Assembly: GCA_935421135.1 (NCBI GenBank)
Contig: OW285192.1
Location: 13,595,501 to 13,659,500 of the forward strand
DNA: 64,000 nucleotides
Source: Bugulina stolonifera
Taxonomy: Eukaryota > Bryozoa > Gymnolaemata > Cheilostomatida > Bugulidae
Reading direction: 5' to 3'
The translations under genes were made by a program, and so were the position numbers. Position 1 is the first letter of the stretch, and each line of letters starts with the position of its first letter. The notes under the pieces are model-generated. The model ran no database searches. It was not told the DNA's origin and saw only the letters and a list, made by a program, of their open reading frames with translations. Below are positions 1 through 64,000 of this stretch, in pieces.

Positions 1-226
1 TTTCTCTATCATATAGGCTATCTCACGCTACTTGACAGTTTTGTTATTTTTGCTCCTCAAATTTTTATCAGCATAGAAATCTATGAAAGCAACAATTCTT
101 TCTAATTAAATTTTACATCTTGTATTTGTGGTTGGGTTGTAACGTGCAAGTATTAATTGTCTACTGACGTGAGAGAATATATTATTCTTTAACATAATAT
201 ATTCTATTCTTTTCTCATTGTCCTAG

Positions 227-1411
227 GCTTACCATAGCAGAGACAGGAGCCATATTGAAGACGTTGAGGGTAATCTGGAAGAACTCAAGGGAATTATGGT
301 TAAAAATATTGGTGAGTTGGTATAATGACGCTTTATTATGTTTTATTGTACGTAACATCTTAGTATTCATTCACTGGTGATCTTGCATCTCTCAACATTC
401 GTATTTGATTCCAGTAAAAATTGTTCAGTAGCTGCATGATAGATTTTATATTTTAGCCATCTCTACACAATAACAAAAGGCCTAATTTTGATATTACCGT
501 TATTCAACTATCACTGTCTTGGTGTTCATATTGGTCTATGTCCCATTGTTTCAAACACAGTCATCTCATGTCATCTTTTATTTTACATAATTGGATGTTT
601 TAGTTTGATATGATATATTTCAACATGTTTTGTTTCTAAAATGTTCTTTTTATTCACGTTCATGTTTTACAACCCACTAGTTTATTCACACTCTGTTGAT
701 AGTAATGTAATTTGTCATCTGTATCAAAATTCTGTTTGATATTCACAGCTAGTGTAGCAGATAGAGGTGAGAAACTAGAGCTGTTGATAGACAAGACTGA
801 GGACCTTAGCTCAAATGTAGGTCAATTTTACTCTTCATTATTATACCCAAACTTCAACGACAATATGTCAAGTTCTTGCTCACTATCTCAAAGTATTCAT
901 AATCATATGATTTTGGAGTTATCTTTCCTTCTCTGTCAAGGATTTGTAATTCATTGAGAAGACGATTCCAAAAAGCTTCAGCAACTTATTGATGTCCAGA
1001 TGTTAGTTAATGAGATTTGTATGCAGTGCCAAGTACTGATTTTATAATCTTGTTATGTTCTTTTAGTCGATGACTTTTAAGACGACTAGCCGAGCTCTTG
1101 CTAACAAATTGTGGTGGAGAAATGTGAAAATTACAGTTGCTATTGTGTGCGTCTGTTTGGTAAGTTATTGATTGTAATAAGATCATGTTATACTTTAAGA
1201 TCAACAGCGTGTGATCAAAGTAGTGCTGCGGTCTTAGTATACAAGAGAATGCACATATACATGTACATATACATAGTTGGTTACTTGTTAGGTAAACAGT
1301 ATTTTGTTGTACTGATATCCTTGTAACTTTCTGCTGTAGGTCATCCTTTTCTTTATCGTCTCGGCAAGCTGTAAAACGTTCAACTGGAGCAAATGTGGAG
1401 GGAAAAAGTAA
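227..1411 (+). CDS. VAMP7: VAMP7 (longin R-SNARE), 3' part of the gene
   Basis: This is the C-terminal 105 residues of an R-SNARE that drives fusion of vesicles with late endosomes, lysosomes and the plasma membrane. Four exons are visible: 227-311, 749-816, 1067-1159 and 1340-1411, and all splice sites are GT-AG. They encode the SNARE coiled coil (VEGNLEELKGIMVKNI, then RGEKLELLIDKTEDL), the conserved MTFKTTSRALANKLWWRN linker, and a hydrophobic tail anchor starting VKITVAIVCVC and ending FNWSKCGGKK before TAA. The linker and the short luminal tail are characteristic of VAMP7 rather than VAMP1-4. The longin domain and the start codon lie upstream of the window. The gene converges with GDE1, with stop codons about 550 bp apart. 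Family assignment is from remembered VAMP7 sequence features. Confidence 0.92.
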
Positions 1412-1963
1412 AGTGCCCCCATGTTGACATAATAAACAATTGTACAGCTACATCACTAACACTACTATCAGTGTTACTACCGCTATGCATCATATAGACT
1501 TGTTAAATAGTTAGCCAATATCTTGTGCACTCTATCATCATCATTCCCTAGTATATGGTGATATTTGTTCATATTGTTTGTTGTGATTTATCAATGTATT
1601 TCTATTTTATATATATTACGCTCTTGATAGTTAAGTGTTCATGATGGGGCAACTGCAAATGCTTTTAATGTTTAACTGGAAATAGTTGTCATTTAGGTGA
1701 CACCAAATAGGTACAGTGTAGCATTACTTTAACCAGGAGACATAATATATAATTTCCGTACAGTGATGCTCATCTCAAGGTATTGCAATAGAGCTATTCA
1801 CTATCAATAACACTTTGTATTTTGCTACTGGTTACATTATATTATTTATTTCAAGTTATGATAATAAATTATATTCTAAAAAACAGTACAAACTACATTT
1901 AAGATAATAGTAAGTTATTTACTTCCTCCAGAGAATCTATTAATCTATTTGGTGCTCTTACAT
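1412..1963. other. Convergent 3' intergenic region VAMP7 / GDE1
   Basis: AT-rich spacer between two convergent stop codons. It should hold both 3' UTRs. No ORF, RNA gene or clear repeat was seen. Confidence 0.5.
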
Positions 1964-4366
1964 TTACTGGTAAGTGCAGTCATCTGTTATATAAGGTAGA
2001 TTGAGTGATTTATAGTAATCCTTTGTACTCCTATCATTTACAGTCCACACTACCACATCTAGGTCTCTTTGCTTCCAATAATTGAGTTCAGATGGGCTGA
2101 TAAGTTCCTTGCTAACAAACACAGCATTCACTCCACAGAAGTACCTACAGCACAGGATAGTGATAGTCTACTGCAGATATTAGGTTCAGTATAGTTAGCT
2201 AAGCATGAAATAGGAAGATTTAGTCTGACAGCCGAGACGATCAAGTGTTTCACTTCGATAACCTTAACTCTCGTGTTTAGTGCATACAGTGCGTTCGAAA
2301 CCTCATGGCTGCAAATAAAAGCCCCCAAGATGGCTGCTCAGCCTAGGTCAAAAGGGCTAGCGGCTGTTGTCTGGTTGGAGGAAACCATCCCTAGCTCATA
2401 TGCACACCCAGGTCTATCTGTACAAAAGATAAGACTTTTCCCCTTGAGTTAGAAAATTCTTGTGTAAGTTTATTAGTGTATGAAATATAGGTTGGAAGAC
2501 ACTAATAGCCTATATTGTTTATCTGCAACTATTTATCTATCGAATAACAATCATACTGTTAATTAGCCAATCATTCCAGAGTTTAATCCGATTCTAAAGC
2601 ATTTTCTGTTTAATAAATTTTGAAGGGAGGGACAACTGACAAAAGATGTCAATTCAATTGTAGCTGATTCTCAACAGAAAGTAGCATTGATTGGATGATG
2701 ATGTGATTATGAAACAGCAAATGGGAAACACAAATCCCAATTACTGACCTTATACCAGCCAAGGATAGATATGTATAATGTCATTGTACAAGACAACTCA
2801 CCAGAAGAAGTTATACATGGAAGAAAGGAGGATGATGTCCGCTGGCGGTGCTAGTATCCTTTTCCACAACTCTTTGTTGCGAGGAGGCCCAAATGTCGTC
2901 TTATCTCTCAAGACCCATTCTCTGCAGCATTCAAATACAAGCTAATCATCATTTAGTAAGTGAATATGACAATCTATCATCCATTAGTTGGTAATAAATC
3001 CATTAGTTAGCAATAAATCGACGATAGAATAAACAATGAGTACATCCTTTCTGAAAAAGCATATAGAATATATGAATCAATTTTGATATCTGTAATAAAT
3101 CTCAAATTCTCTTTGATTTGAATAAATATTAATTAGTGAATTGTAAGAATCTTTGTTGATCTAGATATTCCTCACACTGCACAAAGTGAATATAATTCAA
3201 CACCCTGTAGACTTGCAGACTACTTGCATACTACTGCTGATATGACTAAAATAATGTTAGCCTCTGACCTGAATGTGAGAATGGTATGGAACTGAGGAAG
3301 GTACCATTTGGCAGCCAATAAAGTTTGCGGGTAGAAGGAGCAAATAACGGCCCATTGGTGAAGGTCAGGGAATTCCTCTAGCAGTACTTTCAAGATATTG
3401 ATCATAGTAACTGGTTTAGAACCCTTCATATCCAAAAACACTTTCAACCCTTCAACATTAATACATCATCAAAACTATTTAATTAGGTTATTATAGGTCG
3501 CTAACTTAAAGTGATAAAATAAATGTATCAAATGTACAGTAGTACTAAATAACAACCAGAAATAGCACAGTTTCACCAAAACTAAATAATATGTGGATGC
3601 ATGAGCATTCATTTTTTACCAATTAGACCAACAAGTTCAGCAGTTGACAAAACCCTTAGCTAACCCGCACTTACCATACTTTTTACATTCTCGTAACATT
3701 TCTCGTAGATGTGGAATTCTTTCATTCTGGAAACTTCCACTCCCAGTATACTTGTATGAAGCATCAAAGTTTTGTATTTCCTCCCACTTATAGCTATCAA
3801 CTTGCCCTAAAATGAAAGTCAGCATAAGAGAAGCTCACATTGAGCTGCTACAATATTTGAATGTACATAATTGTTTCGGTGTACGCCTACTTACCTGCTG
3901 CATCAGTAGTGCGTTCAAAGCTGCTATCATGAAATATGATTGGTTCATCGTCAGCCGTCAGGACAATATCAAACTCTATGGCATTGACACCGAGGCGATG
4001 AGCTTCTCGGACACCTGTTGGTGAAAATAAGAGTAACTTAGTGGGGGATCACATGAACCCGTGCGAAGTAATTGCTGCTGCATACATGCATGTTATGCAA
4101 CCAAATCAACTATTTGATATATACAACTTAATTAATTTACCGGCTAGGGTGTTCTCAGGGGCATTATGTGCACATCCTTTGTGCCCAACAATTGTGATGT
4201 CCTCGTAGAATCTCTTCCACGAAGCGTTGTCTGACCTCTTTCCTTTGAAAATTTCAACTGATCCAAAAATTAAGGAAGCGACGATGACTGACGTATATGT
4301 GCCGAAGAAAATCCTGCAGATGACCAGCACAGTCAACCAGAAGGGAAGCAAGCTAAGAACATCCAT
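1964..4366 (-). CDS. GDE1: Glycerophosphodiester phosphodiesterase GDE1-like, membrane anchored
   Basis: The predicted enzyme (319 aa) hydrolyses glycerophosphodiesters, in this subfamily including glycerophospho-N-acylethanolamines, to glycerol-3-phosphate. Exons on the minus strand are 4141-4366, 3895-4014, 3675-3806, 3269-3449, 2802-2921 and 1964-2144. An N-terminal membrane segment is followed by the catalytic-site start GHKGCAHNAPENTLAG, then NAIEFDIVLTADDEPIIFHD (metal-binding E and D plus His), KVFLDMKGSK, a central VICSF, and a C-terminal YFCGVNAVFVSKELISP and VVVWTVN that match human GDE1 in order. Length is close to the human protein (331 aa). The usual HRG motif is HKG here. The start is the ATG at 4366; an in-frame ATG at 4393 would add nine residues. 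The gene is convergent with VAMP7. Confidence 0.9.
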
Positions 4367-4393
4367 ATCTGTCACCTTCAAAATTAGAGGCAT

Positions 4394-4962
4394 TGAGTAA
4401 CATCGTTGTTCTAAGATTTATTTATTGAAGTTCAAGGCCTACTACTATCTCTATTGGTTACAGCATTGTCGTATACTACAAGATTAAGGGTGCTTTCGAA
4501 TGGGCAATCTTTTTTAAACATAAAAATTAATATCATTTTCGATTGTGTATAGTAATAATAGGTGCGTGACTGAGCAGTAGCATAAGGCTCGGTGATTTGC
4601 TATTTGAGCCCAGAAAATGGTGAAATTGAATGCATCGTTTGGATTTGTTCTTCTTTTCTGATGAGCTGTGGTGTAAATTATAACTTTACTAACTTCCAGT
4701 TGCCAAGTGAATTGTTGCAGTTCTACATAATGATAATTCATTAATTGTGATTTTCATCGCTAACATTATTAATCCAAATAATTCTAACTTCTTTCAAACC
4801 AAATACTTATATTATGCTTGCGCTTTGAGTAACGGGTTTAGTTTAATATTTAAAATTATTTATAAATTTAATTTGAATTTCAATTTACCCTGATTTATTG
4901 ATTAATATTACAGTATATAGTACATCACTGCAACAAAAAGTTCCAGTTCAACTATTGAAAGA
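4394..4962. other. AT-rich upstream region of GDE1
   Basis: Presumably the GDE1 promoter and 5' UTR. No coding exon or repeat could be supported. Confidence 0.4.
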
Positions 4963-5548
4963 GGCGAGCTTTATAAAGTATTATTTTCAGCTGGTTTGCA
5001 AGCAAAGCCTATCAGCTTAGTGGTTGGTATACTTGTCAAGTCTCCAGATTTCACAGAGACATTCTAAGTGTTGAAGAGTACGTTTCTACCTCCCAGATGA
5101 GATACTTCCAGTTTTTACAAGATGACATGATAACTTTTTAACAACACATAGAACTCAATAGAAAAATCATTTTTTGAATTAAAAATGCAGTAGCAAATAT
5201 ATAATATATCATCTGCAATTATGAACTTCGAAGTTAGATATCGAAAAAATCTCAATGTAGCAAAATTTAAGTCGAATTAAAGTTGAAATCATGTGTGGAA
5301 AATTATTTATTCTATTCTCTACCGCAAATTTTTTGCAGAATTTCGAACGAAAAGCTGGTGCGTTAGTAAACTCATATTTAGCCATCTTCACCTGAAAAAT
5401 CTTTCAAAAATTGTTCCAATCAAGCCTCCAGGTTATTATTTATGATTTTATTGATGGGTATGATCGGAGGGGGTTTACGTTTTGATCAATTAGTGATAAA
5501 CAGTGTTACTGCAAAACCAGCTGAAAATAATACTTTATAAAGCTCGCC
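4963..5548. mobile_element. Short inverted-repeat element (MITE), Mutator-like
   Basis: A 586-bp element is bounded by inverted repeats. The left end, GGCGAGCTTTATAAAGTATT and onward (about 35 nt), is mirrored at 5511-5548. The flanks are ATTGAAAGA on the left and ATTGAAGAA on the right, an imperfect 9-bp duplication as expected for Mutator-like elements. The interior is AT-rich and non-coding. Superfamily assignment rests on duplication length only. Confidence 0.65.
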
Positions 5549-8500
5549 ATTGAAGAACTTTATAATACGCCTAAGTTCTTTTTGTGTTTAGAACTTTGGT
5601 AACGTTGGGATGATGCTTTAAGCCAATGGAATTCTCGAGTTTGGCTTTTTAACCAATAATAACTGCTGGGCTTTCGCGAAATATATACGTTGCAATTTGG
5701 GCTGAGGCTATTGGCTAAAGATTGGAGTTGCATGCTCACGATTTGAATTCTTGTAGGGAAGACAACCCTATCCCTTTATTTTCCCTGACCTGTCTGTATA
5801 TGTTACTGCCTTTCTATCACACTATCAAACATGGTCTCATGAATGATGAAGAAATATGGCTTTAACAGGAATTTTAACACTATTCCAGTCATACGTACAT
5901 TCAATGTATTTAAACTTTTTTTAAACACTTGTTTTGTTTTACTCTGTAGAGAACTCCAAAGAATTTCAATATTGTCTTATGTGACAATACCAAATCCCAG
6001 ACAGGTTTTCATTATACCCAGTAACTACCACCACAATAAACTTAAATTGTCAATCCTAAAGCATTTCAACATAATCCCTAAACATGTTAGATCACTCACT
6101 ATTAAAACTTCCTTTCCGAAAATCAATAATAGACCTTCTGCTTAATATTATTGATAGAGTATAGATAACATATAAGATATAACACAATGATAATTCGTTT
6201 CTTACATTTACCTTTATTATTTTCCTTGCCATAATGCAAACACTAACATTAGGCCTACATCATCTCCTTTTTCTAGCATGCATAATTTACGTGTATAGCT
6301 TATACAACTGATAATATGGTAAATGTATGTACAATATACAAACTTTACATATCACTGTAATGTTTCATTTTTTAAATGAAATGCAGTAACTAATATCAAC
6401 ATAATTTAAAATTTTTGTATTTGTAAAATTGTAAATATTGTAAAATTTTCAATTCCAAATTGTCTTTACTTCATAATGTTAGTGTATATATTGTGGTATC
6501 TGTTTTATGTATAAATTATACACTATACAAAAGAAGATTTCATTCTCTGTACACATTTGTTTCCTCTCCTCTGCCACTGCCATGTTCCTTTTTTTTTCTC
6601 TTCTCACTTTCTTGATGTATAGCTTCTTTTGTTCTCCTTTTTAAGTACCTGTGCAACAGCATGAAAAACATATGCAAAAGTTTTCAATAAGAAAAACAAA
6701 AACATGATGCTGATATTTATTACATGTACACTATGTTATATTGCACCTTAAATAAAGTTATATACATTTACATATTATATATCATTGGAAGTCTGTTTTA
6801 GTTCATATAGATTATGAATCTAAGGGTTGTCGTCCCTTACCAACGTGCAATATACTTGCGGGTAATATTCTGATTGACCCTTTACTTGCATCGCTGAAGT
6901 GCTTCAGCTTTTCCGGTTTGTCAAGTAGAAATGCAAATTAAAATTGGAGGTGGTAAGCACAACAAAAATGAACCGTTTCTTTATTGGTTTTTCCCCATAT
7001 TGTTTACGAATGGAATACTATTGCAATTGGATACCTTGCAAACGAACAAATGTTGATGATACATATCAAACACACACCCCCTGTAACAGGATAGGAAACG
7101 TATCAAACCACTCTTCATGGATGATCAAATTGAAATTCATTCGTCTCGTGAGATGATAGCTTTAAAATATTAATTATTATTATTATATTTAGATTAATAA
7201 CCAATTATCACAAGTAATGACAACTAAAAATAAAGTTTTAATTAATTTGTTCAGAGTGTCAGGGTGGCGTAGTTGGTAGCGTACATGCTGTGCATTCAAT
7301 AATCACAGAAGAGAATAGCCTTGCTGATGAAGATATTACAGAAAGAAAAGCGGCACTCAACGCTTGCAATGGCCTGTGATGAAATCTCCAAAGACCGTTA
7401 AAATATGACAATGGCTACTAGATTCGCTGCCCGTGGGGAGCTGACATCTGTTTACGCAGCCTCATGAGTATATCATAGTAGTTTCTTACCAAAAACTATC
7501 AGAGACACCAGAGAAAGCACAGTCTAGCAAACAGAACATGGCGTAAAGCTATAAACAAAAGTTGGTAGTTCAACATCCTGTAAAGGTGGACTACCACACT
7601 ACCAAAAAGTACCCACAAACAGCAGATTGCTGTAACCCCCTGTAGCCAAATATAATCGCACACTGTTATACAAATGTGAAATGAGGCTCTCCTTTATACA
7701 TTCAGTGTTCCAGAGTGTACGATGACTTCAAAGGTATTCAAGGGTATAATGATTGTGAGTTCAAGCCTCGCTGTGTCATCTCATTTCTGGCAAACTAATA
7801 AATTGCAACGGTTTTTAATAAATCATTCTGTTTCTAAGTCAAAAAAATAAAAACGAATATGAGACGTGTTAGAAGCGAAGTGGACCATTTGAGGCGGGTA
7901 CACTCCCGACTGGGGTGCGCCGTAGCCTACCGAAACTGCAAAAGGCTGGATTTAAAAGGTGTTGAGAATCTTAAAGGCCTGTCTAAGCATTACGTAGAAC
8001 AAAAAATGTAAATTTCTGGAATAACACGACTGTATCCAACCAATAGCTATGTAATGAAGTTAGACAATTGCAGTCTTCTAGCCTACCACCTCTGACCTAT
8101 TGCTAGTGAAAATAGCGATAGAGTAAAGTTGAGGGTACACACTTGCTGTGTGCTCAGTGAAGAAGAAGTAGATACCTACCGTATAGACTACTCCTGGGTA
8201 TACCCACTCCTAACACAGAAGTTAAGGATCCGATTCAAAGTGAAAAAAATTAAATAAGGTGATAAAGATAAAAACAAATTGCCGGTTAAATCATCGTTAG
8301 CAAACACATCCTTGTGTCAACTAATCCTTGAATATGCAGACACACGTTGGAATCCATCCGCCAAAGGCTGTGCTTGGCCTGCCATCTGACTGATCTGTGA
8401 TCCGAAGACAAGCTGGTGGTATAACTGAGGCACCAGGTCAGCTGGATTTTAAATCATTTCTTATAATAGACAACAGAAATGCATTCAATTGTAATATGAA

Positions 8501-10283
8501 GAGGTTGCAGATGAAAACAGAATTGCAACGTTGACCTGAACAGCTACTACCACCACTACCAATCACTGGGCCTGTTGTTACTGGCCCCATTTATTAATGT
8601 GTAATCTAATTGATATTAATTACAGGTGATTCAGTGTGCTTTGAACTGGCAATTATTTAAGGAGATTTACTGGCCATGGTAGGATAAGTGTGAGGCCTAT
8701 TTTTTAAAATAATATTACTGAATGTGATATATATGCTTATGATATATGACCAACATGGCTATTGCTATCCAAAATAATAATTTTAAGTGGTGACTACTTC
8801 TTTTTGCAAGTCTGCTCTGGTGATTAAATATTAATATCCATTATAGTCCTGACTGAACATCTCTGTGAGCTTTGCTTGGTTGTGCAGATAAGAGAACACA
8901 CTTGTGACTGTTCAATCCAAGTTTATTTTTATTTTGTATTTTAATTTTATCGAGCTACATTTCTAGCAACTGATAGTAGAAGCCGCATGTCTAACGTTCG
9001 TTATTGTTATACAATGAATTGCCATTATCCCTAATATCCTAATACCGTAAAAGTTTCGTCAAATATAACAGTCATTGAAACTGGCACTCAAAGACAAAGT
9101 GCTGCCACTTGAGCTTCCATAGAATTATTTTGATAGACTTAGTACATGGTAAACCCTTCCTCGGCCTCGGTCTTGCTAGTCTATAACCTCAAGTTCCTTC
9201 TCTGCATAACCTTTAGTGCAGAAGTCCATTTAGGTATTGAACTGTGTTGGTAGATCATATTGAATTATTTATTATAGCACTATTTGTACATATTATCCTT
9301 TATCAATAGTATTATAAGCATTGAGTGTTCACTAGAGCTTAGGCCTATAATACATGTACTATTTGCTACTATGTAAATATGTTTATGCAATATAGTAGGC
9401 CTGTAGTCATATATGTAGACCTATGACTATTAAATAGTTAATACTTAGTTTATACTCGGGGATATGATCACAGATCGACCTCTCTATAACATAGCATGGA
9501 TCTAATCAATGGCTAAATTCAGTTGATAGTTGTAAGAACATTGTGTATCATTCGCTTTATTATCAAACACGTTTTCATCTTTTTGCTATCCGCGTAATCA
9601 GTTTGAGTCGAGGCTTTGATTTATCGTGTTAGTAATTAGCTAGTTATTAGAGTCGCATTACTAAGTCTTTCTTAGTTACGCTCAAACTGTTTGTTCAAGT
9701 AGTGGAATAATGGTTTCAGGGGTTTTTTCTTCCTTCATGGTGTAAACATAATTTTCCTGTATATTTAGGTTGGTCAGGGATGTGAAATATTTCCTCTGTG
9801 AACAAACATCTATGACATCATATTAAGGTGAGTACATGACATAATATCAGCTATTATGTTACAATTTACATCTAATAGTCCATCTTATTTCTTTATTTGG
9901 TGGACTCTTGGAGTTAATGCAGAGGTGAAGAAATCTGAGATAGAATTTGTTCTTTGAGAAAACTAAAGTAGGAGAAATTGTCTCCTCTATATTTAGTTGG
10001 TTGTCCGCCCTTACCCCAACCACAAACAAGGAAATGAGGCTATTCATAGTTCATGATTTTGTTTGGTGGTATATTAGGCTGGGTGGTTCTGGTGATGAGG
10101 TTGGTTGATACAGTAATAAGGTTTCCTCATCACATTTCAACCTTTTTGAACTCTAACCTCATCTCAACTCTGCTTCCTTGTTTATCAAGCTCCAGTTCCA
10201 GGTTACTGCTGACCTTTTATTGTCCTTGTCATAGTGTTACCATCTACACGCACAGTCTAGTTGTTAGGCCTACTATTTTAAAG
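5549..10283. other. 4.7-kb gene-poor interval
   Basis: No exon I could recognise. The only long ORF (5843-6145) is hydrophobic and AT-driven. Around 7258-7300 there is a tRNA A-box-like stretch (GGCGTAGTTGGTAGCG), and about 450 bp later a B-box-like GAGTTCAAGCC near 7757, possibly a degenerate or interrupted tRNA-derived SINE. The rest is AT-rich non-coding DNA. Confidence 0.35.
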
Positions 10284-11888
10284 TAGGCCTGCACCGGTGT
10301 TGCCTCCCCACTGATATTCGGTTTTTGGGGTGGTGGTAATCAAACACCGGTTGACACCGGTTCTCTTGTGCCTAGTCTCATTCGGTGTCAACCGATGCCA
10401 AATTTGGATCGATATACCGAACCGCACCGGACCCCTTGATCCTGGTCTCAAGCGGTGTTAGACGGTGTCAACTTTGGTTCGATATACCGGATCGAACTGG
10501 TCCAGGAGCTAGTTCGCCTAATAGAGTTGTCCCATCATGACCGTTCAATACAAGGGAACAAAAATCCTCAACACTTTCTTGCAACATGAGTTCATGCCAA
10601 TCATTGTTTATTTTATTTTCAGATATGGCAGGCAGACAGGGCTTCATTAAAACATAGTATATGTATATTATTTTATTTAAGTGGCTATTGGGCTAATGAA
10701 AGTAATCAGTGCTTACTCCTACTCCCAAGATTTTGTATTTGCCCATGTAGTCTAGTGAGTCTTAAGTTGCATTGGGTCTTACTTCACCTATTTTATGTAA
10801 TTTTAATAAATATATTAAATATAAAAACATGAGGCTGGACACACCCAACCGACTACATATTACATATAATTTATTAGATTTATTACTGATTGTGACCAAA
10901 TTACAGAAGAAAAACAGCAAACATTGTTTCCACCACACTCGTACCACTGACACAAAAAGATAATAAATTTAAAATGACATGGGCCAACTTCATATCACAA
11001 GAGAAAGAAGAAACGCTAGCATAGTTGCATATGATGTAATGATAATGTAGGGAATCTTTCTTGCAAGCTTTCTTGATAGATTGCTGATTTGGTATAATTC
11101 AGTGTGTCCACCGATTGAATCTAGCAGATTTGTCTTCAGATGGGATATTACGATGGCTCAGTCCGATGAATTCTACCTACAAAATATTGATTGAACATTA
11201 GTATTAGCTTATTTTAAATAAACAAAGAGCTGGTGCTTACCAAAAGCATAACTACACAACGATTTTAAATTAAAAAGCCATAATTAATAATGATTAACTA
11301 TTATAAGCATTGTAGCTATTCTTAGTTACAAGCGAATATAACCAAACTTAAACATTAGTAGTAGATTAATTATAATAGAAATAATTAATCCAATGGTATG
11401 TTTAAATTTAATTATATTATTTATAAAATAATATAATCCATTATATTTGATCGTATACTACTGTTCTATTTCAGCACACTATTCATGAACAAAGCAATCA
11501 TATGCAAACGATAGAATATAATATACCAGAATCTGCTAATTTACGTAATTATGAATCAATTTAGTATAATTTAATAATAACGATTACCTCCACAACATTG
11601 ATAATCAATCACAGCCACGATGGCAGTTAATGTTGAAACGGATTAGCGAAGGTATGCAACCTAGTTTGAAGTGAGGTAAACAAGAACACGTGATATTAGA
11701 CCGCATGAATATTGAATGACTACTGGCATAGCGGTCCGGTTCGATAACATCGAACTACACCGAACCATCGATATATCGTTTGGGCACGGTGCCGGTGCGA
11801 TTCGGTGCATAAAAAATTTGCCGATGTGTAACACCGAGGGTTCACACACCGTTTACATCGTTTGAAACCGAAACACCGTGCAGGCCTA
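10284..11888. mobile_element. Non-autonomous hAT-type DNA transposon
   Basis: The terminal inverted repeats are TAGGCCTGCACCGGTGTT on the left and the inverted TAGGCCTGCACGGTGTT on the right. A perfect 8-bp duplication TTTTAAAG flanks the element at 10276-10283 and 11889-11896. An 8-bp duplication is the hallmark of hAT. About 200 bp at each end is packed with CACCGG, CGGTGT and CCGAAC motifs, possibly transposase-binding repeats. The roughly 1.2-kb interior is AT-rich with no transposase ORF, so movement would depend on an enzyme supplied elsewhere. Confidence 0.88.
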
Positions 11889-14710
11889 TTTTAAAGGTGT
11901 ACCTTTCTCTTCCTTTGCTTGACATCAGGAGGTAAAAAATCAGCTATTCTTGTCAGTACCTAGTTAGGTGTTATTGCTAAGGTTGGGGTATGTATTTGTA
12001 TTATACATTGTATATACACTGTTACATGCACTCTAGGACCTGTGGTATTTCTTCTCTTCCTTTTGAGATCTTGTAAATTTGTGATATCTCCATGACAGAG
12101 TATTGTATTTGATAGAAGCATAACCTGCTAGAGGTCAATGCAACAACCCGTCTTTAAATAGAGTCAACTAAATATCAGAGTTAGTTAACTTGGTACACAT
12201 AAATAATTATAACATGATTGATTAACAGAATGTTAGTATCATGGTGTCAGTATTGTGAGGGGTGGAGAAACATCTCATGATGCTGATCTGGTATTCTTAC
12301 AAAACAATTCTACTTACTCAATTTCCTTTTCAAAACTTTCACCACTAGGCTATCATGGTAAATCCTAACCATGATAGCCTGTTGGTAACATGTGCCAACA
12401 AGCCAGGCCAGCTGTCAAAGTGTAATGACTGATGGAAATTGTGAGTCACTACTTTGCATCAGTAATTAGTTTCTAGCAAAAACTCATGATCTGTTGGTAG
12501 AGTTCATATTTTTTGCTGAACCCTGTCGCATGCCATACATTACAAGCATTAGAATTATACTTTTTATTGTTAGAGAGCTTGAGTCATAATCTGCCTCCTT
12601 ACATACTTTCCGGTCAAGTAAAACATGTCTCTCGGGCATTAATGCTGACCTCTCGTCTCATGCCAATGTGATGCAGTACAGCCATATACCCTACACTGAA
12701 ATGTATCCTACATATTATATAGATTATAAGCTATATATTATATTGTTGAGGTTATAAAACCAGTATGAATGGGTTCACTGTTCAAGGTTTTTCAAGTCAT
12801 TCTTTCGGTGCTAATTATTAGAGATTCTTGTAGCTGTAGACTGCATGAAAAGCAGTTCTACACTTCATATATCTGCTGTAGGTTCAGTAGTAGCTAGTAA
12901 CTGGTTTTGGAATCACCCTCACTATTATTATGCATCTGACCTTTTCAGAGTTGCTTCCCCTTGTGTACTAGTTCGGTGTCACATTGTTTTGATTATCCAG
13001 AGTTTTTATTGGCTGATTACTAGAATTCTTGCACTTATTTGACAGGTCGAGTGCTTCCTATTGTAAATTATATGCAGTGGTAGTCAGTGACTGTGTTTAT
13101 GTGAGTCAGTCATACTATCAGTGTATACTGTACAGACTACATGACTGTATGTGTGCTCTCTCTTACTTCATTCATAACTCATTTGTCTAACTTATCGGTT
13201 CCTTTATCAGCTTACAATATTTACACATTCCTACTCCATGGGGAGCATTTATATATGATATACTCAGTGGATTAGTCTAATCTTCTTCCCTTGGATAATT
13301 CTCTCGTATTCTGAGTCATCTGTTCCATACAGTTCTGCGTTGCTACTTGGTATATCTGACTCAGATTGTTAGTCGGGTTTATTTTGTCATCAACATACAA
13401 CAGAGATGGTTGGAGGAGGTTCCACTCCATGCTTAGATAAATGGGTAAGATTTGACTTTTCTTGAAACTTGTGTTGCTGAGATTTTTTGGCGTTTTCAAG
13501 CTGGTGTTAGAAAGCATTTGTCTAATAAGGTATAGACTAATCAAGCTATGCACTCCGTTAATTTGTAGAGGACAACATATTATTCTATTTCATTCTGTCT
13601 ACTTTAGCACATTGGGTTTGAATATCCAGTTTTATATTCTTTGTTGATTTTATACCAGCAAATAGGACCTTATACTTTTTTTGATTCCTTACGATTAAGA
13701 ACAATCTGTATTCTAACATTAGGTTGCTTGTAATAAAAGCCTATGTGTAGCTATGATACATTTACATCTCTTGATATCATTTGTTTTTACACTGTTATCT
13801 CTCACAGTGTGGCTACATATTATGTATAGGCCTACCCTCGCCCAGACTTGTCTACCCTTGTCATGAAGTGAAAGCATTATGATTTTGATATAAAGTTATA
13901 AAGTATGTGTATCCCATCTGATTGATGTACTTGTGTGCCTTCTTAGATGATAATTATAAATAGTGGGTGAGTTACACACCGCCCCCTCCTTGTAACTCAC
14001 TGTGGTTCTGTTGTAGAGTACAAGGAAGAGTGGAGGAAGCAGTTGGTCTCTGAAATCCCTTAAAACTAGCAGCTGGTCTCTCAAGTCTTTCTCAAGTAGA
14101 ATGTCCACAAGTTAGTCATTTTACTTCGTGTTAGCCTGGGTTCTAAGGGCTAATAATTCAGGGAGGGTGGGTCTACTGGAATGCCAATCTGGAGCTTTTA
14201 ATTCTGTAAAATGTTTGTAGCCCATCTGTTCCGTCTTTTTTGATAGTGTGTGGAGTGGAATGTTTCCACTATTACACCTACAGATGGAGTATGAAGCTGG
14301 AATATTGAGAGATTATAAGCAGTGTATGTTAGCTTGAGTGTTGTTGGCAATTACCACAGATATAATATAAATTAAATTGTTATATTTATGGTAATCACAT
14401 GCTATGAGAAAGTAAAGCCAAAGAACTTGTTAGTAACCTGTCCAGTTTGATAACAACACTCAGATAGAAAACTACTCAGGAAGGCTCCCTGCTGTGCTGT
14501 GATTTCCACCAGTGACCCCAACAGGATTTGATCCTTCAACATCCAGATTATAAGTCCAACACACTGTTTTATCTGGTTCTAATTGCTGACCACCTCTGTA
14601 AGAATCACTGTGAAAAGTGGCCTATGTGTATAGCCTACTGTATGTTGAGTATTTGTAGCCAGCAGGTAATGTTTGATCTGTTCGCAGGTAATGGGAGTTC
14701 AGAAGAACTC
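11889..14710. other. Interval upstream of the NCK coding sequence
   Basis: No coding exon recognised. It contains a 13-bp perfect hairpin at 12347-12380 and otherwise unremarkable AT-rich sequence. A splice acceptor just before the first NCK coding exon (about 14688) suggests that a 5' UTR exon of NCK lies somewhere in this stretch. Confidence 0.4.
12347..12380. repeat. Perfect 13-bp inverted repeat (hairpin)
   Basis: AGGCTATCATGGT, an 8-nt loop, then ACCATGATAGCCT. It is not linked to any gene I can identify. Confidence 0.6.
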
Positions 14711-17700
14711 ATGGTTGTAGCTAAGTATGATTACAAAGCTCGAGACGCACAGGAACTAGATATTGCTAAGAATGAAAAGCTAATACTTCTAGACGACAGC
14801 AAGCACTGGTGGCTGGTGGGTTGGTACACATTCTATAGTGTAATAATTATAGTAGTAGTAGATGGCGGCAGTAGTAATAATTTATAATGTTAATGGTATA
14901 TAAGAATTAAATTAGTCATTGTATATGAAAAATAAAATAATTTTACTCAAAATTTCGATTTGGCATTCACACAATCAGATGTATACCACCAAACCTGGTG
15001 AAACTGGCCAGTTTCGTAGGCTGTTGACCACTGTTAGTATCGTTTGAGTTAGTGGTTAATAGCTGTTGACCACTGCAGTTGGTATCCTTTGGCGTAATAA
15101 GGGAATTAGTGTATTACTGCAATACATAATATACATGTAGCGCCTATGGGCACAGTAGGCTATTCACTTGACTACTCGGTGGATTTCTTTGTAATATGAA
15201 ATTTGCCTTAGACTGGGAAAGATGCTTCCATATCTTAGAAGACAGCCTAGAACTAAGGCTATTATAGTATATACCTACGTGCGCTGATAACAAGCCATAC
15301 TCTCTCTAGCCAACCTTTGATTTTATTGGAGCCGGCCACCTCCTGTCTTCCATGTTGTTTCCTTATGGTAGCTATCAAATGCCATGTCTCTCTCCATGAC
15401 TCATTATATGGTCACTCACTCTTACCAATCTTATGGTTGGCAGAGGTGTTACTTATACTGAGCACTAGCCAAATGTCAACTCTCTCTATCTCTACTGATC
15501 CACTTCCTGGAGTCTGTGGTGTTTACGTAGCCTACTGTCCTGTGTCCTTTGATAGTTTATCTTGTTAGAACTTTGGATCATTGGAGTTGTGTTATGAGAT
15601 GGTAGTTTATATTCACACGTATGTAATAGCCGCAGAGAGCTTCTACATACATTGTATGGACCTATTCATTTCAGAGGAGTTGTGTTATGTAGGTTAAATG
15701 GAATTGCTAGGGTCTTATCTTGTGACTGCGTTGGGAAGTAGCGCAGTGTCGATGTAAAGGTGAGAAATTCAGGTCCCAATGAGGAAATCCATAGCCACAT
15801 GTACAGGATACTAGGAGGTGGTGTTTACTGTTTAGTTAGCAGGTATTACACTGTATTATAATGCCTATGCCCTGACCTTGATATCTGATGTCACAACATG
15901 ACTACTAGTATTCTATTCTGTTATAGATTAAGGGTTGCTTGTATAAAAATGTCACTTAGTCACAAAGAGCTCTTGTCAGTATTATCATCTGCTTTTATTA
16001 TTAGATTAATCTAATCAGATCTTGTGCATGAGTCAGGTGTAGGCAGTCAGGTTTCTGCACCTCTTGCTCTCTGTGTGTTTGTGACATCAGTGTGCATCCT
16101 CTAGATGACATATGCAGAAGGTCAAGGGATATTGAGTTTATACCACTATCATAGGCTGAGGTTTACTCAATACGAACAGACAACTCCTCTTGCTCCAGCT
16201 TTTGGCAAAGAACAATGTTATCTCAAATTTATCTACTCTGCACCAAACTCCAAATAAATATTTGGCAGTTATATCTCCTCTATTAGCAGTCCAGTATAAT
16301 CTCTAACGATCACTTGCTATATGAATGATGTTCCTCTGCGATATAAATTTCTCTGAAATAGAGTAGCTCTGTGCCATAAAATGATTTATTACATGAGTTT
16401 TGACACATTGTTTGTTATGATTCATTGCTTGATAAGTGGCCTTCAAAAATTTGACCGAAATTGTGTTTTGGTTGTAATGCTAGCACCGCTAGCGCTACTA
16501 GAGCTGGAGAATCAAGCCTCTTAAATTATCTTTTGTCATATACTTGGATTGTAAAGTTTCCCCATTGATTCATCTGGTATTGTCACCATTTTCATCCTTG
16601 TGTTGTTGAAAACAATTTCGGTACATTTGTTTATAAGTCAACTGACATTATTCATAATATTTCATCTGATGTGTATTTTTAGCATGAGCCCATGAGGCAA
16701 ATCAACCAACGCAATTTGTTTCTGACATATGATAGCTTACCTCCATGTGAAGATAATTCACTGGTTTATTAGTCATATTTACTACATTGCCGCTGGTCTC
16801 TGGGGCACTGGGATTTATTGTAAACTCTACAGTATTGTGTGAACTACTATATTATGCTGTCTCAAATACTGATGCTCATCCTGCTAACTTGGCAGCTCTT
16901 TATGGAATCACTTGGAGTTGAGTGTCACTTCCCACTTGTAGTGCTCTAGTCTCAGTATAGGCTACTGTTGTTCTCTGCTCCTGTCTGCACATTCTACCAG
17001 CCATCTACATCTTCCTTCACATTTCTCTGGACTACTTACTCCTTTTTTCTTCTCTATCAGCATTCCCTGATGTGTCTGCACTGTTGGACCTTGTGTACCC
17101 TTATATAGCCTGTAGTGCAGGGTGAAGAGGACATGCAGCTACTAAGGCTAAGCAGCAGGCTATGTCCTGCTGTCGGTGACTCACACTCAAGTATCAGTCA
17201 CTGCATTTATTCAATCATTATCATCTAATCTCTTTGTTGTATAACACACTGTTCTATTATATAACATGCATCCACTAAATACATGATAACATAGACCTAG
17301 ACTAGCGTTCCTAACAACATTGGTATGCACACTATTAGTAGGGCCACAATCATGTAATATTGTACAATTCACACTCCATCAGTTAATGGGTCAGGTATCA
17401 TAGCATTCATCCTTGACTGACTGAGCAGAAAAAATGTCAACGAAAGGTTAGCACTTTGATATCAGGTAGCATTAATAACAAGTTAATAATAATAATAATA
17501 TACGTTTTGTACATGTAGGTCTTGCACAAGTCATGGAAATCTGTGTAAACGTTCATCTTTATGGTTGAGTACTACAACCCTAGCAGCTCAAGATTACCCA
17601 CATGTGATGTTGTGTCTTGTCTCCATTGAAGGCCCATTTAGGGTGCTAGAATTTTAGGTCACTAACCAACCATTCCCCATACTACAAAACGTCATAGATT

Positions 17701-20700
17701 TCTTTGGTTGACAGAAAATGGTTTTGTGTAGTTTTCCATTGATCCAAGTGCAATCTTGAATATCAAGTTGGGCCAAAATTGAAACCACCTTATGGGAACT
17801 ATTAGGTTTTTGCCCCCAGCTAACACAGCCCACTCCAGATAGCTGCTACAATCCTCTCTGGTGACAATGGATGTTAGCATTACATCACTGAACCTAAATG
17901 GCAATTTTTAAAAGTAGAATTCTTTTCTAATAATAACTAATACAATATGAAGATTGATAGGAGATACTATGCAACTTGATTTATATTCCTCTGTGAAATA
18001 CGATTCCATTACTCTAACTCTATCCTATATCTGCTATTGTCACACAAAGAGTCACACATCATTGTGTCTACTATGTTATTGTTTGATGTTATAATAAGAT
18101 TAGATGCTTCTCTACCTGAGATATTAGGTTTACCAGCCTACTGATATAATAGTTTGTTATACAATCTTTTTGTTTGGAAAAGGCTAGCATAGGCCTACTA
18201 CTTTTATTCATGAAAGTATTCTATTTATATCTATTATTAAAGTTGTGTAGGTTCACCCCTAATACGTTTGAGAATAATGTATATGATATAGTATAATAGT
18301 ATCTCCTGTGTTAGTTACTCCACCCCTGTATCTAGTGCTGGTTTATCCACCCCTGTATCCAGTGCTGGTTTATCCCTGTTAGGTGCAGCAGTGGAAAAAA
18401 TTAGATTACTCCTGCTTCAGTTTTAGCGAGGAACAAAGGCTATCTCAAATTTCTCCACTTCTGCACCTAACTCGTTTATCCACTCCTGTATCTGGTGCTG
18501 GTATATCCACTCCTGTATCTAGTGCTAGTTTATCCACTCCTGTATCTAGTATAAGCTAATGAATATTTTTCAGGTGAAGAATGTCAAGGATATGACTGGA
18601 TATGTACCCTCTAATTATGTCAAGAAACTTAAACCTTCAATACTGGAATCACTCAAGAATATCGGTAAAGGAACTCTGGGAAGGAAAAGATCTACTGATA
18701 GAATACAGGTAAGTGGGAGTCGTTAAGGGAGATAACTTCTGACATTTAACCTGCTTAACTCAGATACTGAAGTCGTATGATTTCTGCCAACATAACAATT
18801 CGCTGCAAGCAACGGCTGTTCTATTATATGTTCCCAGTCGACTAATGAAAGTCATAAATATCCGATGTCTTTATGTTACTATTTATAACTATTTGTAGAT
18901 ACAACAGTTAAGCCAAAGTTTCAATGATCAAAGCACCCAGAATGGTATGGGTAGTGGAGACGAGGCTGCCGTGGGGTCTTATGTATGCGCTAAGTATTCC
19001 TATGTCGCTCAACAGAATGATGAACTATCATTCTCTAAAGGAGATTATATAGTAGTTACAGAGAAGTCCAAGGATGGATGGTGGAAGGGTGAGTAGCCTA
19101 TGTTATATGGCATAACCCCCCCCCCCTCCCCCAACCGGTCTGTCACCATTATTTGGTTCTTATACTAACTCTTTCAGTGTGAGCTGTGAGCATAGATGTA
19201 ATATATTATATAAAACTACAGTCTGTCCAATCAGGTCACAGCTCCCCTAAAGTTATGACTTTTAATTTTACACTGTAGAAGTCTTCTCACAATACTATTT
19301 AGTTTAAAAATTAGCAGTGAAATATCAAACTGTCAACAAGGAGCTGGTTAGCAGATGTCTAACCAGGTACCAGCTAATACTTGCAGGTACTTGTTGGTAA
19401 CATGAGATTCTATGACTCAGTTATATACTGATATTCATCACCATTTTTAGTTAAGTATTTGTTTATTTACTAACCTGAGGAAAACTACAATATAAACTTT
19501 CCAGAATCATGACTAGTTGTGATTCTGTGACCTACTACACACTGTTTGATAAGTCATCACTCACTGACTATACAATATAGGAATATAAACTGCATCAGCA
19601 ATCACAAGATGACTGTCCTTCCATGCTGATGACTGTCACTAATTTACACACTTTTAGTTACACTAGCTGGTGTCTAGTTTCATGTGTGATTTATCATCTA
19701 TAGGAAGTTAGGTCATTAACATCAACCAGCACTAGTTTAATTGTCTTTAGTGCCTTTAGGCATTGAAGAGGAGTACCATGTGTGTGTAGGTGTAATTCTA
19801 TCATCATTCGGCCACACGATGTAACCAGAGGTGTCCAGAGACTGTACTTACATTTTATAAAGTATGAAACATAGCTATGCAAAGTGGAAATCTGCGTAGA
19901 ATGAGTTAAACTGAATTTACCTTTTTATTCTGCGGATACATTGGATTTGACACGAGCTGATCAAATTTTTTAAAACAGAATTTAAGTTAAGTTTGTGAAT
20001 TATCTTACAACAAATCAACAAACGAATGCACAATGAGATAAAGAGCCTCTGCACTACGTCCAGTAAAGTATCCAAAGTAATGGGCATGTAGCCTGTTTGA
20101 TTTGGATATGTGTGTACTTGAGAAGAGTAAATAACTTGCTGTTTGCTGATCAACAGGAAGTAAGAATGGAGATGTCGGTTGGTTCCCGAGTAATTATGTA
20201 GATATGGCACAGGAACAGATGTATTCTAGACCAGACGTGGCGGCTACAGACATGACCTCACCCCCACTTGATATAGTGATCACACTCTACCCTTTCAACT
20301 CAAGTAATCAAGAAGAACTGAACTTTAATAAAGATGAAAGGTAAATCTATTGCATACTAGTATTGAGCATACAAATACAGCTACAACAGTGTAACCCATA
20401 CTGCTCTACAGTGTACAATACAGCAATGAGGGGACAACTCTAATGCGAAATACACATTAATAGTTGGTGGCACAACCCATGTGACATTTCCAATTACTTT
20501 CCTGCATAGGGCATAGATGCACATCAATTATTCGCTAATGTTCACTGTTACATGTTACAACTTTTAATCAAACAAATTACATTCATCTGAGTTGTTTTGT
20601 TCTTGAATTTTTCAGACTTGAAATAATAGAAAAGCCAGAAGCTGACCCTCAATGGTGGAAAGCTCGAAATGACAGGGGCCTAGTTGGCTTGGTGCCTAGA

Positions 20701-22109
20701 AACTATGTGCAATTGATGTCTGAAAACATTTCATCAAGTGACTCTGCATACCCTGACAGGTGAGTGCCAAGTGCTCCCAATTGATAAAGTCTCTCTTGCA
20801 AATCGGCAAGTAACTCCAGATGAATTGTAACTCCGAATCGTTCACATAAATAATATTCTATTTTGCAGAAATGGAAAGCAGGACAGACTACAGGAACCAT
20901 CTATAAGCGACCTCCAGAGCCCAGAAGACGACAGTTATAAGTGAGTTAAACCAACTGAATGATTAACTCATGCTATCCGATAGTCGTCTCCCCTGTGGAG
21001 TTGACTGACTGACAGTGATGTGTTTATAAGTTTCATCATTACTAGTCCTCACTTTCAAGTGCCCAATATTGATTGCTGAAAAATAATTTATGGAAAAGAA
21101 TTTTATTTGCACTTGAAAGTTATCCTCTCCACCTGTTGGATACAAAGTAAGAGCGGGCAACTTCACAGCACACAGTGCCTATCACCTACCTATTCCTACT
21201 TGGAGATGTGTCAGCATTATTGTGATAGTCTAGTAATAAATCCTTTTGTTTCACCTCAGAGAGGATGACTGTCATGGTAGAATGGCATATGCCAAAGGGC
21301 TAAAATATGAGTCTAAAGAATGGTTCTATGGTAAGATTACAAGATCTGAGGCGGAGAACTGGCTGGGTAAACTGGCTGATCATGGAGACTTCCTTATACG
21401 ACAGTCAGAAACTAATGTAAGTTATGGGGAGACAAGTCACAATCTAAATTGTAAGCAGTAAATACAGGGAAGTATGGGGGAGTTGAATAGAATATTATCT
21501 GGTCGTTGTATTATTATCATTCAAGTATTGCTTTTTGCTATTGGTTGCCATCCATGTTCAGAGAACGTTGTAAGGGAAATTAAAGTGTGTGGGGGAGGGG
21601 GTTAGAGTAAGACTATGGAGCGACGGTAACCAGACAAATTTTTTAAAAGCTGTATGTTTAGGTCACTATGTTCCGCTCTACTAGTGAGGTAATCGCTCTG
21701 CTTCCCTTTATTCTATGACAGGCGTGATACGTCAATTTGATTCGTCAATTCATTTAAGAGTTGAGAGAATGGTAACTCTATCTCAGCTATCATTGGGTTG
21801 GTGACATTAGAGGCCGAATAACGAATTCAAAACTGGCTTCAGCTCCCTAGAGCATGGATTTGCTGCTATCTGTGTGTAGTTGTAACAGCACTCTATTTTG
21901 TTTTGTAGATTGGTGACTTCACAGTTTCAGTAAAGGCTGCAACCAGAAATAGGCATTTCCTTGTTAGTTCATCCAATAATGAGACTCAATTCAAAATAGG
22001 TCAGCAAGTCTTCGGCTCATTGGATGAGCTTATTGAACACTACACAAGGCATCCAATATACAGGGCAGAAACTGAGAAACTGTATCTTGTCAAGCCATTC
22101 AGGTTATGA
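14711..22109 (+). CDS. NCK: NCK adaptor protein (SH3-SH3-SH3-SH2)
   Basis: This cytoplasmic adaptor links tyrosine-phosphorylated receptors, through its SH2 domain, to actin regulators bound by its SH3 domains. The model is 395 aa (human NCK1 is 377). Exons are 14711-14815, 18574-18708, 18899-19088, 20157-20340, 20616-20759, 20869-20940, 21260-21416 and 21909-22109. SH3-1 carries [22 protein letters not shown] and [11 protein letters not shown]3-2 has [21 protein letters not shown] and [10 protein letters not shown]3-3 has [22 protein letters not shown] and GLVPRNYV. The SH2 domain starts [13 protein letters not shown], has FLIRQSE with the phosphotyrosine-binding Arg, and ends LYLVKPFRL. The ATG at 14711 was chosen because MVVAKYDY aligns with the NCK N-terminus. 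Intron 1 is 3.8 kb. Confidence 0.94.
18317..18550 (+). repeat. 27-bp tandem repeat in NCK intron 1
   Basis: Repeats of a unit resembling CACCCCTGTATCTAGTGCTGG followed by TTTATC occur about five times. They are interrupted by an unrelated stretch at roughly 18376-18470, and the array ends just before the exon 2 acceptor. Confidence 0.7.
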
Positions 22110-23965
22110 TGTCATCTGTACATGCAAGAAAACCAAAGAGATTACAACTCCAAACAAACATTGAAAATATAAAACATTGTGTCACTCTCTCCTGACTTCA
22201 CTGCTACATATATACTGCCAATGCCCCAGTCATTTTGTGCAGTCAATTGGCAGCGACTTTTTTTCTTATTTTAATACTTTTATTATTTGGAATTTTGTCT
22301 TTAGATAAGATATCTTACCATACTATGTAAATATCCAACTGAGCTATAGCTATACCTCTTATCATTATCCTACCTTTTATAAAAATGTTCATATTTTATT
22401 CTAGTTCCTTAGTAGAACACCCTCATTATATGCCTTTTCTATCAGCTAATTGCAATTTTAGTGTAGCTACCCTGTTTCTTAAACATGTACTCCTTGAACA
22501 GTGATGTCATGATATGTTACTATGTATAATACTACACACTCATCTCCTATATCATTGGCAGGTTTTACATAATGTTATATCCAGTCCTAAAGGTGAACTA
22601 TTTATTTTTCTGTACAAAGATTTACAATTACAATACAATACCACTCTATATTTAGTCAATGTGGCTCTTGTACAAATGCATAATATATTGTGCTACCTAT
22701 CATGTTGAGCACTTAGTTTACAAAGTTATGAAAATGGAATAAGTTTAACACTCTGACAGAATAGAGAAAATGGCTATGAGATGTTTCCTTTAGTCCAGGA
22801 ATACATTTTGCTCTATTCGAATGTATTTCACTTATAACTTACTAAACCATGCAGTCTAATGGTTGGACCTCAAAACTGGTCCAGTTTCTGAAAGCTACAT
22901 GTGAGAATTACAGTATAACATCTCACCCATGTTTTCACAGATAAAATGTAGAATGTACTAAGTGAGGTTATAAATCCTGACCTTTGAAATTTCAAATGGT
23001 ATAGGCATTTAGACATCCTAATGTGTGCATTATAAGGTTGATAATACTGTTATATCTTACTATCGTGTTGTTGTTTTCTTCACTGTATGTATAATTATGC
23101 ATTCAAACTAGTTGTGAATGTACATGTATCTGCTTTCTGTTTTGGCAGCTAGAGCAACGAATTAAGTTCTATAAGTTTAAAATGGTTGGTTCTAGCAAAC
23201 TTTGAATAGCAAGCAATTGCTCATGTCTTGAAGTTATCCTCTCCCTATTTTATGCTTCGTTGCGAGGGGGAAACTTCAAAACACACTCAGCAAGTTCCAG
23301 GCGCCTATTATTATGCATGTACAATATACATGCATGTATGTATGCATGCAATATACAATGTAGGCATACATGTACATGTACATGTACATGTAGGCTTACA
23401 TTGTACATAAAATCGCAATATGCAAAAGATGGTCTAAATGATGCACTGCTAAATGCAATATAATACAGGTTGAAAAAACCTGTTAATTTGTTACAGCATA
23501 ATAAAATAGATGTACTGGTTGATGAACTTATATGATTATACTGTTTCATTCTCTTTCATTTTACAATAAAATACTATTATTACAGATCGAAGCACATATT
23601 TTACTAACAAATAAAATTTAGTCATTGTTAATTTGGCTTGTATTTCAGACACTATTTTAAAGTTTTGCAAACTTATGCAAATATTATAATTTAAATTTAT
23701 TACAACTAAAATAAACTTTAATTAAATAACATTATGCTCTGTTGCTTAGCATGCTTGAACTATGACAAAATATAAAATCATGACTAATTAGGCAAATATT
23801 AATATCACTATTACGATTACTTGAAATACAACCCAAAAAGTGGTTGGCAGCCATGTCGTTTGAAGCAACATATAAATCATTTATGACACTGTAAACCTGT
23901 CCTTCTGGGGGACCCATAGAAAAGATAGCCTACGGTTTTAGATTTACATGTATATGTAACTTCTA
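22110..23965. other. Convergent 3' region NCK / sulfotransferase
   Basis: AT-rich, with no exon recognised. It should contain the 3' UTRs of both genes. An alternating purine-pyrimidine CATG/TGTA microsatellite lies at about 23313-23403. Confidence 0.5.
23313..23403. repeat. CATG/TGTA microsatellite
   Basis: Runs of ATGCATGTA and (TACATG)n are self-complementary, so the same open frames appear on both strands. The ORFs here are artefacts of the repeat. Confidence 0.8.
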
Positions 23966-26900
23966 CTAGCAGGTGTCCTGGTTGTACCTCTGATATTTGG
24001 TACAGTAATTCATAACGCAATTCATCAGCTGAGGTTTTGTCTTGAGTAATGTTCTACATAGCCTTAGTTCTACAGGAATAACATCGTGATAGTCCGTTGC
24101 TGGTATATAGTGCGTAATTTTAGTACCTGTCATCTTTGGACAAATAGTGTGAATAACTTCCTTGTTCAGTCTAGTAAAATAATTGACCTATAAAATGATA
24201 ATAATTATAATGCAATTTGATTAAATACAACAAAAATATTTTTGACATTAGCTCTATAGAACTTCTATGGCCATAGTACATTTATTAGAAACAATAGAAA
24301 ATGCGACCTAGTTTTCTATAAATTTTGACTTATCTTCTCCTGGTTGTTTATTTGAAGAGATGACGACTTTCAATATATTGAGAGTATGTTTTGAGGCATG
24401 TGTGTGAGAGCATGCTAGTAAAAGTTTGCAGTCGTTCTTCTTGTGCCGAGTTGTCAAAAGTTAGAAAACAACTAATTTTCTTTGGTAGTTCCAAAATAAT
24501 AATAGCATCAATAGAGTTGCATTTATTCGAAATGATACTCTTCATTTAGTTTCCTAACAGTGATTAACAACACTCAAAACTTGGTAGGTTTATCTGTCGG
24601 CATTGTTTTACACCTTCGCATGCCTGCTTATTTTGCGAGAAGTGAGAATTTCTTGGTACCCTAAATTGATAGGGCTTAGTGAAACATGATTTTTACTAGT
24701 CACATATTTATTGTATTGACTGAACTGTAATATCCACAGCTGTTTTTATCACTAGCAAATGTATGTGGAAACAACTTACCTCTCTCCAAAATCCTGGCTC
24801 TTTTACCTCTGGCTGATTCCACCAGGATTTGTTCACAGCTTCGTATAGTAATTTATCCCCCCAGTTGACATCTGCGGAAAGTAACTTGGTTACCGCTCTG
24901 CCAGACAATGGCGGACTAGTAGATTGTGCTACAGTGTAAGATTTGTAGAATATATCCGTGTAGTTCCAGCAGAGCCTCTTCTTCATCACCAGAAGTGATG
25001 CATCAAACTGGTCGTTCAATACTGGTAAATCTATTCTAAAAAGATTATAATAACATAATCAGTATTCTACACTGTTTTTGTGCTCAGTGTGGTAAAAATT
25101 TCTCCAGTTTGTGGTTTGTTGCATTATCATAAATTCATAGCTGAACATTCAACGAATAATACAGCACTTACTTTGGTACTATAGTCGCGCTGTACCTGCG
25201 GATGGCATCCATTTTGTTATGCATCTTGTAGTCAAACCCTAGCCATGTCAATTGACGAATATGAAATTTTGCCCAATCACCAGTTTGCCGAGGAAGCTTC
25301 ATGTATAACAATCTGTCATCTGATACAATTCTTTCAGGAGCCTAATAATAATGTGCATGCAATTCTTAAGTACATAAAGTCTTAGGCCCTCGTCAATCTA
25401 ACAGCCTCTAAAATAAAACCACTTTTGAACAAAATATTTCAACTCGATCAAACCCAAGATACAAATATAACACCTGAAATATGTGTGCGTCGAAAAATTA
25501 TCTCTTGAGATTTATGTGGCGTGAACTAGTTATTGCATATCAACGCGTCATGTACATGGAGTTAATTATAGTGTGTTTTGAGCCTTAACTGTTTGGTATA
25601 AAAATATGACATTGCTGTGGATTCACGAGATGACCTATTCTCTCTGCTATCTACCGATCATTCATGAATCACACAAGAGTTGCCCTCCCCTGTCCTTGTG
25701 TAACCACGACTCCCAGTTTCCATCCCTAGTTTAGTAACTCTATAGCTGCAGTATGGGATGAATTAAACAAAACATGTATTTAAATGGCTGCATTTTTCGT
25801 GAAATTGGTAAAATAGTCTCTAGATGGTGATACATGTATGTTTGGTACTACCAGGGAACGGATGTTTGTATAGGATGTGCAATAGATTATTATAATATGA
25901 TTGTTTATTTATTCTGGTGCATGAACTCATATTTAGGTATACTTACAATTTTATTCTTGCCATGATAGTTATATTTAACGCTTGATTCGAACCAACTGAC
26001 AGGTTCCCTAACTGGTACTATCCATGTATAGTTCTCCATCAAGTACTTGTTGTACATTGTCTCATTATATCTGGCATGATGTATTAGTACATCAGCCTTC
26101 TTCACTTTAGCTGGTCCTATATGCCATCCTGTATGCACATGTACAGTAATACATACTTTGGAGAAATTAAACTACAGTTTAGGTTCTAGTATATGGTGCT
26201 GATGTCCAACCCGTCTGTCTTCTCACCATTTTCGGAAGATTCTAATGTTTGAGCATAGGGAAATGATGGTACATTTATTTAGATTGTATGATGTATATCT
26301 ACTACACAAATACAGTTCACCTGTGATATCCACTTAGTGCATGTATTCAAAACCTCCATATTTGCCGGCTACTTTGCTTTTTATTTAGTACCTTGATTAT
26401 AGACCAATGTTATAGATGAGGTCTGCTTCAGAAATAAGGAATATCTACAGAAAAATAGCATACTGGCATACGTACCATATGTCATCCAGTTGATGTATAC
26501 AGAAGAGGCTGGGTATAAGATGTTTAAATTGTTCCTCATGGCAAACCTTGCCAGTATGGAGAATAAAGTGGATGAACCAGTCTTGGCTACTTTGGTCATA
26601 ACAAAGTGTTTAACTACTTCTTGTTTTACATCACACCTTGCGTTCCTCGCTACAGGGATATGCCGCTGCCTCTGCACATCCGATGGGACTGAATTTTGGA
26701 GTTGTGTACTCTTCACCAGTGCTGTCAAATTTTTACTTTGACCCTTATATCTACCATCAGGTTGTGCTGCTAGTTCTGCTAGTAATATATAATGTACATA
26801 TTACAACATTTATGTTGATCAAAATAATATTAATACTTATTTACCATCATTGTTACTGTTTGTAATGACAGGTAATAGCATGTATACACACGTTGTAATA

Positions 26901-27600
26901 TCATGTTATTTCATGTGTCACCTGTTACATTGGTAACAGGTACATTGATAACTCCTTATATGATTTATATACATACATCTGCTACATGTCACGGAATAAA
27001 ATAAATGCTTTAGCAAGTAGAAACCAGCCAATAAAAATAAGGCAGTTCAGTTTCTACATGGTTTATAGAGTTCTGATAACGTTTAGTCTCAGCTGATGAC
27101 CTGGATATACATTTACCAGAGGGAGATGACTTTCTTGTTTCCACCATTATTACAGAACCGATTATTTGGTGGTTCAGAGTTTTAACATTCAAGTTGGTTC
27201 TTCTAGAAGCAAACCTACAAAGTTAAATTAAATTATAGCAATGTATGCTAAACCAAGGAACAGCAAGGTTAGATGACCATTAGACCAATGCTTTTCAAAC
27301 AAGGTGGCTCTAATAAGTGCTTGTGTTAAAAAATCTCTATTTCTTCAAACTAATTCGATATGGCATATTTAATTTCTAGAAAAAGATACATTTTACAGAA
27401 ACAGTGTCTACTAGTACATTTATTAGTACATGATGGAACAAGCTATATAAAATGAGGTACTGCATGATTATTGTGTTTTGTGATAATTATAAATCTTCAA
27501 CATCCAACAGTGGCATTACAATAACTTACCATGGCAGGATTAGCATTATTACTGCTAATAGTCCCAATAGCACCCAACAAGCAGCTAATAACCTTGACAT
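23966..27600 (-). CDS. Galactose-3-O-sulfotransferase family (Gal3ST-like), Golgi type II membrane protein
   Basis: The predicted Golgi enzyme (429 aa) transfers sulfate from PAPS to the 3-OH of galactose on glycolipids or glycans. Exons are 27530-27600, 27117-27214, 26476-26766, 25947-26128, 25172-25341, 24780-25035 and 23966-24187, with all phases consistent. Exon 1 encodes MSR followed by a Leu-rich membrane anchor typical of type II Golgi proteins. The PAPS 5'-phosphosulfate loop is FVMTKVAKTGSSTLFSI. The 3'-phosphate-binding region lies in YTWIVPVREPVSWFESSV. The later DDRLLYMKLPRQTGDWAKF and FDASLLVMKKRLCW segments are typical of the Gal3ST family. The C-terminus ends with several Cys residues (NCVMNYC, NQDTC). 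The acceptor specificity cannot be read from the sequence. The first two exons are inferred from splice phase and hydrophobicity, so they are less certain than the rest. Confidence 0.85.
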
Positions 27601-28001
27601 TATTTCTAAGCTAACTTATGAAACTAGTCCTTGCCCTGTACTACATGTATCATGTTGATGCTGCACCAGCAATGAAACACATTTAGCTATTATTATGGTT
27701 ATATTGAGACAATTATAGATAATGTAACATATGAGAATAATGTGCTTATGAAGATGGATGAAGATGGATTAGTGTTGATATGCGTTAGTAGACACTCCCA
27801 GGTTACCGTTGGTATACATCTTACTAAGACCCTAGTTAAAGTACGAATATGCAAACTGGTGCCTACTATGATAGGGCATGATGGTCTTACCAACACACTG
27901 TCAGGTCATTTTCCCAATCTGTACCCAATGTTACCCTTACATGCTGGAGTATGGAAAACAAAAAATTAGTGTAATTGCATCTCATGCAAAAACTGAAATA
28001 T
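27601..28001. other. Upstream region of the sulfotransferase gene
   Basis: Probable 5' UTR and promoter. No exon or repeat seen. Confidence 0.4.
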
Positions 28002-28706
28002 TGTAATGGTAAATGTGACTCTATACTCAGCTTCCCGCACTACATTGCACTCGTCATGAATAATTACTACATAATTCATGTATATGGACTTGCCTACGTA
28101 GTAACATATCACTTATACACTTGTTATGTGCATTACTGAGCAGTTATACCCTTTTTATACCCATGTAAAGAGGGCCGACCTCTTAGAAATAGCTATAATT
28201 AATTTTGTACATGATTCGGATGATTTTAAGCATCTTTTATTATACCCGACCTATTTTGGGTCAACCTTGGGCTTCCAGCCGCCATGTTGTTGTGCAACTT
28301 CCGGAAGACCCTACGTCGACCTTTTTACCGGAACTTTCTTCGGAAGTTCTAATAGAAAGCACATTGTTTTTATGTTCATTGTTTCAGTTCATGCTTGGAT
28401 CTCAATAAAGACACTTCTAATACTACTTATACAGAGTCTTCTCTCATAGTATAGGTCGTTCCAGTTGACAAGGTCCCGACCTTGCTTCCCGAATTGCCTA
28501 CTAGGACTGAACATACTCTTTCTCAGTATAGCAAGATACGTAGCATTGACTCGGGACCACATGGGTCGTCTTGAATAGTCATTGGACTACTAGTACCTGT
28601 TGATCTTTCATGTAATGAGAAGGCCTAGCACCACTCATAGGTCCTTAATTTTTGGCAAAAGGTCGTCTTAGGATGACATACACGCTCAAACCCAGAAACC
28701 ATTACA
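28002..28706 (+). mobile_element. Solo LTR, copy 1
   Basis: 705 bp beginning TGTAATGGT and ending ACCATTACA, the perfect short inverted ends of an LTR. Flanking 4-bp sequences are ATAT and ATAC, a one-mismatch duplication. It shares its body with 59897-60560: the CTTTTATACCCATGTA block, the CTTCCGG...CCATGTTGTTG block, and GGCCTAGCACCACTCATAGG. A polyadenylation signal AATAAA lies at 28404-28409. The TATA box of copy 2 is mutated here. No internal retroelement genes adjoin it. Confidence 0.82.
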
Positions 28707-29425
28707 ATACCATGTGGTTGATTGGTTAGATATTCAGTGGTTTGAAACGCATAGTTAGATGAAACATGATTCATGATTCACCCATGTTTATGTATTCGGT
28801 GTAAATGGCCTTTAGCAATAATACATAAGTTTTGTAGATTACAAACATCACATAGATTAACATTATTGTGGAAATTTTAGGTTTTCTAACTTACATCTGG
28901 CAAAATATTTTGGACTTCAGGATGTAACAAATTTTATTCAAATTCACCGTTGGTGTAACTCTATAACTTACGCTAAGACTGTTTAGCTGCTCTTCTTATG
29001 CTGCTTTGGTACGCGTGCATAGTAGAGGGGATACATTGAATGTTTGACCAATGTATATGATTAATATGTGCAATACGCTACACATAGAAAATATACATGT
29101 AGACTGTGCTTGTTCAAACATGGTATGTATAGATATTTTGGGAACTGAGTCTACATGTTGTGTTTCATTATACTTGCACTCAATATCAGCCAATTTTAAT
29201 TACAAGTTGATTATTAAGATTTTCTCAATAATCAAGTAGTAATGTTAGCAGAAATTGAAACATGATGCAACTTTATTGTAAACAAGATATTTTTATTTTT
29301 ATTTACATTGTGGTAAGGCTTATTAGTATTTGTATTAAGAAAATTATTGCTGGAAAATAATTTTGGTCTCTAAATGTATTTAGTGTGAGTTTGCTATCTT
29401 TTATTTGTCTATTCTAGTCTATTCT
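28707..29425. other. Spacer 3' of short-collagen gene A
   Basis: AT-rich. No exon or repeat could be supported. Confidence 0.4.
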
Positions 29426-32400
29426 CTATTTACTGCACACCACGCAGGTCAGCTCTGAGCCATCCACATATGGTGGACAGTGTCCAATTGAAGAACAAGC
29501 CCCTTGAACAGGATAGAACAGTGCTCCATTTTCATTTCCTGGTCTACCGGCTACAGATTCAGGGGTCTTGTCTACACAAGCATAGTTGTACGCTCTCTTG
29601 TGTGAATAGTGGCCAGTCATCAGATACCCTTCATATTCCTAAGATTATTATATATTATAATATTAATAATATTATTATCGAAACTCTGGCTTGCTTGAGT
29701 TGAACTTTCAAGTCTTCAAACAAATTGTGTAGTGAAATCATTCAACACAGTGTGAAATCAAGTCATGTAACACAGTACGGAGTCAAGTCATGTAACACAG
29801 TACAAAGTCAAGTCATGTAACACAGTACAAAGTCAAGTCATGTAACACAGTACGGAGTCAAGTCATGTAACACAGTACAAAGTCAAGTCATGTAACACAG
29901 TACGGAGTCAAGTCATGTAAAGCGGTACATAGTCACTCAAGTCATGTAACGTAGTAGAAAGTCAAGTCATGTAACAGAATAAAAAGTCAAAGTCAGCTGC
30001 TATTTTTTCTGGATCAGAAAAATTATTTTTGAGCAACTTCATGTACTAATCACAAACAGTAAAACTGAATATCATTCTTACCTTAGTCCAAGATTGAGGG
30101 CAGGTTCTCTTAGCAGGAACCATTATGGTAGTTGATCTCTCAGCCGTGTAACATCTGGCACATGGCACATTCTGGTCCTGCATGTTTCCAGGGAAAAGGT
30201 TGCCCTCATGCTCATATTCAGCACCATAAATAAATGTACCTGTAGAGGTTCCTGGGTTAATATTGGAATATTCCGGATCAAGTGGAAGACACTGGTAGTT
30301 GGACGCCCCTCCAGAGTGTGTGTAGTGCTGTCCACCAACAAAACCTGCAGAAGAAAGCAATCATTCTGCTTGTAAAATTGTTCTAAATCTTTTCAAGTGT
30401 CACCTTTATTATTTCTTCAAGCGTCTCCCACTTTCCGCATGTGGTTGCGCTGACTGAACTAATGAGTCATGGGTTAGTTGAAGCTCATTTTTAAGCCAAA
30501 TGCTCTTCCTGATGTTACCCTCCGTTTTAATCCAGACTCCCAGTGTCGGGCATCGCTGGTTTGCATCACCCACACCTATACCTCCGTAACATTGAATAGT
30601 TTATCTATTAAATAAACTTAAGAATGAACTAGTTAAAAAGTTCAATATCTACATTACATTGTATTGGTTATAGCATAATTTTCACTACAACATGATATGA
30701 TCTAAGTTTCAGATTGCTTGTTTCATCTATCTTATATGGGATGATCTTTTGCTAAGTTTCCTTTCTCAAAGTATATCACACTAGCTTTAATTTTAGAGTT
30801 ATGTGCTCTTGCTCAACAGAAATCGATAACTTATTGGGGGAATAACTGCCACTAACTTCTTAATAACCTATGTTAGCTTACTTTTCATACTATTTCAACC
30901 CGAAGACTCAGGGTGGGAAACTGAAGTATACAGCAATATAGTTTAACTCTATACAGAGTTGTCTTCACATTGCATACTCAATACTCACCCTCATAGACTA
31001 GCTCTGACTCGCTACCACAGGATGTTCTGCCCCACCTTATGTATGAGGACCCTCCTGTACCGGTAGTTGTCTCCCCTACATAATAGAGTGAATAATCATG
31101 ATGCCATAATATACATTGTAGTACATGGTATGCTCTATCAATACTTGTTACAACAAATATTTTTATTGCGGGTATGTTTTGTGAGCTGCCAAGGAACTTG
31201 AATCCATAACTGTAACTGTAGCTGTAAAAATAGTCTATCCCTGATTGAGAAGACTAATTTGATGCAGTGCTTAATGTGCCTATCCTCTTTTTAGGTGATT
31301 AAGTGGCCTAGAGCATGTTTTATGTCATGTTACAAAGAAAAATGGTTGCAGTAAAACCAGTCTTTTAATATCGATCCACATTGAGAAAGAATGACTGGGC
31401 ATTGAAATGTAGAATATGATTGCAAGTAGGGTATACTTACCCTCAGCTCCTTCCAGCTTAGCCAGCGTCTGCTGCATCTTGATCAGGAGGGCGTGTCCAA
31501 TTGACTCATTGATTCCCTTCAGTAGCTCTTCTGACAACAGGATATAGTGAGCAAATATAATAATACAATAACTGCCACATGGATGGACAAATATGAGCAC
31601 AGAGCTTAAACTTGCTGCATAACAAGATGAAAATTGAGCAAAATTACCCAAACCCAAAACCACCAGCACTTTAAACGTGCTGGTTTGTTTACAAAAAATT
31701 GGAGAGCGTTTGCTTTCCTAAACAGCTAACTCAACCGCCACAGCTGTTTGGTTCTAATCTATCATACATTGTGTGCTGTCTATAAGCTTGAGTAGTAGCT
31801 GTTACCTTCATTAAGATGTTCACAGTCCCTTCCGTCACGCCCATCCCTTCCTGGACTTCCTGGAGGGCCTCTCAACCAAGCGATTTCAGCTAAAAACATG
31901 TATGTGTCTACATGTACATCATGCACATGTAAATATGCACATAAAGTATGATACCTGATCAGTATTAATATATAACAGTTCAATGTTCTGAAAGCGTGTT
32001 AAGAAATTTTCATTTGTATCGGAATAGTAAGTTTCTCATAGCTACAGCACAATGTGAATTCTAAATTGTAGCTGTTATAGGTTTATTGACATGTATCGCG
32101 AAAAGATATAACATATAGAAAGAATGGTCAAATCCCGTAACCCAATTAGCATTGGTTCTCAGTTTAATGCTGTACAGATACATACTGCCTTCTGGTCCGT
32201 CTACATTTCTCTTGGATCGGATCTCTTCACGAATTTCCTAAAGTATAGTAAATAGGATATGCATGCACTAGTCAAGTTTTTGAACCTTATAAAATTATGG
32301 CATCTATAATCTATAACATGGTTGTAGTCATATGCAGATTTCAAATTAAGATGGGTAAGCACACTATATAATTTTATACTGTACAATATAGGCCACAGTT

Positions 32401-33369
32401 GACTAGTTATAAAAATTAGTTAACTTTATATTTTTATGCTAGGGCTGATGTAAGGGCATTTTGAATTGAGCAGCTAAGGCCCAAGACTTTTTTTTAATCT
32501 TTTGGGATGTAGCCTAGTTGGCTTGAAACCTAGTAGTCCAGTGGCTTAGTAGCTGCTAGACAACTAGGTTCAGGCTAACTAGGTGCTGTCAGCCCACAGC
32601 CAAAAGATTATCCTACCAGACCAGCAATTACATTTACAAAAATGTAGAATCAAACTGGTTTCAATGGTAGACATTATTATTATTTTAATATTAGTATTTT
32701 TGTTACAAGCCATGATTGTGTAAGCTATTAATATGTTGTACTCTTTAGCTGCACCGAATCTGTTCAGATTTAGATAGATATTGCTGAATTAGACAAGACA
32801 TAAATGAAGTAGACCAGGCGCCATAGCATAATAGCATTGTAGATTAAAAATATCTTTTATAAAATTTGAAGTATTGACTTTATAGGAAAAGATTTTCTCA
32901 AATATGAATTCAATTTGCAATACATTATTTTATCCTTAATGCTATCATTGCCATTATTTGTTTACCTTTTAAATCTAGATGAATATTTATATATGTAGGC
33001 ATCAACAATGACACATTTACACTTGAGCAGGGATTGCCTCGACTCTAGTCTCGGACTATCTGGCTTCCCTTTTGTGTAATTTTATACTTGCTATGCTTTT
33101 ACTATAACTTATTGTTGTTATTGATAAGCAATAAACTCAATAATAATAAATAATAATAATTTAAATTGAGTTACCACTACCTGATGATGTGGAGTGTTAA
33201 TAGCCAGATGTTTATCCTCCAGTTTCCATATTTTAGCACCGAAGTAGCAGGAGATAGCAAGGGCTGTTATGGCTAGCAGAAGAGACACCACCGATATCAC
33301 TGTGCTGGGGGAGGCTCTGGAACCTTCTCGAACTTTTGGTTTCACGGCCAAGTTGTCAACAGGATCCAT
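29426..33369 (-). CDS. Short-chain collagen-like protein A (type II membrane, spongin-type C-terminal domain)
   Basis: The model is 325 aa. Exons are 33181-33369, 32186-32237, 31806-31889, 31441-31530, 30989-31075, 30082-30344 and 29426-29638. An N-terminal cytoplasmic tail is followed by a membrane segment (VSLLLAITALAISCYFGAKI), a linker with a basic KR site, a very short Gly-X-Y run (RGPPGSPGRDGRDGRDC), a helical INESIGHALLIKMQQTLAKL segment, and a Cys-rich C-terminal domain. That domain contains YIRWGRTSC, NYQCLPLDPEY, CARCYTAERSTTIMVPAKRTCP and ENGALFYPVQGACSS, and ends TCVVCSK. The C-terminal domain resembles short-chain collagen C4 of freshwater sponges. It is probably a cell-surface or shed matrix component. 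A paralogue with the same seven-exon structure lies at 56046-58898. With only about five triplets, trimerisation may depend on the helical segment rather than collagen. Confidence 0.85.
29753..29988 (+). repeat. 25-bp minisatellite in the last intron of collagen gene A
   Basis: About nine tandem units of AGTCAAGTCATGTAACACAG followed by TACGG or TACAA. Later units are degenerate. It lies between exons 6 and 7 of the collagen gene and is absent from the paralogue. Confidence 0.9.
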
Positions 33370-36300
33370 GGTGGGTAGTTAAGTGTGTTATGGGTGTTCT
33401 TTTGTGTATTATGGGCCTTATATATACCAGCCTAACCTGTGTGACGTAATAGTTATTCTGGTACAAGTTCAGTAAACACAAGTTTGATTGTATGTGATTT
33501 GCACAGTCACCTTAATTTCCTCATAACTAAGCAAATGATTGGTTGGTTCTTCTAACCTGTTCGTAACCCAAAGTTTATTTCATGGAACACCGATAGATAG
33601 AAAATCCTCAAGCGTATAAAAATCTATTATGTGATCAAGTAGCAGGAAGCAGCTGTGGCCTAGTGGTGTTAGGAAGAACATCCAGTCACAATTGCTCCCG
33701 TGCCTCATATTAAAGTCCTTGGGGGTCATGTAAACCAGCATAGCTTCAAGGCAACTCCTCTACCTCTGCCAAAAAAGGCCATTGGGCCATCTGGGCCTTT
33801 CTCACAGGGAGTTGGCCGGCACTGGCACCTGGCAGTACAAGCTGCAAGGGGCTGGTAACGCCAAGGAGTATAGGGTGGTGAGTTTTTTATGTGATCAAGT
33901 AGCAATAATTCTAGCAGGAAACAACAATTACATTATTTCTTAAAGTACTACTGAAATCATACCTTTTCATGTAGCAATTATGTTATATAGGTTATTATTT
34001 TTTCATATATACCACAAAAATTCATATAACATAATCAGTTTGTCTGTTTTCTGCAAATGGAAAACACTGCAATCTCTCATTCTGCCATATTGAATCACAA
34101 AGGATGTAAACTTTGTTTACTCTGTAACTGTGGAAACAAAATGGAAGCTGTTACATAACAAAGCCTAGCCAATTAAATTAGTGTGGTTAATTTAGCTGAA
34201 ATTCCAGCATAGGTAGTGGGTGGGAATTAATGCCAGCAGTACCCAATGTCCTCATCTAATCTGCTATTCCAAGTCTAGGCTAGGTAAAACTTTGCTTGTT
34301 ACAACAGAGTACCTCAGTTCTGCAATGTGTTTTTGTTTTGTGTGCATTTACTTACTACAGCATGTGGCCCCAACTGATGTATACCACACTTACACCACTC
34401 TCAATTGGCTTGAATACCTGTTGCATTACTTCCTATCCCTCCAATGAAATATTTATTTGTATTAGAGTGCAGTACATTTTAATATACAGTACTACAATGC
34501 ATGCACGTTGTAATACACGTACATACTGATACTGTATTAGACCATAACGCATATAATATTATTATATACAGTTATACTATATGTATATACTGTGTTTATA
34601 ATTCAGTGTAATATAATATAGTCTATATAATATAGTCTATCTAGTATATACTACAAAATGTATATACTATATAGTATCTACTCTATATTTTCATGCAAGT
34701 ACTACTGTATATTATCTGTACCTGCATGTACATGATTTGTATTAATAAGTAATATGGTTGAACATATTTATAATCTTAAACAAGTCTGGATGTACATCTA
34801 GGTCTATATAACAATTATTACATGCATATTATATTGCCATTTGTAATTTAAATATTAAAATTATTTTGCATGTATACAATTGTATTATACTAACAATATC
34901 TGCATAAGTATTATATTACTACAACATAGCCATAGCCCTCAACAAGCTTTGATCAGGAACTAAAGAAATATTTGTCTCAATATCCTCACTCAGTGCTTCC
35001 TTTGCTTGCCCTGCTTGTACTGTATTACTCAATGGCTGGTCATATTATTGAGAAAACCATAGGATTACATAAGCCAAATAATTACAGAAAGCTCATAGCT
35101 GTGAGATTGTAGTGTAAGTATGGGGCACCTGGTAACTCCCCTACACAGGACTATAATTAGAGAGCCAAGCTACGGGCCTTCACACGTCATACAGGATGTG
35201 GGCAACACCCCTGTAACTTGGGACTTCCTTTTCCAGAACCCACTTTTCATGATGATTTTATATGCTGGCATATCCCAGCCCAAATTATTTTCAGAGTTTT
35301 GATAAAGTGAATATAGCAGCCTCAGGGCTTAAAGTTTAGATATACCAAACAAAATATTATCATTTCTGTAGCCCTTTAAGTATTCTAGTTAAACTAAAAT
35401 CAACCTAAGCTTTTACCACACAAGATCCATTGGATTGAACACCATGTACTGGTGCAAGTCTAGTAGAAAGGTGACCGATTTTTAGCATTTTCAATCACTA
35501 TATTATGTTTTGTTACAATCCTGATTATTTTGTCGGTATGGGATGCTTGTGATAGGATATGAGTTCTTACTGTTTTCCTTCCCTTATAACTGTGATCATA
35601 CAACATCAAAGTACTAAATAAGAGGACTACAAACGAAGACCATAGCCTTACTCCTTATATTACATTTACCATAGCCTAAAAGCCCAAACAGACTAGCCTT
35701 TCCACCACGTTTTCCAATGTGACAACTTTTTCTCGCTGGATAATACACACCTAGCGATATTTCCGCCACAAACGCAATTTCTAGTCTGAGTATGAGTGCA
35801 AAAACAGCCAATTATTTTTATATGATGCCTCCTGTGTGCAGACCACATCATAGCAGCGACACCAGTTGGAATATTTGTTTACAGACAAAAGTGTGGAATG
35901 AAGGCGGTAAAAACTTTGCTGGTCAATTAGAAGCCAGTGTTATTGTGAGCGAAACATGAAATATTAAACACGTTTCATAATGGGAGAACAGGGAGTTTTC
36001 GCTCAATTTTGTGACACCCCATCGCTCCACCATCGATTCATGGCAAATAATGGCACGGACTTACATATAGCTAGTCTGCTTCTGCCTTTACCTCCCAACA
36101 TTACATTGACTATGACCTCACTCCCATATAACATGGCCCATAGCCTTCTCTCACATTACATTGACCATAACCTAACCCCTCTCATTACATTGACCATAAC
36201 AGCACTCTACATTAAAGCTGAAAATATCGTAACTAGAGAAACTTTGAGAATACAGCTAGATGTAGATATAAGCATAGGCACATGTTACACTTGGTCTATT

Positions 36301-37326
36301 ATTGCATCTAGTCGACATGTACATGTATAACGTAATGTAAATAATTAATCTAGTGATATCTCGCTGAAAAACATCCCAGTTTTGAAATTTGTGTTGATAA
36401 TATTTCTACAGCTGTTTACAAAGCAGTGGGAGATGGCGATGTCAGCGTAACGGCGTCAACGTGACGCTCTAGGACCGGTTCACATGCACCTATATTCTAT
36501 GAACAGTGACAATATTATAAGTTTAGAATTACATACACATGCATGTAGATCATTTTTCTATTATACCAATGACATTGTTGATTGTCTACTGAGTTAATTG
36601 CTTGTGACAAAAATTATGGTTCAATACACTTTAACAATATTGACAATGATTCTCACCAGCTTGTAACAACTCGTTATCTTGATTGCATAACTAAGGCTAG
36701 TGCTAAATATAGATGGTATAATAAATGTAGTATAATATTATCTGCCCACTCATGATTGAAAGGGTATTAGTCACTTACATTTTTCCTTATACACGCAGGT
36801 GTCAAATTCATAGTGCCTTTTCCGAATAAATGCCGTAGAATTCTGCATAAACAGCGAGTTGTCTTACATATTTATTTCACAAATTTCTAGAAAATCTAAT
36901 CATTGGTTTACCTGAAAACACTGTAGCTAATGTACTATAAGTTGGGTACTAGAGTACTTAATAATGTAAGGGCAATGTCATAAGTTTATTGAAGGAAACA
37001 TTTGGTGCAGACAAGTAACTCTTCTTAATGCAAACGACATAGAAAACCATAATAATTATGTCAAATGTATTTGAATAGTCAAAAGCTAGCAATCTCATTA
37101 AAACAACTCCATGTATATGACATACATGTACATTGTATATGATGCCGCTCACATGTAAAAATGTATATTAGGTATATTATTATACACTGCATTCTACTGT
37201 CTGATAGTAATTACATTGCGAAATATCAAAAATTAAGCCATGCTTTGCCTCATCCGTACACCAAAAATCCATAATATACTGAGTGTAATGCTGATAGAAC
37301 TGTTATTGTGTGAAAGGCCCAACAGT
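33370..37326. other. 4-kb interval between collagen A and the secreted-protein gene
   Basis: No convincing exon. A GTGGCCTAGTGGTGTTAGG A-box-like motif at about 33655 starts a possible tRNA-derived SINE running to roughly 33880. The stretch 34500-34900 is very AT-rich with TATA-type repeats. A degenerate CATTACATTGACCATAAC repeat lies around 36095-36205. Confidence 0.35.
33652..33880 (+). repeat. Possible tRNA-derived SINE
   Basis: Starts GCAGCTGTGGCCTAGTGG, which resembles a tRNA gene start with an RNA polymerase III A box, followed by a non-tRNA body with no ORF. A B box is not clear, so the copy is degenerate or the assignment is wrong. Confidence 0.35.
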
Positions 37327-40300
37327 CTATCCAAAGTAATAAAGAATCATTCGTCTTTCGGCCTCTTCAACTATGCACTCGTAATAGCTTCTGGTACGAG
37401 CTAGTCCACATATTGAAACGTCCCTCATAGAATCTAGATGAATAATAATACTAAATAACAAATACTGGATCAGTAAATCAAGACCAAGTAGTATGGATGC
37501 CAAATTATGGAAAAACTTGGAATCTGGGTAGCAAGAGCAGTCACGCTCTCTAGCAGACAACGGTTTTATTTGTAGCTCCCATCTTTGGGAAAATAAAAAA
37601 ATCCATGCACCCACTGCCACAACTAAACCTTATAAATACTATAACTAGGCTACATGTAGTATAAAACTATATTGGCATAATAGCCTATGCTATCAAGGTC
37701 ATCCAAATGTGAACACACCAATAACAATACCTAAACACTTTGTTCCTAGGTAGTTCTTTAGCCTCAACTCCCCTCCTTTGCAGTATGTGTCATACCCTCC
37801 TAAATTGCAGATCATTTCCACATTCTTAACTAAGAAATCTTTTCTGTCTTTTTTTAAAAGTAACTTCTGCTCTCCCAGACAGTTACTAAAGTGATAGTGG
37901 AGCATAGAGAGTTCTTCAGCAACCTGGAATGTCAAAGTTATTGACATTTACATGTAGTTTACATACATTGCTATACAACACTCTAGCCTGAGTTCTCAGA
38001 CAAAGAGAAAAAAAATGGGTCAGCTCAGTGACTATTACGAAGGGTTTAAGATCCAGACTATGTGATGCATAACGCTAATTAGTAGAAACAGTTTTTGTAC
38101 TGGTATTGAGAATATTCTCATTGAGATAGTTTTCTAGTATTAACCTGGAAACTGATTTGTTACATTGAAGGGCAACTACTTTTCCCATGCCAGCTAGTAT
38201 AGTAAACACAAGGATAAACATTGAACAGTTCATAAAATGCATGTGGAAACCCATGAAGTTGAATGCCAATTGAGTAGGCCAAATAAAATAGGAATACAAA
38301 GTGTGATGTTACATGTAAATGAGAAAAGACAGCAGACTTTAAAATCTTTCAATCGTAAAATGCATAAGGAACCATTAGAGAACGATCAGATTTCCCCTGA
38401 TTGTTGTCGACTTTGATAAGCCAATCTTGTCTTGTTACCTGGGAGCCATCTTGAGAGAGGAAGCATGCACAGTTATCTACTTTACAGTAATCGAGTAAAA
38501 TAGGCATTCCAGGCAGAGAAACAGTGTCCTACAAAAACATCCCAAACAATAATTACACATAACTCATATTATCCCCGTCTGTTATATATACATGTATATG
38601 TCTCTATATATATATAATTACATACATGTACAGTATATAGACATAATATAACAGATGGTGATAATTTGAATTAGCTTGCAGTCCCATAGAAACTACTTGT
38701 GTAGAAGTAGCTTGTATGGATATCAAGCTAACCACTGTACTAGACTATTTGATACTACAGAGCTGCTGGTAACAAGTCAAGGATTATTATAGTAATACAA
38801 TACTTGACTGATCAGATATACAATGTAGAAGGTCTCTGCTTTAAAATTATGTTTTGCTTTTTAATGTACATGTAGTACAACTATGATGTGCTTATGATTG
38901 TCAAAATATAAATAGAAAGAAGACAACTATAATACCCCCTTATATGAGTATTATGCATAATTACTATAATACATGGGTTATATAATTTTACTGCATTATC
39001 TGCTATGCAGTTCCAATACAAGTTTAATTAAGATGTCATGTATTTACCAGCCATTTCCCTAAGTAGATCATCAGAGTCAAACTCTTTTGAGCGATAGTTC
39101 TATTTACAAAGGAAGAATCTGTGTATTCTGCTTGAGTGAATGAGGTACAAGTGAGTAGAACAGCTGCTGCCACTACAACACACACAAATGTATATAAAAG
39201 TACAGTATTACATTATTTTGGTTTTCATGTTACAATTTATGAATTTATATCTACAATATTTCATCCTAGAGTGCGATTAAGAATAGCCTACAGCACTATG
39301 TAAGTTAGTGGAATCCATATAATCACTGTATGTAGACTTCTAGTTTTAGCATCTGCGGTGACATGGTTGAATTTTGTATTCTACTAGAAAAACATGTTTG
39401 TCTAATAGCCAAATTGGCTGCAAGCACACCCAGGGTATATAATCTTATGTGTAAAGCTACATGTATACCTACTGTATGATTAAGACAGCACATTTAAAAT
39501 TTTAGGCTATTGAAAAGTAGTATAGTCAGTGCACTTCTAGACAGACACGCACTCATTGACCCCTGTTTTCAACCAATCACAAGCCGGTATTTCCGATTTC
39601 AACCAATCACAGAAGAGCACAAAAATTTTGCACACGACCTTGCCAAGGTCACCCCAAAATCCCCCCTTCTGATTGGTCGAAAAAACATTTGCACACTTGA
39701 CCCCGAACCCGGCCACGACCCCTTCCCTTCCTCCTTCCCACCCTCCTCCCCTCCCCCTCCCCCACCTCCCACTCCTCCCTCCTCCCCGCCACCGCCCTCG
39801 TCCCGTCCGCGCCACCGCCGTCGCCGCCGCCGCCACCGCCGCCCTCACCACCGCCGTCGCCGCCGCCACCACCACCGCCCTCACCACCGTCGCCGCCACC
39901 GCCGCCGCCGCCACCACCGCCACCACCACCACCGCCGCCACCACCACCACCGCCACCGCCGCCGCCGCCGCCACCACCACCACCACCACCGCCGCCGCCG
40001 CCGCCGCCGCCATCACCGTCATCACCGCCACCCCACCACCACCGCCCCCCCCCCCCCCCCCCCGCAACCCCCACTCACCCGAACGACCAATCGTTTGAGG
40101 CGGTCAAGCCGCGTCCGCCCACGTTGCGTGCGGCGCCGACCGTACACGTGGAGGCGACGCCGGTGCCCCGTATCCACCGGGCCAAGCGACTAGGCAGCGG
40201 CCCGCCGCCCATTCCGAGTTCCACTGGGGTGGGACTATAATGTAATATATTAAATTGTTTAGCCTCCCTATAAAAATATATAGTAGTAGGGTGTGAGTTA

Positions 40301-43300
40301 TTTTTTAGCTTGATAGCATTTTATACAATAAACACTTCACAATTGCTGCCAATTACTCCATTTAACACTAACCTTATGTTCTACTTGTTGACATCTCTGA
40401 TCAGGCACTGACTAGTAGGTAGCTGTCTCTGTTTACTCTCACTCTGTTGACTAGAGGCTGATTGTTCATACTGCTAGAGTGAGAAACTTATACCTTAAAT
40501 AGTAGTATTCAGTGGGCGGAGTCTAACCATTTCCCCACCCCGATGTGAATCCGAAGCCTCCCGATGTGAATCCGAAGCCTCCCGATGCACCCCGATGTGA
40601 ATCCGAAGCCTCCCGATGCACCCCGATGTGAATCCGAAGCCTCCCGATGCACCCCGATGTGAATCCGAAGCCTCCCGATGCACCCCGATGTGAATCCGAA
40701 GCCTCCCGATGCATCCCGATGTGATTCCGAAGCTTCCCGATGTGATTCCGAAGCTTCCCGATGCATCCCGATGTGAATCCGAAGCTTCCCGAAGCTTCCC
40801 GATGCATCCCGATGCATCCCGATGTGATTCCGAAGCTTCCCGATGCATCCCGATGTGTCAATTCACATCGGGATGCATCGGGATGCATCGGGAAGCTTCG
40901 GAATCACATCGGGATGCATCGGGAAGCTTCGGAATCACATCGGGATGCATCGGGAAGCTTCGGAATCACATCGGGATGCATCGGGAAGCTTCGGAATCAC
41001 ATCGGGATGCATCGGGAAGCTTCGGATTCACATCGGGATGCATCGGGAAGCTTCGGAATCACATCGGGATGCATCGGGAAGCTTCGGAATCACATCGGGA
41101 TGCATCGGGAAGCTTCGGATTCACATCGGGATGCATCGGGATGCATCGGGAAGCTTCGGAATCACATCGGGATGCATCGGAAGGCTTCGGATTCACATCG
41201 GGATGCATCGGGAGGCTTCGGATTCACATCGGAAGGCTTCGGATTCACATCGGGTCACATTGGGATTGGATAAAAAAAAGGGAGGAGTCAAGAAATGAGC
41301 AGTTGTATAAAGGGAGAGTGGGATCACAGTCTCAGCATTCAAAGTTCACCACATCACTACTGTACAGCTACACTACTACAATAGTACATTATCAATGGAT
41401 ACTGACAACATAGTACAAAACCAAGAAGAGTTATTTGCGGGCTTAACGGACTCACAAATGGATGGAATTATTGAGGAAGAAGAGTGCAGTCAGAAGAGGA
41501 AAGAAGAGGTGGATGCGTTAAAAGAGGCACGGAAGAAGGGGAAAATAATAGGAGTGGGGAGTCCTGCCCGAAAGGATCTTTCTAACATGGTGGACTCTCC
41601 GTCCTCCCCGGAGCGGGCCTCGGATAGGGGCGAGACCACAACAACCCATGGATGAGTATTATTCCAAGATAGAAAAGATGCAGCTTTCTTCAGTAGTATT
41701 GTTTTATTACGAGGTGGACTCTCCGTCCTCCCCGGAGCGGGCCTCGGATAGGGGCGAGACCACAACAACCCATGGATGAGTATTATTCCAAGATAGAAAA
41801 GATGCAGCTTTCTTCAGTAGTATTGTTTTATTACGAAGATAAATAGAGAAAAAATAAAAGAATCAAGAATCAAGCAGAAATCTAAAAAGCAAAGAAAAAA
41901 AAAAAAAAGAATGCAGGTAAGATAAAAACTATTGGTCTCTTTTTTTTTTTTTAGTTATAGTAGTATAAAAACGAATTATAAGTAAGGTGAAGTATTTCTC
42001 TCTAGTCAAAGTGAAAAGGTGAAAAAAGCATAATATTGTTTACATGCGTTGTGAGTGGGAAAGTATTATTTCTTTTATTATAGTATAAACGTTGAAATAG
42101 AGCTCTTATAGAATGATCTCGAACTCTTCCTTCTACTCTGCTTAGCCGTGTAATTATTCCCTCCATACTCCACCCTCGAGCTCGAAGGAGACAGAACAAG
42201 ATGCAGTAGTCTCCACACACGTTAGTACTCTCTTCTTGTAGACACTCTCCATTCCATACTATTGGTATTCCCCATTGTTGTAACATCTTACCCACATCAG
42301 GATAAATAGAAGGGGGGAGACCATAGGAGTCGAAATACTCTATTTCTTTTCCATTCGAAAAAACAGAGATCCAATGCTCGCCACTTTTCTCACTTGTTTG
42401 AGTGTTGAAAACAAAAGATCCAGATGGGGAGAAGGAGTCTAAGAAGTGATCCCTTGGCATAACTCCTCTAAAGGAGGTTGATGAGAGTTTATCATCAGAT
42501 AGAATATTCGAGATTGAGAATGTATCCATTTTTTTTTTTACATCATCCCGGCTACCATAGATACTTCGTGATTTGCATTCAAGTAGATAATGTCATCTTT
42601 TTCTTCGTATACAAACAGTCCAAGTGTATTTTGAGTTTGATTAGCAAATGCTAGATTAATAGATAGACTCCCATTTGATAACAAGTGAAAGTTGTCATCA
42701 CACAAATCTCCTGAAATGTCAAAGGCGTAGAGAGCAGCGCAGGACTTGTATTTGCTAGGGGAGATCTCATTCCCTGTGTCAGCATCGGATGTATTTGTGA
42801 CAGTGAACAAATTCATGAATTCACGAGCAAACTTTCCACTTGCAAAATTTGGTTCATATCTTCGGGTCACCGGTGTTCCATCAATTAGTAATTCTAATGA
42901 ACTTAGATTGTTATGTCCAAATTTGAAGGGATTTTGCTTATACGTTCCACTCTTTGCAGTATGGTTGACTAGTCCGACAAAGACTCTGTTTGGCTTCTGT
43001 CCCGCTTGATCAAAGTTTACTCTCACTGACTGGTGTCCAGCAGGGATGACATGGAAATGAGTTTTTATTCGGTCAATTGGTAGTTTTATAGACTCTTGTT
43101 GCACAACCCAAACATCCATTTGTGCTTTTTGTAAGGCCGGATTGGCTTGTACACGTCGAATCCACAATTCTGTCTTAGTTATAGAAATCTTCGCCCCTCC
43201 TGCAGGGTTGTCTGTTTCTGCTAAGAGGGCCATTTGTGGAATAGCACGTTGTAGAGTAAGGCGAGAGCGAACTCCTGGTGGAATAAGTCTTCCTTGAGAA

Positions 43301-46300
43301 AACATACTCAACCTAGGTCTCCCATAGAAGCTCATCTCTTTACTTGTGGCTATAAGTTTCTTTCTTTTTTCAACCACTTCGGGAGGTATACCATCATAGT
43401 CTTCTCCAGTTCCTTCATCCTCCATCCACCCACTCCCAACTTTCATATATGTGCTCTTAGCATCTTTACCATAGTTTAGGAGATTCTCGACATAAGCTCT
43501 ATGTCCATAGTTTGGTTCATACTCAACATCTTGCCCGGCCAGTTGAACAGTGGCAGAAGAAAAGAGACTGTGCATAAAATTGTCCCCTGGAACAACCTTT
43601 AGTTGTTCTTCCGCAGGTAGTACGCTTCCATCAGCCTTGCTCACCTTTACTGTGGTGTGTAAGTAAGACCTTGATAGATCTGTGTAGAGTTCGTCTGCGG
43701 GCGGGATGTTAAATTCAATAGTGCCATCAGGGGAGTCCGTAACAGGAGCCAAAGGTACCCACTCACCTCTGAGCACGCTAGTATGAGTTGGCGGAGTGGC
43801 AAATAAGTCAAAACTGGAGTCAACCGTGTCTGGAGAGTCTTCAGAAACCTTGGAGAGAGAGATGGCTCGATGTGTGACGGACATGTTCGATAGTGTGAGA
43901 GTTGTTCCATCTAGTACTTGCTCCTACAGTCGCTTGTCTAAGAGTGGGGAGTGGTGAGTCTAGGTGTGGATTATATATTTATCTTTCATTTAGTCAAAAA
44001 CCGTTTTTCTTCCTTTACGCTTTTTCTTTGTAGACTTTTGACTAACTCGTGCACGTTTGGCAGGTGGTTCACGTAATTCATCTTCTACATCACCTAGAAG
44101 ATCCCCACCAGCTTCACGAAAACGTTTTGCTGCAGAGGATTTGAAGTTCTCTCCCTTGATTACATCTCCCAGAACCGAAGCTCCAGTAGTCAATAGCTTT
44201 TTCCCAATAGTTTTGGCACCATTCTTTAGCATGGGAAGGACCCCTCGGGCCAGTCCAGAAAAGAGTGAGCCGATCCCATTACCCGTCATAATAGGTTTTC
44301 CCCTGTACACACTCATTCCCTCTCCCACCTGGTTTGCATAATAGTCTTCATACATCTCACCTGACTCATCAGGAAAATATGGAACTATGCGAGGGGCCAT
44401 GTTATTTCTCTCCACGCGGTCTGAAACGAACCGTCAGCACAACCTTTCCACTGCGAAATGAGACCCTTTCTCCATCATCACGTCTTATATCTACCTCGAT
44501 GAGGTCTGTGCTTGTATTAGACACTGGAGAGTATTGAACATTCGAAAACTCAAAGAAAACGGTGCTATTTCTTTCACTCTCTGTTATAGGAACTGTGCGA
44601 AGTAGGGGGACTAGACTATCTCCAACATGTCTTGGTGAGACTACGGAGGAGTAGACATAGAGGGATGTGAAACCAGCATTGATGTCTGGAGGGTTTTGAC
44701 TCCTGTTGATTTCCGCAGCATATTCTACATCAGGTTCGAATCCCAACACCCACGCAACATCACGTGACATCATGACAGAGTGTTCCTGTTCTCTCAACAT
44801 GAGGAAGGTTTCATTCCGTAGACTATCATAGTAAAAGCTCACTACTTTTTCTAAGTCGTAGTTTATTAGTATTCTATTGATCTCACTCAAAAGTTCACCC
44901 ATGGAAGCATACCTTCCACTCCTGATTTCACATTTTCGTTTGACTCCATCTTTTGTATTCGTAACCACTACATAGCCATCTTCCACATTTCTCCAGGATG
45001 CAGGGTACTGAATGTCAAGTAACCCAACCTCCCACTGTGATGAGTGAAGCTTCAATGTCTTGGCTAGCTTCGTAATGAAGTGAGCATTGGTGTTTGTGTC
45101 ACTCCCACCGATGCGTACATTTGAGGTAAGTGTGACATTGAAGGCCATCTTTGAGAGTGAGCAAAACTGAACTTACATATCGAATTTATACTACCTTTGA
45201 TCTTACACAAACTGACTAGAATCTATCCAACTATTAAATGAAGAGGGATAACCACTCCATTTCACGAAACTCTCTTCTTTTCCTCTCCTTCTCCGTTTAC
45301 GTATGACTTTCTCAACTCTAAAGATTTCAGGTAGGTTAACATGTTGCAATTCTTGTGCATAGAATGTTCCATCTACTCCTTCTTTGTTTAGGTCTTCCAG
45401 TGTATAGACAGGAGGTGAGGTATGTGCCTTGACTGCTTTTATGGTGAATATCTCGGTTGACCAGTTTGGTGTGAACCCTCGCTCAAAGCTACTACGAGCC
45501 ATCGAAATCCGAACATGATCACCTGGTGAGTATTTTACTCTTGTTTTCTTTAACCATCGTTTAGGTGAGAACTCATTTAACCGAACCCAAACCTCTTCTT
45601 GATTATCGTAATCAACCTCAATAGGTTTCATTCCAATTGACCTATTAAAACTGTTGTTATATCCTTGGACTAGGTCTTCTACATCTTCTAAGTAGCGTCC
45701 ATCCCCTCTATAAGTGAGTAGACGATGAATTTTCCCTCTCAATGTTCTATTAAAGCGTTCAACAAGAGCAGCCTTGATGATCTCATTCTCAGAGGTGAAA
45801 TGGCTAACTCCATACTTCTTTAGCACTTCACTCACCCTTCTGTTTAGGAACTCCTTACCTTTATCAGTTTGTATTTGTCTAAAGCTTTCATTTTCGAATA
45901 GAGAGATGAGTGCATTGGACACTTCCAGACCAGACTTGGAATGAAGAGGAAAGACCCATGCTTTCCGTGAGAAGGCATCTATGCAGGTGAGCAAAAATGT
46001 TACTCCATCATTTGAGTCCTTGTGCGCACGCACATCCACGAGATCTGCCTGGAGTTGTTCACCAATCCCACTCACAAACGTTTTTCTCCTTGTAAACTTC
46101 ATTCTAATCGGGCGATGAAGAGTGTATGCGTCTTGACTTCTCAACCACTTCTCAACATCATTCTCATTAATACCAGGAGGAGAAGCTAAAACTAACTTTC
46201 TCTTTCCTCCAAAAGATGGTGGTTGAGGAGGGGAGAAGTAAATATCACGTAGACCTTCATCTATATCATCCATCTTTCTGTTTTACTATTGCTTGCAAGA

Positions 46301-49300
46301 GGGGTTTTAGGAAGCTTTCGCCTAGACCTAGTTTTGATAGGACTTCTATTTTCACCCTTCCCACTCCAACGTGCGCCAGCTTCTGACCTCTCTGGTTTTG
46401 TTTCTCTCCTATATGGGTGTGGTAGTGGTGACCTTGAGCCACTTCGCCTCTTTTCATCATCTCTTTTTTTCTCTCGCCCTCGCTCTTGTGCTTCTTCTTC
46501 TCTTTGTCTCCATGTATGCATTTCATTAAACCTAGTGTTAATTCCCTCTAATGTATTATACAACTCCTGCTGCGGATGGCGTGATCTCTCCAACTCTTTT
46601 AGGAACTTATTCATTTTATGAGCATGTTGCTCTAGCTGAGAGTAGATGTCTGTATCAGAGTTTTTGAGGTTAGATATTACATCTTTTCTGCTTTTTTCTG
46701 CCAGGAGTAGATCCCCATTTGTAGAGAGTGAGGGTAGATGCTCTCCTTCTTTTTTGTTGTTTCTACTATTCATTGATTCATATGTATGTTTATCCATAAG
46801 AAGATACTTTTTAGAAAACTTGAGACTCATTTCACCTTCGTCCACCGCCTAATCCACCAAGCACACCTCCGAGTAAACTTGCCAATGGCTTCAAAAGAAG
46901 ACCTAAAAATCCGCCACGTTGTAGGATTAACTTTTTCTGCCTCACACTAGTACGAGAGTTGGTGAGATCCTCAATGGCCCTTCTATGTCGACGTAGAGAG
47001 TTCAACTGAGCGGTAGTTAGATGAACATTACCTAATAATACATTTCTAGCACACTCAACAAGAGCGAGTATAAGGTCTTTGTTAGCCTCAGCAATGGTTG
47101 AATCTCTGATGGTTGCAGATGCTTTCGTCAGTGCATATATACTCAAGGCATTCCTCCTCAACCTTGGAGAATACTCGGGTGAATTAATGTATCTCATGCT
47201 TGATGATGGATGCGCTCTCTTCGAGTCCAAGACAGTTTATGGAGAGAGTAGAGATGTGAATGCTACTTATATTCCAGGGTATTCGGGATATATACAGTCA
47301 TGGGAGAGTGCTCAGAAGCAAAATTACCGATCAGTCTAGCCCACTCCGGGGTTTCCTGGCGAAGATTCAAGAATAGAAAAGAGTGTGGCTTACGTGTAGC
47401 ATCACTAAAAGCTTCTTGAACAGCTCTTGTACTCTGAGGAAAAGCCTGCTTTGCAAGATTGGTAACAGACATTCCGTCTCTGGGGTTCTTGAACAAGAAA
47501 AAGTACTGCGAGTTTATTGACACTGTTCTATTATCTTTCGGGAAAAGGTTCTGTAGTAAGAAAAAGACGCTTATGTTCAGGTGGTGACTGAACTTTGTAA
47601 AGATTGCATTAGTAGTCTCTTTCCCCCCGACTTCACCCATCAAGTCATCAATGATGAGCCAGCGATTCTTCCCATCACGCTCTATATCCATTTCTACATC
47701 AATGAGTCCTGAATGAAACCTTACTTTATCCTTGTAATCCTCAAAGCGGCGTTGCCAAACTCCATAGCAGTAAATGATTTCAACAGGAGTGGGTGAAGCA
47801 ATTTCATCAACTCTCCTAATAAGACTAAATAGTAGTTCCGTTTTTCCACTCCCTGTTGGACCACAGACTAGAGCTGTGAAGGGACTCTGCAAGCGAAGAT
47901 CGATTTCTTGGTGTGGACGCATGCTGATCCAGTTGAGTAGCTAATAGAGTTGTGTTTGTTTTTAAAAAGTGTCCTTGCTTAAGTACTCCTTTGTCTTTGC
48001 CATTGGGTGGTTCCCTATCACTTAGATATGTGTAAACTGATGGTGATAAAGATGAGCAAGAAAGTATAAATAGTATTATGATTATGTAGAATGTGAACTT
48101 CTTTCTTTTGTTGCTTCTCTCTCCTATTTGCTCCCTTCCCTCTTCAGCAGAGATAGCTACTACTTCATCTAAGAGACCATCAGCCACATCTTCATAATTC
48201 TCATTTCTACATACTACCTCTTGCTTTGACATCTTGCCCTTGTTTGAGAGAACGATTGGAATCTATACACTTTTATTCATCATTACTTTCTCCTGTTGGA
48301 ACCCACTGTGGCAGTTTACTATCTTCCCCTTCTGCTTTTGCATCATTATCATCTAGTTTGTTAGCCAGGTGGGGAATTATGTGATCAATAATTGATACAC
48401 TATCCATTTTTTCTTCTTCTTCTTCTTTTTGCAAACGCTCGATTTCCATCATTAACCTCTCTTTTTCCATTCTTTCCTCTGTTAACTTTTTTTCTAAGAA
48501 GGCAATGCGATTTGTTCTTCTCTCTTTTCTTGCATCAATTCTCTGTTGCATCTCTAGTGCTTCTTTCCACCCCAGTGCTCCTGCCAATTCCACTTTCTTT
48601 AGTGCCAATTCTTGTTCTATCTTTCTAATCTCTTGTTCCCTTTTGTCACACATTTCAACCTCTTCTTTAGTTTCTACATGAGTTTGCTCTTCTATCATAA
48701 TCTGCTTATTCTCTCCTGTAGAAGTCTCTCTCACTTCCACCCTAGCTTCTCCTGGTGAAGGGCTTCTTATCTCCTCTAACCCGTTTTTGGATGAATCTAG
48801 TTCTCCAATGTCACACATTTCAACCTCTTCTATCATAACCTGGTTAGTCTCTCCTGTAGAAGTCTCTCTCACCTCTAATCTAGCATCTCCTGGTGAAGGA
48901 CTTCTTATCACCTCTAACCCATTTTTGGATGGATCTAGTTCTCCAAACAATCGCCCTGCATATAGCGTATTACCTCTACTAAGAATTAAACCAGGGATGC
49001 TTTCTTCATTGTAACTCCTCTTCGCTCGCGATTTCTCCTTCCCATCCTCAAAGCGACATCTTCTTGCCCCATCCTTTAATATGTTCAATACTCTATGATA
49101 GAGTTCATTCTTTGAACCTTCCCCACCAGGTTCATTATCCAGATATAGTAAGAAGTGAGTGTTAAAAGTGGCCTCCGCTCCCACACCAGTTTCATCCCAG
49201 TTTCTATCTTCAATAATCTTCTCAACCTCCACTCTACACCAGGTTGACAACTCTGCATTCCTAAGAAGGAGTAAGGGAGAAGAAACGGATGCGTTTTTTG

Positions 49301-50585
49301 TTTCTACCATAGATGAAAATCTTGACCTAGCTCCTGTTAAGTCTTCATAACAAAGTGCCATTTTCCTCAACTTTTCCTCTCCTATCTTAAAAGGGATATT
49401 CATAGAGAGTGAAAGTGTTCTAAAATAGATGGCAAGCTCTACCACTAAGGAATTATGAGCGAGTCTGTCAACCCAATACCACATCCATGGACTATTCGTT
49501 TCTTCGATATTACTTTTGATCATATAATCCCATACAGACTTCGGGAGGACTTCCTTTAAAAGTACATATCTCCCCGCTGCTCCTTTGGTGAGAAAAGACA
49601 TGTTTGCTATGACTAAGTCTTCTTTGTATTAATACTATCATCAGTCAAACTTATCTTTTATAGTCCCACCCCAGTGGAACTCGGAATGGGCGGCGGGCCG
49701 CTGCCTAGTCGCTTGGCCCGGTGGATACGGGGCACCGGCGTCGCCTCCACGTGTACGGTCGGCGCCGCACGCAACGTGGGCGGACGCGGCTTGACCGCCT
49801 CAAACGATTGGTCGTTCGGGTGAGTGGGGGTTGCGGGGGGGGAGGGTGGGCGGCGGTGGAGGAGGGGTGGCGGTGATGACGGTGATGGCGGCGGCGGCGG
49901 CGGCGGCGGTGGTGGTGGTGGTGGTGGCGGCGGCGGCGGCGGTGGCGGTGGTGGTGGTGGCGGCGGTGGTGGTGGTGGCGGTGGTGGCGGCGGCGGCGGT
50001 GGCGGCGACGGTGGTGAGGGCGGTGGTGGTGGCGGCGGCGACGGCGGTGGTGAGGGCGGCGGTGGCGGCGGCGGCGACGGCGGTGGCGCGGACGGGACGA
50101 GGGCGGTGGCGGGGAGGCGGGAGGAGTGGGAGGTGGGGGAGGGGGAGGGGAGGAGGGTGGGACGGAGGAAGGGAAGGGGTCGTGGCCGGGTTCGGGGTCA
50201 AGTGTGCAAATGTTTTTTCGACCAATCAGAAGGGGGGATTTTGGGGTGACCTTGGCAAGGTCGTGTGCAAAATTTTTGTGCTCTTCTGTGATTGGTTGAA
50301 ATCGGAAATACCGGCTTGTGATTGGTTGAAAACAGGGGTCAATGAGTGCGTGTCTGTCTAGAAGTGCACTGACTATACTACTTTGAAACAACCAAATGTC
50401 AAAGTTTAGTTAACTTATTTATTCATTAGTACTATTGTATTATACATGTATGTGAATATCAAACAATTTACTATCAGGAAAACACCATTTTATTCAAGGT
50501 TGAACTGCTACACAAAGTTTTACATGTACAGAAAATAGTTTAAAAGCTTACCCAACAGAACTGCCACTTTAGAAAACTGCTTCAT
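37327..50585 (-). CDS. Small secreted cysteine-containing protein, intron 1 carrying a Polinton
   Basis: The model is 182 aa. Exons are 50552-50585, 39048-39172, 38439-38528, 37731-37923 and 37327-37433. Exon 1 encodes MKQFSKVAVLL and joins in phase to VAAAVLLTCTSFTQAEY, forming a typical cleavable signal peptide. The mature protein has Cys-rich segments (DYCKVDNCACF, MICNLGGYDTYC) and ends ICGLARTRSYYECIVEEAER...YYFG. All five exons match those of the plus-strand paralogue at 51309-53233 in phase and in the pattern of conserved Cys. I recognise no known family. Exon 1 is separated from exon 2 by the 10.9-kb Polinton. Without it the intron would be about 500 bp, like the paralogue's (493 bp). 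The protein probably functions outside the cell. Confidence 0.8.
39510..39515. repeat. 6-bp target site duplication (left)
   Basis: TTGAAA, identical to 50383-50388. Six base pairs is the duplication length made by Polinton/Maverick integrases. Confidence 0.95.
39516..40240. repeat. Left terminal inverted repeat of the Polinton (725 bp)
   Basis: It starts AGTAGTATAGTCAGTGCACT and ends GGTGGGACTATAA, matching the reverse complement of 49658-50382 with roughly eight substitutions. The outer 220 bp is unique sequence with a repeated AACCAATCACA motif (39575 and 39600). The middle 300 bp is a CCG/CCA/CCT trinucleotide tract. Several mismatches to the other arm lie in a poly-C run near 40047-40065, which may be a real homopolymer change or a consensus error. 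The long open frames here (poly-His/Arg, poly-Gly) come from the repeat and are unlikely to be genes. Confidence 0.95.
40541..41258. repeat. Palindromic 31-bp minisatellite array (about 700 bp)
   Basis: The left arm (about 40541-40856) repeats units of the type CCCGATGCATCCCGATGTGA followed by ATCCGAAGCCT or ATTCCGAAGCTT. The right arm (about 40862-41258) repeats the exact reverse complement. The centre is at about 40857-40862. Outer units of both arms share the GAGGCTTCGGATTC variant and inner units share GAAGCTTCGGAATC, so the arms mirror each other. The unit contains the self-complementary words GATGCATC and GAAGCTTC. Long Ser/His/Gly-rich frames through it, on both strands, are by-products of the repeat. 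It lies between the left terminal repeat and the plus-strand gene. Confidence 0.95.
41306..41312 (+). promoter_or_regulatory. TATA box of the 86-aa Polinton gene
   Basis: TATAAAG, 83 nt upstream of the ATG at 41395 and just downstream of the palindromic array. Confidence 0.55.
41395..41655 (+). CDS. Small acidic/basic Polinton protein, unknown function
   Basis: 86 aa, the only Polinton gene on the plus strand, converging with the capsid operon-like block. The N-terminal half is acidic (GIIEEEECSQ), followed by a Lys/Arg-rich helix (KRKEEVDALKEARKKGK) and a Ser/Pro-rich tail (DSPSSPERASDRGETTTTHG). No family recognised. It has its own TATA box. The codons for the last 22 residues and the stop lie within a 124-bp unit that is duplicated in tandem immediately downstream, so an earlier form of the 3' end may have differed. 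It could be an early regulatory protein. That is inference from its separate promoter and opposite orientation only. Confidence 0.55.
   Translation: MDTDNIVQNQEELFAGLTDSQMDGIIEEEECSQKRKEEVDALKEARKKGKIIGVGSPARKDLSNMVDSPSSPERASDRGETTTTHG
41590..41837 (+). repeat. 124-bp perfect tandem duplication
   Basis: Two copies (41590-41713 and 41714-41837) begin GTGGACTCTCCGTCCTCCCC and end GTATTGTTTTATTACGA. The first contains the 3' end and stop codon of the 86-aa gene. The identity of the copies shows that the duplication is recent. Confidence 0.9.
42002..42529 (-). CDS. Adenain/Ulp1-type cysteine protease (maturation protease)
   Basis: 175 aa. Polintons use this C5/C48-fold peptidase to process capsid precursors, like the adenovirus protease. 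The catalytic set is visible in the right order: His52 in GEHWISVF, Asp67 in EYFDSYG, Gln98 in CLQEES (oxyanion hole) and Cys105 in VCGDYCILFC. Adenain has the same order over a slightly longer chain. The start ATG at 42529 follows the major-capsid-like stop by 8 nt, so the two may be co-transcribed. It is the last gene of the minus-strand block. Confidence 0.9.
   Translation of the reverse strand: MDTFSISNILSDDKLSSTSFRGVMPRDHFLDSFSPSGSFVFNTQTSEKSGEHWISVFSNGKEIEYFDSYGLPPSIYPDVGKMLQQWGIPIVWNGECLQEESTNVCGDYCILFCLLRARGWSMEGIITRLSRVEGRVRDHSIRALFQRLYYNKRNNTFPLTTHVNNIMLFSPFHFD
42538..43884 (-). CDS. Major-capsid-like protein of the Polinton
   Basis: 448 aa. It opens with SSFDLFATPPTHTSVLRGEW and continues IEFNIPPADELYTDLSRSYL, HSLFSSATVQLAGQDVE and YEPNYGHRAYVENLLNYG. 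This pattern is shared by the F54H12.2-like proteins widespread in invertebrate Polinton-related elements, which I take to be double-jelly-roll major capsid (hexon) proteins. A later block (IDRIKTHFHVIPAGHQSVRV, VFVGLVNHTAKSGTYKQNPFKF) is also characteristic. Size fits. The fold assignment comes from family knowledge and is not visible directly. A TATA-like sequence lies about 90 nt upstream of the ATG, separate from the gene before it. Confidence 0.8.
   Translation of the reverse strand: MSVTHRAISLSKVSEDSPDTVDSSFDLFATPPTHTSVLRGEWVPLAPVTDSPDGTIEFNIPPADELYTDLSRSYLHTTVKVSKADGSVLPAEEQLKVVPGDNFMHSLFSSATVQLAGQDVEYEPNYGHRAYVENLLNYGKDAKSTYMKVGSGWMEDEGTGEDYDGIPPEVVEKRKKLIATSKEMSFYGRPRLSMFSQGRLIPPGVRSRLTLQRAIPQMALLAETDNPAGGAKISITKTELWIRRVQANPALQKAQMDVWVVQQESIKLPIDRIKTHFHVIPAGHQSVRVNFDQAGQKPNRVFVGLVNHTAKSGTYKQNPFKFGHNNLSSLELLIDGTPVTRRYEPNFASGKFAREFMNLFTVTNTSDADTGNEISPSKYKSCAALYAFDISGDLCDDNFHLLSNGSLSINLAFANQTQNTLGLFVYEEKDDIIYLNANHEVSMVAGMM
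43971..43977 (-). promoter_or_regulatory. TATA box of the major-capsid-like gene
   Basis: TATATAA on the minus strand, about 87 nt upstream of the ATG at 43884 and just past the stop codon of the pX-like gene. Confidence 0.5.
43990..44415 (-). CDS. Basic core / pX-like virion protein
   Basis: 141 aa. The N-terminal Tyr-rich part leads to IGSLFSGLARGVLPMLKNGA and KTIGKKLLTTGASVLGDVI, a Gly-rich amphipathic segment typical of the adenovirus pX/pVI-like minor virion proteins of Polinton-related elements. The C-terminus is strongly basic (PPAKRARVSQKSTKKKRKGR), suitable for DNA binding or nuclear import. It starts with MERNNMAP; a second Met six residues in (MAPRIVPYF) is an alternative start that matches related proteins as I recall them. 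With the upstream ATG it overlaps the end of the penton-like gene by 14 nt. Confidence 0.7.
   Translation of the reverse strand: MERNNMAPRIVPYFPDESGEMYEDYYANQVGEGMSVYRGKPIMTGNGIGSLFSGLARGVLPMLKNGAKTIGKKLLTTGASVLGDVIKGENFKSSAAKRFREAGGDLLGDVEDELREPPAKRARVSQKSTKKKRKGRKTVFD
44402..45148 (-). CDS. Penton-like minor capsid protein
   Basis: 248 aa. The N-terminus has the pattern seen in minor (single-jelly-roll) capsid proteins of Polinton-related elements: FNVTLTSNVRIGGSDTNTNA, then a segment ending QWEVGLLDIQYPASW. Later blocks are MLREQEHSVMMSRDVAWVLG and SLYVYSSVVSPRHVGDSLVP. I recognise the N-terminal strand/turn pattern from the family; the jelly-roll fold itself is inferred. It is followed directly by the pX-like and major-capsid-like genes, a capsid cluster as in other Polintons. 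A TATA-like TATAAATT lies about 35 nt upstream. Confidence 0.75.
   Translation of the reverse strand: MAFNVTLTSNVRIGGSDTNTNAHFITKLAKTLKLHSSQWEVGLLDIQYPASWRNVEDGYVVVTNTKDGVKRKCEIRSGRYASMGELLSEINRILINYDLEKVVSFYYDSLRNETFLMLREQEHSVMMSRDVAWVLGFEPDVEYAAEINRSQNPPDINAGFTSLYVYSSVVSPRHVGDSLVPLLRTVPITESERNSTVFFEFSNVQYSPVSNTSTDLIEVDIRRDDGERVSFRSGKVVLTVRFRPRGEK
45183..45190 (-). promoter_or_regulatory. TATA-like box of the penton-like gene
   Basis: TATAAATT on the minus strand between the integrase stop (45203) and the penton-like ATG (45148). Confidence 0.45.
45203..46273 (-). CDS. Polinton integrase (DD35E) with C-terminal chromodomain
   Basis: 356 aa. It is a retroviral-type integrase that inserts the element and creates 6-bp duplications. 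The catalytic triad is Asp77 (EQLQADLVDV), Asp137 (QIQTDKGKEFL) and Glu172 (AALVERFNRTLRG), giving 35-residue spacing between the second Asp and Glu. The core also has FLLTCIDAFSRKAWVFPL. An SH3-like DNA-binding region follows (KYSPGDHVRIS). A chromodomain closes the protein (residues about 318-356: RVEKVIRKRRRRGKEESFVK, then WSGYPSSFNSW), which may steer integration to marked chromatin. The ATG overlaps the end of the upstream 189-aa ORF by 13 nt. All key residues are intact. Confidence 0.95.
   Translation of the reverse strand: MDDIDEGLRDIYFSPPQPPSFGGKRKLVLASPPGINENDVEKWLRSQDAYTLHRPIRMKFTRRKTFVSGIGEQLQADLVDVRAHKDSNDGVTFLLTCIDAFSRKAWVFPLHSKSGLEVSNALISLFENESFRQIQTDKGKEFLNRRVSEVLKKYGVSHFTSENEIIKAALVERFNRTLRGKIHRLLTYRGDGRYLEDVEDLVQGYNNSFNRSIGMKPIEVDYDNQEEVWVRLNEFSPKRWLKKTRVKYSPGDHVRISMARSSFERGFTPNWSTEIFTIKAVKAHTSPPVYTLEDLNKEGVDGTFYAQELQHVNLPEIFRVEKVIRKRRRRGKEESFVKWSGYPSSFNSWIDSSQFV
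46261..46830 (-). CDS. Polinton protein with coiled coil and basic tail, unknown function
   Basis: 189 aa from the ATG at 46830. The open frame extends further only through a GTG. It starts SLKFSKKYLLMDKHTYESM, reminiscent of short N-terminal motifs on an unnamed protein found in related elements. The middle is helical and charged, and the C-terminal third is Arg/Lys/Ser-rich (REEEAQERGREKKRDDEKRR, KTRSRRKLPKT), suggesting nucleic-acid binding. The ATG sits one base after the stop of the upstream gene (TGAAATG). The 3' end overlaps the integrase start by 13 nt. The function is unknown. Confidence 0.7.
   Translation of the reverse strand: MSLKFSKKYLLMDKHTYESMNSRNNKKEGEHLPSLSTNGDLLLAEKSRKDVISNLKNSDTDIYSQLEQHAHKMNKFLKELERSRHPQQELYNTLEGINTRFNEMHTWRQREEEAQERGREKKRDDEKRRSGSRSPLPHPYRRETKPERSEAGARWSGKGENRSPIKTRSRRKLPKTPLASNSKTERWMI
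46832..47197 (-). CDS. Small conserved Polinton protein with hydrophobic Gly-rich tail
   Basis: 121 aa from the first ATG (47197); an in-frame stop lies upstream. The middle has LILALVECARNVLLGNVHLT and LNSLRRHRRAIEDLTN, then KKLILQRGGFLGLLLKPLAS and a Gly-rich end. I recall similar small proteins next to capsid genes in invertebrate Polinton-like elements. The tail resembles a membrane-active or capsid-associated peptide. The role is unproven: minor virion protein is the favoured guess. Its stop codon and the next ATG form TGAAATG, a possible stop-restart junction. Confidence 0.65.
   Translation of the reverse strand: MRYINSPEYSPRLRRNALSIYALTKASATIRDSTIAEANKDLILALVECARNVLLGNVHLTTAQLNSLRRHRRAIEDLTNSRTSVRQKKLILQRGGFLGLLLKPLASLLGGVLGGLGGGRR
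47263..47922 (-). CDS. FtsK/HerA-type genome-packaging ATPase
   Basis: 219 aa. This ATPase (A32-like) pumps DNA into the capsid in Polintons and related viruses. Walker A is GPTGSGKT at residues 21-28. Walker B is RWLIIDDLM at about 87-95, with two acidic residues. The sensor-like strand SVFFLLQNLFPKDNRTVSIN follows, with conserved Gln and Asn. Length is normal for the family. The first 98 nt overlap the end of the upstream membrane-protein ORF in another frame. Confidence 0.92.
   Translation of the reverse strand: MRPHQEIDLRLQSPFTALVCGPTGSGKTELLFSLIRRVDEIASPTPVEIIYCYGVWQRRFEDYKDKVRFHSGLIDVEMDIERDGKNRWLIIDDLMGEVGGKETTNAIFTKFSHHLNISVFFLLQNLFPKDNRTVSINSQYFFLFKNPRDGMSVTNLAKQAFPQSTRAVQEAFSDATRKPHSFLFLNLRQETPEWARLIGNFASEHSPMTVYIPNTLEYK
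47825..48232 (-). CDS. Membrane-anchored Polinton protein, unknown function
   Basis: 135 aa. An acidic N-terminal region of about 35 residues and a basic NKRKK stretch precede one membrane segment (FTFYIIIILFILSCSSLSPS), then a hydrophilic tail of about 70 residues. No family recognised. Single-pass proteins encoded beside the ATPase could act in virion morphogenesis or exit, but this is inference. The last 98 nt overlap the ATPase gene in a different frame, so either the C-terminal part is real overlapping coding or the ORF is spliced or shorter than it appears. Confidence 0.55.
   Translation of the reverse strand: MSKQEVVCRNENYEDVADGLLDEVVAISAEEGREQIGERSNKRKKFTFYIIIILFILSCSSLSPSVYTYLSDREPPNGKDKGVLKQGHFLKTNTTLLATQLDQHASTPRNRSSLAESLHSSSLWSNREWKNGTTI
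48273..49601 (-). CDS. 442-aa Polinton orphan with internal duplication and coiled coil
   Basis: First gene of the minus-strand block, starting 57 nt from the right terminal repeat. Residues 1-200 look globular and helical (LPKSVWDYMIKSN, WMWYWVDRLAHNSLVVELA). Residues 220-264 and 266-318 are a direct duplication (GELDPSKNGLEVIRSPSPG and GELDSSKNGLEEIRSPSPG). Residues about 320-400 are a highly charged coiled coil. No polymerase, helicase, nuclease or terminal-protein motif is visible. In other Polintons this position often holds replication genes, so a replication-accessory role is conceivable, but the sequence gives no proof. Confidence 0.7.
   Translation of the reverse strand: MSFLTKGAAGRYVLLKEVLPKSVWDYMIKSNIEETNSPWMWYWVDRLAHNSLVVELAIYFRTLSLSMNIPFKIGEEKLRKMALCYEDLTGARSRFSSMVETKNASVSSPLLLLRNAELSTWCRVEVEKIIEDRNWDETGVGAEATFNTHFLLYLDNEPGGEGSKNELYHRVLNILKDGARRCRFEDGKEKSRAKRSYNEESIPGLILSRGNTLYAGRLFGELDPSKNGLEVIRSPSPGDARLEVRETSTGETNQVMIEEVEMCDIGELDSSKNGLEEIRSPSPGEARVEVRETSTGENKQIMIEEQTHVETKEEVEMCDKREQEIRKIEQELALKKVELAGALGWKEALEMQQRIDARKERRTNRIAFLEKKLTEERMEKERLMMEIERLQKEEEEEKMDSVSIIDHIIPHLANKLDDNDAKAEGEDSKLPQWVPTGESNDE
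49655..49662 (-). promoter_or_regulatory. TATA box at the inner edge of the right terminal repeat
   Basis: TATAAAAG on the minus strand, about 54 nt upstream of the 442-aa gene. It straddles the boundary of the inverted repeat. The left repeat copy reads TATAATG and lacks the full box. Confidence 0.55.
49658..50382. repeat. Right terminal inverted repeat of the Polinton (725 bp)
   Basis: Reverse complement of 39516-40240, ending TATACTACT. It has the same trinucleotide-repeat core, here read as GGC/GGT, and the same paired TGATTGGTTGAAA motifs near the outer end (50290 and 50319). It contains a TCCGCC/CGGTG-rich core in place of the long poly-C run in the left copy. Confidence 0.95.
50383..50388. 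repeat. 6-bp target site duplication (right)
   Basis: TTGAAA, identical to 39510-39515. Confidence 0.95.
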
Positions 50586-51308
50586 CTTGGACTGACTTTG
50601 TTGAAGTACTTCGTGCTGAGTGTTTGTTGGCTGTCTCAGCTCAACAACCTTGTTGAAACCTACATGTATTTATAATATGCTACTCTGTGTACTAATAATG
50701 GCTTCACTAATCCCATAATTATCACAAGGAATTCTGTTTTACAGAATTTTCTGACATTTAAATGACCAGTTAAGGTTTGATTGCACAGTTCCAACAAATA
50801 GTGGGACACTCAATGCGATGCTGCAATAGTCACTTTATGATATTTATGGAGTCAACTAGACTTTTTCCACTACAAAAGGAGAATTTAAAATGCTTTATTT
50901 CTGTCTAGTTCAATTATAATTGTAATTGCAGATCGTTCAGCATGTAATTATTCAGAGAGAAAAGAATTACTAGGTCTGTGTTAGTAGAACACAGGCAATT
51001 TAGGTTGACATTATCAACAAAGTAGAATGAAAATTTTGGATTAAGTGAGTTATGCATAAGTAAAATATTACTTTAGAATTTGTCGAACTGTACAATTAGT
51101 GTTCTCTATTTTCAGTTTGTTAGAAAATACATGCATTTATCCCATAAATCATTTACCTTCTATTGTGAGCAATTTACCTTTATGTGTATTTAATTCTATT
51201 TAAGCACAACCAGGTCTAGTAGATCTGTTATATAAGAGGTTACACACTGTAGTGTACATGTAGGAGGGTTTTGTATACCAGCAGAAAGAACAGAGGCAGT
51301 CAGTCGTA
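50586..51308. promoter_or_regulatory. Probable shared promoter of the two head-to-head secreted-protein genes
   Basis: 723 bp between divergent start codons of the paralogues. It must hold both promoters. A TTATATAAGAGG stretch at about 51228 lies about 80 nt upstream of the plus-strand ATG and can serve as its TATA box. Confidence 0.5.
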
Positions 51309-53233
51309 ATGGTGAAATATATGAATAAGATTGTAATGGTCGTGGGTAAGTATTTCAGTAAAATATAGTTAATAAGATATAAATAACTATTCAATCATGT
51401 TGGCTGCTAAAGAAGATCTTCCATAAAAATTAAACTTGTCTCTCTCGACTCTGCCACTTTTTCCAGTTGTATCTGACTACAAAAGGAGAAATACCATATT
51501 ATTGTCTGTCAGCTACATGTAGTATCATTACAGGTCAGATAATATATCTACCTCTGATAACAATACCAGTAAGAGATATACCAGATTCCATAATATTATA
51601 ATTATGACTTGGTGGGATAATCAGTGTTACAATCTGTCCAGAAGAGGAAGTTAAATTGCAGCTGGCTTCAGCCAATAAAAACTCTCCAGGTGTTCTGTCA
51701 CCTATCTTGCAACTGTTAGACAGAAAAGGTTGCTAGCTCTGCATGAATTACATATATTCTGTCTAATGTTTTAGCAAAACATTATTTTTTGTCATAGGCT
51801 GCTATTTGGCTAATGATTTTGAATTTCTTTTGTTGTAGTTGCATCAGCCATGCTGATTTGCTTAGCACGAGTGGAGGCTGCACCAAGTCATCATTCTATT
51901 GACAGAAACATTGCCAGCCAGAGTCAGGTGCTCTCTAGTATAATTGGGAGTTGGTTGGTAAGGAAAAGCTACTCAATCATGTGATTACTGTAGATAAAGC
52001 ATCACATAAAATGATGTAGGAATAGTATAACTGTAAGCTAATAGAATAGGCTATTATTCAATATAATTCTATTATCGTGCTATGCTAAAGTAAAGTAAAG
52101 TTGTAATGCAAAGAAATACAAGACATACTAACATTTTAATACCTAGTGCTGTATTTCAGGATTCAAATGAAAGAGATGGGGGTCTGGCAGGATTCACCTT
52201 TCAATGTCAATTAAAGGGAGACAGTTGTTGCTCCAGTTTTGTCTCTCAGAATAGAACTCAGGTAAGCTAATACCTATTAACCCAAGTAGTCTTTTGACAT
52301 AAAACTCTTGTCTTTTATTGGATATACAATGTACATATTATATTATATATATATTATTCTTTTCCCATGTAATTTACCCCCCTCTGGTCTGCTATTCTGT
52401 CTTGCCTGTAGTTTATAGCCTTTGCTAGAGAACCACAGTAGTCTACAGGTCAAACACATTCTTGAAGATGTGAAATTTATTAGTTTTGAAATGTCTATCA
52501 GTTAATTAAATATTTTATCTATTGCTTGGCTCCGCTACAGAACTGATTCACCAATGAATGTTTTCTACATATTATACTTATTACATAATGTTGTGAATAA
52601 AACCCATCTGTGAACACTTTAGATTGCTCAGCAACTGGTTGAGATACACTACAGATTTGCTAACTGCCTAGAAGCTCAGCACATACTGAAAGATGGGGTT
52701 AGAGAAGACATTTTAAAATATAACATTAAACTTATCTGCACTCTGGGTGGGTTTTCCAACTACTGTGAGTCTGGAAAACTTGTACTAAAGAGTAATCCAT
52801 TTGGATCAGCATGTCAAGGTAAGGTGTCAGGTGACTGCTCAGTTAAACCAATCAAATTACTCTAAGAGACATCATATGGATGATTAAAGGTATATTGATA
52901 CCTAGATAAGGTGTTAATAAAAGTATCGTACAATTGATTAGTAGCTCTGAACTATAATAATAAGTAAGCTGGAACCCTGTGTAAACATTAAAAAATACAT
53001 GCTCAATTTGAGTTTTACGTTTGAGTGCTTTTACTGTACATGTACTGAGACTTTTGTTGTTTCTTTTAGGCACGACTTACAGCTCGATATGTGGATTAGC
53101 TAAAACCAAAAGTTACTATGATTGCATAGTCCAACAAGCAACCAAGTTAGGAATAGCTAGACTATTATACTGCCCCCTGCAGGTAAAAAGCATTATCTCA
53201 CAAATATTTGGAGAAGTGCTTGCCAAAGTCTAG
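51309..53233 (+). CDS. Small secreted cysteine-containing protein, paralogue
   Basis: The model is 205 aa. Exons are 51309-51345, 51839-51957, 52160-52261, 52623-52818 and 53070-53233. The signal peptide (MVKYMNKIVMVVVASAMLIC...VEA) is split by intron 1 exactly as in the minus-strand paralogue. The mature part has FQCQLKGDSCCSSF, a helix with NCLEAQHILKDG, LICTLGGFSNYCESGK and ICGLAKTKSYYDCIVQQA. The Cys pattern and exon phases match the paralogue. Family unknown. After IARLL the reading frame enters the left inverted repeat of a transposon (53170), which supplies about 20 C-terminal residues and the stop codon; the paralogue ends at about this point. Confidence 0.78.
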
Positions 53234-54963
53234 TTATAAAGCACAAAGTAAATTTTTTCTGTTGAACTTATAGATTAGGTAATTCTGGTTCACATAATAA
53301 CAACTATGTTTGGCTGGACTAATTAGTCTTGGTGTTAATCCTATTAAATGCCTCTTGTGTGCAGTTTGGTCAACAATTCCATTGTGTGTTCTGCAGTAGA
53401 AAAGCATTATGACTTGATAATGCTTTATTCATTCATATTTCATGATGTAGCCATGCTCCCTATGCAGTCACACAAAGCATTATCTCAATGGAAATGTATA
53501 TAAACTGTAATATTATAATATTTTGAATGTTAGGTAGTCCTTTAGCCATGCAGCCTGCAATAAGGAATAGCAAAAAAGTGGTGCTGTAGCACTTGCCAGG
53601 CTTTAAGTCAGCTTGTTTCACCAAACCATTGTACAATACATTCACCCTGAAAAATGGGCTCACTATGGAAATTACAGGCAGGTCATAGGGCTGAAGGTGT
53701 AATAACATCATCGCTAATAGTATCACATGATGAAGGCAAACAGTTTAATAAATATTAGTAATCTTTACTATAATATCTATTAATATTCCTTCCTGTAGTA
53801 GCCTAATATTACATGTATATCAGATGACAAAATTATTATAATATTCATTGACTCATTGTATATATAATGTAATTGATAACATACATGTAATAACAATATA
53901 AAAATTTGAGGTAGATCTTAAATACAAATTTATACAGTAGTTTATAGCATAGTCTAATGTAATAAATGTACACCATAACAATGTGATTAGACAAACATAT
54001 TATGTGACCCTTGCTATCAGAATCAGACAATGAGAAGGCCATAAAAGTTTGGTGAAGTTCAACTTTGAGGAGCTTTAACCACTAATAATACACAGTTTAC
54101 ATGACGTAGTTTTTGATAACGCTGACAGTTCATTATCTTTATTGTGGGTGTTTCTACTTATTAGCACGTGAAGTGGTTGGGAGTAGAAAGATTTGCCGAT
54201 TGATAAAAGCCTTGCTGCAATTTTATCGACCTCTTGATGCCTGATTATGACAGAAGGAGTCACATATGATAATAATATTGCAGTGCGATACATTATGCTA
54301 TATATTCTATATAAAATGCATAATATTACAATATTATATTGCACTGCAATAATTTATGACTATATTAAACTATGTCATAGTACAATAATACATGCAAGTG
54401 ATGCTATTGACGACAATTTTGTGCCTTCAGCTCTATACGACCTGCCTATAATTTCCATATAAATTCCATTTGTCAGAGTGAACGTTTGGTGAAATGCTAT
54501 GACTGGTTTGGTAAAGCAAACTGACTTAAAGCCTGGCAAGTGCGGCAGCACCACTTTTTTTTGCTATTCCTTGGTGCAGGCTGCATGGCTAAAGGACTAC
54601 CAAACATTCAAAATGTTATAATATTTCAGTCTATATACATTTTCATAGAGATAATGCTTTTCGTGACTGCATAGCAAGCATGGCTACATCATGAAATATG
54701 AATGAATAAAGCATTACAAGTGATAATGCTTTTCTACTGCAGAACGCACAATGGGATTGTTGACCTAACTGCACACAAAAGGCATTTAATAGGATTAACA
54801 CTAAGACTAATTAGTCCAGCCAAACATAATTGTTATTATATGAACCAGAATTCCCTAATCTATGAGTTCAACAGAAAAAATCAACTTTGTACTTTATAGG
54901 TAGACTTTGGCACGCACTTCTCCAAATAATTGTGAGATAATGCTTTTTACCTGCAGAGGGCAG
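53170..54963. mobile_element. Long-terminal-inverted-repeat (foldback) DNA element
   Basis: The left arm (53170 to about 53705) and right arm (about 54425 to 54963) are diverged inverted copies about 540 bp long. Their outer ends are CTGCCCCCTGCAGGTAAAAA and the mirror ending CCTGCAGAGGGCAG. TATA flanks both sides (53166-53169 and 54964-54967). The 700-bp interior is AT-rich and non-coding, and includes a secondary palindrome around 54280-54355 built on TATTGCAGTGC. The arms differ by many substitutions and small indels, so the insertion is old. Confidence 0.88.
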
Positions 54964-54967
54964 TATA

Positions 54968-56045
54968 GTATGCAGGTGTATTGAATATTATGCTACAATC
55001 ATGCAGCTAACACAATTTCTTATCTTATTACTATAATAAAATAAAATGATGTTGTTTCAAATATGCAGTTAAAAATTCATTGCAAATGTGTTATTACAAT
55101 ATATTACAATGTATTATGGCTGCTGTCTATGCAGTAAATGTTCTAAGTTCATGTCTTAGTTGTACTACCATTTAGGCCTACATGTATCACATATATTTAT
55201 GTACATTTACAAATAGTATCACAACTCTGACATCAACTACTATAAAAAATAGTTTGTATTTTTTATTTCCTTCAAATCTATTTCTTATTTCAGCTCTTCT
55301 TGCTCCCAACATGATTATGCTTGTTTAGTAAATAGACAACTTATATCTATTAGAATACGAGAACGTCCAATTGAAATTCAAGGCTGGTGATGTGACAACA
55401 GAACTTTGTGGTCTTCTGGTAAAGACTCTCACTTTATCCTTGACCTTCGTAGAGCTTTCTTGCTTGAAATCTCTAGGAAATAGAGTTTATTCTTAGCTGT
55501 GATCACCTGACCGATTTCAGGGCTGTGAAAAATAAAAATGCTGCCTTGCAAAACTTCCACCGAGATATCTAGTCTACATGTCAACAATCCAAGAAAGATT
55601 GGTTAGCCTTATTATTTAGTGTTTATCATTTGAGCTGTGATACTTAGTAGGTGGATGGTTTAAGTATTTTCTGGTGTGGAAGTTGTGAGTTTTTTCAGCA
55701 AAACAACTATAATGTGTTTGCAAGTAAAACTCTAAAGATTGCTAGTTGTGACATCCAAAGTGTTTGCAACCAAGTAGCGTTCACTAATCAGTGAAATGCT
55801 CTCAAGGTATTGACAGTCTTGTAGTATTATCAACTGATATTAGCCAATGAAAAGTGTCGTTGCATTATAAGATGCAGATTTATTACTTGACAAATAACAT
55901 TATCTTATTGCTTGAAAAGTAATAATAAATCAGCAAGTCGATCTATTTACATTCTCTGTTTTGTTTCTGAAAGGTTCACAGAAAACACGGTGCACATAGA
56001 AGTCTGTAAGTTATACAGTTTGGAGTTTTCCTTTCTCTTCAGGCT
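54968..56045. other. Spacer 3' of collagen gene B
   Basis: No exon recognised and no clear repeat. AT-rich. Confidence 0.4.
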
Positions 56046-58898
56046 TTATTTACTACAAACAACACAGGTCAGCTCTGAGCCCTCCACATATGGTGGACAG
56101 TGCCCAATTGAAGAACAAACTCCTTGAACAGGATAGAACAGTGCTCCATTTTCATTTCCTGGTTTACCAGCTACAGATTCAGGGGTCTTGTCTACACAGG
56201 CATAGTTGTAAGCTCTCTTGTGTGAATGGTGGCCAGCCATCAGATACCCCTCATATTCCTATAATAATATTAACATAACTGTATACCAGATAAATACTGA
56301 AAACAGAGGGTAATTCTACATATATATTCTGAAGAGGGTAAGCATAATTTTCGAGTACTTCTATATTGTGAAGAAACATATTTTCTTCGGCCATTTTTGA
56401 AACTTGGAGCAAAACTTTAGTTGTAAACTCTACCCGTCAGTATTTTTAATAATTCTTTGTCTGATCATGGCAAGGGTTATAGCTAATAGATTGGTAATAT
56501 TCAAAATATTAATACTGTGCATGCAAGTCATATACAATGGATATACATGTAGTTAGTAGAATCAAAGGAGAAACTAGCATACATGTATACAGTGTAATTG
56601 TAGGATTGTATAAAAGTCAGGTGAAATATGTACATGTATTATAATATGAAAAAGGGCAAAGTATAGCACATCAGTATGCTACTTACCTTAGTCCATGATC
56701 GAGGGCAGGTTCTCTTAGCTGGAACCATTATCGTAGTTGACCTCTCAGCTGTGTAACATCTGGCACATGGTACATTCTGGTCCTGCATGTTTCCAGGGAA
56801 AAGGTTGCCCTCATGCTCATATTCAGCACCATAAATAAATGTACCCGAAGAAGTTCCTGCGTTAATTTTAGAATATTCCGGATCAAGTGGAAGACACTGG
56901 TAGTTGGATGCCCCTCCAGAGTGTGTGTAGTGCTGCCCACCAACAAATCCTGTAAGAGAAAGTTGATCACAGTCTACAGAGTGAATATGCACTTGCTATG
57001 CATACACAATTTACAGCACTGGTTGGTTATAATGTCATTGGGAGGCTGATCTTCTAACCAAAGAGCTGAGGTTTGATTCTCACGGCCAGTGGCAGTTTTC
57101 AAAAGGAGTTTCTCCTGTACTGCCTTAGCCTTGCAGTGCTAACACTCTGCACTCCCTGTAAAGAGTCAGGAACCTTTACGTTATTTGACATCAGGATGAA
57201 TAAAGTAATTATGGAAAGACCTTGGAGTTCATGATAGGTTTAAAATAAAGTTATTTTTGTGTTTTCCTACATCTAAGGGTGCAACCAACTTCTTAGGACT
57301 CTATAATATTGTATCAACTACTAGTATACTCTTCGTGTTAGTTGGATATCAACATACGTTTACTCCATTCTTTATGCTGTTTAATACTGTTCAATAACTA
57401 GTTTATTATTAGTTTATCATCTTTTGTAGGTATCTAAGAGACATGTACACCCTGTACTTACCCTTATACACTAGCTCTGAGTTACTACCACAAGTCGTTC
57501 TGCCCCAACGTACGTATGTGGAACCTCCTGTACCACTGGTCTCTTCTACAACATATTGAGTTATAAATCAGAGTCACCTAAACTAAACTAAACTGTTTCT
57601 GCTTGCTACTAAATAATTTAAAATGAAGAGAAGCTACAAATTTTATATCTGGGATTCATTCTAAGTTGAATAACATTCAGTACAACAAAAACCGATCTGA
57701 ACTTTTCTAGAGAAACCAAGTTGAACCTACCTTCAGATTCACCAAGATCTGCATCTTCCAGTTTAGCCAGCGTCTGCTGCATCTTGATAAGAAGGGCGTG
57801 TCCAATTGACTCATTGATTCCTTTCAGTAGTTCTTCTGTGAGGTGAAAAGATTGGGTTATTATGTTCTGGTACAAAATAGTCCGATGATTCAATATAGAA
57901 TTAACTAACACTGGTGTTCATAAAAGAAGCAATAATTCTAGGAATCTCGGCTAACTTGGAGTTTTGACTTTGGGTGAATGACTTTTGATTGTATGATCGA
58001 CAGTAAAAGTGATATAACATGTCTTTATTGTGGTATACATGTAGTAGTAGATTTGGTGGGATGGGCATAAAAAGCAGATATTTTACATCTACATAATGGT
58101 CTACAAATAACCATTTGTATAAATAGATCATTCTACGTACAATTCAATAAAATATAATTGGTAAAACTGAGAAGTCCTCAGCAATAAAGGGTTGAGCTCT
58201 TACCTTCATTTACTTGGTCACAATCTCTGCCATCTCTACCATTCTTTCCATCTCTGCCAGGTGGACCTCTCAACAGGGGAATTCGGTCTAAAGAAATAAG
58301 TTCCTTACAGAACATATCACAGAAATTTAGATCAACATGGTATTGCAGCAATGTGCTAGCTTTATTAGATGCACATGAACATGCACATGTATATTTTCTG
58401 TATCAGTCAGCCAAATGCAAGTGAATGACTTCGATCCATGTACACTATATTACATGTATATTGTGCTTTTTAAACTGAAGTAAGTCGGGTATACTCAGTA
58501 CTCACAGTAATCTTCAGGTCCACCTGCATCTCTTTTACTGATTGTCTTTTCGGAGTTGTCCTAAAGTTACATGTAAGCATAGTAGATCAGACAAAATGCT
58601 TATAATGCACATAATATTATAACCATGTATCACATGTAATTAAAGTGTCAAAAGAAGGAGATATAATTGTAGAACATCACAAGCTGTAGCATATTACCTG
58701 ATGAGTGTACGCATTGAGCAAGGTTTTCATGACCAACTGTTCATCCTCCAATTTTCCTATTTTAGCACCAAAGTAGCAGGAAATAGCAAGAGCTGTGATC
58801 GCCAGGAGCAGTGCCAGTCCTGAGACAGCGTTGCCTATAGACATTCTTCCACCTTCTTGTCTTCTTTGCTTCAGAAATGTTGTATCATCAGAGTCCAT
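56046..58898 (-). CDS. Short-chain collagen-like protein B (type II membrane, spongin-type C-terminal domain)
   Basis: The model is 334 aa. Exons are 58698-58898, 58506-58560, 58204-58287, 57731-57835, 57462-57545, 56687-56949 and 56046-56258. Exons 3, 6 and 7 have exactly the lengths of those in collagen gene A. A membrane segment (LALLLAITALAISCYFGAKI) precedes a KRDAG site, the short collagen run RGPPGRDGKNGRDGRDC, the INESIGHALLIKMQQTLAKL helix, YVRWGRTTC, NYQCLPLDPEY, CARCYTAERSTTIMVPAKRT and the terminal TCVVCSK. The C-terminal two exons are far more conserved with gene A than the N-terminal exon, apart from the membrane core. It is presumably a membrane-tethered or shed extracellular-matrix protein. 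Confidence 0.86.
57016..57245 (+). repeat. SINE derived from tRNA-Arg(TCT), in a collagen B intron
   Basis: Positions 57016-57091 fold like a tRNA. GCACTGG pairs with CCAGTGG (6 of 7), the anticodon region ATCTTCTAACCAAAG matches tRNA-Arg(TCT), and the T arm is TGAGGTTTGATTCTCA with a B-box-like core. A non-tRNA tail continues to about 57245. The mismatches and tail make a SINE more likely than a functional tRNA gene. Confidence 0.6.
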
Positions 58899-59738
58899 AA
58901 CTGCTGCTGCGCCAGTTTTAATTGAGTAAAATGCGACAGATAAAACCTTTATATACTAACAGTTTTCATAAGTGAACCAATGATGGATGCAACCAAATTT
59001 ATTGTAAAAATGGATGAATTCAAAATTGTTAAAACTTTTACAAAGTTTCTCAATCGCGTTCCTGAAAGAGTAGACCATAGCAAACCTTGTGAAATTGTGT
59101 CGAACAAATTGTGTTTTAACTCAGGTGAAGTGCAAATTTTGCTCTGTTTAAAGATTTACACCCCAAATTAAAAGTGTATTTGCATCCACCACTATTAGGG
59201 TGTCGGTGTTTCTACCATCATATTGGGTAAAAATAAAATATGATGCTCCCTATAGTTTGGTATAATGTCAGTCCTTAGAGTAATTTAAACTTAGCGGCAT
59301 CCTATTTAGACAGGTGTCGCCAGTAATAACAATGACACACTGAAGGCTTATTGTGCAGTATAAAGTGACTGTGTAGGCCACTTTAGTTTACTGAGTAACA
59401 GCACAATAGGCTTAGGCCGACTATGTGGAAGTCAGACTTTAAAATATTGTAATGAAAAGTGCTATTTAGTCACCTGTTGCATTGCTGAAGCCGACTGTGG
59501 TTGTAGCTAAGACTTAGGCAGTCAATCACACCCACAACAATATATGCTCCTGTTTTTGCTGTAACATCTCGTGATAGCTGAGTAGACATTGATTTCCTTT
59601 TTACTTATCTCATGCAGTATGTTGGTTGGTTGGTGATTCTGCTGATGTTTCTTAGTAGAGCACAGTATTCACAGAGTAACTGCATGTAGAATGAAATTTC
59701 CCTTTGTATTGGCAAAATCCACCCAAAAGACACGTTCT
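58899..59738. other. Upstream region of collagen gene B
   Basis: Contains the collagen B promoter. The stretch 58980-59195 begins GATGGATGCAA and ends TTGCATCCACC, so it may be a small inverted-repeat element, but no target duplication is clear. Confidence 0.35.
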
Positions 59739-59746
59739 GCATATAC

Positions 59747-61596
59747 CAGGGGCGTAGGTTAGAAAAATTGAGTGGGGAGGCAGAAACTTGGGTGGAAAGG
59801 GGGTGCGGGCACCCCGCAAGTGCACACGCAGCAGAAAATTTTCAAATCTCACTCTTTGAAGTGCAAAAATTAGACATAGCAGCATGCTACAAGTACTGTA
59901 ATGGTACGCACAGTCGTATCTTACATCTGACACTCATTCTTGTGTGCACATACATGTATATATCTGCTTGTACTTTACTCCTATATTATTGTATATACCT
60001 GTAAGATTATTACTAAGTCTTTTAATGCCTTTTATACCCATGTACAGAGGCTCGACCTCTCAGAATTCATTGATATTCATTTTGTACATGAATTGGACCA
60101 TTATAAGCAACTTTTGTAGAACCCGACCTATTTTGGGTCGGCCGTCGGGCTTCCGGCGGCCATGTTGTTGCGCAACTTCCGGACGACCTTACGTCGTCTT
60201 TTCCTGACACTACGTCGGGCAGAAGTCCTTATACTATATAAAGGGCATTGTTTCACTGTTCATTGTCTCAGTCTTCACTTGGCTTTCAATAAAGACACAT
60301 CTATACTTGATACAGAGACTTTCACTTCCTTTTGTCAGGTCATTCGCTTAGCGAACCGCCTACTAGGTCGGATCACTCTCTTTCAAGGTATAGTCTGAAG
60401 GTCAGACTTGGGACCAGATGGGTCGTCTCTGGTAGTTTTTGGGCTACTGAGACCGCTCGATCTTTCATGTAATGCGAAGGCCTAGCACCACTCATAGGCA
60501 CTTCAATTCTGAGTCGGTAGTCGTCCAAGGACGACCGCACCAAATCACAAAAACCATTACAGTACTCATTACTACTTCTGTTACTACAACTTGCAATAGG
60601 AGTGCAAGTGTTACAGTACTATTACTAGCTAGTAAAATTTTATAAAAACTACAATACTACATGATTGTATCTTTTTACAAAGAGTCTACAGGCGCAATTG
60701 TACTTTATAAATTAAAATTTTTTACTTTTAATAGCTGATCAACAACTGTTGTCATTATAAATTAATTATTTAAAATCAAATGCATTTAAAATAAATATCA
60801 TTGCAAGTAGCCTATTAAAGCTAAGATAATATTAATAGTATAATTATATTACATATAAATTTAAAATATCTAATTATATTATTATTGTTATATTATAAAT
60901 TATTTTATTTTCAAATTAGTGTTTTTTCTTTACAATACATATTTAGTTGTTAGTAGTGAATGTAGCAGTAGAGTAGTAGCTGTCAGTGGAGTGGCAATGA
61001 CTAGAATGAATAACTAAAACGAATGCAAACACTTTTAATTATATTAAAAGAATAAATCACAAATATTTGAAAGAAGCCAAAATAATATTTATATTGGAAT
61101 TAAATTTCATGCATCTGCTCATAGTTAGTCACAGGGAAGGAACAACCTCATGGATAGCAGTGACTTGCAAATTGATTCACCTGATTCAACTGTTCACTAC
61201 TTTTGCACTTATAATTTTTTCCTTGGTATAAATAACTATTCATAAAAAATATTTATTCAGTCATTCACAAGACCGCAAGTTTTTAACCTTGGCACAACCA
61301 TAGAGCCTTTTAGCAGAGCACACAGTTTTATGGGCCTCTCTGTCTACTACTTGCACTGTACTCATTATTCCAGGATTACTGGTTATCGTTACGCAGCAAC
61401 ACCATAGAGTTATAAGTAAAGTGATAACGCCATAGAGTTATAGCTAGAGTGATAACGGTTTGGTCGCAAACCGGAAATGAAGCAAATATTAATGGGAAAA
61501 GTGCCAGATTTTCAAAAGTAGTGTTTTTAGGCCACTTTATTTTGGCAACAGGGGCGGCAGTGCCTCCCTGCCATCCTTTAAAATACGCCCCTGTAT
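59747..61596. mobile_element. Probable hAT-like element interrupted by a solo LTR
   Basis: The left end CAGGGGCGTAGG at 59747 faces an inverted TACGCCCCTG ending at 61593. The 8-bp sequence GCATATAC occurs at 59739-59746 and again at 61597-61604, leaving three extra bases on the right end. There is no transposase ORF. The solo LTR at 59897-60560 lies inside it, so the DNA element is the older of the two. The long AT-rich stretch 60700-60950 is also within it. Confidence 0.5.
59897..60560 (+). mobile_element. Solo LTR, copy 2
   Basis: 664 bp from TGTAATGGT to ACCATTACA, flanked by a perfect 4-bp duplication GTAC. It retains a promoter-like TATATAAAG at 60236-60244 and a polyadenylation signal AATAAA at 60289-60294, the expected U3-R-U5 order. 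Same family as 28002-28706. No gag or pol sequence adjoins it, so it arose by recombination between the LTRs of a full element. Confidence 0.9.
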
Positions 61597-61604
61597 GCAT
61601 ATAC

Positions 61605-62106
61605 ACCTACACGTACACTTACTGTATGTCGTTACATACCGAAACAATATCGATTCATGCAGGGTAAAGAAGACAGTTTACCATACTGCTGTCATCTCAG
61701 TTATGACAGTCTGCTGAGCAATGTCAGGCCGGCCTATCTGCACCTACATGTGCTCTATTTCCTTCACAATATGCTATTATTGAATATAATGCACAAGTAT
61801 ATTGGACAACTTTTCCATGTACTCAGTTTAAAAGTTTACAGTTGTTGTTTTAATTTTAAAGTTAGTCTTGATCTGTGCTACTCCAATGAATGAGAGCAGA
61901 AGAGCATGGATACCTCATCATATGTATTTGTTTAAAAGTTGACTTTTTGCTTAAGAAATTATTTCACTGCTTTTCATTCAGTAGGGTAGCCAGAGATCTG
62001 AAGCTCTCTTCAAGACCTGGCGCTAGTGTGTTGGCATTAGCTTTAGAAGTGTAGATTTTAGAACGACTTAACAGATTGTTGGAGTGACTTGGATCCAACA
62101 TTATAC
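61605..62106. other. Spacer between the hAT-like element and the third LTR
   Basis: No gene, RNA or repeat could be supported. Confidence 0.4.
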
Positions 62107-62807
62107 TGTAATGTTTTTGAGTGCTATTGCATACGAGAGCCGAGGGCTACAAGTATGGGAAGGGCTTGGAAGGAGGTAGAAGCCGACCAAGTGTACCTTC
62201 TTCTCATTACATAAAAGAGTGAACAGTTATGGGTGCTCTTTATAGTGTAGATTATAGATTATATCAGACGTAGGCCGATGCTGAGACACATTGGAGCTCA
62301 GAACCGACGTAGGTCTCGTAGAGTTTATACTCCGAAGGAGTGTAGAGAAAGAAGATCTAACCTTGAGAGCCTAAGTCCGACGCTAGGTTCATCAGAACCC
62401 GGGATCGGCCTAAGCCTAAGGGGTGGATAGAGATGTGCTTAGCCTAGGATGAGGTGAGCTCGAGCCGTACTGAATCCAAAGGATTCTCAGGTGGAACTAC
62501 CTGCCTAAAGAGTAAGCCTCTGTAGGTTGAGTTAGGAGATGTTGCTTTATTCAAGCGCAATCAACAACTGATTCATAATAGAAAATGCACTGCCTTATAT
62601 ACGAAACAAACTTCTGGCAAAAAGGGACGACATGGTGTCGGTTATCCGACATGGGGTCGGCTCCGGAACTTACGCAACAATATGTCTGGTTCCGCCCGAC
62701 TCGGCCATATGAAAAGGTCGGCCATTGCACAAAATGTGCTTACAATAAGTAGAAACATGTCGTCTATAAATATGAGCTAAATCCATAAGGTCGGCTACGT
62801 GGTTACA
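62107..62807 (-). mobile_element. Solo LTR, copy 3 (related subfamily, opposite orientation)
   Basis: 701 bp with TGTAA...TTACA ends and flanks ATAC and ATAT. Read on the minus strand it has TATATAAGG (62593-62601), then AATAAAG (62545-62551), as in the other two copies. It shares their GTTGCG...CTTCCGG...CGACC block but is otherwise diverged, so it belongs to a sister subfamily. Confidence 0.75.
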
Positions 62808-62836
62808 ATATAAAGTGACAAAAAGACTCTAATAAA

Positions 62837-63391
62837 GCTTAGGCCACACTGACGCAATTTTTTTTGCGAATAGCGAATTTTGGCCAAAGGCGAATTCGCA
62901 AATTATAATCGAGCGTGCCACACTGCAAAAGCTATAAGCAAATTCGCATTGATTTCACCCAATGAGGGGTCAAAAATTATTATCCTCGGTCACGTTTCTC
63001 ATTCACTGCAGAACTAGAACTCCGAAAAATGTAAAATAAATTATAAAAAAATAGAATAAAATAAAATAATTATTTTATTCTTACATTTATTCGTTTTACA
63101 CAATTCTTGCAAACAGAAGTAGTCATTTTATTCATCAGTTAAAATAAAAATTTTAATATAATAATTTAAACTCATGATTGATTGAAAATCCGTGGCTCTG
63201 AACACGTGACAGTAACGTGACGAGTAAAAATTGGCCAATCACAAATTAGCGAGTTGCGAATTAGCTGATTGAGATCAGCGAGTGCGAAATCGCTAATTTT
63301 GCGCGAATTCGCACAAAATTTGCGATTTGCGAATTCGCCTTTGGCCAAAATTCGCTATTCGCAAGAAAATTCGCGTCAGTGTGGCCTAAGC
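62837..63391. mobile_element. Foldback MITE with GCTTAGGCCACACTGACGC ends
   Basis: 555 bp. The left arm 62837-62930 and right arm 63296-63391 are inverted copies containing GCGAATAGCGAATTTTGGCC followed by AAAGGCGAATTCGC. The arms are themselves rich in GCGAAT/ATTCGC words, so each can also fold locally. The interior is AT-rich and non-coding. No clear direct target duplication was seen and the superfamily is not assigned. Confidence 0.8.
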
Positions 63392-64000
63392 ATAATTCAC
63401 AATCAAGTAAGGATAGACAATTACTAAATAAGTATAAATGTGGGAAAAACCAAGTTGCAATAGAACGTAATTCCAAGGCTTGATTGCTAGTACAGACATG
63501 TATATAAGACACGCAGTAGATAATAAGGTAATGAATGCATGGATAATGTGGATAACAATATATGGATAAGATATTGATTGTCAGCTAATAATATTGTCAG
63601 TGTGGCTGGCCTAGGTGCCATTACCACGGAGGCTGTTTCACCACAATACTTTGCATAAACATCAATACATAAACTCATATGGCAGAACTTTCTGAATCTA
63701 TAGGGAGAATGATGTTGTATGTAATGTATGTCCCACAAAGCTACTGATACTTCCAAAAAGTTGTTTTGCCAAATTCTGATTCAAGTTACCAGTATAGAAT
63801 GATTGTTACTTTCTAATAATGTTATGTCATCTATAATTAACCAAGTGTCAAGCAGAGTGGCCAATAAAAGTTCGATACCAGGGTAAATCACATGAAAACA
63901 AACAAATTTATGAAATTTCCTTATCACCCTTATATGGTTATTCACTCCATTCTATTTTAGTTTGTCCCAGAGTAGAGAGCAACAACCGACAGTTGTTTTT
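63392..64000. other. Right end of the window, no gene recognised
   Basis: AT-rich. No exon, RNA gene or repeat boundary could be supported. Confidence 0.4.

What the first reader, a model, noticed from the sequence alone, without database searches (positions are those of the whole stretch)
39516..50382. Intact virion-type Polinton without DNA polymerase B
The element has perfect termini, a 6-bp duplication, near-identical 725-bp terminal repeats, and intact integrase, packaging ATPase, protease, penton-like, major-capsid-like and core genes, yet none of its ORFs shows family B polymerase motifs. The gene block reaches to 57 bp from the right repeat, and the left side is filled by a repeat array, so nothing is simply unread. 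Because it moved recently, it must borrow a polymerase, use an unrecognised one, or replicate another way. It would be a capsid-encoding satellite of full Polintons, or a distinct lineage.
Basis: partly seen in the sequence, partly recalled or inferred. Interest (0 to 1): 0.88.

Follow-up and report, generated by a model that had tools for sequence, protein, structure and literature searches.

The report
Polinton genome split into separate segments
A virus-like mobile element found at about two hundred places in one genome carries capsid and integration genes but no DNA polymerase, and it likely depends on a polymerase carried by a second, similarly abundant element with matching ends, as if one viral genome had been split into separate pieces.

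Summary
In detail: 39516-50382 is an intact Polinton-type element (725-bp inverted repeats, 6-bp duplication, integrase, packaging ATPase, double-jelly-roll capsid protein) with no recognisable polymerase. The explanation goes beyond a satellite. In the same 235-Mb genome a polymerase sits on a different element, "P": about 9.65 kb, its own terminal repeats and 6-bp duplications, a spliced-looking family-B polymerase, no detectable integrase or capsid gene. P shares the first 18 nt (29-30 of 33) of the window element's ends and a leader region at 351 of 357 nt. Counts: capsid gene 196 places, P polymerase 277, and 143 for a third, "cargo" element that has the window element's terminal repeats but an ankyrin gene instead. 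On contig C1, 16 of 16 listed polymerase copies lie between P ends, 13 of 16 listed capsid copies between window-type ends, and no pair holds both. A one-piece relative (Q, 17.3 kb) carries both gene sets. Most likely this is a split, multi-segment Polinton whose parts complement one another; replication, integration and packaging in trans are inferred, not shown. I found no such Polinton in the papers I searched.

The parts
39510..39515 (.). left target-site duplication TTGAAA
50383..50388 (.). right target-site duplication TTGAAA
39516..40240 (+). left terminal inverted repeat (725 bp), begins AGTAGTATAGTCAGTGCA
   Evidence: 725 nt, 7 mismatches to the right repeat; 98.3-98.8% over 694 nt in the cargo element L040
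49658..50382 (-). right terminal inverted repeat
39516..39548 (+). terminal 33 nt shared with the polymerase element P (18-nt identical prefix, 29-30 of 33); candidate protein-primed origin or integrase site (inferred)
   Evidence: 15-kb Polinton 18-20 of 33, Q 16-18 of 33
40551..41232 (.). array of ~31-bp units, also present beside the leader gene in element P
41395..41655 (+). leader ORF, 86 aa; looks like a truncated form of a longer ORF carried by P (41290-41646: 351 of 357 nt identical)
41589..41836 (.). exact 124-bp tandem duplication at the end of the leader ORF
42002..42529 (-). adenain-like protease, 175 aa
   Evidence: Pfam C5 E 0.1 only; 36% to Q over 144 aa
42538..43884 (-). double-jelly-roll major capsid protein, 448 aa
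   Evidence: 31-39% to Q; 196 places genome-wide
43990..44415 (-). 141-aa basic core-like protein (label recalled)
   Evidence: 43.5% to Q over 108 aa
44402..45148 (-). 248-aa penton-like protein (label recalled)
   Evidence: 35% to Q over 245 aa
45203..46273 (-). retrovirus-type integrase with chromodomain, 356 aa
   Evidence: 40% to Q over 351 aa, 24.8% to the 15-kb Polinton
46261..46845 (-). 194-aa coiled-coil-like protein
   Evidence: no significant match in Q
46832..47230 (-). 132-aa protein; in Q the polymerase gene lies between this gene and the ATPase gene
   Evidence: 40% to Q over 84 aa
47263..47922 (-). packaging ATPase, 219 aa
   Evidence: Pox_A32; 38.5% to Q; 150 scored copies
47825..48232 (-). 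135-aa ORF with a hydrophobic stretch
   Evidence: no family, no match in Q
48273..49601 (-). 442-aa orphan protein, coiled-coil-like C-terminus
   Evidence: no homologue among 7993 scored candidates, no family, model uninformative

Best explanation
This element carries the capsid, packaging and integrase genes but no recognisable DNA polymerase, and it is most likely one segment of a split Polinton that would be copied by a polymerase encoded on a separate co-amplified element (P) with matching ends. Shown: the window-type element (about 10.7 kb), P (about 9.65 kb; polymerase, a leader ORF and a 298-aa ORF, no detectable integrase or capsid gene) and a cargo element (about 9.56 kb; window-type terminal repeats, ankyrin gene, none of the tested Polinton genes) all have perfect 6-bp duplications wherever checked and near-identical copies. 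Inferred: the P polymerase starts protein-primed synthesis at the shared terminus (AGTAGT, a 3-nt repeat of the kind used for jumping back in such systems, recalled), so that it copies window, cargo and P DNA; the window element's integrase inserts all three; its capsid proteins and ATPase may package all three. Neither the window element nor P has the full set alone, so they would depend on each other, while the cargo element would depend on both.
For: Partition of genes: of 22 protein queries each run alone by tblastn, only polymerase pieces match P (the best other is E 0.086), no polymerase piece matches the window element better than E 0.16, and none matches the cargo element L040 better than E 0.21. 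On C1, of the listed exact matches, 16 of 16 P-polymerase copies lie between P ends and 0 between window/cargo ends; 13 of 16 capsid copies lie between window-type ends and 0 between P ends; none of 29 window/cargo pairs has both capsid and ankyrin matches. Genome-wide counts, reversed-pattern control 0 each: window/cargo ends 366+369, capsid 116+80, ankyrin 75+68, P ends 321+320, P polymerase 143+134. Ends: P shares an 18-nt prefix and 29-30 of 33 nt with the window element; the two other Polinton families 16-20 of 33. Leader region 351 of 357 nt identical between P and window. Duplications perfect in 4 of 4 further window-type copies, 5 of 5 P and 5 of 5 cargo copies, plus P on C10 and L040. 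Recent: eight copies differ from the window by 0-6 substitutions in 3657 nt; four P copies differ from a fifth by 0-1 substitutions in about 700 nt, length changes aside. The one-piece relative Q holds both gene sets, with the polymerase between the 132-aa and ATPase genes; P's polymerase is 37% identical to Q's over 1144 aligned positions and an exon of it passes the Pfam DNA_pol_B_2 cut-off (29.7 vs 25.8 bits).
Against: No expression, virion or replication data. All four Polinton families here begin AGTAGTAT, so part of the end match is generic. The 15-kb Polinton shares TTCTRGA at positions 20-26 with the window element, which P does not, and its terminus is the best of 555,100 26-nt pairs between the two repeats, so the 15-kb or Q polymerase could be the donor. 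Repeats of P and window differ past nt 33. P's polymerase needs splicing at two inferred GT-AG introns. P could use another family's integrase. The 442-aa orphan could be an unrecognised replication protein. The window's leader ORF looks truncated, so the shared region could be a relic of recombination and not a working signal. Gene content was cross-tabulated on C1 only, from lists that stop at 100 exact places; 3 of 16 capsid and 1 of 10 ankyrin matches there lie outside listed pairs, and 7 of 29 window/cargo pairs hold neither (4 of these 7 hold an ATPase match).
Confidence: 0.68

Rival explanations
1. One-way satellite: the element is a capsid-bearing parasite replicated in trans by the autonomous one-piece Polintons of the same genome (the 15-kb family or Q), and P is just another satellite.
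For: The 15-kb Polintons (six copies) carry a family-B polymerase together with integrase and ATPase; their first 26 nt match the window terminus 17-18 of 26, the best of 555,100 26-nt pairs between the two repeats, with TTCTRGA at the same place. Q is the closer relative in its proteins.
Against: Ends of P are closer (29-30 of 33 against 16-20); P polymerase is at 277 places while 15-kb copies number six and Q has two polymerase matches; several 15-kb copies have broken polymerase frames; the leader region was found in P and gave no blastn match in the 15-kb loci (Q was not compared for it).
Confidence: 0.17
2. It brings its own replication protein: the 442-aa orphan (or a smaller ORF) is an unrecognised initiator or polymerase.
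For: No family, no homologue, no usable model, so its function is open; the gene is next to the right repeat.
Against: Its gene holds a 138-bp internal repeat and its C-terminal part is charged and coiled-coil-like by eye; no polymerase, helicase or nuclease family hit; Q keeps a polymerase at the site where this element has none.
Confidence: 0.07
3. Ordinary non-autonomous deletion derivatives: three offshoots of one lost Polinton that merely share ends and ride on whatever machinery is present, with no mutual dependence.
For: A shared leader region at 98% and shared termini fit a common source; the leader ORF looks truncated in the window element.
Against: Gene content of the window element and P is complementary and non-overlapping apart from the leader; 149 of 150 scored ATPase copies have no stop; no parent with these repeats and both gene sets was seen (C1 only).
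Confidence: 0.08

Closest known systems
Polintons / Mavericks (one-piece)
   Same: Integrase with chromodomain, packaging ATPase, double-jelly-roll capsid, AG-starting terminal repeats, 6-bp duplications; Q and the 15-kb family in this genome are of this kind.
   Different: The polymerase, stated to be in all Polintons (PMC4642659, passages seen), was not found here and lies on another element.
Bidnaviruses
   Same: Polinton-derived polymerase, genome in two linear segments with conserved terminal structure, packed into separate capsids (PMC4061559, passages seen).
   Different: Single-stranded, parvovirus-type capsid, 6-6.5-kb segments.
Tlr1 elements of Tetrahymena
   Same: Capsid and integrase genes in a Polinton-like element without a standard pPolB (PMC4642659 passages; PMC11071308 passages and one section).
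   Different: Tlr1 encodes its own polymerase-derived helicase protein; no replication protein is recognised here.
Adintoviruses and other 'meldviruses'
   Same: Adintoviruses: capsid plus chromodomain integrase. Genomes with such virion genes but no recognisable PolB are reported (PMC11071296, passages seen).
   Different: The reported PolB-less ones also lack a recognisable integrase; no partner element with polymerase and matching ends was described in what I saw.
Polydnaviruses (recalled)
   Same: Replication genes, virion genes and host-manipulating cargo on separate integrated DNAs.
   Different: Different virus ancestry; there the cargo is packaged as circles and does not spread as a transposon.

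Membership tests
Polinton/Maverick | retrovirus-type integrase | tested here: met
   rve 2e-11, chromodomain 1.2e-6
[quoted passage not shown]
   10 ORFs; five polymerase pieces, best E 0.16
Polinton/Maverick | long terminal inverted repeats and 6-bp target duplication | tested here: met
Polinton/Maverick | double-jelly-roll major capsid protein | tested here: met
Polinton/Maverick | packaging ATPase | tested here: met
   Pox_A32 28.5 bits, cut-off 22.8
Polinton/Maverick | adenovirus-type protease and minor capsid protein | tested here: inconclusive
   C5 E 0.1; no family for the 248-aa protein; both have counterparts in Q
Segmented/multipartite replicon | essential functions divided over separate DNAs with common ends | tested here: met
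   common to 18 nt, 29-30 of 33
Segmented/multipartite replicon | segments replicated, packaged and transmitted together | not testable with these tools
   needs DNA intermediates or virions
Satellite of an autonomous helper | helper able to replicate and package by itself | tested here: inconclusive
   P has no detectable integrase, capsid or ATPase gene, but the one-piece Polintons remain possible helpers
Deletion derivative of a full-length copy | full-length parent with the same repeats | tested here: inconclusive
   none among 29 exact-end pairs on C1; other contigs were only counted
Bidnaviridae | parvovirus-type capsid and ssDNA genome | tested here: not met
   capsid is double-jelly-roll; strandedness not testable

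The most novel reading that the evidence does not exclude
A three-segment endogenous double-stranded DNA virus that lives as a transposon: a virion/integrase segment, a replicase segment and a host-manipulating segment with a Bcl-3/IkB-like ankyrin gene, integrated at well over a hundred places each, copied by one polymerase from common ends, inserted by one integrase and packaged by one capsid. It would be a segmented Polinton, with division of labour between mobile DNAs inside one genome.
Probability: 0.45. Interest if true: 0.93.

Novelty: new variant of a known kind. Interest (0 to 1): 0.86.

Why it matters
Polintons are seen as self-sufficient and as the root of many eukaryotic DNA viruses. 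A natural split of replicase and virion/integrase genes over separately integrated, co-amplified elements would show how a transposon becomes a segmented virus, and would explain how an element without a polymerase reaches about two hundred places. It offers many recent copies of each part in one genome, so that co-mobility, complementation and the origin signal can be tested directly. The cargo segment suggests that such a system can pick up and amplify an ankyrin gene of a kind known from immune signalling.

Tried and rejected
Simple reading error or unread region: rejected, ten ORFs were scanned and the whole element was compared in six frames with polymerase pieces of three families. Helper = the six 15-kb Polintons: first favoured on the AGTAGTATA / TTCTRGA match, then demoted when P was found. 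PF03175 alone (11 matches, 14 candidates) undercounts the polymerase, probably because P's gene is split by introns; the 36-mer count corrects it. Viral contigs gave no relative of the capsid protein, P polymerase exon or integrase. The protein search gave 7 relatives of the capsid protein besides the window's own, none of the 442-aa protein, and 493 of the P polymerase exon (120 listed), including animals such as Holothuria, Porites and Branchiostoma. A sequence search of solved structures with the capsid protein gave only chance-level matches. The 442-aa N-terminal model (pLDDT 39) was not used; copies of the 442-aa gene were not counted, because one search did not complete. (0 hits) used guessed codons and (0 hits) a mis-spaced pattern; both are ignored and were redone. 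The batch tblastn failed to list the 15-kb integrase match to the window element (E 5e-15 when run alone), so all queries were run again one by one, and the partition is quoted from that call. The longer window/cargo elements (13-17 kb) were not read fully; the part read of one 15-kb example looks like a cargo element with other sequence inserted.

Not in print: searches. For 'Polinton' with 'multipartite' and 'segmented' (5 papers, 5 listed) and with 'bipartite' (21 papers, 12 listed), passages were seen in PMC6943099, PMC11071296, PMC12220804 and PMC4061559, none of them read in full; the others were seen as listings, except PMC11071308 (passages and one section). None of what I saw describes a split Polinton. 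Kapitonov and Jurka 2006 is not held.

Full report

Copies. The window lies in a 235-Mb, 27-contig genome (host not named; a flanking ORF at 56639-56995, resembles collagen-C4-like genes of sponges and cnidarians, recalled). For the ATPase gene 150 of 263 candidates were scored, all at 99-100% identity, 149 without a stop. Eight copies differ from the window by 0 to 6 substitutions over 3657 nt. Four further copies have exact ends, lengths of 10,035 to 10,824 bp and four different perfect duplications. The capsid 30-mer occurs at 196 places (116+80, up to 3 mismatches, control 0; the 100 listed are exact).

Other elements with the same repeats. The 25-nt terminus occurs 366+369 times (up to 2 mismatches, control 0). 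On C1 the exact ends make 29 pairs: 13 hold a listed capsid copy (median 10,704 bp), 9 a listed ankyrin copy (median 9,564 bp), none both, 7 neither. The cargo element L040 has the window repeats at 98.3-98.8% over 694 nt and none of the tested Polinton genes (best E 0.21). It carries exon-sized ankyrin ORFs on one strand: Pfam Ank 1.1e-5; one exon piece matches Bcl-3 best in the PDB (3.3e-6, closely followed by MIB1 at 4.5e-6), another matches ankyrins and designed repeats in general. The ankyrin 36-mer occurs at 143 places (75+68, control 0).

The polymerase. Pfam DNA_pol_B_2 gives 11 matches. They fall into three families. First, a 15-kb one-piece Polinton with repeats of about 818 bp, 6-bp duplications in the two copies read at both ends (GATTAC, TAATAT), and 11 termini for six copies; several polymerase frames are broken. 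Second, Q, a one-piece element of 17,276 bp with 215-bp repeats (98.6%) and duplication GCAGTG, two polymerase matches. Third, P: on C10 an element of 9,877 bp with repeats 97.4% identical over about 545 nt and duplication GAAATG.

P is the key. Its ends read AGTAGTATAGTCAGTGCAGATCT(A/G)CACAGACAC: the first 18 nt equal the window element's, and 29-30 of 33 agree, against 18-20 for the 15-kb family and 16-18 for Q. P ends occur 321+320 times (up to 2 mismatches, control 0), with median length 9,650 bp for 29 exact-end pairs on C1, besides two unpaired ends there. A 36-mer of its polymerase gene occurs 143+134 = 277 times (up to 3 mismatches, control 0). All 16 listed C1 copies lie between P ends and none between window/cargo ends; 13 of the 29 P pairs on C1 hold no exact match, some of them of a second subfamily. 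Five of five further P copies and five of five further cargo copies have perfect, different 6-bp duplications. Four P copies differ from a fifth by 0-1 substitutions in about 700 nt, apart from length changes. The polymerase is interrupted by two apparent GT-AG introns near motif C: Q's polymerase aligns to P in pieces of 1144, 29 and 126 positions at 37, 72 and 50% identity (introns inferred, exons not joined). A P exon passes the Pfam cut-off, and the N-terminal part carries C2H2 fingers.

Partition and history. With 22 protein queries, each run alone, P matches only polymerases (next best E 0.086), the window element only virion, ATPase and integrase proteins (best polymerase E 0.16), the cargo element nothing (best E 0.21). 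In Q these are in one element: protease 36%, capsid 31-39%, 141-aa 43.5%, penton-like 35%, integrase 40%, 132-aa 40%, ATPase 38.5% identical to the window's, with the polymerase between the 132-aa and ATPase genes; the 194-, 135- and 442-aa ORFs have no significant match there. In the window the 132-aa and ATPase ORFs are 32 bp apart. P and the window element share the array and a leader region (351 of 357 nt), whose ORF is shorter in the window element. So the window element looks like a Q-type Polinton that lost its polymerase, and P like a carrier of the related polymerase that exchanged ends and leader with it (inference).

How it most likely works. Inferred: P's polymerase initiates on the common terminus and copies all three kinds; the window integrase inserts them; the capsid may package them. 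The end match with the 15-kb family (17-18 of 26; best of 555,100 pairs; TTCTRGA at 20-26; signature count 289+293, control 2+0) and the AGTAGTAT start of all four families show that part of the end is generic, so cross-use of other polymerases is not excluded. The 442-aa orphan remains unexplained.

Against the literature. Passages in PMC4642659 state that all Polintons encode the polymerase and the integrase; the element fails that feature itself. Bidnaviruses are the nearest precedent for a polymerase of Polinton origin in a two-segment genome (PMC4061559, passages). PMC11071296 (passages) reports animal virus genomes without PolB and names multipartite genomes as one possible explanation for another group. 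I did not find a split Polinton in the ten searches listed under Tried and rejected. Verdict: real, and a new variant of a known kind; window/cargo and P elements together make up roughly 6.8 Mb, about 3% of the genome (rough estimate from end counts and assumed typical lengths).

Noticed in passing
L040:1436-2726 and copies: Cargo element carries an exon-split ankyrin gene (Bcl-3 narrowly the best PDB hit for one piece), 143 places genome-wide; a second ORF at L040:6290-7744 has no family.
   Followed up: partly
L044, L068, L069: Polymerase gene of P contains two apparent GT-AG introns flanking a 29-aa exon, whereas Q's polymerase reads as one long frame; this probably hides the gene from single-frame profile searches.
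   Followed up: partly
C1:34611747-34619851 and C1:34619950; C1:14210583 and C1:14211142: A P-type pair ends 98 bp before a 15-kb Polinton begins, and a window-type element ends 558 bp before a P element. Possible insertion preference near other copies; not tested against chance.
   Followed up: no
L048 versus L054: P comes in at least two subfamilies (AGATCTACACAG and AGATCTGCACAG ends); the copy L069 of the second is about 94% identical to the C10 copy, L068 of the first 97.8%.
   Followed up: partly
window 56639-56995 (-): ORF resembling collagen-C4-like genes of sponges or cnidarians (recalled), a hint at the host.
   Followed up: no
P0010: A 55%-identical relative of the P polymerase comes from a 10,038-base environmental contig, close to P's length; its context could not be read.
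   Followed up: no
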